From assembly GCA_029689965.1 (NCBI GenBank), contig CP121450.1:2356001-2420000 (forward strand): a DNA stretch of 64,000 bases, written 5' to 3'. Shown in pieces: positions 1 to 64,000 of this stretch (position 1 is its first letter; each line of letters begins with the position of its first letter). The translations under genes were made by a program, and so were the position numbers. Below the pieces are notes generated by a model. The model was not told where the DNA came from. It was given only the letters and a program-made list of their open reading frames with translations, and searched no databases. This DNA is from Curtobacterium flaccumfaciens. GTDB lineage: Bacteria > Actinomycetota > Actinomycetes > Actinomycetales > Microbacteriaceae.

Positions 1-229
1 GAAGTACCAGGAGCCGATCCAGCGGTACAAGGGCCTCGGGGAGATGGACGCCGATCAGCTGGCGGAGACCACGATGGACCGGACGCACCGGACCCTGCGA
101 CGGGTGAACGTCACCGATGCCGAGGGCGCTGCGAAGGTCTTCGAGCTGCTGATGGGCAACGACGTGGCCCCGCGCAAGGAGTTCATCCTCGCCGGCGAGG
201 GCCTCGACCGCGACCGCATCGACGCGTAG
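1..229 (+). CDS. parE: Type IIA topoisomerase subunit B, C-terminal end (ParE-like, partial)
   Basis: Last 75 residues of the ATPase/TOPRIM subunit of a type IIA DNA topoisomerase; the gene begins before the window. The reading frame starts at base 2 and ends with TAG at 227-229. The segment [13 protein letters not shown] is the conserved C-terminal signature of GyrB/ParE, followed by the TMDRTHRTL block where subunit B contacts subunit A. The protein works with the A subunit encoded convergently at 425-2898 to relax or decatenate DNA. I prefer ParE over GyrB because the partner is a ParC-like A subunit without a GyrA box and because the neighbourhood (sepH, dut) is that of actinobacterial parE/parC. 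The ending [15 protein letters not shown] is typical of either. Confidence 0.8.
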
Positions 230-322
230 CCCTCGCGCCTCGCGGTCGGCGCCCGCGCCGGGCGCGGCCGCGCCGGGCGCGGCCGCGCCCGGCGCGGCCG
301 CGAGACTCGGCTGGCTGTCCGT

Positions 323-388
323 AAGACTCGGGGTGAGCGACAGATCTCGGGCTCCAGGGCGCGAGTCTTGTCGCTCACCCCGAGTCTT
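323..388. terminator. Long hairpin between the convergent parE and parC genes
   Basis: A perfect 20-bp inverted repeat (323-342 against 369-388, AAGACTCGGGGTGAGCGACA) with a 26-nt loop lies between the stop codons of parE and parC. No T-tract follows it. Its position suggests a shared bidirectional transcription end, which is inference. Upstream, 245-300 is a very GC-rich stretch of repeated GGGCGCGGCCGCG units. Confidence 0.5.
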
Positions 389-424
389 GGGCCCGCCACC
401 GCGCCCCTCCGCCCGCGGGGCGCG

Positions 425-2898
425 CTACGCGTCGCCGGCCGTGCCGTCGAGCGCCGCGGCGCTCCCGCCGATCGTCGCGATCACGGCGTCGAGCGGCGCG
501 CCCGAGCCGTCGCGCTTCGAGAGCCAGTCCGGCAGCGTCCGCGCCGCACCGTCCGCCCGACGGCGTGCGGGGGAGCGATGCCAGCCCACGCCACGGTGAG
601 CCCGTCCTCGCCCTTCAGGAACGCGTGCGCCCGCACCCCTGCGTCGCACGGCCCTTCGCGGGGAACTCCGACAGCGCCGAGACCTTCGCGCGGCCGGTGT
701 CGGTGCCGGGCAGCGCCGACGACGAGGCGGACACGGTGGCGACCACCGCGTCGTCCGAGCGTGCGACCGAGCCGAACCAGACCACCGACGCGCCCGCGGC
801 GAGGGCGACACCGGCGACGCCGCCCGCGGGCAGCCCCTGGGGTCGGACGCCGGAGGCCGGGAACCGCAGCAGCTGCGCGTTCGACGTGATGAACACCAGG
901 TCGTCGGTCTCCGGCGCCTGGGCCCCCCCGATCACGGAGTCGCCGGGCTTCAACCCGATCGCGACGACCTCGTCCTTGTCCGGCCAGGCGCCGGCGGTGA
1001 CGCGCTTCACGATGCCCTGGGCGGTACCGATCGCGAGCGAGTCGTCCGACCCCAGGGAGATCAGCGCGACGACGGTCTCACCGCGGGGGATGCCGAGGTA
1101 CTCGGCCACCCGCACGCCGGCGTCGAGCCGGACCGACGCCGGGGCACCGCGGGACGTCGACGGGGGAGAACCGGAGCACCCGCCCGGTCGAGGTGAGCGC
1201 TCCGACCTGCCCCGGACCGTGGAGACCACGGACGACCGGAGCGCGTCGTGCTTGGAGCGCTTCGGCACCCGGACGATGCCCAGGTCCGACGTCGGGATGT
1301 CGACGCGCACGAGGCGTCCGGTCGTCGAGAGCAGGACGCGGCAGGGCGCGTCGGCGATCTGCAGCGACTCCGGGTCGACCGCGGCCTTGCGACCACCACG
1401 CACGGGCGCGTCGGCCTCGGTGAGGAGCGTGCGGCGAGGAGTCGCGAACCTGTCCGACACCTCGGTCAGCTCGAGGGCGACCTGGGCGCGGAGCCGTTCG
1501 TCGGACGCGAGCAGTTCCTCGAGCGCGGCGATGTCGGCGAGGAGCTGGTCGCGCTCGCCCTCGAGCTCGAGCCGGGAGAACTTCGTCAGGCGACGGAGCC
1601 GGAGCTCGAGGATGTACTCGGCCTGCACCTCGGACAGGTCGAAGACGGTCTGCAGCCGGGAGCGCGCCGCCTCGGAGTCGTCGGACGACCGGATGACCTC
1701 GATGACCTCGTCGATGTCGAGGATCGCGATGAGCAGCCCCTCGACGAGGTGCAGGCGCTCCTCTTCCGCGCGAGCCGGTACTGCGAACGACGCGTGACGA
1801 CGGACAGCCGGTGCTGCACGTACACGTCGAGCAGCTCGCGCAGCCCGAGCGTGCGAGGCGACCCGCCGACCAGCGCGACGTTGTTGATGCCGAAGCCGTC
1901 CTCGAGCGGGGTGTGCTTGTACAGCTGCTCGAGCACCGCGGTGGGGTTGAAGCCGCTCTTGATGCCGATGACGAGCCGCAGCCCGTGGTTCCGGTCGGTC
2001 AGGTCGTTCACGTCGGAGATGCCGACAAGCTTCTTCGACTGGACGCCGTCCTTGATCTTCTCGATCACGCGTTCCGGCCCGACGAGGTACGGCAGCTCGG
2101 TGACGACGAGGCCGACCTTGCGCGGCGTCAGGTTCTCGACGGAGACCTTCGCCCTCGTGCGGAAGGACCCGCGGCCGCTGGCGTAGGCGTCCCGCACGCC
2201 CGAGAGCCCGACGATCGTGCCGCCGGAGGGCAGGTCGGGGCCGGGGACGAACTCCATCAGCTCGTCGAGCGAGGCGTCCGGGTGCAGGAGCAGGTGCTTC
2301 GCCGCCTCGACGACCTCTCCGAGGTTGTGCGGCGCCATGTTCGTCGCCATGCCCACCGCGATGCCGGACGCGCCGTTGACGAGCAGGTTCGGGAACGCCG
2401 CGGGCAGCACGCCGGGCTGCATGATCTGGTTGTCGTAGTTCGGGACGAAGTCGACGACGTCCTCGCCGAGCCCCTCCGTCATCGCCATCGACGGTTCGGC
2501 GAGGCGGGCCTCGGTGTACCGGGCGGCGGCCGGACCGTCGTCGAGCGAGCCGAAGTTGCCGTGCCCGTCGACGAGGGGCACGCGCATCGTGAACGGCTGT
2601 GCCATGCGGACCAGCGCGTCGTAGATCGCGCCGTCACCGTGCGGGTGCAGCTTCCCATCACCTCACCGGTGACGCGCGCGCTCTTCACGTGTCCGCGGTC
2701 CGGCCGGAGCCCCATCTCGGACATCTGGTACAGGATGCGCCGCTGCACGGGCTTCAGGCCGTCGCGTGCGTCGGGGAGTGCCCGTGAGTAGATGACGGAG
2801 TACGCGTACTCGAGGAAGGAGCCCTGCATCTCCTCGGAGACGTCGACTTCCTCGATGCGTTCACCGTCGGGCAGGCCGACTGCTTCCGTGCGTGCCAT
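425..2898 (-). CDS. parC: DNA topoisomerase IV subunit A (ParC-like), frameshifted in this sequence
   Basis: DNA-cleaving subunit of a type IIA topoisomerase, about 825 residues when the frames are joined. The start ATG (2896-2898) reads [20 protein letters not shown]. The N-terminal part has the family segment [21 protein letters not shown], and the catalytic tyrosine sits in [10 protein letters not shown] near 2510. The C-terminal part is beta-pinwheel-like ([18 protein letters not shown]) and I see no GyrA box, which favours ParC over GyrA. Apparent indels lie near 2650 (AGCTTCCC where AGCTTGCCC is expected), 1780, 1200, 1150, 640 and 570; joining the frames restores family sequence throughout. 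It is divergent from the phosphodiesterase at 2943, with only 44 bp between the starts. Confidence 0.85.
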
Positions 2899-2942
2899 GG
2901 CACCCTTCTGTGAGACCCGGAGTCGTCTGGAAGACTCTTGAG

Positions 2943-4105
2943 ATGGGAACAAGCGTACCGACGGCCCCCGACGCCACCGCGAACCTCGCCGACGTCTTCC
3001 CGAGTTGCCTCGTCGCGCTCGGTGCTGCGGACGATGCGTGGTTGCGTGACACCGGACGGGAGGCGCGGATCGCCCTCCGCCCCGCCCGTTCCGCGATCGT
3101 GGTGCTGGTCGACGGCCTGGGGGCCGGCGCGCTGGCGGCCCGTGCGGGCCACGCACGCTGGCTCGCCGCCGCGAAGGGAACGGGCACGGCGAAGAAGCTG
3201 CGCAGCGGGTTCCCGACGACGACGGCGGTGGCGCTGAGCACGCTGACGACCGGCCGGCCGCCCGGCGAGCACGGCGTGGTCGGGTACAGCGGCTGGAACC
3301 CGGACACCGGCACGGTCATGAACCTGCTGAGCGGGTGGGACGACGAGGTGCCGGCCGACTGGTTCCTCGCGCGCACGATCTTCTCCGAGGCCCCGGGTCT
3401 CGTGTCGATCCCGTGGCGGTCGGTCCCGGCCGGTACCGCTCGTCGGGCATGACCGCGAACGTGCTCGGGGAGCGCGGTACGTCTCCGCCGACACGATCGC
3501 GCAGCGCGTGGACGCCGCCCTGGCCGAGACCGCGTCGGCCGGTCGCTCGTCTACCTCTACGTCCCCGAGCTCGACTCGATCGGGCACAAGCACGGTTGGC
3601 AGTCCGACCGGTGGACGGCGGCGCTCGAACTCCTGGACGGGGAGCTCGCCCGTCTGGAGCGCGCGCTGCCGGCGGACGTCGGCGTGATCGCGACGGCGGA
3701 CCACGGCGTGCTCGACGTCCCGGACCACGCCAACATCGGGATGGACCCGGCGCTGCTCACGGAGGTGGTCGGCGTCGCCGGCGATCCGCGCTGCCGACAG
3801 CTGACCGTGGCACCGGGCACCGACGTCCGGAGCCTCGTCGGGGCCTTCCGTGCGCGGTACGGCAAGAAGGCGTACGTGGCGAGCCGTGACGAGGCGATCG
3901 CCGCGGGGTGGTTCGGCCGGTGTCCGACGCCGTCGTCGACCGGATCGGCGACGTGGTGCTGGTGGCACGCGGGTCGTGGGCGTTCAACGACGACCGGGCC
4001 CTGCGTGACGGGGAGCAGCCGAAGCGGATGGTCGGACAGCACGGCGCGATGACGGACGAGGAGACGCTCGTCCCGCTGCGCCTCGCCGGCGCGTTCGCCC
4101 ACTGA
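2943..4105 (+). CDS. Type I phosphodiesterase / nucleotide pyrophosphatase family protein, frameshifted
   Basis: Metal-dependent hydrolase of the alkaline phosphatase superfamily (about 387 residues joined), expected to cleave a phosphodiester or phosphate monoester; the substrate is unknown. Visible motifs in order: first metal site [13 protein letters not shown] (residues about 50-62), nucleophile region [16 protein letters not shown], then [14 protein letters not shown], and [14 protein letters not shown] carrying the later Asp/His ligands. No signal peptide is seen, so it is probably cytoplasmic. Apparent frameshifts near 3440, 3540 and 3910 are crossed by joining three frames. In related actinobacteria a gene of this type lies between parC and sepH, as here. 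Confidence 0.75.
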
Positions 4106-4142
4106 CACGACTCGCCCGCAGCGTGTTCCCGCCCCACGCCAG

Positions 4143-4239
4143 TGTGCGAGGTTCCGTACGCCGTGCGGGGGTTCGCGCTTGCCACAGTGTTCGCAACCTC
4201 GCACAGTGCGGGCGAGACCTCGCACGGTGCGAGGTCTCG
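4143..4239. repeat. Nested palindromes built on TGCGAGGT
   Basis: Two stems lie between the convergent phosphodiesterase and sepH genes. TGTGCGAGGTT at 4143-4153 pairs with AACCTCGCACA at 4195-4205, and CGAGACCTCGCAC at 4213-4225 pairs with 4227-4239 across a one-base loop. The word TGCGAGGT or its complement occurs four times. They probably act as transcription ends for both genes. There is no T-tract. Confidence 0.45.
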
Positions 4240-4250
4240 TGATGGTCGGG

Positions 4251-5272
4251 TCAGGCCGGGTCGTCGTCGGGACGTGTCCCGAAGACGATCTCGTCCCAGC
4301 TCGGCATCGACCGGCGGTTGCGCTTCTTGCGCTCCTGGCGGCCGCTCTCGGCCTCGGGCGCGGAGGCCGGGCGGGCGTCCTGCTGCGACGGGGTGTCCGA
4401 CGAGTCGTCGAAGCCCTGCAGCGGGATGTCGACCACGCTGATCGACGTCCCGCGCGGCTCCTCCTGCTGCTCGCCGAAGCTCGCGGCCTCACGCTCGCCG
4501 CGACGCCGACGGAGGGCTTCGAGCAGGTCGGCGGTCTCGTTGCCGGGGCGCGTTCCTCGATGGCGGCGCCGATGCGGGGGAGCGGCGCACGGAGCGGTCG
4601 CTCCTGCACCTCCGGGTTGGTGACGTCCTCGTCCGGCTCGTCGACGCGGAACGCGCCCGAGTCGAACCGGGTGCCGTCGGGGTCCTGGCGGTCGAGCTCG
4701 ACCGCGCGGAGGCGCGGCGCGATGCCCTCGTCCTCGGTGTGCGAGAGCCGGTGCGCGTCGCCGTTGTCCGGCGTCAGGGTCGACGTCTTCGGGTCGAACC
4801 GCCACTGGGCGTCGTGCTCGACCTCGCCGGCGGTGTAGCGGACCCGCACCTGCCAGCCGCTCTCGGCGTGCTTCCATGACCCCCAAGCGACCCCGCTGGC
4901 CTCGCCGGCCTCGAGCTTGGTCTCGATGGCGGCGCCGAAGGTGTCGGGCGACTCGTCGTCGGCGGGGACGACCGGCACCCGGTGCGCGGCGTCGAGGATG
5001 AACGCCCGCTCGGCGAGCACCGGCCCCTCGAAGCGCCGGACGTACTCGACGTCGACGTCGAGCGCCGCTGCCACCTCGCCGGCGTCGGCGCCGCCGCGGA
5101 TCCGCGCCTGCACGTCCTTCGGCGAGACGCGCTTGTGCGGACCGGACTCGGGGTTCGCCTGCCGGACCTGACCCGGCAGCGACGAGGTGACGGGCAGGCG
5201 GAACTCCGTCCCGCCGTCGGTCGCGAGGAGGAGCGCCCCGGACTCCACTCCGATGACTCTCACGTCTTGCAT
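4251..5272 (-). CDS. sepH: Septation protein SepH (DUF3071), frameshifted
   Basis: Actinobacterial cell-division factor that binds FtsZ and promotes Z-ring assembly, about 340 residues joined. The N-terminus MQDVRVIGVESGALLL and the helix-turn-helix region (VSPKDVQARIRGGADAGEVA, residues about 60-90) belong to DUF3071. The middle is acidic and proline-rich, and the C-terminus carries the conserved RRSMPSWDEIVFGTRPDDD motif. One apparent frameshift near 4540 joins the EERAPA region to NETADLLEALRRRR. The start ATG at 5270-5272 fits the family N-terminus. It is transcribed away from the DUF4193 gene; the 265-bp gap between them presumably holds both promoters, but I see no clear boxes. Confidence 0.88.
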
Positions 5273-5537
5273 GGTTCCGCCTTCCGAGCGTCGCGTACGG
5301 TCGTGCGTCGTACCACGTGAGTATGCAGCCGCGGGGAGGCGATCCCGGGAAGGCGCACGGGCGTGCCGTGGACTGCTCGGAGAACGATTCCGGCTACCGG
5401 GAATAGGTGGGCGGATCGACGGGTTGCAGCGCCAGGACGACCCGCCGGAGAGTTCGGTTTGCGCTCTGGCGAGACGTGGTGCAAACTGTCGCCGCCGATC
5501 ACCGGCGACGACCTCTCGATACGAGAAATGGATGGGC

Positions 5538-5835
5538 ATGGCCACCGATTACGACGCCCCCGGAAGACCGACGACAACTCCGACTCGGAGTCGATCGAGG
5601 CCCTCAAGGAGCGCGTTCCCGACAAGATGTCGGGGTCGTCGACGATGATTCCGACAACCCCGGCAGCTTCGAGCTCGCCGGACAGGACCTCAGCGACGTC
5701 GACCTCGACGTCGTCGTGCTCCCGCCCCAGGTCGACGAGTTCACCTGCGTCGAGTGCTTCCTCGTGAAGCACCGCTCGCAGCTCGACCACGAGTCGAAGC
5801 TCGGCCCGGTCTGCGCGGAGTGCGCAGCGCTCTAG
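5538..5835 (+). CDS. DUF4193 family protein, frameshifted
   Basis: Small acidic protein of about 99 residues in the actinobacterial DUF4193 family, found next to dut and sepH; function unknown. Joined, it starts MATDYDAPGKTDDNSDS and ends LVKHRSQLDHESKLGPVCAECAAL. The C-terminal CVEC and CAEC pairs form a likely zinc ribbon. Two lost bases explain the frame breaks: GGAAG where GGCAAG is expected near 5568, and GGGG for GGGGG near 5633. The start is the second of two nearby ATGs. The conserved CxxC pairs, length and neighbours make the family call safe. Confidence 0.8.
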
Positions 5836-5881
5836 GGAACGCCCACGACACGAACGGCCCGCCGCTCTCCGGAGCAGCGGG

Positions 5882-6020
5882 CCGTTCCGCGCGTACGGAA
5901 CGCTTTCGCGCGTAGGAAGCGGTTCCGCGCGTAGGGTGCACTTTCGCGCGTAGGAAGCACTTTCGCGCGTAGGAGGTACTTTCGCGCGTAGGAAATCGGA
6001 AGTTTCGACCTCCTACGCGC
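5882..6020. repeat. 19-bp tandem array, six direct units plus one inverted copy
   Basis: The core CGCGCGTA occurs at 5888, 5907, 5926, 5945, 5964 and 5983, exactly 19 bp apart, within a unit close to TTTCGCGCGTAGGAAGCAC. An inverted copy (CCTCCTACGCGCG) ends at 6020. The array fills most of the 290 bp between the convergent DUF4193 and DUF3093 genes. The period is not a multiple of three and no gene covers it. Confidence 0.85.
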
Positions 6021-6125
6021 GATTCGGCTTTCCATGGCACGCGTTGTGGGACGGAACGTGCGTGGCGGGGGTGCGCCGTGCCTCCAGGCGGGCCGCCGCG
6101 AGGCGGAGACCGACGCGACCCGGCG

Positions 6126-6589
6126 TCAGGAACGCAGCGCGGCCACCACCGCGGCCGGGTTCCGCACGCTGACGAGCCAGTAGGGCGTCGGGTCGGCCTC
6201 GTCCCGGACCTCGACGCGGACGACCCCGCGCACGTACCCCGGAACAGCGTCCACGCCCGTGCGTCGAGCCTCGGCCCGCGCTGCGTGGTGGCCTCGGCAC
6301 CCTCGAAGCCCGCGACGTCGCCGACCAGCGTGCGCGGCAGGTGCGCGCGACCGGCACGGAACTCGGTGTCGGTGACCTCGATCGTCGGCGCGAGCACCCA
6401 GAGCAGCACGAGCACGCCGAGGTACATCCCGACGGCCACCAGGACGCCGGCGAGCACGCTGATCGGCAGGAACACGAGGAGGCTGGCGGGGATGACGAGC
6501 GCGGTCGCCAGGTAGAGGACGGGCGGAGCCCACAGTCGTTCGCGGTACAGGGTCACGACACCATTCGACCACGAGTCGGCCCAGGTCAC
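6126..6589 (-). CDS. DUF3093 family membrane protein, frameshifted
   Basis: Actinobacterial DUF3093 protein of about 150 residues with two adjacent membrane helices (PVLYLATALVIPASLLVFL and ISVLAGVLVAVGMYLGVLVL), then a soluble domain (TDTEFRAGRAHLPRTLVGDV ... DPTPYWLVSVRNPAAVVAAL). Its function is unknown; the family is regularly linked to dut. One lost C near 6240 breaks the frame. The start is uncertain: GTG at 6589 gives 11 extra residues, whereas GTG at 6556 begins VTLYRERLWAPP like family members and is my preference. It is divergent from dut, only 32 bp from that start if 6589 is used. Confidence 0.75.
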
Positions 6590-6621
6590 GGAACGGTCAC
6601 GGTCTGCACTACCCTCGACAC

Positions 6622-7112
6622 GTGACCGAACCAGTCGACGTGCTCTGGACCGGGGAGAACGCTCCCGGATACGCCCACCCCGGTGACGCCGGTGCGGACC
6701 TCGTCTCGACCGAGGCGTTCGTGCTGCAGCCCGGCGAGCGACGGCTCGTGGGCACTGGCCTGCGGATCGCGCTGCCCGAGGGGTACGCCGCCTTCGTCGT
6801 CCCGCGCAGCGGTCTCGCCGCGAAGCACGGCATCACGATCGTCAACGCCCCCGGCACGGTGGACGCCGGGTACCGGGGCGAGATCAAGGTGGCCCTGCTC
6901 AACACCGACCAGTCCGCGTCGCACGAGGTGCACGTCGGGGACCGCATCGCGCAGATGATCGTGATGCCCGTCCCGCGCGTGGCCTTCACCCGCGTCGACG
7001 AGCTGCCGACAGCGCCCGCGGCCAGGGCGGGTTCGGTTCGTCGGGCTACGGTGACCGGAGCGGTGCCGTCAGCGGCGCCGCAGAGGACCTTCAGGAAGGA
7101 ACGCGCGCATGA
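6622..7112 (+). CDS. dut: dUTP diphosphatase, C-terminus frameshifted
   Basis: Hydrolyses dUTP to dUMP and pyrophosphate, keeping uracil out of DNA. Trimeric dUTPase motifs are all present: AHPGDAGADL (motif 1), VPRSGLAAKHGI (motif 2), NAPGTVDAGYRGE (motif 3 with catalytic Asp), RIAQMIVMPV (motif 4). The glycine-rich motif 5 (GQGGFGSSGYG) appears only after restoring one C in the run near 7008. The GTG start at 6622 gives the expected length of about 163 residues. The restored stop (7110-7112) overlaps the ATG of the next gene at 7109, so the two are translationally coupled. Confidence 0.9.
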
Positions 7113-7829
7113 AGTTCGGCCGACGCAAGCGTGACGAGGTCGAGGTGGCGGAGTCCGTCGCCGACGAGGTCGAGGTCGCGGACACGACCCCCGAGGTGGA
7201 CATCGCGACCGACGCGGACACGGACCTCGACGAGGTGGACGCCGTCGCGCCGACCGACAAGTCCGCTCCGGAGGACCGCGCCGAGAGCGGGCCGCACGAC
7301 GAGACCGAGGCGAACCTGGTGCGCCCGTACGTGGACCTCGGCGGCGTCAAGGTCCTGCCCCGCGAGGGACTGCACCTGCGGCTCGAGGTCGAGGAGGGCT
7401 CGCAGCGTGTCGTCGCGGTCGGGCTCGACTACGACGAGTCCACGCTCCAGGTCCAGCCGTTCGCCGCCCCCGCTCCACCGGGCTCTGGCACGAGATCCGC
7501 GGCCAGATCGCCGAGCAGATCGAGCGCCAGGGCGGCGTCGTGACCGAGGTCGACGGCCCGTTCGGCCCGAGCTCCGCGCACAGGTGCCGGTCGTCTCGGA
7601 CGGCACCGGCGTGACGGACGGCGCTCGTCCGGCCCGCTTCATCGGCGTCGACGGTCCGCGCTGGTTCCTGCGCGGTGTGATCGCCGGCAAGGCGGCCGAG
7701 CGGCCCGACGAGGCCGCCGAGATCGAGGACCTGTTCCGCAGCGTCGTCGTGGTCCGCGGGACCACCCCGATGCCCCCGCGGGACCTCATCCCACTGCACA
7801 TGCCGAAGTCGACGCAGTCGGCCGTCTGA
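7109..7829 (+). CDS. DUF3710 family protein, frameshifted
   Basis: Cytoplasmic actinobacterial protein of unknown function, about 240 residues joined. The basic N-terminus MKFGRRKRDEVE is followed by a very acidic low-complexity stretch to residue 60, then the family domain with VDLGGVKVLPREGLHLRLEV, GLWHEIRGQIAEQI, RFIGVDGPRWFLRGVI and VVVVRGTTPMPPRDLIPLHM. Two lost bases break the frame: C5 for C6 near 7477, and GAGCTCC for GGAGCTCC near 7567. It is coupled to dut by an ATGA overlap and followed 31 bp later by DUF3159, a conserved three-gene order. Confidence 0.8.
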
Positions 7830-7860
7830 CCGGTACGACGTGAACAGGCCTGGAGGCACG

Positions 7861-8637
7861 GTGCCGGACCACGACGACACCTCCCGTCCGGACGCGGTCG
7901 CGTCCGGCGGCGCTCGCGAGGTCCACGACGCCGCCGCGCCGTCCTTCAACGACCAGTTCCGTGCGGCCGTGGCGAACACGGGGCTCGGCAAGGTCGCTCC
8001 CGGCGAGGCGCCGTCCGGGCACGCGCTGGTCGCCGCGATCGGCGGCGTCCGCGGCCTCGCCGAGTCGGTGCTGCCCGGCCTGGCGTTCCTCGTCGTCTAC
8101 GCGATCACGAAGGAGCTCGTCCCGAGCGTCCTGATCCCGGTGGCCGTCGGCGTCGTGTTCGTGGTGCTCCGCCTGCTGCAGCGGCAGTCGATCGTGATGT
8201 CCTTCGCGGGCATCCTCGGCGTGGCGATCTCGGCAGGACTGGCGCTCATCACCGGGCGCGCCGAGAGCAACTTCATCCCCGGCATCCTCATCAACGCGGT
8301 CTGGCTCGTCGGACTGCTCGTGACCCTGGCGATCCGGCGACCCCTGATCGGCCTCGTCGTCGGGTTCCTGCTGCCGCCGAACGAGGACGGCAGCCACCAG
8401 GACTGGCGTGCCGACCCCGCGAAGCGGCGCGTCCTGACCGTGGCGACGTGGCTGTGGGTCGGGCTCTTCGCGATCCGGCTCGTCATCGAGGTCCCGCTCT
8501 ACCTGACGGCGCAGGTCGAGCTGCTCGCCGGCATCAAGCTCATCACCGGGGTGCCGCTGTACGCAGCGCTGCTCTGGGTGACGTGGCTCCTGGTCCGCAC
8601 GGTGTTCCGAGGTGCGGGCGACACCGCCGCGGCGTAG
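7861..8637 (+). CDS. DUF3159 family integral membrane protein
   Basis: Intact membrane protein of about 258 residues, DUF3159, function unknown. After a soluble N-terminus of roughly 70 residues there are five to six hydrophobic helices, including VLPGLAFLVVYAITKEL, VLIPVAVGVVFVVLRLL, IVMSFAGILGVAISAGLALI, WLVGLLVTLAI and YAALLWVTWLLVRTVF. I chose the GTG at 7861 because GGAGG lies just upstream (7852-7856); an in-frame GTG at 7840 would add seven residues. It is the last gene of the dut - DUF3710 - DUF3159 group and precedes aconitase on the same strand. Confidence 0.8.
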   Translation: MPDHDDTSRPDAVASGGAREVHDAAAPSFNDQFRAAVANTGLGKVAPGEAPSGHALVAAIGGVRGLAESVLPGLAFLVVYAITKELVPSVLIPVAVGVVFVVLRLLQRQSIVMSFAGILGVAISAGLALITGRAESNFIPGILINAVWLVGLLVTLAIRRPLIGLVVGFLLPPNEDGSHQDWRADPAKRRVLTVATWLWVGLFAIRLVIEVPLYLTAQVELLAGIKLITGVPLYAALLWVTWLLVRTVFRGAGDTAAA

Positions 8638-8653
8638 ACGCGGTGTAGGGTTG

Positions 8654-8667
8654 TCTCGACATCGAGA
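8654..8667. promoter_or_regulatory. Palindrome TCTCGACATCGAGA upstream of acnA
   Basis: A perfect 6-bp dyad with a 2-bp spacer (TCTCGA-CA-TCGAGA) lies 108 bp before the aconitase start, in the only gap between DUF3159 and acnA. The size and symmetry suit a dimeric repressor or activator. Which protein binds is unknown. Confidence 0.35.
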
Positions 8668-8775
8668 TAGTTCCCTCGGCCCTTCCCGGGCTGACGGGTT
8701 TAGGTTTGCCTTGCTGGTGGGACGCCCTGCGGCCCGCTTGGATGGGGCACACCGATCAACCAGGGAGGCGGCACA

Positions 8776-11593
<2,818 letters not shown>

Positions 11594-11630
11594 GCAACGG
11601 GTCCACGGGGTCGCTGACGCGACCACACGA

Positions 11631-11673
11631 CGGACTGGAGGCGCGGTGCCACTGGCACCGCGCCTCCAGTCCG
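11631..11673. terminator. Perfect 20-bp hairpin after acnA (TGGAGGCGCGGTGCC family)
   Basis: CGGACTGGAGGCGCGGTGCC at 11631-11650 pairs perfectly with 11654-11673 over a 3-nt loop (ACT). The same sequence recurs at 20363 and, degenerate, near 31000 and 33647, so it is a dispersed palindromic element. It follows acnA and probably ends its transcript; there is no T-tract. Confidence 0.6.
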
Positions 11674-11793
11674 TCCACGGTCGCCACGTCGCTCCGAAGG
11701 CTGCGCGACCCGCCGGCACCGGGGACGCAGCAACCAGTCGGTCCTCCGGTCGCACGCATAGAGTGAGTGGTCAGCACCACGAAAGGAGCGCCC

Positions 11794-13723
11794 GTGAGCC
11801 TGCTCTCCAGCATCACGTCGCCGCGCGACCTGAAGCGTCTGTCGGACGCGCAGACGACGGAACTCGCCGCAGAGATCCGGCGGTTCCTCGTCGCGGAGGT
11901 CGCGAAGACCGGTGGGCACCTCGGGCCGAACCTCGGCGTGGTCGAGCTCACCCTGGCGATGCACCGCGTGTTCGACTCGCCCCACGACCCGTTCGTCTTC
12001 GACACGGGCCACCAGTCGTACGTGCACAAGCTCGTCACCGGGCGACAGGACTTCTCGCGGTTGCGGGAACGCGGTGGGCTCGCGGGCTACCCGCAGCGGA
12101 GCGAGTCGGAGCACGACATCGTCGAGTCCTCGCACGCGTCGTCGTCGCTGTCGTGGGCGGACGGCATCTCCCGGGCGTTCCAGCGCACCGGGCAGCAGGA
12201 CCGCACGGTCGTGGCAGTGGTGGGGGACGGGGCGCTCACCGGCGGGATGACGTGGGAGGCGCTCAACAACATCTCCGACGCGAACGACCGGCGACTCGTC
12301 ATCGTCGTGAACGACAACGGGCGCTCGTACGCGCCGACGATCGGCGGGATGGCGCGGTTCCTCAGCTTCGTCCGGACCCGTCGCGAGTACCGCGCGCTGT
12401 ACGAGACCACGCGCGCCGTCGCCGGACGGTTCGGCGCCCCCGGCGGGCGATCTACCGCGGCATGCGCGGGGTCTGCACGGGTTCCTGTCGCGGTTCACGA
12501 ACAACGAGGCGCTCTACTCGAACCTCGACATCAAGTACATCGGGCCGGTGAACGGACACGACCAGCGCGCCGTGGAGGGCGCGCTCCGGCAGGCGAAGGA
12601 GTACGGCGCACCGACGATCGTGCACGCGATCACCGAGAAGGGGCACGGCTTCGAGCCGGCGCTGCGCGACCAAGCGGACCAGTTCCACGCCGTCGGGCAC
12701 ATCGACCCGGAGACGGGGGAGTCGCTCGACGTCTCGTCGGGGCCGTCCTGGACCTCCGTGTTCGCGAACTCCCTGGCGGAGCTCGGCGACGACGACCCGC
12801 GGATCGTGGCGATCACGGCGGCGATGCTCCGGCCCACCGGGCTGCACCTGTTCCAGGAGCGGCACCCGGAGCGCGTGTACGACGTCGGGATCGCCGAGCA
12901 GCACGCCGTGACGACCGCGGCGGGGCTCGCCTACGGCGGCCTGCACCCGTCGTGGCGCTCTACGCGACGTTCCTGAACCGGGCGTTCGACCAGGTGCTCA
13001 TGGACGTCGCGCTGCACCGGGCGGGCGTGACGTTCGTCCTCGACCGCGCGGGCATCACCGGCCCGGACGGTCCGTCGCACCACGGCATGTGGGACCTCGC
13101 TCTGCTGCAGGTCGTCCCTGGAATCCGCATCGCGGCGCCCGCGATGCCGTGACGCTGCGCGAGGAGTTCCGCGAGGCCGTCGCCGTGGACGACGCGCCGA
13201 CCGTGCTGCGCTGGTCGAAGGGACAGGTCGGGCCGGACGTGCCCGCGCTCCGTCGACTGGCCGACGGCGTCGACGTGCTCCGGGACGCCCCGGACTCGTC
13301 GCCCGACGTGTTGTTCGTCGCCGTCGGGTCGATGGTGCCGATCGCGCTCGAGGCGGCGGAGCTGCTCGCGGCGCAGGGGATCGGGGCGACCGTCGTGGAC
13401 CCGAGGTGGGTGGTGCCGATCCCGTCGTCGCTCATCGACCTGTCGCGCGACCACCGGCTCGTCATCACCGTCGAGGACGGCGTCCGCGTCGGTGGGGTCG
13501 GGACGCGTCTGCGCCAGGACCTGCGTGCTGCCGGGTCGACACCGGCGTGAACGAGCTCGGACTGCCGGACGAGTTCATCGACCATGCGTCCCGCTCCGAG
13601 ATCTTGGCCGACGTCGGGCTCACCGCGCAGGCGATCGCCCGCGACGTCATCGACCAGGTCGTCGGGACCAAGCTGCCGCAGGCGAAGCCGGCGCGGTCGC
13701 GGCAGGCCGTCGACCGGCGTTGA
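11794..13723 (+). CDS. dxs: 1-deoxy-D-xylulose-5-phosphate synthase, frameshifted
   Basis: Thiamine-diphosphate enzyme joining pyruvate and glyceraldehyde 3-phosphate, the first step of the non-mevalonate isoprenoid pathway; about 643 residues joined. The GTG at 11794 is preceded by AAAGGAG with a 6-nt spacer. Motifs: GGHLGPNLGVVELT, FDTGHQSYVHKL, TPP-binding GDGALTGGMTWEALNN, the pyrimidine domain VGIAEQHAVTTAAGLA, and DRAGITGPDGPSHHG. Apparent lost bases near 12440-12470, 12948, 13140 and 13545 (CCCC to CCC, GGGG to GGG) break the frame. It stands alone between two hairpins. Confidence 0.93.
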
Positions 13724-13730
13724 GCGCGGC

Positions 13731-13792
13731 GGAACCAGGTTCCGGACACTGCACCGCGCTTTTCCCTGGTGCTGTGTCCGGAACCTGGTTCC
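13731..13792. terminator. Hairpin between convergent dxs and fadB-like genes
   Basis: A perfect 19-bp inverted repeat (13731-13749 against 13774-13792) with a 24-nt loop, lying 7 bp after the dxs stop and 15 bp before the end of the minus-strand gene. Each arm contains the smaller palindrome GGAACCAGGTTCC. It probably ends both transcripts. Confidence 0.55.
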
Positions 13793-13807
13793 GGGAGGCG
13801 GGGCGCG

Positions 13808-15952
13808 TCAGCGGGACGCGGGGCCGACGATCTTCGGATCGTGGAACGCGCCGCCGAAGACCCGCTCGGATGCGCCCGAGCGGTCGAGGTACGGGCTGAT
13901 GCCACCGGCTTGGAACGGGTAGCCCGCGCCGAGGATCAGACCGAGGTCGATCTCCTCGACGTGCTGGACGACCCCGTCCTCGAGCATGCGGTGCAGCTCG
14001 TCGGCGAGCGCGTCCTCGAAGCGGCGCTGCATCTCGGCAGCGTCGACCGGCTTCGCGTCCTTCCTCGCCGGTGCGACGAGCTTCACGGCTGCGGGGTCGT
14101 ACCCGGTCGCGTTGCCCTTCTTGTCGCGGGTCAGGATGTGCCCGAACTCGGCGATCTTCTTCAGCCCGTCGCCGGGGTAGAAGCGCTCCGGCCACGCGGC
14201 GTGGTGGGAGTCGAGCACGTGTGCGCCGACCGGGAGGCCGACGAGCTCGAGCAGTTCGAACGGCGACATCGGGAGGCCGAGCGGCGCAGCTCCCTGGGCG
14301 ACGACGTCGAACGACGTGCCCTCCTCGACGCCGCGCATCGCCTCGCCGAGCACCCGCGCGAGCACGCGGTTGACGACGAAACCCGGCTGGTCGGCCGTGA
14401 TGATCGCGGTCTTCTTGAGGGTCTTCGCGACGGCGAGGGCGGTGACGAGGGCCTCGTCCGAGGTCTTCGACGCGCGGACCACCTCGAGCAGCGGCATGAC
14501 CGCGACCGGGTTGAAGAAGTGGAACCCGACGAGGCGTTCCGGGTTGGCGAGCACCGACGCCATCTCGTCGACCGACAGGGATGACGTGTTCGTGGCGAGG
14601 ATCGCGTCCGGTGCGATGACCTGCTCGATCTTCCGGAAGACGTCCTGCTTGACGCTCATCTCCTCGAACACGGCCTCGATCACCCAGTCGGCGTCCGCGA
14701 ACGCGTCGTAGGAGACCGAGCCGGACACGAGCGCCTTGATGCGGTTCGCGTCGTCGGGGGAGACCCGGCCCTTGTCGAGCAGCTTGTCCACCTCGCCGGC
14801 GATGCGAGCGACGCCCGCGTCGACACGGCTCTGGTCGACGTCGGTGATCACCACGGGGACGCCGAGGCGGCGGGCGAACAGCAGGGCGAACTGGGACGCC
14901 ATGAGCCCCGCGCCGAGCACGCCGACCTTCGTGATCTTCTTCGGCTCGACGCCCTCCGGGGCACCGACCGGACGCTTCGCCCGCTTCTGCACGAGGTCGA
15001 ACGCGTACATCGACGCGGCGAACTGGTCGCCCGAGATGAGGTCGGCGAGGGCGTCGTCCTCGTCGGCGAACCGCTCGTCCAGTGACCCCGACTTCGCCGA
15101 GGCAACGAGGTCGAGCGCGCGGAACGGCGACTTCGGGACCGTGCCGATCTTCGAGGCCACCTGGCCACGGGCGACCTTGACGACCGTGCCCCACGCGGCC
15201 TTCTCGATCATGCCGGGCTCGTTCTTCCGGACGACCTTCGTCCGGCCGCTGACGACGTCGTCGACCCACGCCACAGCGGAGGGCAGGAAGGTGACCGAGG
15301 GGATGAGCGCGTCACCGATGCCGAGCTCGACCGCGGCCGGACCGTCCATCAGGCGGTTGTTCTTGAGCGGGTTCTCGACGATGACACGGAGTGCCTTCTC
15401 CGGACCGATCAGGCGCGGGAGCAGCGTCGCGCCGCCCCAGCCCGGGATGATGCCGAGGAAGACCTCGGGGAGCCCGATCCCCTGCGCCGCCGACGAGAAC
15501 AGGCGGTAGGTGCAGTGCAGGCCGATCTCCAGGCCGCCGCCGAGAGCGATGCCGTTGATGAACGCGAACGACGGGACGCCGAGGTCGGAGAGCTTCCGCA
15601 GCGTGGCGTGCCCGAGGGCGGCGAGGTCGTGCGCGACGTCGCGTGACGGCACCGAGGCGGCCTGTGAGAGGTCGGCACCGGCGGCGAAGCAGTACTCCTT
15701 GCCGGTGATCGCGACCGCCTGGACCGTTCCCGCGGACGCCTCGGTCTTCAGGGTGTCCAGCACCCCGGAGAGCTCGTACAGCGTGCGCGGACCCAACGTC
15801 GAGGGACGCTTGTAGTCCTTGCCGTTGTCGAGCGTGATGAGCGCGAGCGTGCCACCCGAGGGGAGCGCGACGTGCTTGAGGTACGAGTGGGTGACGACCT
15901 CGTCCTCACTGAGCGCGAGGAGCCGGTCGTTGTCGGTGATGGTCACGATCAC
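13808..15952 (-). CDS. Fatty-acid oxidation multifunctional enzyme: enoyl-CoA hydratase / 3-hydroxyacyl-CoA dehydrogenase
   Basis: Intact protein of about 714 residues. The N-terminal half is a crotonase domain (AITGKEYCFAAGADL, FINGIALGGGLEIGLHC, EVFLGIIPGWGGATLLPRL). The C-terminal half is a 3-hydroxyacyl-CoA dehydrogenase with the NAD site VGVLGAGLMASQFA, the ATNTSSLSV segment and the catalytic His in GFHFFNPVAVMPLLE. It hydrates enoyl-CoA and oxidises the 3-hydroxyacyl-CoA in beta-oxidation. The GTG start at 15950-15952 overlaps the stop of the upstream thiolase (GTGA), so the two form a coupled FadA-FadB-like pair. It is one of the few long genes here with no frame break. Confidence 0.9.
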   Translation of the reverse strand: MIVTITDNDRLLALSEDEVVTHSYLKHVALPSGGTLALITLDNGKDYKRPSTLGPRTLYELSGVLDTLKTEASAGTVQAVAITGKEYCFAAGADLSQAASVPSRDVAHDLAALGHATLRKLSDLGVPSFAFINGIALGGGLEIGLHCTYRLFSSAAQGIGLPEVFLGIIPGWGGATLLPRLIGPEKALRVIVENPLKNNRLMDGPAAVELGIGDALIPSVTFLPSAVAWVDDVVSGRTKVVRKNEPGMIEKAAWGTVVKVARGQVASKIGTVPKSPFRALDLVASAKSGSLDERFADEDDALADLISGDQFAASMYAFDLVQKRAKRPVGAPEGVEPKKITKVGVLGAGLMASQFALLFARRLGVPVVITDVDQSRVDAGVARIAGEVDKLLDKGRVSPDDANRIKALVSGSVSYDAFADADWVIEAVFEEMSVKQDVFRKIEQVIAPDAILATNTSSLSVDEMASVLANPERLVGFHFFNPVAVMPLLEVVRASKTSDEALVTALAVAKTLKKTAIITADQPGFVVNRVLARVLGEAMRGVEEGTSFDVVAQGAAPLGLPMSPFELLELVGLPVGAHVLDSHHAAWPERFYPGDGLKKIAEFGHILTRDKKGNATGYDPAAVKLVAPARKDAKPVDAAEMQRRFEDALADELHRMLEDGVVQHVEEIDLGLILGAGYPFQAGGISPYLDRSGASERVFGGAFHDPKIVGPASR

Positions 15953-17158
15953 GAGGCCTTTCGTGCGGCGGAACGGCTGAACGACGGGTTCTCCCAGATG
16001 ACGGTGCCGCCCTGGCCGAGCCCGATGCACATCGTGGTGATGCCGTACCGGACGTCGGGACGCTCGGCGAACTGCGCCGCGAGCTGGGTCATCAGGCGGA
16101 CGCCGCTCGAGGCGAGCGGGTGCCCGACGGCGATCGCGCCACCCCAGGCGTTCACGTTCGTGGAGTCCTGGTCGATGCCGTAGTTGTCGAGGAAGGCGAT
16201 CACCTGCACGGCGAACGCCTCGTTGATCTCGAACAGCCCGATGTCGTCGATCGTCAGTCCGGCCTTGGCGAGGGCCTTGTCGGTCGCGGGGACCGGCCGA
16301 TGCCCATCACCTCGGGGTCGACGCCCGCGAACGCGAACGAGACCATGCGCATCTTGGTGGGGAGACCGTGCTGCTTCGCGGCGTCCGCCGAGGCGATGAG
16401 GCTCATCGTGGCGCCGTCGTTGAGGCCCGCGGCGTTACCGGCGGTGATCCGTCCGTGGGACCGGAACGGCGTCTTCAAGGCGGCCAGCGCCTCCAGGGTG
16501 GTGCCGGGCCGGGGCGGCTCGTCACTGGAGACGATGTCCCAGCCCTCGCCGGTGTTGACCTCGACCGGCACCAGGTCCGGCTGGAGCTTGCCGGCGGCCC
16601 ATGCAGCGGCGTAGCGCTGCTGGGACTGGACCGCGTAGGCGTCCGTGCGGTCCTTGGTGATCGCGGGGAAGCGGTCGTGCAGTCGCTCCGCGGTCTTGCC
16701 CATCACGAGTGCGTCGCCGTTGACCATGCGCTCGGCGACGAAGCGCGGGTTCGGGTCAGCGTTGAAGCCCATCGGGTGGCGACCCATGTGCTCGACACCG
16801 CCCGCGATGGCGACGTCGGCGGCACCGAAGGCGATGGCCCCCGCGAGGGTCGTGACGCTCGTCATCGCGCCGGCGCACATCCGGTCGATCGCGTACCCGG
16901 GGACCGACTTCGGCAGCCCCGCGAGCATCCCGACCGTCCGGCCGAGGGTGAGCCCCTGGTCGCCCTGCTGCGTCGTGGCCGCCACGGCGACGTCGTCGAC
17001 CGCAGCGCCGTCGAGCGAGGCGTTCCGGTCGAGGAGTCCGCGCATCGCGTGCACCGCGAGGTCGTCCGCGCGCGTCTTCCAGAACACCCCCTTCTCCCGG
17101 CTCGTCCGAACGGTGTCCGAACGCCGTCAACGAAGACGACGTCTGCTGCCTTTGGCAA
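15949..17158 (-). CDS. Acetyl-CoA C-acyltransferase (thiolase), frameshifted
   Basis: Cleaves 3-ketoacyl-CoA, the last step of beta-oxidation, about 403 residues joined. The start is a TTG at 17158 with GGAGG six bases upstream, giving LPKAADVVFVDGVRTPFGR. The active-site Cys is in AIDRMCAGAMTSV; further motifs are EINEAFAVQ, NAWGGAIAVGHPLASSG and the second Cys in TTMCIGLGQGGTVIW. Two lost bases break the frame: near 17090 (in a GGGG run before AGAAG) and near 16303 (CC for CCC). It is coupled to the downstream hydratase/dehydrogenase. The 127-bp gap before it separates it from rnd. Confidence 0.9.
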
Positions 17159-17285
17159 TCTGGGCCTCCAGATCCTCATCGATCAGGACGGGGCACGTTC
17201 CGCCCCGCCCGGCCGGGTCCGACCCGGCATGCACGGTCGACGCTATGCCCCGAGCCTGTGCGGACGCATGCCCGTTGGGGCGTTC

Positions 17286-18522
17286 CTACGACTCCGTGTT
17301 GCTCTCGGCAGCAGGCTCCTGTGCAGCAGCGACAAAGGCCTGCGCGATGATCGAGGCCGTCTCCTCGACCTGCCACGGCCGGGCGTCGTGTGCGGCGAGC
17401 TCGGCTCCGATGGTCTCGGTGGCGATCGGCGCGGGCGGCTCCCACGACACGGTCCGGAGGGTGTCCGGGTGAGGAGGTTCTCGACGGGCAGGTCGAGCTC
17501 CTCGGCGCGCGCCACGACCGCGGCACGCGCGGCCTTGTACCGGCGGTCGGCAGCGGGGTTGCGGTCGGCCCAGGCGCGGGGCGGGGCAGCGTGGCCTCGC
17601 CGGTGCCGCGGAGCTTCGGGAGGTCGTCGGTCGTCCGGCCCTGCTCGACGGCGGCCCACCAGCGGTCCAGCTCGGACCGGCTGGCTCGGCCGGTGAAGGC
17701 CTTCACCCCGCTCAGCTCGCTCTTCGACGACGGGTTCGCCGCGGCCGCCGCGACGATCGCGGAGTCCGGGATCGTACGCCCGGGTGCGATGTCGGCCTCG
17801 CGCGCGTACGTGTCGCGGGCGGTCCAGAGGGCGCGCGCGATCGCGAGGGCCCGCGCACCGCGGAGCGCGTGCATCCCGGAGAGCCGGCGCCACGGCTCGG
17901 CGCGGGGCGGCTTCGGCGCACGGGTCAGCACGGCGGCGAACTCCTCGGCGGCCATGCGGGTCTTGCCGCCGTCCTCGAAGCTTCTCGGCGAGGGCGTCCC
18001 GCAGGTCCGGCGGCAGCTCGACGTCGAGCGCCGCGTAGACGAGCCAGGACTGCGGCAGCGGACGGGTCGACCAGTCGGCAGCGGAGTGGGCCTTGGCGAG
18101 CGTGATGCCGAGCAGCTGCTCCACGACGGCGCCGAGGCCGACGCGCGGGAACCCGGCGATCCGGGCGCCGAGCTCGGTGTCGAAGATGCGGGTCGGCACC
18201 AGGCCGACCTCCTGCAGGCAGGGCAGGTCCTGCGAGGCGGCGTGGAAGAGCCACTCCTCGTCGACGATGGCGTCCTGCAGCTCGGAGAAGTCGCCGATCG
18301 GGATCGGGTCGAACAGGAACGCTCCGGCACCCGGCGGAACACCTGGATGAGGTAGGCACGCTGCGAGTACCGGTAGCCGCTCGCCCGCTCGGCGTCGACG
18401 GCCACCGGCCCGTGCCCGGCGGCGATCGCGGCGACGGCCTCCAGGTACTCCTCGCGCGTGTCGATGACACGGACGGCCTCGTGCGAGGCCTCGAACGCGG
18501 CCGAAGCGGCGGGGTCAGTCAC
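17286..18522 (-). CDS. rnd: Ribonuclease D, frameshifted
   Basis: 3'-5' exoribonuclease of the DEDDy family acting on tRNA and other RNA 3' ends, about 411 residues joined. The exonuclease residues are visible: VAVDAERASGYRYSQRA (first D and E), LFHAASQDLPCLQ (second D), and WLVYAALDVELPPDLR (Tyr and final Asp). An HRDC domain follows (PWRRLSGMHALRGARALAIA). Frame breaks lie near 18325, 17980 (an AAGCTT where GAGCTT is expected), 17575 and 17470. The GTG start at 18522 lies inside the end of the DUF3000 gene (8-bp overlap), so the pair is coupled. Confidence 0.87.
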
Positions 18523-19101
18523 GTGCGAGCCTCCTCGGGGCCAACAGGGTCACGCCGTCCGACGCGGGCGGCAGACCGGCGAGCATCGCCACGATCTCCT
18601 CCCACGCCTCGACGTGCGCGGTGAGGTCGTCGTCGGCCGGCGTCCAGGACGCGCGCAGGCTCGAAGCTGCGCGCCGTCGCCCTGCGCCGCGAGGTCGCCG
18701 TAGCCGCGCGAGATGATCTTGGTCGCCGTGCCCGAGGCGCGGTCGTACGTGGCCCCGTGCGCGGCCAGGGCGTCCACGAGCCAGCTCCACGTCACGTCGG
18801 CGACGAACTCGTCGACACCGATCTCGGGTTCCAGCGGCGCCTGGGCGAACGTGACGATCCGGAACGCGCCGCCCCAGCCCTCCGGCTCGGACGGGTCGTA
18901 CAGGGCGATGAACCGCCCGGTGCCGAGGTCGGAGTCGATGCCGTGCGCAGCACCCGAGACGTCCGCCGCGAGCGCGATCGAGAAGGGTGCGATGCGCGAG
19001 GGCGAGGGGATCTCGGTGATCGTCGTCTCGGCGCGGGTGCCGCCCGACGCCACGAACGCACGGAGCCGCGCGAACGCCTCGGGCTCTCGGGTTTCGGACA
19101 C
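18515..19101 (-). CDS. DUF3000 family protein, frameshifted
   Basis: Actinobacterial DUF3000 protein, about 195 residues, regularly found before rnd; function unknown. The GTG start at 19101 gives MSETREPEAFARLRAFV. Family segments: IAPFSIALAADV, DPSEPEGWGGAFRIVTFAQAP and ADVTWSWLVDAL. Near 18665 the sequence carries two extra bases, both next to AGCT (CAGCTTCGAGCCTGC where CAGCTCGAGCTGC restores AQLELRASW). It shares 8 bp with rnd and is divergent from the alpha/beta hydrolase, 23 bp apart. Confidence 0.78.
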
Positions 19102-19124
19102 GAATGCAGACTAGGCTCCGGACC

Positions 19125-20348
19125 ATGTCCCGATCCGCGCGACCCGCCGAGGACGTCGTCCAGGAGACCGCACGATCGGCCGGGCTCGTCGCCCTCGGCG
19201 CAGGCATCGCGGCTGCAGCGGTCACCACCGCGGTGATCGGCGGCTTCGTCGCCGCGGTCGCCCGCGCGGTCGTCACGCCCGACCGGAAGCGGACCGAGCG
19301 GGTGCCGATCCACGCGGTCGACCCGGTCCGGGCGACGGTGACGCTCGAGCGGACCGCGGACACCGAGCTGCAGGGTCGCTACAGCCTCTGGTTCGGCGGT
19401 GGGACCGGCCACATGCGCGTCGGCGAGGTCCTCGGCACGACCGGCACCACCGTCACCCGGCGCATCATCGCGGTCGACGCCGGCGATCCCACGGCAGCAC
19501 GCCGAGGCCGTTGGGGCGGCTGGTTCTACCTCACGCCGGGCGAGCTGGACGTCCCGGTGGAGGACATCGACGTTCCGACCCCGAACGGCCCCGCGCCCGC
19601 CTGGGTGATCCGCGCCGACGACCCGGGGCTCCCTGGGCCGTCCTCGTGCACGGCCGCGGCGTGACCCGCGCCGAGACGATCCGCGCGGTGCCGGTGTTCC
19701 GGGCGGCGGGGTACTCGGTGGTGCTGGCGAGCTGGCGGAACGACGGGGTGGCCCCGCGCAGCGTCGACGGACGGTACGGTCTCGGCAGCACCGAGTGGGA
19801 GGACATCGACGCGGTCCTGCGCTGGATCGCCGGCGACGGCGCGACGAGCGTCGTCCTGATGGGCTGGTCGATGGGCGGCGCGGTCGTGCTGCAGACCCTG
19901 CTGCGCTCCCGGTTCGCGCACCTCGTCGACGGCGTCGTGCTGGAATCGCCCGTGGTCGACTGGCACGCCGTCCTCAAGTCCCAGAGCCAGCTGCTCCACC
20001 TGCCGAAGCCCGTCCGGAAGGTCGCGCAGCGTCTGCTCCGCACCCCCGTGCTGCACCGCCTGACCGGACTCCGGCAACCCGTCGACCTCCGCGAGCTCGA
20101 CATGGTCAGCCGGGCGGACGAGCTGCACGTGCCGATCCTCCTCCTGCACAGCGACGACGACGGCTTCGTGCCGTCGTCCGCATCGCACGAGCTGGCGCGC
20201 GCCCGACCAGACCTCGTTCGGCTCGAGGTGCAGCGCACGGCCCGGCACACCAAGCTTCTGGAACCACGACGCCGACTGGTTCGACGCGCGCATCCTCGCC
20301 TGGCTCACCGAGGTGGTCCAGCGGGACGGCGCGGCGAGCGCGCGGTAG
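19125..20348 (+). CDS. Alpha/beta hydrolase, membrane-anchored, frameshifted
   Basis: Serine hydrolase of about 408 residues joined; substrate unknown. An N-terminal hydrophobic segment (residues about 17-45, GLVALGAGIAAAAVTTAVIGG) is a likely membrane anchor. The nucleophile elbow is GWSMGG, preceded by the oxyanion region WAVLVHGRGVTRAE. The acid is in LLLHSDDDGFVPSS and the His probably in SFWNHDADWFD. Two indels: a lost G near 19630 and an inserted A at 20252 (CACCAAGCTTC for CACCAGCTTC), which breaks the frame just before the catalytic His. ATG 19125 is chosen over 19104, which would sit inside the divergent upstream region. Confidence 0.75.
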
Positions 20349-20362
20349 ACGCGACCGCAGGA

Positions 20363-20406
20363 CGGACTGGAGGCGCGGTGCCGGCCGGCACCGCGCCTCC
20401 AGTCCG
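20363..20406. terminator. Perfect 22-bp palindrome between hydrolase and sufE
   Basis: CGGACTGGAGGCGCGGTGCC plus GG (20363-20384) is followed directly by its exact complement (20385-20406). It is the same element as at 11631. It lies 14 bp after the hydrolase stop and 71 bp before the end of the minus-strand sufE, so it can serve both genes. Confidence 0.6.
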
Positions 20407-20477
20407 CTCGTGGCTGGTTCCGGCGACCGACTCCGCAGGCTCCGTCGGCACTGGCGTCGCGCGGCGCTGGCGCGCCG

Positions 20478-20922
20478 CTACAGCTCCAGCGTGCGCACCT
20501 GCCGTTGCACCCGGCCGAGCATCCCGACCATGCCGCGGATCCGCAGCGGGCTGACGGCCTCGTTCAGCCCGAGCGTCAGCGGGTAGTCGGCCGGCACGGC
20601 GAGCACCTGGTCGGCCGTCAGGCCGGAGAGGCCCTGCGCGAGGATCGACGCGAAACCGCGCGTGGTCGGGGCCTCGCGCGGCGCGGTCGCGTGCATCCGG
20701 ACGATGCCGGGCGCGTCGCCGTCCTCGCCCACGGTGATCGTGATGAACACGGGGACTGGCACTCCTCGACCCGTTCGAGCTCGTCCTCGTGCCCCCGCAG
20801 GCGCTCGGGCAGCGCCGGGAGCTCGTTCGAGAACTCGAGCAGGAGCTGCAGGCGGTCCTGCTGGGAGAGCTCGAGGAAGTCGTCGCGGATCTCGGCGAGG
20901 GACTGGGGAGTTCGTCGGTCAT
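20478..20922 (-). CDS. sufE: SufE family sulphur-acceptor protein, frameshifted
   Basis: Takes persulphide sulphur from a cysteine desulphurase and passes it to the Suf iron-sulphur scaffold, about 148 residues joined. The acceptor Cys is in [11 protein letters not shown], and the fold segments [19 protein letters not shown] and [13 protein letters not shown] match the family. Lost bases in C runs near 20905 and 20757 break the frame. The ATG at 20920-20922 overlaps the stop of the rhodanese gene upstream, so the two sulphur-transfer proteins are made together. Confidence 0.85.
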
Positions 20923-21838
20923 CGGTTGGGGATGGTACCCGGTTCGGTCCCGACGGCGATGGGGACGCGGACCGCGCTGCCCCACTCGGTCCACGAGCCG
21001 TCGTAGTTGCGGACGTTCCCGTACCCGAGCAGGTGCTGCAGGACGAACCAGGTGTGGCTCGACCGCTCGCCGATGCGGCAGTAGGCGATGACCTCGTCCG
21101 CGTCGCCGATGCCGGCGCCCTCGCGGTAGATCGCGTCGAGCTCCGCGCGGGTCTTGAAGGTGCCGTCAGGGGCGGCAGCGGTGGCCCACGGGATGTTCAC
21201 CGCGGTGGGGACGTGACCGGCACGGAGCGCGCCCTCTTCCGGGTACTCGGGCGCGGTGGTGCGCTCGCCCGAGTACTCGGGTGCGCTGCGCACGTCGATG
21301 AGGGGCTTGCCGAGGTGGGCGAGCACGTCCTCCTTGTACGCGCGGACCTGCTCGTCGCGGCGCTCCACGACGGGGTACTCGACGGGCGTGACCTCGGGGC
21401 GATCCGTCGTGAGCGCACGGTCCTCGGCGATCCACTTCGCCCGACCGCCGTCGAGCAGTCGGACGTCCTCGTGCCCGAACAGCGTGAAGACCCACAGCGC
21501 GTACGCCGCCCACCAGTTGTTCTTGTCGCCGTAGATCACCACGGTGGTGTCGCGGGTGATGCCCTTGCCACCGAGCAGCCGGGCGAAGGCCTCGCCGTCG
21601 ACGTAGTCGCGCTGCACCGGGTCGTTGAGGTCGGTGTGCCAGTCGATCTTGACCGCGCCGGGACGTGCCCGGTCTCGTAGAGCAGGACGTCCTCGTCGGA
21701 CTCGACGACGACGAGCCCGGGAGCGGTGCCCGCGTCGCCGGCCTCGTCCAGCCGTGCCTGCAGCCACTCGGTGGAGACGAGCCGCTCGGGGTGGGCGTAG
21801 GCGGCGAACTTCTCGGACGGGTCGACCGGTGCGGTCAT
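20919..21838 (-). CDS. sseA: Thiosulfate / 3-mercaptopyruvate sulfurtransferase (two-domain rhodanese), frameshifted
   Basis: Transfers sulphur from thiosulphate or mercaptopyruvate to an acceptor. About 306 residues, two rhodanese domains: an inactive N-terminal one ([20 protein letters not shown]) and an active C-terminal one with the catalytic loop [13 protein letters not shown]. The C-terminus ends [16 protein letters not shown]. One lost C near 21661 breaks the frame in [17 protein letters not shown]. The overlap with sufE supports a sulphur-relay role. The loop CRIGERS is closer to thiosulphate than to mercaptopyruvate enzymes, so the symbol is tentative. Confidence 0.85.
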
Positions 21839-21987
21839 CGGGGTACCTCCTGGGTGCTGGCGACGGATCGTCGTGACGGCACCGGACTAGGATCGGTCGT
21901 CGGTGCCTGCGGGCAACGGTACGCGGACGTACGGTTCGCCTCCTGCAACGTGACACCGCACGACATGCTTCCCGGAAGGGCCCTTCC

Positions 21988-22997
21988 TTGGCTGAACACC
22001 TCGTCGACCGTGACCCGCGGGTGACCCCGCAGCAGATGGCGGCGGCACTGGTGCCCCGCCCCAGTTCGCCGACGCCTCGTTCGATTCGTACCGGCCGGAC
22101 GCGGACTACCCGTCGCAGGCACAGGTGCGCGACGCCGTGGCGGCCTTCGTCGCCGCGGGTCCGGCGGCAGCGCCGCGCCGCGGGCTGTTCGGACGCCGTC
22201 GGTCGGCGGCCTCGGGGTCCGCGGCGTCGGCGAAGTCGGGCGTGTACCTGGACGGCGGGTTCGGCGTCGGCAAGACCCACCTGCTCGCCGCGGCCTACCA
22301 CGCCGCGACCGGACGCAAGACGTTCGGCACGTTCATCGAGTACACGGCGCTCGTGGGAGCCCTCGGGTTCCAGGGCACCGTCGACCTGCTGCGCGGGACC
22401 TCCCTCGTCTGCATCGACGAGTTCGAGCTCGACGACCCGGGCGACACCATGGTGATGACCCGGCTCATCAAGGAGCTCACCGAGACCGGTACCCGGTTCG
22501 CGGCGACGTCGAACACCCCGCCGGGCGCGCTCGGCGAGGGGCGTTTCGCCGCGCAGGACTTCCTCCGTGAGATCCAGGCGATGTCCGACCGGTTCGACAC
22601 GATGCGCATCGACGGCCTCGACTACCGTCGCCGCGCCGTCGACGAATCCGCCGACGTGGTGTCCGACGTCGCGTCGTCGCTGCCCGCGGGGAACGTCACG
22701 CTCGACGACTTCGGTGCCGTGGTCGCCCACCTCGGCTCCGTGCACCCGTCGAAGTACGTCGCACTGGTCGAGGGACTCGACGCCGTCGGGCTCACCGACG
22801 TGCGGGCGTTCACGGACCAGACCGACGCGCTCCGCTGGGTCGCGCTCGTCGACCGGCTGTACGACGCGCAGGTCCGGATCGTCGCCTCGGGCATCCCGCT
22901 CGACCAGGTGTACCCGGACGCGATGCTGCACGGCGGGTACCGGAAGAAGTACCTGCGCGCCGCGTCGCGCGTGGTCGCGCTGACGCGCGCCGCCTGA
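21988..22997 (+). CDS. zapE: Cell division protein ZapE (AFG1-like ATPase), frameshifted near its start
   Basis: AAA-like P-loop ATPase associated with the division ring, about 337 residues. The Walker A is [15 protein letters not shown], the Walker [17 protein letters not shown], and the sensor [31 protein letters not shown] is the conserved C-terminus. The start TTG at 21988 has GGAAGG eight bases upstream. A frame break near 22065 lies between ALVP and [13 protein letters not shown]. It ends two bases before the GlnR-type operator of amtB and is divergent from the sulphurtransferase. Confidence 0.87.
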
Positions 22998-22998
22998 C

Positions 22999-23067
22999 GA
23001 AACACGACGTTTACACGGAGCGCCGTCGCGTTACACCCGCGAAACACGTCGTGCTCCCTCGTGAAAC
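22999..23067 (+). promoter_or_regulatory. GlnR-type operator upstream of amtB
   Basis: Half-sites sit on an 11-bp grid: GAAAC at 22999, TTTAC at 23010, GTTAC at 23030, GAAAC at 23041, TGCTC at 23052, GAAAC at 23063. GTTAC-N6-GAAAC matches the actinobacterial GlnR consensus GTnAC-N6-GAAAC. The site lies 70-138 bp before the ammonium transporter start, where GlnR would activate under nitrogen limitation. Confidence 0.65.
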
Positions 23068-23136
23068 ACCACGTCGCCAGACTCTGATCACCCGAAGCGG
23101 CCCCACGAGCCGCTGGCGCAATCGAGAGGTGAACAG

Positions 23137-24410
23137 ATGCTTGATCAGGGCAACACGACGTTCGTGTTGGTCATGGCGGCGCTGGTGTTGTTCATGACAC
23201 CCGGCCTGGCCTTCTTCTACGGCGGCCTGGTGAAGGCCAAGTCCGTCATCAGCATGATGATGATGTCCTTCGGAGCGATCGCTCTCGTGAGCGTCCTCTG
23301 GGTGATCTACGGCTACGCGATCGCGTTCGCGAACCACGGCGACGGCACGGCCGTCTCGGGCGTCGTCGGCTTCTTCAGCATCGACTGGAACCAGATCGGC
23401 CTCGGCCAGGCGTTCGAGGAGGCCAAGGCCTCGACCATCCACGCCGCGTACCCCTCGATGGCGTTCGTCGGCTTCCAGGCCACCTTCGCGATCATCACCG
23501 TCGCCCTGATCTCCGGCGCCATCGCCGACCGGGCGAAGTTCGGCGCGTGGATGGTCTTCGCCGGCGTCTGGGTCACCGTCGTCTACTTCCCGGTCGCGTC
23601 GTGGGTGTTCAACCTCACGTCCGGCTGGGCCGCCACCTGGGGCGTGATCGACTTCGCCGGCGGAACCGCGGTGCACATCAACGCCGGTGCGGCGGGTCTC
23701 GCGTTGGCGATCGTCCTCGGCAAGCGCGTCGGCTTCGCGAAGGGTGCGCACAAGCCGCACAACCCGCCGTTCGTGCTGCTCGGCGCCGCGATCCTCTGGT
23801 TCGGCTGGTTCGGCTTCAACGCGGGCTCCGAGGGCGCTGCCGACGGCGTGGCCTCCATCGCCTGGGTGAACACGCTCGCCGCCCCGGCCGCAGCCATCCT
23901 CGGTTGGCTGCTCGTCGAGAAGCTCAAGGACGGGAAGGCCACGTCGATCGGTGCGGCCTCGGCGCCGTCACCGGGCTCGTCGCGATCACCCCGGCCTGCG
24001 CCGCCCTCACCCCGGGTTGGGGCATCCTGCTCGGCTTCATCGCGGGCATCATCTGCTGCTTCGCGATCGACTGGAAGTACCGTCTCGGGTTCGACGACTC
24101 GCTCGACGTCGTGGGCGTCCACCTGGTCGGCGGCATCGTCGGCACGCTCTACCTGGGCTTCTTCGCCAACGACACCGGGCTGATCTACTCGGGATCGTTC
24201 GCGCAGCTCGGCAAGCAGGCCGCTGCCGCCGGCGCCGTCGGCGCGTACTCCTTCATCCTGGCGTTCGTCATCGGCTGGATCATCGAGAAGACGATGGGCT
24301 TCCGCGTCACGACCGAGGACGAGGTCGCCGGCATCGACACCGCCGTCCACGGCGAAGAGGGCTACGTCCTCTACGAGGAGGCCGACCGCACCCCGGTGTC
24401 CGTCCGGTAG
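23137..24410 (+). CDS. amtB: Ammonium transporter AmtB, one frameshift
   Basis: Trimeric inner-membrane channel importing ammonium, about 424 residues with eleven predicted helices. The N-terminus LVLFMTPGLAFFYGGLV and the signature DFAGGTAVHINAGAAGLAL are diagnostic; the pore histidines lie in AVHINAG and VGVHLVGGIVG. A lost C near 23959 (TCGGC for TCCGGC) breaks the frame in helix 8-9. No glnK follows; the gene ends at a hairpin. The upstream GlnR-type boxes point to nitrogen control. Confidence 0.95.
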
Positions 24411-24433
24411 CACCGGACACCACCCGCACGACA

Positions 24434-24462
24434 GGCCCCGCGCACACAGCAGGCGCGGGGCC
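24434..24462 (+). terminator. Hairpin terminator after amtB
   Basis: GGCCCCGCGC (24434-24443) and GCGCGGGGCC (24453-24462) form a 10-bp stem over a 9-nt loop, 24 bp after the amtB stop. No T-run follows, as is common in high-GC actinobacteria. Confidence 0.6.
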
Positions 24463-24498
24463 CGTCGTCGCGTCGGGGCGCGGCGGGCGGGCGGGGCG

Positions 24499-24625
24499 GA
24501 CTCGGAACGACATCACCGACGTCGTGCGACATCGGAAGCGTCGCTCGTCCACTTTCACAACAGTCCGCGCGCGCAAGGAACGACGAGGCCGCGGTCGTAC
24601 GACAACGACGCTGTCGTACCGAGTC
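24499..24625 (-). repeat. Dispersed 127-bp element, copy A
   Basis: Bounded by 14-bp inverted ends, GACTCGGAACGACA (24499-24512) and TGTCGTACCGAGTC (24612-24625). Its reverse complement aligns along its length with copy C at 35901-36022, and the ends match copy B at 43784-43910, which is also 127 bp. It fills most of the gap between amtB and the DUF6177 gene. It has no coding potential. Confidence 0.7.
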
Positions 24626-24694
24626 CACGTCCACCTGACGGCCGGTGCCATCGCACGGTGCGACTCGCGGCCACCCGCCCGGTAGGGTTCCGGC

Positions 24695-25810
24695 GTGGAC
24701 GACGTCACCCTCGCGCACCCGCTCGTCGACGCCGCCGGACCGGGTTTCGTCGTCAGCGAGACGGACGCCGCGATCGTGTCGCTCTCCTCCGCGCGCACGG
24801 GCCTCGTGCTCGACACCCGCGCCGCCGACCTCGCGTTCGTGCTCCTCACCCCGTCCACCAGTCGTGTCACCGCCGCGATGCTCGCCATGCTCCGGCGGAC
24901 GGGCAGCGCCTGGGTCGTCCGCGAGGGCGGCCGCTACCGCGCTGCCGGCTCGCCCACGACCACCGACGACGTCGCGACGGCGATGCTCTCGCCGCAGTCG
25001 TCGCCACGGACCGCCCGGCTCGGCGCCGACGAGGTCCCCTGGACCGAGATCGTCGTCTCCGTCCACCACCCCGCCACCGAACAGACCGGGATCGGCCGGA
25101 CCGCGGAACTGCTGCTCGAGGGACTCGCCGGCGCGGCACCGTCGGGGTGGGGCGCGGTCGAACCGGCGACGCTGTCGTGGAACGTCGGCGCCGTCACGGC
25201 CTTCGCCCGCCGGCGTGCTCCGCGCCCGACACGGCTGGTTGCGGCCGCCGCCGTCGAGGGCGGCGTGGCGGGCGTTCAGATCCGGATCGAGCGGTCCGCT
25301 GCCGGCGTCACCGAGGAGACGCGGCTGGCACTCCCGAGGACCGGACCCACGCCGGTTCCGGGCCGACACGCCCGCAGGGGGCCTGGTGCTCATCCGGGAG
25401 GCGCGGTGCGGGTCGCCGACGCCGGTGCGGCTCCGGCGGACGGTGCTGCCGTGGCCGTGCTCGCCGACCTGGCGCGTCGCCAGCGCGTGCTGCTGGGGAC
25501 CGCGTGGCGGTCGGCCGGGCACCCGGACGGGACGCTCGCCGCCCGTCAGCTCGGCATGCTCGTTCCGCTCGGCGCGGTCGTCGGAGCCGCGGGTGTGCGC
25601 GATCTCGGCGTCGATCCGTCCGCGCTGCCGACCGGTGCGACGGTCGTCGGGCCGCCTCGCGTGCCGTCGCTCGTGCTCGACTTCGCCCCGCCGCAGTCCG
25701 GTCTGACCGGCGGTGCCGAGGTGGAGGCGCGCTGGCGTCGTCTCGCCGAGCTCGGGAACGCGCTCGGGCCGCGGGTCGTCGAGCTGCTCGGGGCCGGAGC
25801 GCGTGCATGA
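24695..25810 (+). CDS. DUF6177 family protein (type VII secretion-associated)
   Basis: Protein of 371 residues starting at GTG (MDDVTLAHPLVDAAGPGFVV). I recognise the layout and position of DUF6177, a family that accompanies WXG100-like proteins and large secreted toxins in actinobacteria; its biochemical role is unknown. Segments such as DTRAADLAFVLLTPSTSRVT and LLGTAWRSAGHPDGTLAARQ are well behaved. Residues about 215-245 (25340-25430) change character and another frame reads more naturally there, so two compensating indels are likely. It overlaps the next gene by 4 bp. There is no signal peptide or membrane segment. The DUF number is from memory. Confidence 0.55.
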   Translation: MDDVTLAHPLVDAAGPGFVVSETDAAIVSLSSARTGLVLDTRAADLAFVLLTPSTSRVTAAMLAMLRRTGSAWVVREGGRYRAAGSPTTTDDVATAMLSPQSSPRTARLGADEVPWTEIVVSVHHPATEQTGIGRTAELLLEGLAGAAPSGWGAVEPATLSWNVGAVTAFARRRAPRPTRLVAAAAVEGGVAGVQIRIERSAAGVTEETRLALPRTGPTPVPGRHARRGPGAHPGGAVRVADAGAAPADGAAVAVLADLARRQRVLLGTAWRSAGHPDGTLAARQLGMLVPLGAVVGAAGVRDLGVDPSALPTGATVVGPPRVPSLVLDFAPPQSGLTGGAEVEARWRRLAELGNALGPRVVELLGAGARA

Positions 25811-26179
25811 GCGCCGAGTGGGTGATCCTGTCCGGTCAGCACGTCGATGCCGTGGCCGTGCTCAGCGGTGCTGCCGAGGTCGACCCGGACATCGGCGTGC
25901 GGCAGCTTCTGGACGGCGACGCCCTGCAGCTCGTCGACGAGAGCGGCGTCGTGCTCCTCACGCTCTTCCAGTCCCGACGGCTCGAGAGCACCGTGGACGC
26001 CGAACGCCTGCTCGGGCGACCACTGCCCCGCCCGCTGCCCGAGGACGACGATCGGCTATGGTGGACGGAGATCCACGCGGCCGCGCAACCCCCGTTCCGG
26101 GGACGGCCGAGCAGATCGTGCGGAACACCGCGGACGCCGCCGGGGAACGGCAGTGTCCCGCGCCGCAGCAGGACACTGA
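25807..26179 (+). CDS. Unknown protein of the toxin locus, frameshifted
   Basis: ATG at 25807 overlaps the DUF6177 stop, so the gene is coupled to it. The first 100 residues (MSAEWVILSGQHVDAVAVLS ... DDDRLWWTEIHAAAQPPF) form a compact mixed domain, which I do not recognise. Two lost bases near 26100 and 26155 lead to a natural-looking end, GTAEQIVRNTADAAGG followed by TAVSRAAAGH and a stop at 26179; without the second correction the reading frame runs on. No membrane segment or Cys motif. It probably helps present or regulate the DUF6507/toxin proteins next to it. Confidence 0.55.
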
Positions 26180-26209
26180 CCGAGTCGAACGGGACGACCA
26201 GGGGGAACG

Positions 26210-26569
26210 ATGGGGACCGGCTGGCAGATCGAGCCCGCGGGAGTGCAGTCGGCGCTCACCGACACCGAGAGCGCCGCGACGAACCTCTCGACCGCGTTCG
26301 ACGGCCTCGCCGACGCCCACGCGGCGCTGACCACCGCGGTCGGCGACGACCAGGCCGTCGCCGGGGCCGTGGCCGCGCTCATCGAGAGCCACTCCGCGCT
26401 CCTGACCCGGGTCGGCAACCACATCACCGCCGGTCTCGCCGGCGCTGCCAACGCGACCCTCGCCTACTACCACGGTGACGAGGAGATGGCCGCGACGGCA
26501 CAGGCGAACGCGATCCGTGCCTCCAGGACCGGCGACTTCTCCGGTGTCGACCTGGGTGGTGACCAGTGA
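26210..26569 (+). CDS. DUF6507 family protein, WXG100-like
   Basis: Small helical protein of 119 residues beginning GTGWQIEPAGVQSALTDTES and rich in Ala, Thr and Asp, the size and composition of WXG100/ESX secretion partners. The helix-turn-helix hairpin is predicted from the alternating pattern over residues 15-95, and a YYHGDEEMA segment follows, comparable in place to a YxxxD/E type VII export tail. AGGGGG precedes the ATG with a 4-nt spacer. Its stop overlaps the GTG of the toxin gene (GTGA), so carrier and toxin are made together. The DUF number is from memory. Confidence 0.6.
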   Translation: MGTGWQIEPAGVQSALTDTESAATNLSTAFDGLADAHAALTTAVGDDQAVAGAVAALIESHSALLTRVGNHITAGLAGAANATLAYYHGDEEMAATAQANAIRASRTGDFSGVDLGGDQ

Positions 26570-28693
26570 CGGGCCAGTGTCGGGCCGACGGCCTGATCGA
26601 CCCGGACGCGATCCCCGGCGCGAACATCAAGGCTGAGCAGGTCGACAGCGCCGGCACGGCGTTCTCGACCTCGGCGACCGACGTGCGGACGCGCGGTTCC
26701 GCGGTGAAGACTGCTTGGGCGAAGCTTGGCGGCAGCTACACCACCCCCGACTCCGCCGAGCTGCTGACCGTGATGGACGGGGTCGAGACGGACACCGCGT
26801 CGCTCGCGGCGACTCTGCAGAAGGTGTCCACACACCTCAGCGACTACGCCACGGCGGTCGCACCGATCGCGAAGCGGCTCGTCGAGCTCAAGGCCGAGGC
26901 GGAGACCTTCGTCGCGAAGGCACTCAAGGGCAAGACCGTCGGGCCGTGGGACCCCGAGCACCCGGCGAACCAGGGCATCGTCGGGCTCGTGCAGAACTTC
27001 GGGCAGCAGTTCGACGACGCCCACCTGCGCTGGGACGAGTACACGCCGTACGTCGACGAGAACAACGACCTGCTCACCAAGGTCGCCGAGCAGGAGACGA
27101 AGCTCTCCGCCGCCTCCGCCGAGTGCGTCAACGCCATCAACGGGCTCCGTACCGACATGTGCCTGGCCGAGGTGCAGGCCGTCGACTACACCGCAGCGGT
27201 CAAAGCGAACGAGCCGATGCCGTGGGGGAGCACCGGACGCGGCGACCAGTCCTGCTCGGAGTCGTTCAGCTTCGGGATGGACGACGCGCTGCAGGGGACG
27301 CTCGACGGCCTCGGTGGGCTGATCGGCTACAACTCGCAGACCGGCGGGTGGGGCGACGGCGACTGGGCAGCGCAGTCCTGGAAGGGCTTCGCGGAGTCGC
27401 TCGGGCTCATCGCCCTGATGGGCAGCCCGCCGCTGATGATCGCCGGGCGCTGCCCAAGGGCATCCTGCCGGACGTCGTCAGCGACACCGCGCGGGGCATC
27501 CTGGACAAGCAGAAGAGCCTCGTCGAGGGCTTCGTCGGCACTCCCGAGGACTGGCGCGACGACCCGGCGCACGCTGCCGGGGGTGCCGCGTTCAACATCG
27601 GGACGCTCTTCATCCCCGGCGCCGGTGAGGTCGGAGCCGGCGCGAAGGTCGCTGCGCTCGGCTCGCGGCTCGCCGTGCTCGGTGCGGACGGATCCAAGCT
27701 TCGCGGCGTTCGGCTCGAAGCTCGCCACCGCCGGGACCGCGATGGTGCGGGTCGGGGACGCGCTGGGGAGCCTGCCGGGGAAGGCGCTGTCTGGTGTTTC
27801 GGACCTGCTCGAGCGGGGCGGGGTGGTTTCGCGGATGCGCTGCGGGGCTCGGAGACAAGATCCCAACCGTCAAGGTGAGCGTCGAGCACGCTGTGGCGAC
27901 GCCGGATGGGCTCGGGTTCGGGCTCGGGCGGCCGCACATCGAGGTGGGGCATCCGGAGCCGGGGTCGCACTGGTTGCACTCGGTGGCGGATCGGGTGGAC
28001 GGTGGAGCATCGAATCACGTCGAGAATGGTGGTTCAGCGCGCCTTGGCGGACCGACGGACTCTGGCATCGCCGCACCATCGCGGGAATCTTGGGAGTCGT
28101 CATATCCGTCGGAACGTCAAGACCCGCACGAAGTGCGTCATGTCTCCTACGTCGACGACGCGCTCCGCGAGAAGAACCTGCAGCCATCGACGCGGTACGT
28201 CATGACGGACCGGTCGTTCGTGCTCGATACCGATGCGCTGGGTCGCACCGTCCATGCCGATTCGATCGTCAGCGACATCGTGCCGCCGCAAGAGCGCGTC
28301 CGTTCCTCGTCGGAGCAGCTGCTCGCTGGTGGCGCGGATCGCCTTCCCGGAGACCACGGCGGGCACGTCGTTGCCACGGCTCATGGCGGTTCGCCATTCG
28401 GAGCCAATCTGGTCGCTCAGCACGGCGGTACGGTGAACCTGAAGGCCTTCGCCAGGATTGAGCGTGACATTCGGCGGATGCTCAAATCTGATCCAGCTTC
28501 CCAGATTCGCATGGAGACCGACATAATCTACGACGGCGTATCCCATCGGCCATCGCATTTCCGAATCACCTGGGGTAGGCTTGGGGAAGAACCCGAGGTG
28601 CAGATCATCGGTAACAACAACTTCTTGAGTTTTGACACGGAGGCCGATTCTTGGGATCGATGGAAGCCGAACTCGCTGCGCAGAACGAAGTAG
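26566..28693 (+). CDS. Polymorphic toxin: helical secretion domain plus C-terminal non-specific nuclease, frameshifted
   Basis: About 709 residues joined. The N-terminal 270 residues are helical and LXG/WXG-like (VDSAGTAFSTSATDVRTRGS, LAATLQKVSTHLSDYATAVA). A glycine-rich hydrophobic middle follows (FNIGTLFIPGAGEVGAGAKV), typical of pretoxin regions. The C-terminus carries GDHGGHVVATAHGGSPFGAN LVAQ and later YDGVSHRPSHFRITW, matching the DNA/RNA non-specific endonuclease NS_2 pattern with catalytic His in GGH. Frame breaks lie near 27450, 27696 (AAGCTT) and 27830. It is coupled to DUF6507 and overlaps the immunity gene by 34 bp. GC falls after about 28050, consistent with an exchanged toxin end. 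Confidence 0.72.
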
Positions 28694-29525
28694 CTGCGCT
28701 GACGATGCGAACGCTTGGTGAAGGTTGGGCGACCTGTCATGACGTTTTTGTCGAGGTCGCGAACACGCAGCAGCTTAACGGCATCCTCTCGACCTTCGAT
28801 GGGCAGTCTGTGCAGCGTCCCGCGCCCGACATCGAGCTCTACGCCGCTTGGTCGCGTCTCCGAGCGGTCATGTCTGGTCCGGACCGGGAGCATGGCTGAC
28901 GGGTCGCCTCAGGGTGTCGAGCGATGGCCACTACAGCATGGACTACGAATGGGATGCGCGGCCCGTCTGGCCGAGCAGTGTTGGGACCGACGGGGTGGTC
29001 CAACGAGGTCGGGATGTGGAACGTTCCGCTCTGCTCGAAGACCTGCTTCGGTATCCGCGGCGCCCGGAGATGACTCCTGATTGGCTCGCCGATTTGCATT
29101 CGTTGCCTGCTCCTGAATTCCAAGATGCTGTGTGGCCCAGCGATATGCGACAGATGCAAGAGGATCCAGATTGGCGCGTGATCGCCGAAGGCATCAAGCA
29201 GCTCATCGGGAGCGCCGTTCTCGACGATGACCTCGACCTCCTCGAAGACGACGAGGTGGCCGATGGTCTGCTGCAGGATGTCCTGAATCAGGTTGATGCC
29301 GGTCGACTTCGATCAATGCTGTCGGCGATCTCAAGCGACAGTAAGAGCGACTCCGATCGTTTGTGGACAGGCGTTGATCTTTCTGCGAATGCGGGACAGG
29401 CGCTGCTCGACAATCCGCAGATCTCCCCTCGGATCGATCGCTTCCGTGTCGCTATTGAGGCACTCGTCGCGTTCGAACGAAGTGTCGTCAGTCCGGGTCG
29501 AGCGAGCGGTCACTCAGAGGCCTGA
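28660..29525 (+). CDS. Probable YezG-like immunity protein, frameshifted
   Basis: Lies directly after the toxin, overlapping its last 34 bp. Joined across one lost G near 28893 it gives about 288 residues: MEAELAAQNEVAALTMRTLG, then EGWATCHDVFVEVA, RAVMSGPDRGAWLTGRL and SSDGHYSMDYEWDARPVW. The order EGW ... W ... G ... DYEWD resembles the YezG (DUF600) immunity family, known partner of nuclease-type LXG toxins. The last 130 residues (from MRQMQEDPDWRVIAEGIKQL at 29143) are acidic and helical and could be a second, fused or separate, immunity protein. Codon use is more AT-rich than its neighbours. The family call is by pattern only. Confidence 0.5.
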
Positions 29526-29556
29526 GTCTTCTCGACCGGCTCGGTTCGGTTCGGTT

Positions 29557-29697
29557 CGGTCCTCCGCTCGGGGCTGGCTGGACACGCTGCAGTGGACCCA
29601 TCGGGTTCCGGAGATCATCATTGCGGTGAAGGCGGTCGAGAGCCTTCGTGAGGATCAGCCTGCAGTCCAACAGATCGAGCACGCGCTGGGTGATTGA
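29557..29697 (+). pseudogene. Possible immunity-gene remnant
   Basis: After a (TTCGG)n stretch at about 29543-29562, an open frame reads RGWLDTLQWTHRVPEIIIAV and continues KAVESLREDQPAVQQIEHALGD to a stop at 29695-29697. It looks like the end of a real protein but has no start or ribosome site in frame, so it may be the 3' end of an older immunity gene left by recombination. Alternatively it is the end of the preceding gene reached by frameshift. Confidence 0.3.
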
Positions 29698-29717
29698 CGT
29701 CCAGCGGACGCTGCCGG

Positions 29718-30254
29718 TCAGAGTCGCCGGTGCACGTACGCCCATCGGTTGTCGAACGCCCTGCGGACGTCCGAGAGCAGGTGCCGGGCCATTTCGATCC
29801 CGTCGTATCCGAAGCACTCGATCGTGATACCCGGATTGCCGAACACCAGGCTGTTCTCCACGTTCATGTCACCGGCCCGAGCGACGGTTCCGCATCCGGC
29901 GCAGGCGAAGGACGGCTCCGGACCGAACAGCCAATCGCCGAGGTCCGAGATGTCGTCGTCTGCGATCTCCTTGTTGCAATTCCTGCAACGGGGCCCCTCC
30001 ATGTCGGACACAGCATCCCACATCGAGTCCTCGACAGAGCAGAGGATCTGGCCCGATGGAGACGCTCCCGCAGTCCTGACGACGAACGGATCAGCTCGTC
30101 GACCGAGGGCCGCTGATGCGCCCGGTTCGGAGGTCGACGAGTCTGGGGCGCTCCAACCGCTCGCACGCAGCCACTCGTTCACTTCGGCTGCCTTCCGCCG
30201 CTGATCCGTTTCGGGGACGTCGAGGGCGACGACGAGCTCAGTGTGTTCACTCAC
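29718..30254 (-). CDS. Unknown protein with four-cysteine zinc ribbon
   Basis: Intact gene of 178 residues from GTG at 30254 (MSEHTELVVALDVPETDQRR). The centre carries PRCRNCNKEIADDD and, 25 residues on, FACAGCGTVARAGD: two CxxC pairs that should bind one zinc. The rest (NPGITIECFGYDGIEMARHL, SDVRRAFDNRWAYVHRRL) is globular. I do not recognise the family. It is convergent with the toxin/immunity genes, 20 bp from the remnant, and divergent from the tyrosine phosphatase (43 bp). GC is slightly low at its 3' end, so it may belong to the acquired segment. Confidence 0.6.
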   Translation of the reverse strand: MSEHTELVVALDVPETDQRRKAAEVNEWLRASGWSAPDSSTSEPGASAALGRRADPFVVRTAGASPSGQILCSVEDSMWDAVSDMEGPRCRNCNKEIADDDISDLGDWLFGPEPSFACAGCGTVARAGDMNVENSLVFGNPGITIECFGYDGIEMARHLLSDVRRAFDNRWAYVHRRL

Positions 30255-30297
30255 GACCGCATCCTGCCAGACAGCAGGACTCAGGCAGAGTGGACCC

Positions 30298-30954
30298 GTG
30301 ACCACGACGTCGAACACCCTGACCAACCTCCGCCCCGTCGGGGGTGCCGCCCTCCAGGCCGACCGCCCTCGCACCGTGTACCGGGCGAACACCGAACCGG
30401 TGGATGCGGACGCGTATCCGGCCGGTCTCTCCGCGGTGATCGACCTTCGCCGCGTCGACGAGACCGACGCCGTGCCACATCCCCTCGCCACGACCCCCGG
30501 CTACCGGGGTGTCCCGATGTTCGATCCGTCGTCGGGCCTGGAGTCGGCCGCCGAGGCGATCGCCCTCGAGGACCAGTACATCGACTGGCTCGACCGGCAC
30601 CGCAGCGGGATCGCCGAGGCCCTGCGTGCCATCGCTGCGACGGACGGTGACGTCCTGGTGTGCTGCTCCGCCGGCAAGGATCGTACGGGGATCGTCAGTG
30701 CTCTCCTCGCCCGGCACTGGGGTGACAGCGTCGAGGCGATCGGACGCGACTACGCCGCGAGTGCCGCCGGCCTCACGGACCGGTTCGCACGGGAGCGCGC
30801 CGCGAGCACCGACCTGGAGGCCACCGCGACCGCGCAACGGTGCGTCCCCGAGATCATGACGACGGTCATCGAGCACGTCGAGCGCCGTTGGGGGAGCGTC
30901 GACGACTACCTGCGGGCCATCGGCCTGCAGGATGCGGAGATCGCGGCGCTCTGA
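30298..30954 (+). CDS. Tyrosine-protein phosphatase (DSP-like)
   Basis: Intact 218-residue protein with the CX5R phosphatase loop VCCSAGKDRTGIVSALL (Cys about residue 121). The N-terminus NLRPVGGAALQADRPRTVYR and the AVIDLRRVDE strand (the general region before the P-loop) match the bacterial tyrosine/serine phosphatase family PF13350, whose members dephosphorylate phosphotyrosine or phosphoinositides. The start is GTG 30298 (VTTTSNTLTNLRPVGG). It stands alone, followed by degenerate palindromes. Cytoplasmic, no signal peptide. Confidence 0.85.
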   Translation: MTTTSNTLTNLRPVGGAALQADRPRTVYRANTEPVDADAYPAGLSAVIDLRRVDETDAVPHPLATTPGYRGVPMFDPSSGLESAAEAIALEDQYIDWLDRHRSGIAEALRAIAATDGDVLVCCSAGKDRTGIVSALLARHWGDSVEAIGRDYAASAAGLTDRFARERAASTDLEATATAQRCVPEIMTTVIEHVERRWGSVDDYLRAIGLQDAEIAAL

Positions 30955-30986
30955 TCGCGACGCTGGTCGCGTTCTCGACGTGACCA

Positions 30987-31094
30987 CGGACTGGAGGTGG
31001 GGCCCACCAGCCGGCTCCGGCGCGACGCGCCAGCGGCGTGACGGCCGTGCCTGGAGGGACGGTGCGGGGCCGACCCGCACCGCGCCCCCAGGCA
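30987..31094. repeat. Degenerate TGGAGG palindromes between phosphatase and aldo/keto reductase
   Basis: GGACTGGAGGTGGGGCCCACC begins at 30989 and is a decayed copy of the 11631 element. A second hairpin pairs 31048-31068 (TGCCTGGAGGGACGGTGCGGG minus two mismatches) with 31074-31094 over a 5-nt loop. Both lie between convergent genes and probably mark transcript ends. Confidence 0.45.
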
Positions 31095-31133
31095 GATGGT
31101 CGCGTCAGCGACCCGTTGGTCCCGTCGGCGACG

Positions 31134-32105
31134 TCACCAGGCGTAGTCCTCCGGCGAGGGCTTGTGCCCCGGGAAGATCTCGTCGAGCCGGTCCAGCGCA
31201 CGCTGGTCGAGGCGGATGTCGACGGCGCGGACCGCGGACTCCCACTGCTCCATCGTGCGCGGGCCGGTGATCGGCGCTGTCACGCCGGGCTGGTGCAGCA
31301 GCCACGCGAGGGCGAGCTCGCCCGGGGTGTGGCCGAGCTCCTTCGCGAAGGACTCGTAGGCGGTGAGCTGGTCGCGGTGTCCCTCGACGTACTCGGCGCT
31401 GCGACCCGAGAGGCGACGCGAGCCGTTCTCGGTCTTCTCGATGACGCCGCCGAGCAGACCGCCCTGGAGCGGCGACCAGGGGATGACGCCGAGGCCGTAC
31501 TCGCGGGCGGCGGGGAGGACCTCGCGCTCGATGTCACGGACGACGAGGTTGTAGATCGACTGCTCGCTGACGAGACCGAGGGTGTGCCGGCGCGCGGCAG
31601 CCTCCTGGGCCTGGGCGATGTGCCAGCCGGCGAAGTTCGACGAGCCGACGTAGAGCACCTTGCCCTGCTGCACCGCGACATCGATCGCCTGCCAGATCTC
31701 GTCCCACGGGGTCGCACGGTCGACGTGGTGGAACTGGTACAGGTCGATGTGGTCGGTCTGGAGGCGCTGGAGGCTGGCGTCGAGGGCCTGGCGGATGTTG
31801 TAGGCGCTGAGCTTCCCGCCGTTCGGCCAGTCGATCATGTCGCCGTAGACCTTCGTCGCCAGGACGGTCTTCTCGCGACGTCCGCCGCCCTTGGCGAACC
31901 AGCGGCCGATGATCTCCTCGGTGGCGCCCTTGCCCACCGAGCCGCCGTAGCCGTTGGCGGTGTCGAAGAAGTTCACGCCGAGCTCGTGCGCCCGGTCCAT
32001 GATCGCGTGCGAGTCGTCCTCGCTGGTCTCCGGGCCGAAGTTCATCGTGCCGAGCACCGCGCGGGAGACCGACAGGCCAGTACGACCGAGGTGTGTGTAG
32101 TCCAT
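31134..32105 (-). CDS. Aldo/keto reductase
   Basis: Intact NAD(P)H-dependent oxidoreductase of 323 residues. The catalytic tetrad is visible: Asp in FFDTANGYG and its Tyr, Lys in TVLATKVYGD, His in LYQFHHVDRATPW. The YVGSSNFAGWHIAQAQ and VIPWSPLQGGLLGG segments and the C-terminal GPRTMEQWESAVRA are typical of the AKR/YajO-type group. The physiological substrate cannot be inferred. The start ATG 32105 gives MDYTHLGRTGLSVS, the standard family beginning. Divergent from the ChaB-like gene. Confidence 0.9.
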   Translation of the reverse strand: MDYTHLGRTGLSVSRAVLGTMNFGPETSEDDSHAIMDRAHELGVNFFDTANGYGGSVGKGATEEIIGRWFAKGGGRREKTVLATKVYGDMIDWPNGGKLSAYNIRQALDASLQRLQTDHIDLYQFHHVDRATPWDEIWQAIDVAVQQGKVLYVGSSNFAGWHIAQAQEAAARRHTLGLVSEQSIYNLVVRDIEREVLPAAREYGLGVIPWSPLQGGLLGGVIEKTENGSRRLSGRSAEYVEGHRDQLTAYESFAKELGHTPGELALAWLLHQPGVTAPITGPRTMEQWESAVRAVDIRLDQRALDRLDEIFPGHKPSPEDYAW

Positions 32106-32196
32106 GGATCCGGTCTACGCGAACGTGGGTGTGCGTGGCAGGCCCTGCGAGTACCTGTGGAGGGGGATAGACACCGAGTTCGACGGCGGAGCGACC

Positions 32197-32590
32197 ATGC
32201 CAGCCGAGGACGAGATCCCGAGCACCCTGCAGCGGTCGCCGAAGCACGCGCAGGAGATCTTCACGAAGGTCCTCGACTCCGCGAACGAGTCGTACGGGCC
32301 GGGAGAGCGCGCTCGTCGCACCGCGTACGCGGCGGTCAAGCGGCGAGTACGAGAAGGTCGGCGATCACTGGGAGGAGAAGAGCAGCGCCGAGCCGTCCGA
32401 CTCCGGAGCCGCCGGCTCGCGCGGCTCCGGGATGACCGAAGGCGACGTCGACGCCAACGCGTCGAAGGCACACCTGATGGACATCGCGAAGCGGCTCGAC
32501 ATCAGCGGACGCTCGACGATGCGCAAGGACGAGCTGGTCGCCGCCATACAGAAGGCCAACGACCGATCCACCGCGGACGCGCGCCGCTGA
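32197..32590 (+). CDS. chaB: ChaB family protein with C-terminal Rho N-terminal-like domain, frameshifted
   Basis: About 131 residues. The first 55 are ChaB (MPAEDEIPSTLQRSPKHAQE, ANESYGPGERARRTAYAAVK); the last 40 form a SAP/Rho-N-like fold (SKAHLMDIAKRLDISGRSTM RKDELVAAI) joined by a Ser/Gly-rich linker. ChaB was first linked to cation transport, but in actinobacteria the fused form has no proven role; nucleic-acid binding through the Rho-N domain is likely. One extra C near 32345 (GCGGCGAG) breaks the frame. ATG 32197 is supported by the family start. Confidence 0.75.
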
Positions 32591-32660
32591 GGCCAACCGC
32601 ATCGTCGGTGCATTCCCTGCGGGGAATGTGCGGCGCGCGAGTGGGAGTAGCGTGCCGGAT

Positions 32661-33628
32661 GTGAACACCCAGCTCTCCGTGGCAGCCGGATCCTCGGGTT
32701 CGGCCATCACCAGCCCGCACGCGTCCTGACCAACGACGAGCTTCTCGACCATGGTCGACACGAACGACGAGTGGATCCGCACCCGGACCGGCATCGAGAC
32801 CCGCCACATCGCCGGGCCGTCGGACACCGTCACGTCGATGGCGATCGAGGCGGCGCGGGATGCTCTCGCCGACGCCGGGGTTGCGCCGGCTGACGTCGGA
32901 CTCGTGATCGTCGCGTCCACCACGCACCGCGATCGTGCGCCGTACACCGCGGGGCGAGTGGCCGCGGCACTCGGGCTCTCGCCGTCCGCCGCGCCGATCG
33001 ACATCAACACCGCGTGCAGCGGGTTCGAGTACGGCGTCGCACTCGCTGACCAGGCGATCCGCGTCGGCTCGGCCGACACCGCCGTGGTCATCGGGTCCGA
33101 GATCCTCTCCGGGATCGTCGACTGGTCCGATCGCTCCACCTGCGTGCTCGTAGGCGACGGCGCAGGCGCGGCCGTGCTCGGCGTGAGCGACACGGCGGAG
33201 ATCGGCCCGGTGTCGTGGGGGAGCGTGCCGCACCTCGAAGAGGCCGTCCTCGTCTCAGGTGACCCCGAGCGCTTCACCCAGGAGGGCCGCTCGATCTACC
33301 GGTGGGCGATCACCGAGGCCGCGGACCACGCACGGGCAGCCGTCGCCGCGGCCGGTCTGACGCTCGACGAGATCGAGGTGTTCGCGTTCCACCAGACGAA
33401 CCTGCGGATCATCGAGCCGCTCGTCGCGGCCCTCGGCGGGGAGTCCAAGTTCGTCGTACGGGACGTCGTCGAGTCGGGGAACACCTCGGCCGCGAGTGTG
33501 CCGTTGGGGCTGTCGAAGGCGCGGGCGCGGGCGAGCTGCCCGAGGGCGTTCCCGCGCTGCTCTTCGGTTTCGGGGGTGGGTTCGCGCACGCCGGACAGGT
33601 GGTGACGACGCCGGTGCGGGCGCGCTGA
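32661..33628 (+). CDS. fabH: Beta-ketoacyl-ACP synthase III, frameshifted
   Basis: Condenses acetyl-CoA (or branched acyl-CoA) with malonyl-ACP to start fatty-acid synthesis, about 320 residues. The catalytic triad is Cys in DINTACSGFEYG, His in VFAFHQTNLRI and Asn in ESGNTSAASVPLGL; GGFAHAGQVVTT is the end. The GTG at 32661 begins MNTQLSVAAGS. Frame breaks: near 32690, at 32740 (GAGCTTCTCG for GAGCTCTCG, an inserted T at AGCT) and near 33530. It lies away from other fab genes, so it may be an accessory KASIII. The residues WIRTRTGIETRHIAG fit the family. Confidence 0.85.
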
Positions 33629-33646
33629 CCAGGGGCTGACCGACGG

Positions 33647-33690
33647 ACGGACTGGAGGCGCGGGGCCCGTCGGCATCGCGCCTCCGGCCC
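33647..33690. repeat. Degenerate palindrome after fabH
   Basis: CGGACTGGAGGCGCGGGGCCC pairs imperfectly with CGGCATCGCGCCTCCGGCCCG. It is a decayed copy of the element at 11631 and 20363, 19 bp after the fabH stop and directly before the 17-bp tandem array. Confidence 0.5.
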
Positions 33691-33843
33691 GGCGTGTGGT
33701 CCGGTCGGGCGTGTGGTCCGGTCCGGCGTCTGGTCCGGTCGGGCGTGTGGTCCGGTCGGGCGTGTGGTCCGGTCGGGCGTGTGGTCCGGTCGGGCGTGTG
33801 GTCCGGTCCGGCGTGTGGTCCGGTCCGGCGTCTGGTCCTGTCG
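33691..33843. repeat. 17-bp tandem array, nine units
   Basis: Nine units of GGCGTGTGGTCCGGTCG begin at 33691, 33708, 33725, 33742, 33759, 33776, 33793, 33810 and 33827. Variants change only the last base (G/C) and one internal base (GTG to GTC). It lies between the convergent fabH and EcsC genes, past the restored EcsC stop, so it is non-coding. Confidence 0.9.
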
Positions 33844-33874
33844 GGCCGGCGCCGCGAGCGACCGGTTCGGTCCG

Positions 33875-34786
33875 TCAGACCGTGTCGTCGGTGTGGTCGG
33901 GGTGTCGGCCCAGAGGTCCTCGCGACCCTTGCGGCGCGGGATGGCCCGGCGATCCCCGGGGCTCTCGTCTGCTTGGGCGCCTTGACCGGCTTGGGCTCCT
34001 TCGACTGCTTCGGTTCCTTCGGTTCGAGCACGATGGGGAACTGGGCCGGCGGAAGCCCGAACCCGGTGCGGGACGCCTGCACGACCTTCCGCCCGAGCGT
34101 GTGGTTCCCGAGGCCACCGACGGCGGCGCCGATGCCGAACGGGAGCGCCCGCCCGACGATCGTCGTCCCCTGCCGGGCGGCGAAGCGCTTGATGAACTGA
34201 TCGCGCACCTGTCCGCCGATCCCGTTGACGACCTGCTTCGGCAGCGAGGACGTCACCATCTCGCCCCAGAACGCCGTCCGGACCTGGCCGCCGGCGATCT
34301 GTCCCGCAAGCTGGTTGATGAGCTGTGTGCCGGGTGTGCCGAGGATCATCGCCATCACGAGCGTGCGTGCCCGTTCGGGTCGTCGAGCGCGATGCCGTGC
34401 ACTTCGGTCACGGACTGCGCGAAGAGTGCGGTCGTTTCGAGGAACCCGACGGTCTCCGCCCCGCTCAACCCGAGGGCCGCTGCCATGCCCACGCCTGGGA
34501 TGACCGCGCTCGCGCCGACGGCCGCACCGCCCGTCGTCACCGCCGTGAGGTACTGCCGCTCGAGGATCTGGATGATCTCGGCCGGCGAGGAGTCCGGGTG
34601 CCGCCGTCGGAGTGCGCGGACGTGGGCGACCACGACGGGGCGCTGGACGCTCAGCACGCGGTCGAGCATCTTCACCCAACCGGTCGGTTGCTGCTCGGCG
34701 GTGCGTGCGTCGGGGTCGTCGGGGTTGGAGGCCACAGGCGCTGCCGGCATGGGAACGATCGCCTGGTCCTTCTGATCGCGGGCCAT
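33875..34786 (-). CDS. EcsC family protein, frameshifted
   Basis: About 303 residues joined, EcsC family (PF12787), unknown role at membranes. After MARDQKDQAIVPMPAAPVAS comes LERQYLTAVTTGGAAVGASA, a hydrophobic loop ASAVIPGVGMAAALGLSGAE, and the later IGGQVRDQFIKRFAARQGT and PFGIGAAVGGLGNHTLGRKV, which are typical of the family. The C-terminus is a Lys/Pro tail (KEPKQSKEPKPVKAPKQ) ending, after restoring lost bases near 33960 and 33892, in EDLWADTPDHTDDTV. A further break lies near 34365 (GGG for GGGG). The stop at 33875 leaves the tandem array outside the gene. Confidence 0.72.
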
Positions 34787-34846
34787 GCCGATGACGGTAC
34801 GCCGCTCGCATGGGAGGTCCGTCGGCCGGCGCGCGCTCGGACCGGT

Positions 34847-35798
34847 TCACCGGCAGGGGATCCCTGCGCGGAGGAGCTTCACGCGGAGACGCTCGGGATC
34901 CATGAGGTCCGCCCAGGTCACACGGACGACGGTGCGGACCTCGGGGAACGACCGGACGAAGTCCTCGCGTTGCTTCTCCTGCCAGTGGGCGTCCGCGGTC
35001 GTCCGCCCGTCGAGCATCGCTTCGTCCTCGTACTTCGCTCGCCCGTCGACCTCCACGACGACGCCCTGCTCCGGGAACCAGAAGTCGACGATCGCCGTGC
35101 GTTCCCGGGGCGGGCGAACACATGCTGCTGTATCGGCTCCGGGACCCGAGCTGCCGGAACCGCACCCGGCAGACCGACTCCGCCGGCGACCCCGACGACG
35201 CCGACCCCATCCCGATCGCCACGGCCACTTTGTCGCTGCCCCGTGTCGGTCGCGCGGACAGTTCGTCCTCGAGCATCGACCGGAGCGCGCGTCGGCTGTG
35301 GAGCGCTGCGTCGATCATCGGTACCGAGTCGACGAGCGCGACGGTCGAGGCGATGTCGACGAGCGTCCGGACCAGCGAGGTCGTCCGCGCGCCGGCGAAC
35401 TCGACGGGCGTCGTCGGTGGCAGGCCGGCCCATCGAGACGGTGGCTCGTTCGCGGCCACGTGAACGCGCTGCAGGGCAGTGGTCTCGCCACGTGCACGAC
35501 GGGGATCGGTCACGTCCACCTTGCCGGGAAGTCGTCCGACGAACGGCAGGCCGTGCACCGCGGCCGCGGACCCGTGCGAGATCTCGACCGGCGGACGGAT
35601 CGACGGCACGGTCGCACGGATGAGCAGGAGATGGCGTTCCTCGGGCCGGAGGCGCTCCACGTGCTCCGGTCTGACGAGGACACCCGGGCGGATCGCGACG
35701 AGTTCACCACGGTGGACCTGGCGCTGCAGCGCGCGGCGTTCAGCGCTGGGGTGCCCACCGGTACGGATGAGCGGGACGGCGAGGACTCGATCGTGCAT
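34847..35798 (-). CDS. AbiEi-like / DUF559 endonuclease-domain protein, frameshifted
   Basis: About 316 residues joined. The N-terminus (MHDRVLAVPLIRTGGHPSAE, RRALQRQVHRGELVAIRPGV) is the winged-helix AbiEi_1 type, followed by ISHGSAAAVHGLPFVG and RTLVDIASTVALVDSVPMID. The C-terminus is a DUF559/very-short-patch-repair-like PD-(D/E)XK fold: VDFWFPEQGVVVEVDGRAKY with the Asp and Glu of the active site. This architecture is common and multi-copy in Microbacteriaceae; despite the AbiEi name no toxin partner lies next to it. Frame breaks fall near 35110-35150. Function unknown. Confidence 0.65.
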
Positions 35799-35900
35799 GC
35801 CGTAACCGTGCCGTGTCGGTCGGTACCACGCTGCGGGCGTGGAGCGATCTGTGGATGGCGAGCCGTGCCTCCAGGCTGTGGAGGGGGAGCACGGATGCAA

Positions 35901-36022
35901 GGTGCGACAACGTCGGTGTCGCGCGACAGCGGACTTGTCGCTGGCCCGCGCGCGCAACTGTTGCGGACGCGCGGCGACGACGACTCCGATGTCGTACGAC
36001 GTCGGAGTCGTCGTTCCGAGTC
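35901..36022 (+). repeat. Dispersed element, copy C
   Basis: About 122 bp from GGTGCGACAACGTCGGTGTC to TCGTCGTTCCGAGTC (ending 36022). It aligns with the reverse complement of copy A and shares the right end with copy B, but its left terminal repeat is decayed. It occupies the 306-bp gap between the DUF559 gene and the end of fliW; the rest of the gap is a GC-only stretch (36040-36100) of CCGCCGC runs, and I see no gene there. Confidence 0.65.
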
Positions 36023-36104
36023 TGGCGCCGCCGCTACGCCGCCGCCGCTGCGCCGCCCGCCCGCCCGCGGCCGCGCCGCGCCGCCCGCGCCGCGCCGCGC
36101 GGCG

Positions 36105-36473
36105 TCAGCGGCGCGCGAGCTCCGCGCGCAGCGGCAGGTCCTGGTCCTCCAGGATGAGCTGCGCGCCGGCCGAGGTCCGGGCGTTCACGACGATCGGCGC
36201 GAGCAGGTTCACGGTCGTGCCGGACTCGCCCGGGTTGGCGACGACGAGCAGCACCGCGTCCTCGGCCGACGTCAGGCCGAGGCCAGCCGCCTGCTCGTCC
36301 GTGAGCTCGGGGGAGTACGAGGGCAGGTGTACCGCGGCGTCGAGCACGAACAACCGGGCGTCCTCGCCGACGAGGGTGAACAGCCCCTCGGCGCCCTCCA
36401 CCGGCGTCAGGGTGAAGACGGACGCCGGCGACAGGCCGAACGGCGGGACGGCGAAGGTCAGGTCGATGCTCAT
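36105..36473 (-). CDS. fliW: Flagellar assembly factor FliW
   Basis: Intact, 122 residues. FliW binds flagellin and, in Gram-positives, antagonises the translational repressor CsrA. The order ILTFAVPPFGLSPAS-type start (MSIDLTFAVPPFGLSPASVF), FTLVGEDARLFVLDAAVHLP and VNLLAPIVVNARTSAGAQLI, where the NLLAPIVVN strand is the family hallmark, is clear. The ATG (36471-36473) overlaps the flgL stop, so it is the last gene of the flgN-flgK-flgL-fliW operon. No csrA follows it here, unlike in many Gram-positive clusters. Confidence 0.9.
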   Translation of the reverse strand: MSIDLTFAVPPFGLSPASVFTLTPVEGAEGLFTLVGEDARLFVLDAAVHLPSYSPELTDEQAAGLGLTSAEDAVLLVVANPGESGTTVNLLAPIVVNARTSAGAQLILEDQDLPLRAELARR

Positions 36474-37351
36474 GACAGGTAGTCCATCAGGGTCGGCTGC
36501 AAGACCTTCGCGGTGACGGCGAGGGCTGCCTGGTAGTTGGTCTGCTGCACCTGCAGGTCGAGGACGGCCTTCGCGAGGTCCTTGTCCTCGATGCCCGCGC
36601 GCCGGCTCTCCAGCGAGACGGTGGCGCTCTTCAGCGAGTCCTGGGCGGACAGGGCGGCGGCGTGCCGGACACCCACGTCGGCCTGGGCGCCGCGCACGGT
36701 GCTGATGGCGGCGTCGACGTCGTTGATGCGGGGGTTCGTGTTCACGCCGTTCTGCAGGTCGCCGACGATCGAGTCGATCATCGCGAAGACGGACGATCCA
36801 CCGGAACCGAAGACCGCTGCACCCGACGTGTCGACCCGCACGGTCGTGCCGTCGCCGATGCGCCGGGTGACGTCGGTGCCGGCGGACGCCCAGCCCGTGG
36901 ACGGGTCGTAGGCGGTCGACTCCGTCGAGGACCCGGCGAAGACGGAGCGCGTGCCGTAGGTCGTGTTCGCCTGCGACTGCAGCTCGGACTTCAGGGACTG
37001 GAACTGCGTGATGAACGCGTCTCGGTCGGTGTCGCTCATGGTGCCGCTGTTCGCCGCCTGCACGGTGAGGTCACGCACGCTGTTGAGCACCGAGTAGACG
37101 CTCGACAGCGCACTGTCGGTCGTGGCGAGCCAGCCGACGGCGTCGTTCGCGTTCCGCGTGTACTGCGCCGCAGCGGCCTGCTCCTTGCGGACCTGCATCG
37201 ACGACGCGGTGCCGACCGGGTCGTCGGACGGACGCTGGATGTTCTTCAGCGACGTCGCCTGCTCGGTGAGCTGCGCGACCTTCGCCGCGCCGGCCTGCAG
37301 CCGCGCGGACGCGGCCGCCATCGACATCTGGGTGGTCACCCGGGTGATCAC
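36470..37351 (-). CDS. flgL: Flagellar hook-associated protein 3 FlgL
   Basis: Intact, 293 residues. Joins hook to filament as the outer junction protein, exported through the flagellar apparatus. The N-terminus MITRVTTQMSMAAASARLQA and coiled region NIQRPSDDPVGTASSMQVRK are the conserved flagellin-like D0/D1 part, mirrored by the C-terminal helix SRRAGIEDKDLAKAVLDLQV and YQAALAVTAKVLQPTLMDYL. The GTG start at 37351 is preceded by GGGAGGAG lying in the end of flgK, 2 bp away. Confidence 0.93.
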   Translation of the reverse strand: MITRVTTQMSMAAASARLQAGAAKVAQLTEQATSLKNIQRPSDDPVGTASSMQVRKEQAAAAQYTRNANDAVGWLATTDSALSSVYSVLNSVRDLTVQAANSGTMSDTDRDAFITQFQSLKSELQSQANTTYGTRSVFAGSSTESTAYDPSTGWASAGTDVTRRIGDGTTVRVDTSGAAVFGSGGSSVFAMIDSIVGDLQNGVNTNPRINDVDAAISTVRGAQADVGVRHAAALSAQDSLKSATVSLESRRAGIEDKDLAKAVLDLQVQQTNYQAALAVTAKVLQPTLMDYLS

Positions 37352-37353
37352 GA

Positions 37354-38773
37354 TCAGCTCCTCCCGACGAGTCCGACGCGGTTGATGATGGTGTCGAGCA
37401 TCTCGTCGACGGCGGTCAGGACCCGCGCGGCGCCCTGGTACGCGTGCTGGTAGCTCAGCAGGTTCACGTTCTCCTCGTCGAGGTCGACGCCGGCGCTCGA
37501 CTGCTGCTGCTTGGTCGCGTTGGTCAGGGCGAGTCCGGTGAGCGTCGATTCCGACGAGGCCGACCTGGAGGCCGTGCCCACCCCCGCCACGAAGGTCGCC
37601 CAAGCGCGGTCGGCACCGTCGGACGCCGTGCCGAGTCGCGAGATCGCGTCGGCGAACGAGTCGTCGAGCTTCTCCCTCCGCGTTCCGCGTCGCCAGCCCG
37701 TTGCCGTCCGTCGGCACGACGCCCAGGCCCTGTGCGGCCGGGACGCCGGACGCGAGCGAGAAGAACGCGGTGCCCGTCGCACCGGTCGGTGTGGTGCCGG
37801 TCGCGTGCACGGTGTTGACGGCGGTCGCGAGCTTCGTCGCCACCTGGTCGTACGACGCGGAGGCCTCGGCCAGGGCACCGCCCGTCCCGTCCGCGGTGGC
37901 CGGTGCCAGCAGCGAGAGGTTCCCGCCGATCGACCCGCCGGACAGCGACACCGCGCCGGCCGTGCCGGAGGTCCAGGTGAGGGTCACCGGTGCGCCGTCG
38001 GCCAGCCGCTGCCCTCCGCCGAGTGTCACGGAGCGCGCGTCGCTGCCCTGCACGATGGCGTTGCCGCCGATCAGGACGTCCACGGTGCCGTCCGTGTTCT
38101 GCCGGACCGTGCCGCCGGCGAGCGACGCGATCTGCTGGGTGAGCTGGTCCCGCTGGTCCATCAGCTCGTTCGCGTTGCCGCCCGAGGCGAGGGCGGTGCG
38201 GATCCGACCGTTGAGGTCGGCGACCTGCGACGCCGCGTCGTTGAGCTGCCGCACCTGCCCGTCGACGGTGCCGCGGACGCTGGACCACTGTGCGTCGATC
38301 GCCTTCGAGCCGCTCGCGAGCGCACTCGCCACGGTCGTCGCGGCGCCGATGACCGCACTCGCGGCTCCGGGGTCGTCCGGGTGCGTGGACAGCTCGCTCC
38401 ACGAGGACCAGAAGGCGTCGAGCTTCGTGGCGAGTCCGTCGTCGCCGGGCTCGTTCAGACCCGTCTCGAGCGCGGAGAGTGCAGCGGCGCGGGCGTCGGC
38501 GTAGGCCGAGGAACCGGCGGCGACGCGGACGCCGGCGTCGAGCGTGAGCGAGGCGAGGCGCGCGATGCCGTCCACCGAGACGCCCTGCCCGGCCAGCGCA
38601 GCGGTCCCGCGCACGAACCCGGTCTGGGCGGCGGCGATCGACGACTGCGTGACACGCTGACGGGTGTACCCGGCGGTGCCGGCGTTGGCCATGTTCTGTC
38701 CGGTGACGTCGATCCCGGCGCGGGCCGCGGCCAGGCCGGAGTACGCGGTGGCGAGGGATCCGAAGGTGCTCAC
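37354..38773 (-). CDS. flgK: Flagellar hook-associated protein 1 FlgK, frameshifted
   Basis: About 473 residues joined; the first hook-filament junction protein. The N-terminus FGSLATAYSGLAAARAGIDV TGQNMANAGTAGYTRQRV is the conserved D0 rod/hook signature, and the C-terminus LSYQHAYQGAARVLTAVDEM with DTIINRVG closes the family fold. The frame breaks near 37675 in the EGE/REKLDDSF region, beside an AGCTTC. The start is GTG 38773 (or 38776); the first stop codon upstream belongs to flgN, 8 bp away. Middle operon gene. Confidence 0.9.
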
Positions 38774-38780
38774 CACGGTG

Positions 38781-39266
38781 CTACAGCGTCCCCTCGAAGA
38801 GACGCGCTCCGTCCGAGCCCGTGCCCGACGTCCCCGCGGCGTCGTAGGTGGCGGCACCGGTGACGGACCCGGCGAGGGTCTCCTCGGTCGCCTGCGCGGC
38901 GGCACGGAGGAAGCGGTCGTTCTCGTCGCGGAGGGCCCCGATCCGCGTGGTCAGTTCGACCATGGCGGCGAGGTGCGCCGCGAGGATCTCACCCCAGGGG
39001 CCGCCCGGCGCCGCGGCGATGACCTCGCGCAGGGGAGCGTCGGCGGGGACGCCCCACTCCTCGGCGACCTCGGCGCTCGACGCCGCCCGCTCGAGTCCGG
39101 TGCTGCGGAGGCGTTCGAGGACCTGCTCGACCTCGCGGCTCGCGTGCGAGACCCAGCGGGAGCGTCCGGCCGCGAGCAGCAGCTGTTCCTCCTCGAGCTT
39201 GAAGGTGAGCAGCTCGAGCAGTTCGCGTTCGCGCCAGAGCACGGCGGACAGTTCGTTCACGCTCAT
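38781..39266 (-). CDS. flgN: Flagellar protein FlgN (export chaperone)
   Basis: Intact, 161 residues, all-helical. FlgN chaperones FlgK and FlgL, the two proteins encoded just downstream, to the export gate. MSVNELSAVLWRERELLELL TFKLEEEQLLLAAGRSRW is the typical amphipathic start of FlgN-family proteins, followed by VSHASREVEQVLERLRSTGL and a loosely conserved, Ser/Gly/Thr-rich end. GGGAGGAGCTG precedes the ATG. It is the first gene of the minus-strand operon, 47 bp downstream of a sigma-28-like promoter. Confidence 0.83.
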   Translation of the reverse strand: MSVNELSAVLWRERELLELLTFKLEEEQLLLAAGRSRWVSHASREVEQVLERLRSTGLERAASSAEVAEEWGVPADAPLREVIAAAPGGPWGEILAAHLAAMVELTTRIGALRDENDRFLRAAAQATEETLAGSVTGAATYDAAGTSGTGSDGARLFEGTL

Positions 39267-39312
39267 CAGCTCCTCCCGGTGGGTGTGTCGGTCATCCTGC
39301 GGACAGCGGGAC

Positions 39313-39339
39313 CTATCGGGTCGCCGATGCCGGGCGTAA
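39313..39339 (-). promoter_or_regulatory. Sigma-28-type promoter for flgN-flgK-flgL-fliW
   Basis: On the minus strand TTAC (39339-39336), 15 nt, then CCCGATAG (39320-39313). The Gram-positive sigma-D/28 consensus is TAAA-N15-GCCGATAT. It lies 46 bp before the flgN start. Matching sites precede fliC and flgB. The rest of the 430-bp gap to the sigma gene shows no gene; a lone GCCGATAC at 39512 on the plus strand has no matching -35. Confidence 0.5.
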
Positions 39340-39697
39340 GCAGCGGCGGGCCGGACCGCGCGGGGCGGACAGGAGCAGCGCCTCCAGGCAACCACCCGAT
39401 CGGGGGCCAAGAACGACCGTTCCCAACGTCGTGTCCCCCAAATGCCGACTGCGAACGGGCCGGCTCACCCCCGCACTGGGGACGGTTGAGGACCCGTACA
39501 GACCGTTGCCAGCCGATACATTCGAAACGCACCGCGGATCTGGTGGAGATCACCGGCCCGCACCGCGTCGCAGGGGCGCGGACGTGCACCACCCGGAGGG
39601 AACCGGGTGGCACTTCGACGTACGCACCGGTCCTCCGAGGCCGGTGTCGGGCGTGCCCAGGGACGGGTCAGTGATGTCAGGCGACCAGGGGATCAGC

Positions 39698-40513
39698 ATG
39701 GACCGGAACGACCGCAACGCGATGATCGTCGAGCACCTCCCGCTCGTGGGCTACATCGTCGCCGACGTCCGGGCCCGTGCCACGCACCTCGACCGCGACG
39801 ACCTCGCCGCCGTCGGCTCGCTCGCGCTCGTCGCCGCTGCCCAATCGTTCGATCCCGGCCTCGGCGTCCCGTTCGGCGCGTACGCCCGTACCCGCATCAC
39901 GGGGGCGATCGCCGACGACATGCGCTCCGCGGACTGGGCGTCGCGCGGCACCCGCAAGCGCATCCGAGAGACCCTGGCCACGCAGGAGGCGCTGTCCGCC
40001 CGGCTCGGCCGCAACGTCGGCGTGCAGGAGATCGCGGATGCGATGGGCGTCGACCGGCAGACCGCCGCCGACGCGATGAGCGACGCCGCCCGCACCGTGA
40101 CGCCGATCGACGAGACCGTGCACGACGTCCTCGCGGCCGATCTGCCGCTGCCCGGGGAGGACCTGCTCGAGGCGGAGCGGCGCCGGTACCTGCGCGCCGC
40201 CGTCGATGCCCTGCCCGAGCGCATGCGCTTCATCGTCGAGAACGTGTACTTCGGCGACCGAACCGTGACCGAGGTCGCCGCCGAGCTCGGCATCACGCAC
40301 TCCGCGGTGTCGCAGCAGCGGTCCGAGGCGATGCGCCTGCTCCGCGACGGTCTCACCGCGCACTACGGCGACGAGGGCGTCGTCGTGGAGCCGGCGTCGC
40401 GGACGACCGCCGCACGCCGGAGCGCCTACCTGGCACGGGTCGCCGCGAACGCCGCCGCCGGTGTCGCCCGCGCCGTGCACGACGCCACCACCCCGGTGGT
40501 GGCGGCGAGCTGA
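39698..40513 (+). CDS. fliA: FliA/WhiG-type RNA polymerase sigma factor (sigma-28)
   Basis: Intact, 271 residues (279 from ATG 39674). Directs RNA polymerase to late flagellar promoters. Region 2: MIVEHLPLVGYIVADVRARA and AQSFDPGLGVPFGAYARTRI TGAIADDMR, the hallmark of the FliA/WhiG group; region 3: LSARLGRNVGVQEIADAMGV; region 4: TVTEVAAELGITHSAVSQQR. AGGGGATCAGC precedes ATG 39698, which I prefer. The C-terminal 40 residues (TTAARRSAYLARVAANAAAG) exceed the family and look disordered. It lies at the fork between the two flagellar operons. Confidence 0.88.
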   Translation: MDRNDRNAMIVEHLPLVGYIVADVRARATHLDRDDLAAVGSLALVAAAQSFDPGLGVPFGAYARTRITGAIADDMRSADWASRGTRKRIRETLATQEALSARLGRNVGVQEIADAMGVDRQTAADAMSDAARTVTPIDETVHDVLAADLPLPGEDLLEAERRRYLRAAVDALPERMRFIVENVYFGDRTVTEVAAELGITHSAVSQQRSEAMRLLRDGLTAHYGDEGVVVEPASRTTAARRSAYLARVAANAAAGVARAVHDATTPVVAAS

Positions 40514-40556
40514 GACCTCGACGAGTCGATCTCCCCAGAAAACCTCGTCGATCCCC

Positions 40557-40583
40557 TAACGGCTCCGGCCAACCGGTCGAGAG
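40557..40583 (+). promoter_or_regulatory. Sigma-28-type promoter for fliC
   Basis: TAAC (40557-40560), 15 nt, then GTCGAGAG (40576-40583), with ATG of fliC 61 bp further on. It has the same spacing and layout as the sites before flgN and flgB. An inverted repeat CGACGAG / CTCGTCG (about 40520 and 40544) overlaps its upstream side. Confidence 0.45.
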
Positions 40584-40644
40584 TCACCCCTGTCAGCCCA
40601 CGGACGGGCAGACGCACGACCCAGATTTCACGGAGGAAACCACC

Positions 40645-41526
40645 ATGGGTATGTCCATCAACACCAACCTCTCGGCACTCAACACGTACCGGAACCTCAA
40701 CTCGACGCAGAACGACCTGTCGAAGTCCCTCGAGAAGCTCTCGTCGGGTCTCCGCATCAACCGTGCTGCCGACGACGCGGCCGGTCTGTCGATCTCCGAG
40801 GGGCTGAAGTCCCAGGTCGGTGGCCTCACGGTCGCCGCCCGCAACGCGCAGGACGGCATCTCCGTCGTGCAGACCGCTGAAGGTGGCCTCGCCGAGACCC
40901 ACTCGATCCTCCAGCGCATGCGCGACCTCGCCGTGCAGGCCGGCAACGACTCGAACAACGCGGATTCGCGGAACGCGATCCAGACCGAGGTCGGCGAACT
41001 GCAGAAGGAACTCGGCCGCATCGCCGACTCCACCCAGTTCAACGGCATCGACCTGCTCAAGGGCGCGACGAACAACAACGGGGCCTCGCTGACCTTCCAG
41101 GTCGGTGCGAACTCGGGCGACGCGTCGAAGATCGTCGTGGACCTCAGCAAGGCGGACGTGTCGACGATCGCCAGCAACCTGACGGTCGATTCGGTCGATG
41201 AGGACGGCAACGCCGTGGCCGGCAAGCTGCAGTTCGACACGAACGAGCACGCTCAGTCTGCCATCGACACCATCGATGCGCAGATCAAGACGGTGTCGGA
41301 GGCTCGTTCGAACATCGGTGCCATCCAGAACCGCTTCGACCACGCCATCAACGTGACGAACGTGGCCAAGGAGAACCTCACGGCGGCCGGTTCCCGCATC
41401 ACCGACGTCGACATGGCGGAGGAGATGGTCAAGTACACGCGCGACAACATCCTCAGCCAGGCCGGCACCTCGATGCTCGCCCAGGCGAACCAGAGCACCC
41501 AGAACGTGCTCTCGCTCCTGCGCTAG
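40645..41526 (+). CDS. fliC: Flagellin
   Basis: Intact, 293 residues, a short flagellin of D0-D1 plus a small central domain. The N-terminus MGMSINTNLSALNTYRNLNS, SSGLRINRAADDAAGLSISE and AEGGLAETHSILQRMRDLAV AQ-type helices, and the C-terminus RITDVDMAEEMVKYTRDNIL with ANQSTQNVLSLLR, are the conserved polymerisation domains. CGGAGGAAACCACC precedes the ATG. It is the major filament protein, secreted through the flagellar channel; expression depends on sigma-28 (promoter at 40557). No frameshift. Confidence 0.97.
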   Translation: MGMSINTNLSALNTYRNLNSTQNDLSKSLEKLSSGLRINRAADDAAGLSISEGLKSQVGGLTVAARNAQDGISVVQTAEGGLAETHSILQRMRDLAVQAGNDSNNADSRNAIQTEVGELQKELGRIADSTQFNGIDLLKGATNNNGASLTFQVGANSGDASKIVVDLSKADVSTIASNLTVDSVDEDGNAVAGKLQFDTNEHAQSAIDTIDAQIKTVSEARSNIGAIQNRFDHAINVTNVAKENLTAAGSRITDVDMAEEMVKYTRDNILSQAGTSMLAQANQSTQNVLSLLR

Positions 41527-41612
41527 CAACCCCCGCGCCGCCTCCGGAGCCGTTCGGGTGCCCCGGGAGGCGGCGCACCCCCTGACCCGCCCACCACCGA
41601 GGGAGTCCCGCG

Positions 41613-43015
41613 ATGAGCACGACGTCCGTGTCCTCGAGCGGCAACTTCGCCATCGACGGACTCGTCAGCGGCCTGAACACCACAGACCTGATCAACTCGC
41701 TCATGTCGATCGAGCAGGTGCCGCAGACCCTGCTCAAGAACAAGCTGACCACCACCAACTCGTTCATCTCGTCGCTGCAGACGATCAACGGGCTGGTGCA
41801 GACCCTCGCGACGAAGGCGGCCGACGCGGCGAAGGCCTCGTCGCTCGACCTCTTCACCGCCACGAGCTCGGCACCGAGCGTGACCGCCGTCACCGGCCCG
41901 AACGCGAGCGCCGGCTCCATCACCTTCACGGTGGGGTCGACCGCCTCCGCCCAGGTCGGCGTCACCGCGGCGATGTCCACGTGGTCGTCGGCCGCGCAGC
42001 CGATCACCCTCGTCGGCGCGGACGGCACCACGACCACCGTGACGCCGTCGTCCGGTTCGCTCGACGACGCCGTGTCCGCGATCAACAAGTCCGGCGCCGG
42101 GGTCACCGCGACGAAGGTGTCCGCCGGTACCGACGCCGACGGCACCAAGCTTCTACCGCCTGCAGCTCACCTCTGCGAAGAGCGGTTCCGCCGGCGCGTT
42201 CGAGGTGTACCGCGGCACCTCCGACCAGGTGAACGCCGGCACGGCGACGAACGTCCTGACCGAGGTCGGCGCCGCGGTCGTCACACAGGCGAAGGACGCG
42301 AGCGTCACCCTCTGGGCCGGCACCGCCGCCGCGCAGACCGTGACGAGCAGCACGAACACGTTCACGGACCTCGTGCCGGGGCTCGACGTCACCGTCTCGC
42401 AGGCCGGCACGGACCGGTCACCCTCACCGTCGCGCAGGACACCGCCAAGGCGCAGGCCGTGGCGTCCGGACTCGTCGACGCGATGAACGCCATCTCCTCG
42501 TACTACGCGTCGAACACGTCGGTCACGAGCACGACGAGCCCGACCGACGGGACGACGACGACCACTGCCGGCGTCCTGATGGGCGACGCCACCACCCGCG
42601 ACGCGGTGCAGCGGCTGTCGAGCACCATGTCCGCGCCGGTGAACGGCAAGTCGCCGTCCTCGATCGGCATCGTCATCACGAAGGACGGCGACTTCACCTT
42701 CGACGCCGACGCCTTCCAGAAGGCCCTCGCCACGGACCCAGGGGCACGCAGGAGATCCTCTCCGGCATCGCCGCGAACGTCGGCGCCGCCGCCACCGCCG
42801 CGTCCGACAAGTACGACGGGTCGATCACGACCTCGATCACCGGGCAGCAGGCGGTCGCGAAGGACCTCAACACCCAGATCGACAGCTGGACCGACCGGCT
42901 CACCGCCCGCCGCGCGGCGCTCCAGACGCAGTACGCAGCCCTCGAGACCAGCCTCAGCAAGCTCCAGTCCCAGGCGAGCTGGCTCACCAGCCAGCTGTCG
43001 TCGAGCTCGAGCTGA
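41613..43015 (+). CDS. fliD: Flagellar hook-associated protein 2 FliD (filament cap), frameshifted
   Basis: About 467 residues. Caps the filament and inserts flagellin monomers. The N-terminus FAIDGLVSGLNTTDLINSLM is the FliD_N signature; the C-terminus has VNGKSPSSIGIVITKDGDFT, TQIDSWTDRLTARRAALQTQ and SKLQSQASWLTSQLSSSSS. Breaks: inserted A at 42147 (ACCAAGCTTC for ACCAGCTTC, restoring GTSFYRLQLTSAKSG), one near 42412 and one near 42745 (lost G in a run). The central part is Thr/Ala rich and variable, as usual. Confidence 0.92.
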
Positions 43016-43026
43016 CGGGAGACACG

Positions 43027-43502
43027 ATGAACGCCTTCGACCTCCAGGCCGCCGCCTTCCGGCAGGCCGCCGGGCCCCGCACCGTGACCGACCAGCGTCG
43101 CGCCCAGTACACGAACGAGGCCGTGCTCTCCGCCACGCCGGCGCAGCTCGTCACGATGCTCTACGACCGGTTGCTGCTCGACCTGCACCGCGCCGAGGCC
43201 GCACAGACGGGTGCGGACTGGACGCTGCTCGCGAGCAGCTCCTGCACGCCCAGGCCATCGTCGGCGAGCTGTCCGCGACACTCCGCATCGACGCCTGGGA
43301 CGGCGGCGAGGGGCTCCTCGCGATCTACAACTACGCGTCCACCTCCCTCATCACCGCCAACGTCCACCGCGACGTGCAGGCCACCCGTGACTGCATCCGG
43401 ATCCTCGAACCGCTGCGGCAGTCGTGGCACGACGCCGCGGCCTCGCTCCCGGCGACGCCGGCCGCACCGACCTCGACGGGCGGTGCCCTCGGTGTCGCGT
43501 GA
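43027..43502 (+). CDS. fliS: Flagellar export chaperone FliS, frameshifted
   Basis: About 158 residues. Binds flagellin and keeps it unfolded for export. Family segments: YTNEAVLSATPAQLVTMLYD RLLLDLHRAE and, after the break near 43230, REQLLHAQAIVGELSATLRI DAWDGGEGLLAIYNYASTSL, ending in an Ala/Pro/Thr-rich tail. ATG 43027 is 12 bp after the fliD stop, preceded by GACGGGAGACACG. The fliC-fliD-fliS order is standard. Confidence 0.9.
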
Positions 43503-43761
43503 CGCCTGGGAGGCCGCGCTCGCAGCGCTGGAGCAAGAGACGGTGCGCGATACCGGCACCGCCTGGTCGGAGCCGACCGGGCTGGGACCGATCCCGCTCG
43601 AACTGGTGGGTCGTGCCTCCAGGCTGCTCGCGGCGCAGCACGATCGCATCGTGACGCTCGAGGCGGACCGTCGTGCCACGCTCGACCACCTCGGGGCGCT
43701 CCGCGCGGTGGACGCGACGCGCGAGCCCCGCGGCGCGGTCTACCTCGACGCGTCCGCCTGA
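43492..43761 (+). CDS. Small FliT-like flagellar protein
   Basis: 89 residues from GTG 43492, which overlaps the end of fliS by 11 bp. VSRDAWEAALAALEQETVRD, then LELVGRASRLLAAQHDRIVT LEADRRATLDHLGALRAV: two predicted helices in the position where FliT (chaperone for FliD) is found in other bacteria. There is no direct sequence signature, so the FliT role rests on position, length and helicity. Confidence 0.55.
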   Translation: MSRDAWEAALAALEQETVRDTGTAWSEPTGLGPIPLELVGRASRLLAAQHDRIVTLEADRRATLDHLGALRAVDATREPRGAVYLDASA

Positions 43762-43783
43762 CGCGAGCCGGGCCCGGACGGCG

Positions 43784-43936
43784 GGCTCGGGACGACACGG
43801 TCGAGGTCGGACGACATCGGTCGTGTCGCAGGGCAGCGTGTGCAACGGCCCGCGCTCGCAACGGGCGACATGTGCGACGTCGGACGACACCGATGATGTC
43901 GTTCCGAGTCGACCGCCCGTGATGTCGTTCCGAGTC
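43784..43936 (+). repeat. Dispersed 127-bp element, copy B, with a duplicated end
   Basis: GGCTCGGGACGACA (43784-43797) and TGTCGTTCCGAGTC (43897-43910) bound 127 bp, the same length as copy A. A 26-bp direct repeat follows: GATGTCGTTCCGAGTC with CACCGCCCGT-like flank appears again, ending at 43936. It separates the fliD-fliS operon from flgB. Confidence 0.65.
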
Positions 43937-43971
43937 GACCGCCCCCATGCGCCCCCGTTCGGGGCGAGCGC

Positions 43972-43998
43972 TAACGGCCCACGGCGCCCGACCGACAG
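43972..43998 (+). promoter_or_regulatory. Sigma-28-type promoter for the flgB operon
   Basis: TAAC (43972-43975), 15 nt, then ACCGACAG (43991-43998), 105 bp before the flgB start. Same spacing as the sites before fliC and flgN, but the -10 box departs further from GCCGATAT. Confidence 0.4.
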
Positions 43999-44102
43999 CG
44001 CCCCCTGAGCACGGATCGCTCACCAGTTCGGCCACGGATCGGCCACCGCCATCGTGCGACGTCACCAGGGGGTGACGCGCAGATCGAGGGGACGGTCCAC
44101 CA

Positions 44103-44447
44103 GTGTTCGATTCCGTGACGTCGGCGGCGCTGCAGAGCGCGCTCGACGGCCTGTCGATGCGCCAGCGGGTGATCGCGAACAACATCGCGAACATCAACAC
44201 CCCGAACTACCACGCCGACAAGGTGCAGTTCGAGGACGCGCTGGCGAAGTCGATCGTCGACGGCAGCGGCAGCACCTCGCCCACCGTGGCGCGCAGCCTC
44301 GAGCCGACGAACACGAACGGCAACAACGTCAACCTCGACGAGGAGACGCTCTCCAACGTCGACACCGTGCTCCGGTACCAGTTCGCCACGCAGGCGATGA
44401 ACTCCGAGCTCACCAGCGTCCGCGCGGCGATGCGGACCACCTCGTGA
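44103..44447 (+). CDS. flgB: Flagellar basal-body rod protein FlgB
   Basis: Intact, 114 residues. Proximal rod subunit. ALQSALDGLSMRQRVIANNI ANINTPNYHADKVQFEDAL is the rod-protein N-terminal signature (ANNIANxxTPxY); the C-terminus VLRYQFATQAMNSELTSVRA AM is the matching helix. GTG start 44103, the first gene of the long plus-strand basal-body operon; GTGA overlap with flgC. Confidence 0.93.
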   Translation: MFDSVTSAALQSALDGLSMRQRVIANNIANINTPNYHADKVQFEDALAKSIVDGSGSTSPTVARSLEPTNTNGNNVNLDEETLSNVDTVLRYQFATQAMNSELTSVRAAMRTTS

Positions 44448-44839
44448 CCACGTTCGACGCGATCGGCATCGCGAGCACCGGCATGACCGTGCACCGCAAG
44501 TGGCTCGACGCGGTCTCGGACAACATCGCCAACGCGAACACGGTGAAGTCGATGGACGACAGCGCGTTCCAGGCACGCTACGTCGAGGTCCAGGAAGGCG
44601 CCGGCGTCTCCGGCGCCTACGTCAAGGGCGCGTCGTTCGGCAGCGCCGCCGGCCGGGTGACCTACGACCCGGACAACCCGCTCGCGAACGACGAGGGCTA
44701 CGTCCGCATGCCGGACATCGACCTCGGCACCCAGATGGCGGACCTCATCATGGCCCAGCGCGGCTACCAGGCGAACGCCGCCGTGGTGGACCGCGCGAAG
44801 ACCGCCTACGAGGCGGCACTGCAGATCGGGAAGAACTGA
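44444..44839 (+). CDS. flgC: Flagellar basal-body rod protein FlgC
   Basis: Intact, 131 residues. Rod subunit beside FlgB. FDAIGIASTGMTVHRKWLDA VSDNIANANTVKS and the C-terminal GYVRMPDIDLGTQMADLIMA QRGYQANAAVVDRAKTAYEA are conserved. GTG start within the flgB stop; stop overlaps the fliE ATG. Confidence 0.94.
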   Translation: MTTFDAIGIASTGMTVHRKWLDAVSDNIANANTVKSMDDSAFQARYVEVQEGAGVSGAYVKGASFGSAAGRVTYDPDNPLANDEGYVRMPDIDLGTQMADLIMAQRGYQANAAVVDRAKTAYEAALQIGKN

Positions 44840-45180
44840 TGCCCATCGACGCCGTCAACGGTGTGACCACGAACGCGATGACGAACGCGCTGACGAGTGT
44901 GTCCGGCACGTCGAGCGACGTCGGCACGGGCGCGACCAGCGCCGCGTCCGGTACCGACGGCAGCGGGTTCGCCGCGAGCCTCGGCAACGCCGTCGACGGG
45001 CTCCAGCAGCTGCAGAGCGACTCGAAGACCCTCGCGCTCAAGGCCGTCACGGGCAACCTCGACGACATCCACGACGCGACCATCGCCGCCACCCGCGCAC
45101 AGGTCACCCTCGAGCTGGTCTCCGCCGTCCGCAACAAGGGCGTCGACGCCTTCAACGAGATCATGAGGATGCAGGCCTGA
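44839..45180 (+). CDS. fliE: Flagellar hook-basal body complex protein FliE
   Basis: Intact, 113 residues. Adaptor between the MS ring and the rod. The N-terminal 50 residues are Thr/Ser-rich and variable; the C-terminus LKAVTGNLDDIHDATIAATR AQVTLELVSAVRNKGVDAFN EIMRMQA is the family core. ATG 44839 shares a base with the flgC stop; its stop shares a base with fliF. Confidence 0.92.
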   Translation: MPIDAVNGVTTNAMTNALTSVSGTSSDVGTGATSAASGTDGSGFAASLGNAVDGLQQLQSDSKTLALKAVTGNLDDIHDATIAATRAQVTLELVSAVRNKGVDAFNEIMRMQA

Positions 45181-46852
45181 TGCCGGTCGCCGTCAAGAAC
45201 GTCTTCGGACGTCTCGCCGCGTACGTCAAGGGGTTCAGCGCCGCCCAGCGGACCATCGCGATCCTCGTCGTCGCCGCGCTCGTGCTGGGGGCATCGCGCT
45301 CGCGAGCTGGCTCGGCAAGGCGTCCTACGCGCCACTGTTCACCGGACTGGCAGCAGCCGACGCGGCGAGCGTCACCGACCAGCTCACCACCGACGGGGTG
45401 CCGTACCAGCTTCACGGACGGCGGCGCGACGATCCTCGTCCCGCAGGGATCCGTGTACTCCGAGCGGCTCAAGGCGGCGTCGAACGGGCTCCCCTCATCG
45501 AACGAGGGCGGCTACTCGCTGCTCGACAAGATGGGTGTGACGAGCTCCGAGTTCCAGCAGGACGTCACGTACAAGCGGGCGATGGAGGGCGAGCTCGCCA
45601 AGACCATCGGCGCCATGGACGGCGTGCAGACCGCCACCGTGCAGCTCGCGATCCCGGAGAAGACCGTGTTCGTCTCCGAGGAGAAGGACCCGACCGCGTC
45701 GGTGTTCATCGCGACGAAGAACGGCGCCGAGCTGAGCACCGACCAGGTGCAGGCGATCGTGCACCTCACGAGCGCGGCGGTCGAGGGCATGCAGCCCACC
45801 GACGTCTCGGTCGTCGACGCGAAGGGCCAGACGCTCTCCGCCGTCGGCACCGGGGCGACCGGCGGCGGCGCCGACCAGGCGGCCGACTACGACGCCGCGA
45901 CGAGCAAGAAGATCCAGGACCTCCTCGACACGACGCTCGGCGCCGGCAACGCGACCGTGGTCGTCTCGGCGACGATGGACCAGAGCACCGGGACGCGGAC
46001 GTCCGAGTCGTACACGACGCCGACGACCGGCCCGGTGGCGCTCAACGAGTCGAGCTCGACCGAGCAGTACGGATCCGGCTCGGGCGCCACCGGCAGCGGT
46101 GCGACCGGGTCCTCGGGCCGGACAACATCGCCGTGCCGAACGGCAGCGCCACCACCGGCACGGGCGACGACGGGTACACCAACGAGTCCGCGACGAAGAA
46201 CAACGCCGTCGACCACACGTCGGAGACCACCCAGATCCCGGCCGGTGCCCTGCAGAACCAGTCGGTGTCGGTGGCGCTGAACGCCAAGGCGGACACCGTG
46301 AAGAACGCCAACCTGCAGAGCATCAACGACCTGGTCTCGCGCGCGGCGAACATCGACACGACCCGCGGGGACAAGGTCGCCGTCGCGATGATGGACTTCG
46401 ACACCACCGCCGCCGACAGGGCCGCGAAGGCACTGGAAGCGCAGGAGAAGGCCGACCAGCAGGAGTCGCTCTGGGCAGCGATCCGCACCGCGGGCATCGT
46501 CGTCGGCGGCCTGCTCGCGCTCATCGCGATCATGGTCTTCCTCGCACGACGCAGCCGGAAGCAGGAGCGCGAGGCCGTCGACCTCGGCGAGCTCGACGCC
46601 TTCGCCGGCGACACGTTCCAGCTGCCCCTCGCCGTGGACGGCGCCGCCGAGCGGGGCACGCTGCAGGCCGGGGACGCGCCGACCGTGGCGCTGCCGACCA
46701 TCCCGCACGACGACGCACCGACCGAGGTCCTCACGAGCGAGGAGATCAGCGCGGAACGCCGGCGCCAGGACATCTCCGCCCTGGCCGAGCGCGACCCGAA
46801 GCGCACGGCCGAGCTCCTCCGCGGGCTCCTCGACGACCGGGCCCCGGTGTGA
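45180..46852 (+). CDS. fliF: Flagellar MS-ring protein FliF, frameshifted
   Basis: About 558 residues. Forms the membrane ring that seeds the flagellum. Two membrane helices flank the periplasmic part: RTIAILVVAALVLGG near residue 25 and GIVVGGLLALIAIMVFLARR near 450. YSLLDKMGVTSSEFQQDVTY KRAMEGELAKTI and VQLAIPEKTVFVSEEKDPTA SVF are the secretin-like ring-building segments. Breaks: near 45290 (lost G), 45409 (CAGCTTCACG for CAGCTCACG, inserted T at AGCT, restoring YQLTDGGATILVPQ) and near 46115. The C-terminal tail binds FliG, the next gene. Confidence 0.93.
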
Positions 46853-47901
46853 GCGCCCTGGTGCCGAGCGCCGCGGGCACGGGCGGCGGCGCGAACGACC
46901 GCCCGCTCACCGGCGCCCAGAAGGTCGCCCTCATCCTCATGCAGATGGAGACCGAGCGCGCCGCCGAGGTGATGAAGCAGTTCACCGAGATGGAGGCCGA
47001 GGAGATCTCCGCCGAGATCGTCCGGATGCGTCGCGTCGAGGACACCGTCGTCGACCGCACGCTGTCCGAGTTCCACCGGATGACCATGAGCGGCCGCATG
47101 CAGAAGCGCGGTGGCAAGGACACCGCCCTCGGACTGCTCGAGGCGTCCTTCGGCGCCGAGCGGGCCGCCGGCGTCATGGACCGCTTGGCCTCGAACCTCG
47201 CCGGGCAGTCGTTCGACTTCCTCGACGACGCCGAGCCCGGCCAGGTCGTCACCCTGCTCGAGGGGGAGCTGCCCAGACCATCGCCCTCGTGCTCGCACAC
47301 CTCAAGCCGGCACAGGCCAGCGCGGTGCTCGCCGGGTCGACGAGCGCGCCCGCACCGACGTCGCCCAGGCGTTCGCCACGATGGGCACCGCCACGCCGGA
47401 GGCCGTCGGGATCGTCGCCGGCGTGCTGCGGCAGCGCGCCGGCGCCGTCGTGTCGCCGCGCGAGAGCCTCGAGGTCGTCGGGGCATCGCACCGCTCGTCG
47501 AGATCATCAACCGTTCCGACGTCGCCACCGAGAAGGCCGTGCTCGACGGACTCGAGGCACGTGACCCCGAGCTCGCCGAGGACATCCGCTCCCGGATGCT
47601 CACGTTCGAGGACATCGTGAAGCTCGAGTCCCGCGACATCCAGCAGGTGCTGCGCGGCATCGACTCCAAGGTCCTCGCCACCGCCATGAAGGGTGCGGCC
47701 GCCCCGGTCGTCGAGACGATCCGCGCGAACGTCTCCGAGCGCAACCGCGAGCTCCTCGACGACGAGCTGCAGGCGATGGGCCCGGTCCGGGTCTCGCAGG
47801 TCGAGGAAGCCCGTGCCGAGGTCGTCCGCTCCGTGCGCGAACTCGAGGCGCAGGGCGTCATCACCGTGCACCGCACCGAGGAGGACGAGCTCGTTGACTG
47901 A
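46849..47901 (+). CDS. fliG: Flagellar motor switch protein FliG, frameshifted
   Basis: About 350 residues. Torque-generating rotor protein linking the MS ring to the stator. LTGAQKVALILMQMETERAA EVMKQF is the FliF-binding N-terminus; GELPQTIALVLAHLKPAQAS AVLAG is the middle armadillo motif (EHPQTIA equivalent), and DIQQVLRGIDSKVLATAMKG A with the charged ANVSERNRELLDDELQAMGP is the stator-facing C-domain. Breaks near 47275, 47337 and 47483 are lost or gained single bases. GTG start overlaps fliF by 4 bp. Confidence 0.93.
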   Translation: MSALVPSAAGTGGGANDRPLTGAQKVALILMQMETERAAEVMKQFTEMEAEEISAEIVRMRRVEDTVVDRTLSEFHRMTMSGRMQKRGGKDTALGLLEASFGAERAAGVMDRLASNLAGQSFDFLDDAEPGQVVTLLEGELPRPSPSCSHTSSRHRPARCSPGRRARPHRRRPGVRHDGHRHAGGRRDRRRRAAAARRRRRVAAREPRGRRGIAPLVEIINRSDVATEKAVLDGLEARDPELAEDIRSRMLTFEDIVKLESRDIQQVLRGIDSKVLATAMKGAAAPVVETIRANVSERNRELLDDELQAMGPVRVSQVEEARAEVVRSVRELEAQGVITVHRTEEDELVD

Positions 47902-48571
47902 CGTCACGACCCGCACCGGCACGGCGACCGGGCCTGCGGTCCAGCGTGTCGCGTTCCCCGTCATCGGGGAGCCGTCCGCTCGCGAGCGCGCCGCCGTCGC
48001 CGACGTCCGCGGGCACGCCGCCGGCTACGCCGCCGGGCTCCGGCAGGCGCAGGCCGAGACGGACGCGCTCCGTGCCCGGCTCGAGGCCGAGCACGCCGCC
48101 CGCGTCGCGTCGATGGAGGCCGACACCGCGCGCCGCATCGCGGTCCTCGACACCGCCACGAGCGCCCTGCTCGCGCGGGTGACGCCGGTCCTGGAGACCG
48201 CGGAGCAGTCCGTCGCGGCCGCCGCCCTCGACCTGGCCGAGGCGGTCGTCGGGTACGCGGTCCGCGCCTCCAGACCGACCGTCGCGTCCGACGGTGGGAC
48301 CGGGGACGGACGGGAGGCACGGGGCGCGTCCGGCGCGGAGGCGACCGTCCTGCGCGCGCTCGCCTCCGTCGACCGCACCGTGCCCGTCGCCGTGCGGCTG
48401 AGCCCGGCGGACGCCGCACGCGTCGCCGACCTCGACCTGCCGGTGCCGGTCGTCGCCGACCCCGGACTCGTCGACGGCGACGCCGTCGTCGACCTGCCGG
48501 ACGGGCTGCTCGACGCCCGCATCGCCACGGCGCTGGACCGTGCGCGCGTCGCCCTGGGGATCGCCTCGTGA
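47894..48571 (+). CDS. fliH: Flagellar assembly protein FliH
   Basis: Intact, 225 residues. Regulates the export ATPase FliI. AGYAAGLRQAQAETDALRAR LEAEHAARV is the charged coiled coil and LLARVTPVLETAEQSVAAAA LDLAEAVVGYAV the conserved C-terminal helix; the last part (PADAARVADLDLPVPVVADP) matches FliH/VATPase-E-like ends. The start is a TTG at 47894, overlapping fliG by 8 bp; no other plausible start exists without losing the operon coupling. Confidence 0.8.
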   Translation: MTDVTTRTGTATGPAVQRVAFPVIGEPSARERAAVADVRGHAAGYAAGLRQAQAETDALRARLEAEHAARVASMEADTARRIAVLDTATSALLARVTPVLETAEQSVAAAALDLAEAVVGYAVRASRPTVASDGGTGDGREARGASGAEATVLRALASVDRTVPVAVRLSPADAARVADLDLPVPVVADPGLVDGDAVVDLPDGLLDARIATALDRARVALGIAS

Positions 48572-49929
48572 CCGCCACGCTGCAGCGTTCGCTGCTCCGC
48601 CCCCGCGCGCTCGACGAGGCACTCCGCCAGGCCGCGCCGCAGCGCGTCGGGACGGTCACGAGCGCGGTCGGGCTGGGCCTCACCGTCGCCGGGCTCGACG
48701 CACGGGTGGGCGAGGTGGTCTCGGTCGGCGCCGAGGGCGCACCGCAGACGCTCGTCGAGGTCGTCGCCACCGACGTCACCGGCGTCCGCTGCATGCCGCT
48801 CGGCCGGCTCACGGGCGTGACCGCCGGTACGCCGGCCCGGCCCACCGGACGCCCCGTGCTCGTGCCGACGGGCACCGGACTGTTCGGCGGGTGCTCGACG
48901 GGCTCGGCCGGCCGATCGACGACCGCGGACCGCTCGTCGGCGACGGTGGCGAGCCGGTCGCGTGGGTGCCGCTCGACCACGAGACGCCGAACGCCATGGC
49001 GCGCACGCGCATCGACACGCCGATGCAGCTCGGCGTCCGGGTGCTCGACACCCTCACCACCGTGGGCCGGGGCAGCGCATGGGGCTGTTCGCGGGCTCGG
49101 GCGTCGGCAAGTCCTCGCTGCTGTCGATGATCGCCCGGGGGAGCGACGCCGCCGTCAACGTCATCGCGCTCGTCGGGGAGCGCGGCCGCGAGGTGCGCGA
49201 GTTCCTCGAGGACGACCTCGGACCCGAGGGTCTCGCCCGCTCGATCGTCGTCGTGTCGACCTCGGACGAGCCCGCGCTCATGCGCCTTCGTGCCGCGTTC
49301 GTCGCCACCCGCATCGCCGAGTCGTTCCGCGACGCCGGCCAGGACGTCGTGCTCATGATGGACTCGCTCACCCGTGTCGCGATGGCGCAGCGGGAGATCG
49401 GGCTGTCCGTGGGGGAGCCGCCGGCCACCCGGGGCTACCCGCCGTCGACGTTCTCGGTGCTCGCCGGACTGCTGGAACGCGCCGGGACCGACCGGGTCGG
49501 CAGCATCACCGGCCTGTACACCGTGCTCGTGGACGGGGACGACCACAACGAGCCGATCGCGGACGCCGCCCGGAGCATCCTGGACGGCCACGTCGTGCTC
49601 GACCGGAAGCTCGCGATCACCGGGCACTTCCCGTCGGTGGACGCGCTCGGATCGGTGTCCCGTGTGGCCTCGAAGGTCACGACGCCGTCGCAACGCGCTG
49701 CCGCGACGACCCTGCGGAAGGTCATGGCCGCGCGGAAGGCAGCGCAGGACCTGCTCGACGTCGGCGCGTACCAGCCCGGGACGAACCCGCTCGTGGACGC
49801 CGCGGTCGACCACCAGGACACGATCGACGCGTTCCTCCGCCAGGGCATGGACGAGCGGGCGGCTGCGTCGGCGTCGTGGCACGCGCTCGACTCGCTCGTC
49901 GCCACGCTCGGCGCCGGGGAGGTGCCTGA
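48568..49929 (+). CDS. fliI: Flagellar export ATPase FliI, frameshifted
   Basis: About 453 residues. Hexameric ATPase that feeds substrates to the flagellar export gate. Walker A MGLFAGSGVGKSSLLSMIAR, Walker B DVVLMMDSLTRVAMAQREIG LSVGEPPATRGYPPS, and the preceding PLGRLTGVTAGTPARPTGRP are typical. Breaks near 48890 and 49072 (lost G in a run: GGGCAGCGCATGG), plus one in the GGGG run near 49917 that hides the stop; restoring it gives a TGA at 49927-49929 overlapping the fliJ ATG. Confidence 0.92.
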   Translation: MTATLQRSLLRPRALDEALRQAAPQRVGTVTSAVGLGLTVAGLDARVGEVVSVGAEGAPQTLVEVVATDVTGVRCMPLGRLTGVTAGTPARPTGRPVLVPTGTGLFGGCSTGSAGRSTTADRSSATVASRSRGCRSTTRRRTPWRARASTRRCSSASGCSTPSPPWAGAAHGAVRGLGRRQVLAAVDDRPGERRRRQRHRARRGARPRGARVPRGRPRTRGSRPLDRRRVDLGRARAHAPSCRVRRHPHRRVVPRRRPGRRAHDGLAHPCRDGAAGDRAVRGGAAGHPGLPAVDVLGARRTAGTRRDRPGRQHHRPVHRARGRGRPQRADRGRRPEHPGRPRRARPEARDHRALPVGGRARIGVPCGLEGHDAVATRCRDDPAEGHGRAEGSAGPARRRRVPARDEPARGRRGRPPGHDRRVPPPGHGRAGGCVGVVARARLARRHARRRGGA

Positions 49930-50359
49930 TGGCCCGCCGCTTCCCGCTCGCCGGACTCCTGCGCCTCCGACACGCCGAACAGGACCGTGCCGCTGCCGCC
50001 CTCGCCGCCGCCAACGAGCGGGTCCGCGACGCCGCCGACGCCCGGATCGCCGCACGCCGCAGCCTCGCCGAGGCCGAGGGGTCGCAGCCGATCCAGGACG
50101 CCGCGACCCTCAGCGCCGTCGCAGCCGCCCGCGCCGCGACCCGCGGGATGCTCGAGGAGCTCGACGCCGTGGTGCGCACCAGGCGCGCCGACGCCGACCG
50201 GGCGCAGGACGACTACAACGCCGCCCGGCGGTCCGCGCTCGGGCTCGAGAAGCTCGAGACCCAGCACGAGGAGCAGCAGGCCGCCGAGGAGCTCCGCACC
50301 GACAGAACGCCCTCGACGAGATCGCAGCCAGGAACCGCGCGGAAGGTGGTGCCCGATGA
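49929..50359 (+). CDS. fliJ: Flagellar export protein FliJ, frameshifted
   Basis: About 144 residues, long amphipathic helices. Export chaperone that works with FliI. MARRFPLAGLLRLRHAEQDR AAAALAAANERVRD starts it; VVRTRRADADRAQDDYNAAR RSALGLEKLETQHEEQQAAE is the coiled coil. A lost base near 50304 shifts to the frame ending QNALDEIAARNRAEGGAR. The stop overlaps the ATG of the NlpC/P60 gene. Composition and place rather than a motif identify it. Confidence 0.78.
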
Positions 50360-51065
50360 GCGTGGACGCCGTGCTCTCCCGGATCTCCGAGATCCGGACC
50401 CAGATCGACGCCCTGCGCACGGGGATGACAGGCACCGGGACGACCACCACGGCGTCGGGCGCGGACTCCTCGACCGCGTTCGCCGACGCCCTGGCGACCG
50501 CGACCGGGTCCGCGGCGGGCACGACGTCCGTCGCGAGCCCGGGGACCGCCACGGCGACCTCCGTCGACGCCGGCGCCGACACCATCGCGACGGGCAGCGG
50601 TGCCACCGGCGCCGACGTCGTCGCCGACGCGAAGAAGTACCTCGGCGTGCCGTACGTGTTCGGCGGCACCACGACGAGCGGCATGGACTGCTCGGGGCTG
50701 GTGCAGACGGTGTTCAAGGACCTCGGGGTGACGATGCCACGTGTCGTCCCTGACCAGGCGAAGATGGGCGTCGAGGTCGGGTCGCTCAAGGACGCCCAGC
50801 CCGGAGACCTCATCATCCCGAAGGGCGAGGGACACGTCGTCATCTACGTCGGCGACGGCAAGGTGCTGCATGCCCCGAGGCCGGGCAAGGACGTCCGGAT
50901 CGTCGACAACTGGTACAAGGACTCCGACATCGCCACCATCCGGCGCATCGTCCCGCACAGGCCTCCGCCACGACGGCGACCACGGGCACCGCTGCCGCGT
51001 CCGGCGCCACCGACCTGCAGACCGCGGCGCTGCTGTCGCTGATGAACGCCGGGAGCGCCGCATGA
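50356..51065 (+). CDS. NlpC/P60 peptidoglycan hydrolase inside the flagellar operon, frameshifted
   Basis: About 236 residues. Papain-like cysteine peptidase that cuts peptidoglycan stem peptides; here probably opens the wall for the rod, the job done by FlgJ in Gram-negatives. After a Ser/Thr/Ala/Gly-rich 90-residue head comes VADAKKYLGVPYVFGGTTTS GMDCSGLVQTVF with the catalytic Cys, MPRVVPDQAKMGVEVG, and GEGHVVIYVGDGKVLHAPRP with the catalytic His. A break near 50957 leads to the end LQTAALLSLMNAGSAA. No signal peptide is seen, so export through the flagellar gate is likely. Confidence 0.85.
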
Positions 51066-52725
51066 GCATGACGATCCGCGCCCAGAGCACGGCCCCCGCA
51101 CCGTCGACGACCGCGTCCACCTCGGGCGGCACCACCTCGGCGGACTCGTTCGGGGCGGCACTCGCGGCCGCCGGGGACGACCAGGGGCGTCGCACCTCGA
51201 CGAGCGCCGACCGGACGGACTCCGGCCCGGGCGCGCGCCGCACCGGTGACCGTGCCACCGATCGGTCCGCTCGTCACCGCGGCGTCGACGGACACGACCC
51301 CGCTGCCCGACCGGGCCGGGAGCGTGACGATGTCGATCGTGCGGGCCGCCGCCGCGGCGCCGGAGCCCGGACGACCGGCAGGCCGCCGCGGGACCGGTCA
51401 CCGACACGGGTGCGACGACGCCCAACGCCGCACCCGCCGGCGGTGCGCCCGCATCGGCCGTCGCCGGTACGGTGCCGTCCGGTGCCCCTGCCGATGGCCC
51501 CGCGTCGTCTCCGGCTCCGAGCGCTCCGAGCCCGGACGCCGCCGTGGCACCGAGCGGAGCCGCCGGGTTCCCGGCCACCGGGCCGACGACCGCGTCCGCC
51601 GGTGCGACCGCTCCGGCCGCCGGCACCCGGGTGAGCGCGGCCGCAGCCGGGGCACGGCTGGACGGCGGTCCGTTCGACGGCGGGGCTCGGGGACGGACAC
51701 CGCGGAGCCCGCCGCCGGTCCGGCTCAGGCGTCCGCACCGTCCGCCATCGGCGCACGGACGGATGCCGTCAGGGCTGCTGCGACGTCCGGCACCGGGCGC
51801 TCGGCCGGCACCACCGTCGCCACGTCGAGCACCGCCGGAACGGTCGCGGGGACGCCGACGGCTCCCGTGGACCCGGCGGCCTCTGCCGCCGTCCGGAGCA
51901 ACTCCGGGCCGACCAGCGACGGCTCGACGACCGGTGCCGGGAGCGCCACCACCGCGCCGACCAGCACCGCCGGCGCCACCGCCACCGCCACCTCTGCGGC
52001 GGCCGCGCCCGCCGGCGCCGCGACCAGCGCTGCGCCAGCCCGGGCCGCCTCGTCCGAGACGTCGGCCGCCGCATCGCCCGCCCCCGCCGTCGTGTCGGCG
52101 CCGGGCACCGGGACCCCGCCGGAAGCGACCCGGGGGAGCGGCGCCCAGACCGGCCACGGACGGACCGGGGTGCGACCGGCCAGGGCGATCCGGGCCTCCA
52201 GGCCGTCACCGCGCCGCGCGCCGGCGAGACGCCGTTCGCGGTCCCGGCCACGTCCGTCACCGCTGCGCCCGCGCCGGCGTCCGGTGCCGCGACGGCCAAC
52301 GCGCCGGCACCGCTCGCGCAGCAGCTGAGCCGTCCCGTGTTCACCCTCGCGCAGGCGGGCCCCGGCGACCACGTCGTCACGGTCCAGGTGACTCCAGACT
52401 CGCTCGGCCCCGTCACCGTTCGCGCGCACGTCACGACGCACGGGATGCACGTCGAGCTGTTCGCCGCCTCCGACGCCGGGCGCGACGCGGTGCGGCAGGT
52501 CCTGCCGGACCTCCGCCGCGACGCGGCCGTCGCGGGCGGGTCGACGACGCTCGACCTGTCCTCGCAGAACCACCCGGACGCACGTTCCGGGCCGGACGGG
52601 AGGCACGGGTCGCCCCCGACGGCCCGGCCCGCCGACACCGGCCTGGAGGCGCGACCCGCCCACGCGCGCCCGGCACCACCCACACGCCCACCGTCCGCAC
52701 CGCCGGACTCGACGTCCTCGCCTGA
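51062..52725 (+). CDS. fliK: Flagellar hook-length control protein FliK, frameshifted
   Basis: About 555 residues. Molecular ruler that stops hook growth and switches export specificity. Very Ala/Pro/Gly/Thr-rich throughout its first 400 residues, where at least three frame breaks make the exact path uncertain. The C-terminal Flg_hook domain is clear: LAQAGPGDHVVTVQVTPDSL GPVTVRAHVTTHGMHVELFA, then DAVRQVLPDLRRDAAVAGGS TTLDLSS, near 52340-52590. The natural end is in another frame, HTPTVRTAGLDVLA at 52725. It overlaps the hydrolase by 4 bp. Confidence 0.82.
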
Positions 52726-52782
52726 GCGAGGACACCGCACCCGCTCACCACCTCGAACGCTCGACCACCGAAGGGAACGACC

Positions 52783-53217
52783 ATGCCGATCGACGGGATC
52801 ACCGGCACCGTGGACCAGGCCGCACAGGCCGCGGCCCTCACCGCGAACCAGTCCAGCACGCGGTCGCAGACGATGGACTCCGACGTCTTCATGAAGCTGC
52901 TCGTCACGCAGCTCCAGAACCAGGACCCGTCCTCGCCGATGGACACCAACCAGATGATCAGCCAGCAGACGCAGCTCGCGATGATGGAGCAGATCACCAA
53001 CCAGACCACGACGGCGAACGAGAACTTCTCGCTGCAGATGCGGATCGCCGCCGCGAACCTCGTCGGCAAGCAGGTCAGCTACACGGACGCCGCGTCCGGC
53101 GACTCGATCACGGGAACGGCGACCGCGGTCTCGTACGCAGCGAGCGTCCCGACCGTCACCGTGAACGGGAAGGAGGTCGACCTCGACGTGATCTCCGGCA
53201 TCAAGACGACCTCCTGA
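52783..53217 (+). CDS. flgD: Flagellar hook assembly protein FlgD
   Basis: Intact, 144 residues. Scaffold cap for hook polymerisation, lost when the hook is complete. SDVFMKLLVTQLQNQDPSSP MDTNQMISQQTQLAMMEQ is the strong FlgD_N signature; the short C-terminus (LVGKQVSYTDAASGDSITGT) keeps the tudor-like part only. The ATG is preceded by GAAGGGAACGACC. It is 57 bp after fliK. Confidence 0.95.
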   Translation: MPIDGITGTVDQAAQAAALTANQSSTRSQTMDSDVFMKLLVTQLQNQDPSSPMDTNQMISQQTQLAMMEQITNQTTTANENFSLQMRIAAANLVGKQVSYTDAASGDSITGTATAVSYAASVPTVTVNGKEVDLDVISGIKTTS

Positions 53218-53267
53218 CACCCGACTCCTTCTTCTTCTTCTTCGGTACCTCCACGAAAGGACGCACC

Positions 53268-54443
53268 ATGCTCCGCTCGCTCTACTCCGGGATCTCCGGC
53301 CTCCGCTCCCACCAGGAGATGCTCGACGTCACGGGCAACAACATCGCCAACGTCAACACCGTCGGCTTCAAGTCGTCGTCGACGGTCTTCCAGGACACGC
53401 TGTCGCAGATCACGCAGGGAGCCGGCGGGCCGCAGTCCGGCGTCGGCGGCACGAACCCCGCGCAGATCGGCCTGGGTGTGCAGGTCGCCGGCGTCTCGAC
53501 GAACTTCGCGCAGGGCTCCGCCCAGGCCACCGGCAAGGCCACCGACCTGATGATCTCCGGCGACGGGTTCTTCGTCACCCGGCTCGGCAACGACACCGTG
53601 TACACCCGCGCCGGTGCGTTCGACTTCGACGCCGACGGACGGCTGGTGTCCGCCGACGGCAAGATCGTCCAGGGCTACCCGGCCACGAACGGCGTCGTCA
53701 ACGAGAACGGCCAGCTCGGCGACATCGTCCTGCCGCTCGACGCGGCCGCTCCCGCCGTGCGGACGACCACCGCGGGTGTCACGGGCAACCTGCCGTCGGA
53801 GACCGCGGTCGGCACCACCATCACGCGCGACGCGACCGTGTACGACGCCTCCGGCGCGAAGCACACCATGTCGCTCGCCTACACCCGCACCGCCGCGGGC
53901 TGGGACGTCGCGGCGGCCGACGGGCAGGGCGGCTCCGCGACGACGACGCTCACGTTCGGCGCCGACGGCAAGCTCACGGCGGGCGGTACCGTCGCGGTCG
54001 GCGGCATCGCGGTCGACATGACGCAGCTGACCGGGTTCGCCGCGCTCGACACCGCGTCGATCTCGTCGCAGAACGGCCACGAGGCCGGGTCGCTCCAGGG
54101 CTACTCGATCTCGAAGGACGGAACGGTCGTCGGGACCTTCTCGAACGGCGCCTCGCTCGCCATCGGCCGGATCGCGCTCGCGACCTTCGCCAACCCGGCC
54201 GGCCTCGAGAAGACGGGTGCCTCGGGCTACCGGGCCACCGCGAACTCCGGCAACGCGACCGTGGGCGCTCCGGGCTCGCCGGGGGTGGGGCAGCTCGCGT
54301 CGGGCACGCTCGAGATGTCGAACGTCGACCTGTCGCAGGAGTTCACCAACCTCATCGTGGCGCAGCGCGGGTTCCAGGCGAACGCACGCATCATCACCAC
54401 GTCGGACGAGGTGCTGCAGGAGTTGACGAACCTCAAGCGGTAA
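53268..54443 (+). CDS. flgE: Flagellar hook protein FlgE
   Basis: Intact, 391 residues. Builds the hook. MLRSLYSGISGLRSHQEMLD VTGNNIANVNTVGFKSSSTV is the hook/rod signature; ATDLMISGDGFFVTRLG and the C-terminal LEMSNVDLSQEFTNLIVAQR GFQANARIITTSDEVLQELT complete it. A CTTCTTCTTCTTC stretch precedes the ribosome site GAAAGGACG. It is the last flagellar gene in the window; a hairpin at 54450 follows. Confidence 0.97.
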   Translation: MLRSLYSGISGLRSHQEMLDVTGNNIANVNTVGFKSSSTVFQDTLSQITQGAGGPQSGVGGTNPAQIGLGVQVAGVSTNFAQGSAQATGKATDLMISGDGFFVTRLGNDTVYTRAGAFDFDADGRLVSADGKIVQGYPATNGVVNENGQLGDIVLPLDAAAPAVRTTTAGVTGNLPSETAVGTTITRDATVYDASGAKHTMSLAYTRTAAGWDVAAADGQGGSATTTLTFGADGKLTAGGTVAVGGIAVDMTQLTGFAALDTASISSQNGHEAGSLQGYSISKDGTVVGTFSNGASLAIGRIALATFANPAGLEKTGASGYRATANSGNATVGAPGSPGVGQLASGTLEMSNVDLSQEFTNLIVAQRGFQANARIITTSDEVLQELTNLKR

Positions 54444-54449
54444 GGAACC

Positions 54450-54490
54450 CGAGACCCCCTCTCCACACTGGAGGACGCCAGGGGGTCTCG
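54450..54490. terminator. Hairpin after flgE
   Basis: CGAGACCCCCT (54450-54460) pairs with AGGGGGTCTCG (54480-54490) over a 19-nt loop, 7 bp after the flgE stop. It would close the basal-body operon. The following 160 bp to the aquaglyceroporin end carry no gene. Confidence 0.55.
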
Positions 54491-54649
54491 GATCTCGGGC
54501 CGCGGACCGCAGAACGGTGACTCGTCGGCTCCAGGGCCCGCTACCAGGCGGCACGCTGCGCCGTGGCGCCAGCTGGCCCCGGAGGTGGTTCCGAGCCACT
54601 GATCCACCACCACCGCGCGCCACGATGCGCCCGTGCGCACGGTCGGAAC

Positions 54650-55536
54650 TCAGTCCACGGTCCGCGGGAGTACTCTCCCGGCGGTCGCCGTGTACAGCCC
54701 CCGCCGATGAGGCCACCGAGGACGGGGCCGAGGATCGGGACCCAGAAGTAGATCTGGCCGTGCTGGTCGGTCCAGGCGTCGTCGTAGCCGGTGAGGAACT
54801 CCAGTAGCCGCGGACCGAAGTCGCGTGCAGGGTTGATCGCGTAGCCGGAATCGGTTCCGATGGCCATGCCGATGGCCACGACGATGAAACCCACGGCCAG
54901 CGCGGACACCGCGGGGGTGGGCGCCGCGCCGAGTGGGTCGGTGACGGCGAAGATCAGGAAGAGCAGCGCTGCGGTGCCGATGACCTGGTCCCAGAACGCG
55001 TCGCCGATGGTGACACCGAGCGCGTTGTCGCCGTTGCCGGGCAGCGTCGAGAAGATCCCTTGCGTGGTGTAGGTGTGGTGCGGGTCCAGGGCGCGGATCG
55101 GCGCGGAGTAGTCGAACCGGATCACGGCGGCCCCAGCGAACCACCCCGCGACCTGGGCGACGATGTAGGGCGCGACTTTCGACGCCGGGAACCTCCGGAA
55201 CGCGAGGACGGCCACGGTGACTGCCGGATTGAGGTGCGCGCCCGTGACCTTCCCAGCGACGAAGATCCCGAACGTGACGCCGAATCCCCACGCCCACGAG
55301 ATGCTGTCGTGCGCGCCGAGACCGTTCTTGGACACGACCACTTGCGCCACGACGCCGAACCCGAACAGCGCCACAACCGCTGAGCCGAGGAACTCCAGCA
55401 CCATCTCGCCGAACAGCGTCGGCTCTCGTCCACCGTTCGGTACCGCCATCCCGGCAAGATCCTCACGGGGCCGTTGCAGCTGGAACGCGTGCCACCACCG
55501 GCGGGTCCGCGTGCTGGATGCGGTTGTCTCGGTCAT
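54650..55536 (-). CDS. glpF: MIP family channel, aquaglyceroporin-like (GlpF), frameshift near the end
   Basis: About 296 residues, six membrane helices and two half-helix NPA loops: VTGAHLNPAVTVAVLAF and SGYAINPARDFGPRLLEFLT. The Asp after the second NPA (NPARD) marks glycerol facilitators. Long N-terminal extension of about 40 residues (STRTRRWWHAFQLQRPREDL). A lost G near 54700 breaks the frame; restored, the end is GLYTATAGRVLPRTVD at 54650. It lies alone between the flgE hairpin and the Cys-rich gene. No glpK or glpD is nearby, so its substrate (glycerol, other small polyols or metalloids) is open. Confidence 0.85.
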
Positions 55537-55654
55537 CGGAGGGGCTCTCCTCGTGGGCGTCTGCGGCGTGTTGCTCAGGGGTGGCACCGCGGGGAAGCGC
55601 ACCAGGAGGCTGGCGTCTCTGTAACCACTCATCGACAGGCTTCCCCGCGGCGGT

Positions 55655-56461
55655 CTAGGCGGCGGATTCCTCCGCGTGTCGGCGGGTGAGCGCCAACGGG
55701 AGGCTCCATCCGTGGAACCAGGACAGCGTGCTCGCCCAGCTCCCTCGCGTGTGGAGGTCCGCTGTGCCGCCCGACTGGGTCATGGTGTCGATGAGGTGCC
55801 GGAGCGGATCGCGCTGCTGCTGCAGCCACCCGAGCGCCTTCTCGAGAGCCTCTCCGTCGTCGTCGAGCTCCGCGAGGTGCCGGCGGCAGACGATGCCGGT
55901 GTCGGGATGCGGGTCCATCGCACAGTCCGCCGCACAGGCAGGACAGACCACGGACTCCCAGGAGGGCTTCGTCGCGCGGACGTGTTCTCCCGTGTAGCGG
56001 AACCGGCTGACCTCTTCGGTCAATCCTTGACTGTCGGAGCCGGCGTACCCGACCACCGGGGTACCGGAGAGGACGTTGCCCGGTTCGGTACCACCGAGGT
56101 CGCGGCAGATGGCGCACTGCTCGGTACCGAGCAGTCGTCTCCGGAGCTTCCTCGACCGCGCCCGGTGCAAGCGGTGCAGTGCCGTCTCGAGGAGGTCGTC
56201 GTAGAGGATGCACACGTCGAAGGGCTGGTGTCCGCCGGCCGCGCCGGCGCCGTACTGCCACAGCTCGATCTCGACGACGGCGTGCCCCCAGGAGTGCCGG
56301 TCGCAGAGGCCCCAGGCGTCACGGAGCTGCTGACGGGCGCCGCCGTCCATGATGTCGCCGTGCACGAACGACCACAGCAGGCGCACTTCGGGAACCGACA
56401 GCGCATGCGTGGCGTCGGGCAGCAACGGGTCGCGCCTGCCGATGGCGTCGGGCTGCGTCAT
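55655..56461 (-). CDS. Unknown cysteine- and histidine-rich protein
   Basis: Intact, 268 residues, cytoplasmic, no membrane segments. Metal-type pairs are spread along it: GLCDRHSWGHAVVEIELW (about residue 52), EQCAICRDLGG (about 115), VVCPACAADCAMDPHPDTGI VCRRHLAEL (about 175-205). A Trp/His-rich end (STLSWFHGWSLPLALTRRH) follows. The CxxH / CxxC spacing suggests two zinc or redox sites. I do not recognise a family. The start ATG 56461 gives MTQPDAIGRRDPLLPDATHA. Divergent from the MutS-like operon across 277 bp, in which I see no gene. Confidence 0.6.
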   Translation of the reverse strand: MTQPDAIGRRDPLLPDATHALSVPEVRLLWSFVHGDIMDGGARQQLRDAWGLCDRHSWGHAVVEIELWQYGAGAAGGHQPFDVCILYDDLLETALHRLHRARSRKLRRRLLGTEQCAICRDLGGTEPGNVLSGTPVVGYAGSDSQGLTEEVSRFRYTGEHVRATKPSWESVVCPACAADCAMDPHPDTGIVCRRHLAELDDDGEALEKALGWLQQQRDPLRHLIDTMTQSGGTADLHTRGSWASTLSWFHGWSLPLALTRRHAEESAA

Positions 56462-56738
56462 GGGTCTCCTATCTCGTGGGCACGTCGAGTGCCGAGATAG
56501 GGACCGTTGTCGACGGATGTCGAGGTTCGTGGCTGGTGAGCCCCACCACCAGGTGATGCGTACGACCGAGTGTAGCCATGCGTCGCCGAGCGCGCGCGTC
56601 TTCTCGGTTGCGACGTTCCTTGTCATCCGGCGCCGAGACGTGGCAGTGTGGTCCACATCGGCGATGGAGCTCGCCGGGCAGACCGCCCGAACCGCGGACA
56701 CCGCTGATGGCACCTGATGACTTTGTTGGGAGTCCTCA

Positions 56739-58359
56739 GTGCCCGCTGCCGTCGAAACCACCCCGTTCCCGCGACTGCTGTTCCCCTCGGAGACCCGGAT
56801 CCACGACCGGAGGTCGCATCGCTCACATGGACGGACCTCGCGCTCGACCGGGTCTTCGACCGTGTGTTCGCCCACTTCCACCCCGTGGAGGCGGTCGCCG
56901 CCGCCGTGCGCCGACCGCTTCGTACAGTCGACGAGGTCCGGTACCGGCAGGAAGTGTTCCGTGACCTCGCGGAGCCTGGATCCAGGCGCGCCGTGGAGAC
57001 GTTCGCGCAGCGGGTGCGCGGCGCGTTGGACCTCGCGGACGCTGCGACGGCATCACACTACGAGGTCAGTGCCAACCGTGTTCACCTGCACGCTGTCGCC
57101 GAGTACGTCGCGGCGATCGACGAAGCGACCCAATCGTTCCGTAGCTTCGAGACGAAAGGCCGGCTGTCCTCGCGGGCATTGACCGAGTCCTGCGCCGCAT
57201 TGCAGGAGCTGCAACGCTCAGCACCGTTCCGTTCCCTCGCCGACGAGTCGGCACGGCTCGTCGAACTGCTCGACGACGTCCGCGCGGAGGTCGGGATGCG
57301 CGGCGCCCGGTTCGTGATCAGTCCGGCGAGGGACGACCTGGACGTCGCGGACGACGCCGGGAACGTGTTCGCCCGGTTCCGAGACCCGGACCAGCACCCG
57401 GACGGGCGTTCGGACATGCAGGTACCGCGGCTCGACATGGACCACGTGCAGGAATGGGTCCTCGACGACATCGCCCGCCTGCACCCGCAGGTCTTCGATC
57501 GTCTCGCCGCCTTCCGCCGGAACACCGTCGCGTTCGTCCACCCGGGGGTCAGTCGGATGGTCGAGGAGCTGGTGTTCTTCCGCGCCATCACCGCGTACGA
57601 CGACGAGTTGGCCAGCCCAGCAGCCGGATTCTCACTTCCGAGTGTGGAAGAGCGCCCTCGTCGTTCCGCGCCGAAGCCGCGTTCGACGTCGCGCTCGCGG
57701 GCACACTCAGGGACGATGCCGAGCTGGTGACGAACGATCTCCGCCTCGACGACGGCGAACGCCTCCTGATCGTGACCGGCCCCAACCAGGGTGGGAAGAC
57801 CACCACGGCCCGCATCGTCGGGCAACTGCACCACCTTGCCGCGATCGGCGCTCCGGTACCGGCGACGAACGTTCGGATCATGCTCACCGACCAGATCCTC
57901 ACGCAGTTCGAGCGTGGGGAGCAGCTGGAGTCGTTGGAAGGCAAACTCGGCGAGGAGGTACACGCCCTCCACGACCTCCTCGACGCTGCGACCGACAGGA
58001 CGCTGATCGTCCTCAACGAGATCTTCACCTCCACCGCAGCCATCGATGCGGAACTGCTCAGCCGGGAGATCCTGCGTCGGGCCGTGGACATCGCACCGAT
58101 CGTGGTCTGTGTCACCTTCATCGACAGCCTGACCCGCTTCGACGAGCGCACCGTCAGCATGGTGAGCCTCATCGACCCGGCGGATCCCACCAGGCGAACG
58201 TTCAAGGTCGAGCGGAGAGCAGCGGACGGGCGCGCGTACGCGCAGGCCCTCGCGGACAAGTACCACCTCACCGACTTCGCGATCGCGGCGGCGGTGGCCG
58301 AGAACACCGACACCGCTGACCCGATGCTCGTCGGGAGCGACCGAGACGGAGATGCATGA
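56739..58359 (+). CDS. MutS-like ATPase, first of a pair, frameshifted
   Basis: About 540 residues. MutS core (domain III-like helices, LALDRVFDRVFAHFHPVEAV) and ATPase domain: Walker A LIVTGPNQGGKTTTARIVGQ, the later LEGKLGEEVHALHDLLDAAT, and the Walker B position TLIVLNEIFTSTAAIDAELL, where Asn replaces the usual Asp; then VCVTFIDSLTRFDERT. No mismatch-recognition domain I is seen, so it is not a true mismatch-repair MutS. GTG 56739 with GGGAG upstream is the likely start (VPAAVETTPFPRLLFPS). Breaks near 56795 and 57660. Its stop overlaps the ATG of the second MutS-like gene. Confidence 0.75.
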
Positions 58360-59873
58360 TGGATACTCAGCTTCTCGAACGCCGTCATCTTCCCATCGAC
58401 GATGAACCGTACGGGTCGGACGACCTCGTCCGCGACCTCGAGATCGAACGGATCCTGCTGCGGATGTCCCGCGGCGACGACTTCATCAAGTCGGTGTGCC
58501 GGGCGGCGCTGCTGCATCCGCTGCACGACGTCGACGAGATCCGACGGCGGCAGGGCGGTGTCGAGGACTGCATCCGGAACGACGACGCAGTGCGCGCGAT
58601 CTACGACCTGGCCGGCCGCGCGCTCGACGTCCAGCGCAGCATCTACATGTCCATCTACGCTCGGCGTCCCGCCGCACTGCTCTCCCGGGCACAGCGGCTG
58701 CTCGCCGACCTCGGTGGCAGCCTGCTCGAACTCCGTCGGCACCTCGAGGACCACGAGTCGGCATTCCGGTCGCCGGCGTTCCGCGCGTTCGCCGAGACGG
58801 TCCGTACCCGGTTGGACGACGAGTTCATGGCACGGTACCGCGAGCAGGTACGACGGCTGGAGTTCCGGTCCGGCGTCGGCATGCGGGTCCGCCTGGGACG
58901 GTCGGCGGAGATCATCCCCGAGCAGCTGCACACGGTCCAGCGCAGCACCTGGAACCCACTGAGCCGACTGACCAGCAGCGCACCGTCGTTCAGCTTCACG
59001 ATCCCGGAACGCGACGAATCCGGCGCGAACGCCGCAGCAGACCTCCGCGACCGTGCGCTGGTGCGCGCCGCGCAACACGGCAACCAAGCACTCGAGGACG
59101 TCCTCGGGTTCTTCCGGCAGATCCGGACAGCAACGGCGTTCTACCTCGGAGCGGCGAACCTCGCCGACGAGCTGACCCAGCTCGGCGGCGACCTCGTCAT
59201 GCCTCGGTTCATCGCCGACGACGGTGACCAGCGAATCGACGGCCTGTACGACCCGAGCCTGGCGCTGCGCCTCGACCGCCGTCCCACGCTCAACGACATC
59301 GACCTGCACGGCAAACCGCTCCTGGTGATCACCGGCGCCAACCAGGCCGGGAAGTCCACGACTCTCCGGGCACTCGGGCTGCTGCAGCTGTTCGCGCAAG
59401 CCGGCATGCACGTCCCCGCGTCGCACGCAGACGTGCACATCGTCGGCCGCGTGTTCACACACTGGGCGCGAGAAGAGGACAGCGGCCTCGTGCACGGCAA
59501 GTTCGACGAGGAACTCCAACGCGTCAGTGACATCGTCCGACGGATCCGCCGCGGCGACGTGTTGCTGTCGAACGAGTCGTTCTCGTCGACGAACGAGACG
59601 GAAGGATCCACCATCGCGGCGGAAGTGATCCGCGCTCTCGTCGGGTCCGGCGTCCGGGTGTGGTGTGTCACGCACCTGTTCACGTTCGCGAACGACCTGT
59701 GGCAGCACGACCAGGAACGGGCGCACTTCGTCCGCGCCGCCGCAGCGGACCCCGACACCGACGGCAGCGCACCCTTCCGCCTGGCCGCCGCACCTCCTGA
59801 GCCCACCAGCCACGGCGCCGATGTCTTCAACCGCGTCTTCGGAACCGACCTGCACACGGAGAGCACACCATGA
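58356..59873 (+). CDS. MutS-like ATPase, second of the pair
   Basis: Intact, 505 residues, a paralogue of the preceding protein. N-terminal helices (LEIERILLRMSRGDDFIKSV), then a clamp-like region, and the ATPase core: Walker A LLVITGANQAGKSTTLRALG, FAQAGMHVPASHADVHIVGR, and the Walker B position DVLLSNESFSSTNETEGSTI, again with Asn-Glu in place of Asp-Glu; WCVTHLFTFANDLW follows, the His of the switch. No domain I or connector domain. ATGA overlap with the upstream gene and with the downstream phosphatase. Likely partners in a heterodimer. Confidence 0.78.
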   Translation: MMDTQLLERRHLPIDDEPYGSDDLVRDLEIERILLRMSRGDDFIKSVCRAALLHPLHDVDEIRRRQGGVEDCIRNDDAVRAIYDLAGRALDVQRSIYMSIYARRPAALLSRAQRLLADLGGSLLELRRHLEDHESAFRSPAFRAFAETVRTRLDDEFMARYREQVRRLEFRSGVGMRVRLGRSAEIIPEQLHTVQRSTWNPLSRLTSSAPSFSFTIPERDESGANAAADLRDRALVRAAQHGNQALEDVLGFFRQIRTATAFYLGAANLADELTQLGGDLVMPRFIADDGDQRIDGLYDPSLALRLDRRPTLNDIDLHGKPLLVITGANQAGKSTTLRALGLLQLFAQAGMHVPASHADVHIVGRVFTHWAREEDSGLVHGKFDEELQRVSDIVRRIRRGDVLLSNESFSSTNETEGSTIAAEVIRALVGSGVRVWCVTHLFTFANDLWQHDQERAHFVRAAAADPDTDGSAPFRLAAAPPEPTSHGADVFNRVFGTDLHTESTP

Positions 59874-60475
59874 CAGCAACGAACCGTCGGAAGTTCTACC
59901 TCGTCCGGCACGGCGAGACGCACCTCAACGCAGAGGGCCGCATCCGGGGCCTGCTCGACGTGCCGCTCACCGAACGGGGATGGGCGGAAGCCGACGCCGT
60001 CGGAGTCGCCCTCGTTCCGGCGCACCCCGTGCGAGTGGTCACCGGGCCGCTTGCCCGAGCGCGGGAGACCGCAGGTGCCATCGCCGAACACACAGGCGCG
60101 CCCGTCGTCGTCGACGACCGGTACGTCGACCGGGACTACGGGAGGTGGTCCGGACAGATCCGGTCGGAGGTGATCGCGCAGTGGGGGTCCGTCGATGACG
60201 CGCCTGGCGTCGAACCGGTCGGGGACGTCGTGACACGCTGCACGAGCGTCCTCGAGGAGCAGATGGCGTACCCCGAGGACGGGCCGATCGTCCTCGTGGG
60301 CCACGACGCGACCAACCGTGCGCTCCTCGCGGCACTGTTTCCCGAACTCGGTCCGGCCGAGGGGATCCCACAGCGCACGGCCTGCTGGAACCTCGTGGAG
60401 TCCGACGGAACGAACTGGCGGCTGCTGCTGCTCGATCAGAAGCCCGGCGACCCGGTGCCGGAGGCCGCTCGGTGA
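59870..60475 (+). CDS. Histidine phosphatase family protein (phosphoglycerate-mutase-like)
   Basis: Intact, 201 residues. RHG motif FYLVRHGETHLNAEGRIRGL with the phosphorylated His, TGPLARARETAGAIAEHTG with the second Arg, DRDYGRWSGQI with a Glu/Asp-like position and VLVGHDATNRALLAAL with the second catalytic His. Phosphatases of this branch act on small phosphorylated metabolites; the substrate is open. ATG overlaps the MutS-like stop and its stop overlaps DUF211, so it belongs to the five-gene unit. A phosphoglycerate-type activity would fit the enolase on the facing operon, but that is inference. Confidence 0.85.
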   Translation: MTATNRRKFYLVRHGETHLNAEGRIRGLLDVPLTERGWAEADAVGVALVPAHPVRVVTGPLARARETAGAIAEHTGAPVVVDDRYVDRDYGRWSGQIRSEVIAQWGSVDDAPGVEPVGDVVTRCTSVLEEQMAYPEDGPIVLVGHDATNRALLAALFPELGPAEGIPQRTACWNLVESDGTNWRLLLLDQKPGDPVPEAAR

Positions 60476-60756
60476 GCATCCGCAGACTCTCGCTCGACGT
60501 CGACAAGGTCATCGACCGGCCGGACATGATCGCGCTTGCACATGCGTTGGAGCGGGTCGCCGGCGTCGACGCGATCAACATCACCGTCACTGAGATCGAC
60601 ATCGAGACCGTCGGCACGGACGTCACCGTGGAAGGCGACGACATCGATACAGGCGCACTGTTCGCTGCGATCGAGGAGGTCGGCGCCGTTCTGCACAGCA
60701 TCGACGAGGTCGTCGCCGGCACGCGCGTCATCGAACACGTGAAGCGCTCACGGTAG
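60472..60756 (+). CDS. DUF211 family protein
   Basis: Intact, 94 residues, ferredoxin-like alpha/beta fold of DUF211 (PF02680): SIRRLSLDVDKVIDRPDMIA LAHALERVAGVDAINITVTE, then VTVEGDDIDTGALFAAIEEV GAVLHSIDEVVAG. The HSIDEVVAG end is the family signature. Function unknown; archaeal members are metal-binding. The GTG start overlaps the phosphatase stop by 4 bp and the stop abuts the ATG of the next gene. It is uncommon in actinobacteria, supporting an acquired module. Confidence 0.85.
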   Translation: MSIRRLSLDVDKVIDRPDMIALAHALERVAGVDAINITVTEIDIETVGTDVTVEGDDIDTGALFAAIEEVGAVLHSIDEVVAGTRVIEHVKRSR

Positions 60757-61297
60757 ATGGCCGGACGTGTCCGCCCGCGTCTCCCGGTCCTGCCGCTGGT
60801 GCTGGGTGTCACCGACGGGATGCTCAACGCCCTCACGCTGGCCGCGTCGGCGATCCTCGACGGCGGTAACGGCGGTATCAGCCTGCTGCTCGCGCTCCGC
60901 GTCGGGACGGCCGCGTTGGTCACCGCCGGGTTCACGATGTTCGTCGCCGACTACGCTGAGCGACGTGTCGCCCTGGCGCGCGCCGAACGGCAGTTGAGCC
61001 TGACCCGGCCGGGCAGCTCGCGAGCACCCGGCTCGGCCGGGATGCGGTCCGCGAGTCGCTGACGGCGATGACGGTGGCCGGGCTGTCCAGCCTCCTCGGT
61101 GCAACGGCACCGTTGCTGGTCGGCGCAGCCCTGGCGGTGCCCCGTGGATCGTGCTCGGCGCGACGGTGCTGTGCTTGGCGGGGCTCGGCTGGGCGATCGG
61201 GCGGATGGTGCAGGGCAGGTGCGTGCTCTGGGCGTCGTCAATGCTCCTCGGCGGGGTCGCCGTCACGTTCGTCGGCTTGGAGTTGCACATCGCGTGA
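60757..61297 (+). CDS. VIT1/CCC1-like membrane protein, frameshifted
   Basis: About 181 residues, five hydrophobic segments: LVLGVTDGMLNALTLAASAI, RVGTAALVTAGFTMFVADYA, MTVAGLSSLLGATAPLLVGA, PWIVLGATVLCLAGLGWAIG, ASSMLLGGVAVTFVGLELHI. The GVTDGMLNALTLA and FVADYAERR patterns resemble the first helices of the VIT1/CCC1 iron/manganese exporters, which would make it a divalent-cation transporter. Two frame breaks (near 61012 and 61140) affect the middle. ATG 60757 directly follows the DUF211 stop. The last gene of the five-gene operon, convergent with the 61333 gene. Confidence 0.5.
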
Positions 61298-61332
61298 GCC
61301 CGCTTCGCGGCGGGCGTGCGCCGACCAGCAGG

Positions 61333-61644
61333 TCAGAAGTCGACGAGGAAGAGGAAGATGCGTTGCCCCTGCCGAACCTCGTGCGCCATCTCACGGATCG
61401 TGCCGAGTCGGCCGTCGACGATGAGCGCCTCCGCGAGTTCCGGGACCGATTCGAGGTTCTGTTCCGTGAGCGGGAAGTACTCGACGTGACCTTCGTTGAG
61501 GTCCGTCGACAACCAGTGGTCTCGTCGGTTGGGGCTGCGCCATCCGAGATCCTCCGACTCCCTCGGAGACCACTTCACGATTCGTTGCATCGTCTTCCTC
61601 GTAACCGGTGTGCCGCTGCCCGTGTCGCGCTCAGTGTCCGTCAT
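61333..61644 (-). CDS. Small unknown protein at the end of the fluoride operon
   Basis: Intact, 103 residues. [20 protein letters not shown], then [40 protein letters not shown] and [21 protein letters not shown] compact charged domain with no Cys or membrane part; I do not recognise it. Its ATG lies 14 bp inside the end of ppa, so it is translated with that enzyme and is the last gene of the minus-strand operon. It is convergent with the VIT-like gene, 36 bp apart. Confidence 0.6.
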
Positions 61645-62119
61645 CGAGGAACCGCCGCTGGGCTTGCTCGATGATCTCTTCCGCGCGGGCTCGGGCGTCC
61701 CAACCGCGGACGGTGACGTGCTTGCCGTGCTCGAGTTCCTTGTAGTGCGTGAAGAAGTGCGCGATCTCGTCCAACGTCTCCCGCGGGACGTCTTCGATGT
61801 TGCGGACGTGTGCGAACCGGTCGTCGTCGTCGGGGACGGCGAGGATCTTGTCGTCACCTCCGTTCTCATCGGTCATGCGGAACATGCCGACCGGGCGCGC
61901 GGCGATGAGCACACCAGGCAGGGTGGGCCGGATGAGGAGGACGAGCACGTCGAGCGGGTCGCCGTCTTCGCCGAGGGTGTCTTCGATGAAGCCGTAGTCC
62001 TGCGGGTAGACCATCGCCGTGTGGAGGGCTCGGTCGAGCCGTATCCGACCGGAGTCGTGGTCCACTTCGTACTTGTTGCCACTGCCGGCGGGGATCTCGA
62101 TCGTGACGTCGAACTTCAT
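61631..62119 (-). CDS. ppa: Inorganic pyrophosphatase, family I
   Basis: Intact, 162 residues. Hydrolyses pyrophosphate with Mg2+, an enzyme strongly inhibited by fluoride. [50 protein letters not shown] with the metal-binding Asp cluster, and [20 protein letters not shown] are the family motifs; the C-terminus [19 protein letters not shown] is normal. ATG 62119 follows AAAGGA by 9 bp and I prefer it to ATG 62128. Its place after crcB makes it a spare copy for fluoride stress rather than the housekeeping enzyme, which is inference. Confidence 0.93.
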
Positions 62120-62141
62120 GGTGGTCATTCCTTTCGAATGG

Positions 62142-62385
62142 TCAGAGGAGTGCGCCGAGCCAGATGCCGAGCGCGGACGCTGCGACGGACGCAACGACGA
62201 GCATGCCGAGCCCGTTGAGCAGGCCGCGCAGCCACGAGCCGGATCGGACGAGGCGGACGGTCTCGAAACTGGCGGTGCTGAACGTGGTGTAGCCGCCCAT
62301 GAGGCCAGTGCCCGACAGGGAGGACGAGTCGAGAGCGGGCGTTGATCCGTCCGTCGAGCAGCAGCGTCGACGGCAGCGCGGTCAC
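62142..62385 (-). pseudogene. crcB: Truncated crcB (fluoride channel), internal deletion
   Basis: 244 bp where a normal gene has about 375. The start GTG (62383-62385) overlaps the stop of the intact crcB. The N-terminal [25 protein letters not shown] joins, in another frame, to [30 protein letters not shown] and ends GIWLGALL. About 45 residues that hold the channel's NxxG helix are missing, and the length is not a multiple of three. A 130-bp gap is too large for the one-base errors seen elsewhere, so a true deletion is likely. The intact partner next to it could still work as a homodimer. Confidence 0.6.
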
Positions 62386-62906
62386 GGTGTGCCCTTCCTT
62401 CGCGGGCGCGCTCCTCCGGCGACGACCAGCCCGAGCGCCGTCGCAATCGCACCTGCGACAACGGTGGCGACTGCGTATCCGGTCCCCGCGAGCAGGCGGT
62501 GAGCGATGAGCAGCTTGGCGGTTCCGGTCGCAAGGGTGCTGTACGTGGTGAACCCGCCGAGGAACCCCGTGCCGAGTCCCAGGCGTGTGTTCCGTCGGAG
62601 ACCTTCGTCGGCGCCGCGGTCTGCCAGCGCCTCGAGCAGCAGGCCGAGCAGGAACGCCCCGATGACGTTGACACCGAAGATCGTCCAGGACACGCCGTTC
62701 ACAGCGGGAAGCGCGTCGCTGATCATCGCACGGGCGGCGGTGCCGAGCGTGCCGCCAGCGGCGACGACACCGACGAACGACCATCGAGCGTGAACGGGTC
62801 GAGGAGCCCCTCGTGGGGACTCCTCGACCTCGATGTCGGCATCGACGGGCAGCTGCACGTCGTCGGGCGGCATCGTCGATGCCGACGTCTTCGAATGCTC
62901 TGTCAC
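62382..62906 (-). CDS. crcB: Fluoride efflux channel CrcB/Fluc
   Basis: Intact, 174 residues with a 45-residue acidic N-terminal extension ([20 protein letters not shown]). The channel part: [37 protein letters not shown] with the fluoride-lining Asn, and [24 protein letters not shown] with the Phe-box and TTYST signature, then a fourth helix [20 protein letters not shown]. Dimeric Fluc channels export fluoride. The GTG overlaps the eno stop (GTGA) and its own stop overlaps the truncated crcB. The extension is unusual for CrcB. Confidence 0.93.
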
Positions 62907-64000
62907 GGGCGAAGGCCGTACCGCAGCGCTGGGTTCGCTGTCTCGATGTCGGTGAGCCGGTTGTACTTCGCGATGCGTTCCCCGCGCGCCGGCGCGCCGG
63001 ACTTGATCTGGCCGACGCCGGTGCCGACGGCGAGGTCGGCGATGAACGTGTCGAGCGTCTCTCCCGACCGGTGCGAGATCATGCATGCCATTCCGACGGA
63101 TCGGGCCGTCGCGATCGCCGCCAACGTGTCGGTGACCGTGCCGATCTGGTTGGGCTTGATGAGCACGGCGTTGCTGTACCCCCGGTCTGCACCGTCGCGG
63201 ATACGGGTCGGGTCGGTGACGTAGAGGTCGTCGCCGACGATCTGGACGCTGTTCGCCGCACGCTGGGCGAAGACAGTCCACCCGTCGAGGTCTTCTTCCG
63301 CGAATCCGTCCTCCAGACTCCGGACGGGGAACTCGTCCACGAGCTCCAGGTAGTAGTCGGCGAGCTGGTCGCTGGTCAAGGTGCGATCCCCGACCCGGTA
63401 GGACCCGTCGTGGTGGAACCCGTTGGCCGCAGGGTCCAGTGCGATGGCGACGCCGTCGACGGCTGCGACGAAGCCGGCGTCGCCGATCGCGGAGACCAGC
63501 AGCTCCAGCGCCTCCTTCGGGTCGGCGATCGGCGGGGCGAAGCCGCCTTCGTCGCCGAGACCGGTGGACCCGTACCGGTGTGCGATGGCGGAGCGGAGCG
63601 CGTGGTACACCTCGGCGCCGGTGGTGACGGCCTCCGCTTCGCTGGACGCTCCGACCGGCGCGATCATGAACTCCTGGAAGGCGAGGCCGTTGGTGGCGTG
63701 CGCCCCGCCGTTGAGGACGTTGAAGTGTGGCACGGGCAGCAGCTCGACGGACTCCGTCTCCTTCGACAGCCAGGAGTACAGGTGCTCGTGCGCGACGAAC
63801 GCGAAGGCGCGAGCCGCCGCGATGGAGGTGGCGACGGCGGTGTTCGCGCCGATCCTGGCGAGTTGCTCACCGCCGTCGAGCTCCCGCAGCGCACCGTCGA
63901 CGGCGGCGAGGGAGGTCCACTCGTGCTGGCCGAGCACATCGGCGACTTCGGTGCGGGCGATGTGCACTGCCCGGTCGACGCCCTTGCCGCCGAAGGCCGT
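62903..64000 (-). CDS. eno: Enolase, N-terminus beyond the window (partial)
   Basis: 366 residues to the window edge; about 60 N-terminal residues are missing. Interconverts 2-phosphoglycerate and phosphoenolpyruvate; it is a classic target of fluoride. VPHFNVLNGGAHATNGLAFQ EFMIAPVG, STGLGDEGGFAPPI with catalytic Glu, GVAIALDPAANGF with a metal Asp, SLEDGFAEEDLDGWTVF, QIVGDDLYVTDP, NAVLIKPNQIGTVTDTL with the catalytic Lys, and SHRSGETLDTFIADLAVGT are all present. It heads, or stands near the head of, the operon with crcB and ppa. Being next to crcB it is probably a second, accessory enolase. Confidence 0.95.
   Translation of the reverse strand, partial: TAFGGKGVDRAVHIARTEVADVLGQHEWTSLAAVDGALRELDGGEQLARIGANTAVATSIAAARAFAFVAHEHLYSWLSKETESVELLPVPHFNVLNGGAHATNGLAFQEFMIAPVGASSEAEAVTTGAEVYHALRSAIAHRYGSTGLGDEGGFAPPIADPKEALELLVSAIGDAGFVAAVDGVAIALDPAANGFHHDGSYRVGDRTLTSDQLADYYLELVDEFPVRSLEDGFAEEDLDGWTVFAQRAANSVQIVGDDLYVTDPTRIRDGADRGYSNAVLIKPNQIGTVTDTLAAIATARSVGMACMISHRSGETLDTFIADLAVGTGVGQIKSGAPARGERIAKYNRLTDIETANPALRYGLRP

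Follow-up and report, generated by a model that had tools for sequence, protein, structure and literature searches.

The MutS4A/MutS4B subfamily (Lin et al. 2007, as described in PMC5742357) has been read as a group of DNA mismatch repair or recombination genes. Its members are adjacent paralogues in which the stop of A overlaps the start of B, and their horizontal spread is patchy. In this field, Kim et al. found that the MutS4 operon of M. yongonense, whose island also carries enolase and NADH dehydrogenase/hydrogenase genes, raised homologous recombination in M. smegmatis (PMC5742357). The word 'fluoride' occurs 0 times in that paper, so its recombination reading did not take fluoride into account. 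In 2010, the crcB (fluoride) riboswitch was noted in front of mutS genes (PMC2864571); the available passages of that paper take mutS as DNA repair and are silent on pairing, missing domains and the Asn described below. No reason for the arrangement was found in the accessible parts of the literature searched, the available portion of a 2024 fluoride review (PMC11139923) contains 'muts' 0 times, and our search found no paper joining the MutS4 pair with a fluoride riboswitch.

Here we analyse a gene pair of Curtobacterium flaccumfaciens whose architecture is that of MutS4A/MutS4B, a likeness by layout, the named MutS4 proteins being absent from our tree. Like the case in the available text of PMC2864571, it has a mutS-type gene with a riboswitch in its 5' leader. 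The preliminary description of the locus had put it forward as an undescribed system, a claim that has to be given up: the layout is already named (PMC5742357), and riboswitch plus mutS had been noted in the passages just cited. Our evidence indicates that the 'mutS' genes behind fluoride riboswitches are the MutS4 pair, travelling with enolase, pyrophosphatase and fluoride exporters. This gives MutS4 a testable job, opens its published mycobacterial recombination role to re-reading and suggests that fluoride tolerance may include a repair step in addition to export and over-production of the targets.

The locus in Curtobacterium flaccumfaciens

The window, a stretch of 64,000 nucleotides of contig CP121450.1, carries the following features.

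55655..56500 (approximate limits), minus strand: divergent gene without Pfam match, with weak relatives in four other surveyed loci
56651..56723, plus strand: fluoride riboswitch aptamer (RF01734, crcB motif), 39.2 bits against a gathering cut-off of 34, model positions 1-64 of 64
56739..58359, plus strand: gene A, MutS4A-like ATPase, with two frame shifts in the assembly (frames 56739-~56800, 56717-57730 and 57454-58359)
58356..59873, plus strand: gene B, MutS4B-like ATPase, intact, 505 aa, its start overlapping the stop of A
59870..60475, plus strand: histidine phosphatase (branch 1), PF00300, 134.5 bits
60472..60756, plus strand: DUF211 protein, PF02680, 93.5 bits
60757..61062, plus strand: N-terminal part of a membrane protein, frame-broken, no Pfam match
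61631..62164 (approximate limits, within ORF 61631-62674), minus strand: inorganic pyrophosphatase, PF00719, 191.6 bits
62427..62768 (in ORF 62382-63281), minus strand: CrcB/Fluc fluoride channel domain, PF02537, 69.7 bits
62903..64000, minus strand: enolase, PF00113, 336.1 bits, running past the window end

The likely GTG start of gene A (56739, judged by eye) follows the riboswitch after 15 nt, and gene activation by fluoride is established for this class. A second fluoride riboswitch lies beyond the window, with Usp, DoxX and a Na+/H+ exchanger. With CrcB, enolase, pyrophosphatase and two riboswitches, the locus is a fluoride-resistance island, and none was found among 35 same-genus genomes. 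Enolase and pyrophosphatase are classic enzyme targets of fluoride; CrcB, enolase, pyrophosphatase, Usp, antiporter and riboswitch are shared with known fluoride resistance operons and islands, for example on plasmids. The preliminary description overlooked the riboswitch and the adjoining pyrophosphatase, CrcB and enolase genes, and placed the pair in one unit with a phosphatase, a DUF211 protein and a transporter-like protein. The first two of these partners hold by their Pfam matches, whereas the membrane protein, which also adjoins DUF211 in three other loci, is truncated and matches no Pfam family; all are present but belong to the fluoride island. The relatives of the divergent gene show 36-50% identity over 44-78 aa. 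A weak aptamer match at 56491-56559 on the minus strand (21.0 bits, under the cut-off of 34) is not claimed, and RNA folding of the leader gave a z of -1.55, which is not significant.

The two MutS-type genes described earlier are both present and coupled on the plus strand, but no single open frame covers gene A. The N part lies in 56717-57730, the ATPase part in 57454-58359 and the likely start in a third frame, with two breaks inside the gene, at about 56.80 and 57.65 kb. The four motif strings quoted before were found as written, GPNQGGKTTT and LNEIFTST in A and GANQAGKSTT and SNESFSST in B, and MutS domain V is matched in both proteins (60.2 bits on the ATPase piece of A). Two breaks plus a cut membrane gene would suit a pair decaying to a pseudogene in this strain, as would Humibacter albus (L081), where gene A is split too and two residues of the usual FDLALA are missing (by eye). 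We nevertheless consider decay very unlikely: gene B is intact, the listed completeness is 65.5% for a genome of one contig, and 11 of 20 conserved syntenic genes are likewise split over more than one frame (stretch compared with one same-genus genome), which makes sequencing errors likely in gene A. Sequencing indels are thus the likely cause of the breaks in this assembly; its rpoB is an open frame. A programmed frameshift was rejected, because gene A of Humibacter albus breaks at another place and relatives read through where the window's copy breaks.

Domains, residues and phylogeny of the pair

The TGA of gene A (58357-58359) overlaps the ATG of gene B at 58356. Among relatives, the modelled start of B precedes the last nucleotide of the stop codon of A by 4 nt in 72 of 91 cases and is at most 60 nt from A's end in 88 of 91. 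Such strict gene coupling suggests an A-B heterodimer, in line with the dimer proposed in the preliminary description.

MutS_V was matched in every member scanned from the wider-family alignments (54/54 A, 61/61 B), and neither MutS_I, MutS_II nor an Smr domain was matched in any of them, which extends to the family the earlier observation that mismatch-recognition domains are absent. The A and B profiles correspond to MutS from residue 268 or so onward, the alignment beginning at MutS 268-269, and judged by length the part ahead of the ATPase takes in MutS core plus clamp; gene B aligns to Msh2 368-798 and to MutS2 from residue 1. Because they are without mismatch-recognition and connector domains, the two proteins do not sense mismatches in the way MutS does.

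The Asn that the window proteins share in Walker B proved to be family-wide and not a matter of chance, being present in 72/72 full-length A and 92/93 full-length B proteins (L101, on the same contig as L007, was dropped from these residue counts and from the neighbour counts below). The preliminary description supposed that hydrolysis may be slow or absent; the catalytic Glu is kept throughout (72/72 A, 93/93 B). The H-loop His is kept in B (93/93) and is Phe in A (72/72), and in both proteins the signature STF is replaced by GK(L/F), with NE instead of DE at Walker B.

Phylogenetic analysis groups A and B as sister clades that stand apart from MutS1, MutS2 and KamC (supports 100/98 for A, 98/98 for B and 100/99 for A+B against the other three), which bears out the distinct subfamily supposed earlier. 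Of the RT-PCR primers of Kim et al., the forward one has a site within B of L173 at 2 mismatches and the reverse one has no match there; neither primer matches M. branderi (L176). The pair differs from MutS1 in having neither domain I, connector domain II, the Walker B DE nor STF. MutS2, a ribosome-splitting protein and endonuclease, also has core and ATPase without domains I and II, but the pair forms a separate clade and has no Smr domain match. Similarly, KamC, the lysine 5,6-aminomutase reactivase ATPase, is a MutS-type ATPase of similar size, and its family name implies action on an enzyme, not on DNA. Membership in KamC was rejected, since the NF052383 scores of A and B (51.3 and 64.0 bits) fall short of the cut-off of 300 and the motifs differ, the KamC of L122 keeping DE at Walker B and STF.

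Fluoride linkage among relatives

Relatives of the pair are found in bacteria and archaea, on islands and on plasmids, some predicted to be conjugative. The best 80 of 492 loci from an alignment-based contig search were taken as the named set, which counts L101 in spite of its contig shared with L007; a contig search with a single protein as query gave no match. Within these best 80 of 492, 35 of the 63 A genes that could be evaluated have a riboswitch ending -60 to 600 nt ahead of them; the other 28 have none just upstream, which counts against the fluoride reading. RF01734 exceeds the cut-off in 65 of the 80 genomes. Under stricter filters than for that count, it was found in 12 of 394 genomes of the class, where pair and riboswitch co-occur in 5, the pair stands alone in 6, the riboswitch alone in 7 and neither is present in 376 (p 4e-6 by Fisher's test, with no correction for kinship). 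All 5 genomes with both have the riboswitch directly before A, and the six with the pair only have none at E <= 0.001. No riboswitch precedes any of 26 MutS1-, MutS2- or KamC-type genes in 18 of the pair-bearing genomes, where the upstream sequence covered was 1,257 nt or more for every gene. Five of 47 plasmid records with a B relative were examined, and all five have a riboswitch-model match upstream on the pair's strand; on one plasmid, an operon of antiporter, Usp and pair faces P-type ATPase, crcB, pgm and eno.

Where the preliminary description looked to the neighbours for a constant set, a recurrent neighbourhood was found across 91 loci, with enolase in 22, MFS in 20, dynamin-like GTPase in 19, DUF190 in 13 and CrcB in 11. 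The names NuoB-, HAD-, VIT- and DUF6062-type were dropped for neighbours whose representatives had no Pfam match. L007 has sub-threshold riboswitch matches only (26.7 and 22.9 bits), the second pair of L029 has only a match to our own riboswitch model, 683 nt before A, and L028 is a 3-kb contig, too short to judge.

Solo pairs occur in actinomycete genomes without a riboswitch, which would suit a general stress ATPase pair, its client not specific to fluoride, that fluoride islands had merely recruited. L030-L034, L117, L174 and L175 have neither a riboswitch (at gathering level for L030-L034) nor a named fluoride gene in the fetched stretch, and no neighbour gene is common to the solo actinomycete pairs. 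Along the B tree there are 14 changes of the fluoride label, the shuffled mean being 18.7, which we also counted against the fluoride reading. We still regard mere recruitment as unlikely, as fluoride-linked pairs sit in deep branches of the B tree as well and five solo pairs (L030, L031, L032, L034, L117) group in a single derived cluster (SH-aLRT 90).

Proposed role in the fluoride response

The riboswitch directly before the pair and the surrounding island of fluoride-resistance genes imply that the pair most likely aids fluoride survival, not DNA repair. That this is a fluoride-response MutS4 pair and not a mismatch repair system is a core claim we make with high confidence. Fluoride entering the cell would turn the mRNA on through the riboswitch at 56651-56723, and this mRNA would yield MutS4A and MutS4B together with the phosphatase, the DUF211 protein and the membrane protein. 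MutS4A and MutS4B would most likely join in a fixed A-B heterodimer. The CrcB channel gene and copies of the fluoride targets enolase and pyrophosphatase lie next to this operon. Our best guess is that the heterodimer uses ATP to act as a clamp or remodeller, releasing fluoride-poisoned enzymes or complexes that are trapped with magnesium, fluoride and phosphate. As far as sequences inform us, MutS4A-MutS4B is probably a fluoride-induced heterodimeric ATPase and remodeller. The fluoride-response operon as a whole, heterodimeric ATPase included, appears likely to us, and the remodelling step taken alone is tentative. What we observe is the match to the riboswitch, the layout of the operon and its fluoride neighbourhood, the pairing, the lost domains and the changed residues; we infer the switching on by fluoride, the heterodimer and the remodelling. 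Fluoride is the challenge that fits, and a phage or metal role finds no support in the analysis. A defence system was rejected, the PADLOC matches being P-loop-level only (best 21.9 bits).

The residue changes invite a more specific and rather improbable reading, namely that MutS4A-MutS4B is a fluoride-proof reactivase, which extracts trapped complexes from enzymes or GTPases that fluoride has poisoned. With Asp changed to Asn, STF to GK(L/F) and the H-loop His lost in A, the rebuilt sites would not be frozen by ADP-magnesium/aluminium-fluoride. If so, a whole MutS branch would serve the rescue from chemical poison, and it would be wrongly labelled as 'DNA repair'.

Action on DNA can be reconciled with fluoride if the pair is a fluoride-induced clamp that encircles junctions and, where DNA metabolism suffers from fluoride, promotes or controls recombination; we consider this somewhat unlikely. 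MSH4-MSH5 is without the mismatch domain and still encircles DNA junctions. The pre-ATPase region, by length core plus clamp, and the stretch of Msh2 covered by B would suit such a clamp, as would the recombination raised by the M. yongonense operon (PMC5742357). Against it, no other DNA-repair gene occurs among the nameable neighbour clusters in at least four loci. L173, whose layout is like that of the M. yongonense island, also speaks against the clamp, as it carries three fluoride riboswitches over the cut-off and one below.

Architecture of the paired ATPases

Both genes of the pair encode a MutS domain V (60.2 and 63.1 bits) with the motifs quoted in the preliminary description, and the ATG of gene B overlaps the stop codon of gene A.

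Features of the locus (window coordinates)
56739-58359, plus: gene A, MutS4A-like ATPase; likely start GTG at 56739, in a third frame
58356-59873, plus: gene B, MutS4B-like ATPase; intact, 505 aa
downstream of the pair: histidine phosphatase, then DUF211, whose module starts at 60472 (Pfam)
60472-61062: module of DUF211 followed by a membrane protein, which is cut
downstream of the pair, opposite strand: inorganic pyrophosphatase (PPase), CrcB and enolase
65854-65923, window-equivalent (1854-1923 of the flanking stretch L159): second fluoride riboswitch, 38.4 bits, before a DoxX-family protein

Gene A is split, with its N-terminal and ATPase parts in different frames, and is therefore not a single open frame. 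Relative to a single same-genus genome, 11 of the 20 genes of the syntenic flagellar region (9880-48000) are also spread over more than one frame. The assembly is one contig with a listed completeness of 65.5%, although rpoB of this genome is open. The frame breaks in gene A and elsewhere in the window are most simply explained by sequencing indels. Other 'broken' or 'overlapping' genes of the window are to be read with these many breaks in mind.

An alignment scan provided 80 named loci, the best 80 of 492 and thus biased towards the query, which span Actinomycetota, Bacillota, Chloroflexota, Pseudomonadota, Acidobacteriota, Spirochaetota, Bacteroidota, archaea and others. In a class-wide draw, B relatives occur in 11 of 394 genomes, that of the window included. 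The modelled start of B precedes the end of A's stop codon by 4 nt in 72/91 cases and is within 60 nt of it in 88/91; B stands without A in three of the 92 loci examined (L082, L105 and L118).

Of the full-length proteins in the named set, 54 of 55 A and 60 of 78 B were scanned for domains, together with B from the window. MutS_V matched in 54/54 A and 61/61 B, and MutS_I, MutS_II and Smr matched in none of them. In a global profile alignment B spans MutS 269-826 and A spans 268-810; both are predicted to retain the MutS core, a region of clamp length and the ATPase and to lack domains I and II, in line with the earlier claim that the mismatch-recognition domains are missing. The shared Asn in place of the Walker B Asp, also proposed earlier, extends through the family (A 72/72, B 92/93). 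The catalytic Glu is kept (72/72 and 93/93), the signature STF is replaced by GK(L/F), and the H-loop His is kept in B (93/93) and is Phe in A (72/72), an asymmetry which suggests that the two sites differ, one being more active and the other more passive. In an ATPase-domain tree with MutS1, MutS2 and one KamC (aminomutase reactivase) as the only MutS references, A and B each form one clade and together stand apart, as expected of the distinct subfamily first envisaged, with bootstrap not fully settled and long branches meeting.

An acquired fluoride island

The preliminary account of the locus holds for the pair and its motifs and overlooked a full-length fluoride riboswitch (RF01734, 39.2 bits; gathering score 34) directly 5' of gene A. 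Phosphatase and DUF211 do follow the pair, as described. Outside the window, the next features of this genome are a histidine phosphatase, a universal stress protein, the second riboswitch, the DoxX protein and a Na+/H+ exchanger. Synteny with a same-genus genome ends at 54447 and is not resumed in 20 kb past the window, the comparison genome covering 16 kb beyond the break. A search of 35 same-genus genomes did not find the pair; two of them gave only weak, partial matches, 86 and 94 residues long. The locus is an acquired fluoride-resistance island.

A small membrane protein 3' of DUF211 is common to the window and three further loci (L077 1354-2183, L102 6842-7899, L110 11543-12408); the two genes form a second conserved module of these islands. 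DoxX behind a fluoride switch is perhaps worth attention. A weak aptamer-like match (R2, our own riboswitch model; 21.0 bits) lies at 56491-56559, minus strand, facing the divergent gene.

The fluoride link among relatives and plasmids

Among the named set, 65 A genes have their N-terminus within the locus and 63 have at least 150 nt upstream. A same-strand riboswitch match ends -60 to 600 nt before A in 35 of these 63 (R2, E <= 0.01), compared with 0/26 MutS1/MutS2/KamC-type control genes, even at E <= 0.1; these controls come from 18 of the pair-bearing genomes, and each was examined with no less than 1,257 nt of upstream sequence. R2 has 6 base pairs only and was trained on matches from these loci; Rfam's own model confirms the riboswitch in the window, L025, L026, L027 and L029, and in whole-genome counts. 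RF01734 exceeds its cut-off in 34/40 and 31/40 genomes of the 80 named loci and, under stricter filters, in 12/394 class genomes; at E <= 0.001 the counts are 69/80 versus 25/394. The class draw contains 5 genomes with both pair and riboswitch, 6 with the pair only, 7 with the riboswitch only and 376 with neither (Fisher p 4e-6, kinship ignored), and in all five with both the riboswitch lies directly before A.

At least one of riboswitch, enolase, CrcB and PPase is present in 46 of the 62 named loci with a length of 10 kb or more, and the survey of neighbours proposed at the outset revealed a recurrent set.

Recurrent neighbours among 91 loci (Pfam naming on one or more representatives each)
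Enolase: 22
Proton-antiporter/NADH-dehydrogenase-type subunit: 20
MFS: 20
Dynamin-like GTPase: 19 (e.g. L007 645-2462, L026 10370-13237, L088 5496-7277)
ABC ATPase: 13
DUF190: 13
CrcB: 11
Histidine phosphatase: 8
Usp: 7
PPase: 7

Similarly, 47 of 72,556 annotated plasmid records match B. All five examined (Mycobacterium branderi, Klebsiella, Burkholderia, Rhodococcus, Rubrobacter) carry an R2 match of at least 27.9 bits on the same strand as the pair and upstream of it. From its end to the first gene of the pair the distance is 33 nt in M. branderi; two genes intervene in Klebsiella and one in Rhodococcus. The Klebsiella plasmid (L177) is predicted to be conjugative and carries a fluoride island around its MutS4 pair, whose annotation reads DNA mismatch repair protein MutS. 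Humibacter albus has two pairs; gene A of one of them is split (L081 9850-10110), and a fluoride riboswitch lies upstream of each pair.

A quick B tree places fluoride-linked pairs also in deep branches, with 14 label changes overall. Five actinomycete pairs without riboswitch or named fluoride gene nearby form one derived cluster; the occurrence of such solo pairs counts against an exclusive fluoride role.

Possible functions and the published MutS4 operon

On our best reading, fluoride would switch on the operon, A and B would form a heterodimeric MutS-type clamp ATPase, and this, with exporter and spare enolase and PPase, would carry the cell through fluoride stress. Based on the analogy to KamC, which NCBIfam names an aminomutase reactivase (NF052383), and on the missing mismatch domain, we tentatively guess that the last step might be remodelling of fluoride-trapped enzymes or complexes, with the doubts outweighing. 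A testable extra idea is that the Asn might render the ATPase site fluoride-proof.

The initial proposal of an undescribed system gives way to a match in layout with MutS4A/MutS4B, neighbouring genes with the same stop/start overlap in the available text of Kim et al. (2017; PMC5742357), which cites Lin et al. 2007. According to that text, M. smegmatis carrying the M. yongonense operon undergoes more homologous recombination. This published experiment, the one we found, speaks for A-B acting as a DNA clamp, which we nevertheless consider unlikely.

The available text of a 2024 review (PMC11139923) mentions enolase, PPase, antiporters and formate hydrogen lyase, with neither MutS nor 'gtpase' occurring in it, and that of Weinberg et al. 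2010 (PMC2864571) counts mutS, as a DNA repair gene, among those preceded by the crcB motif. Our literature searches for fluoride riboswitch with MutS or mismatch repair returned nothing on this link. The gene list of Baker et al. 2012 may include MutS.

Besides MutS4A/B, the M. yongonense island carries enolase, an NADH dehydrogenase complex and a hydrogenase subunit; a fluoride setting is not considered in the available text (PMC5742357). L173 (1-14931), from a genome of Nocardia's order, has a similar layout; a fluoride riboswitch of 57 bits immediately precedes A, two others exceed the cut-off and one falls below it. The forward primer of Kim et al. matches its gene B with 2 mismatches, and the reverse primer has no match in L173. 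Since this similar layout carries fluoride riboswitches and the forward primer match, the M. yongonense island is probably also a fluoride island, and the published recombination reading may need another look. Back-to-back switches are seen in L173 and some other loci.
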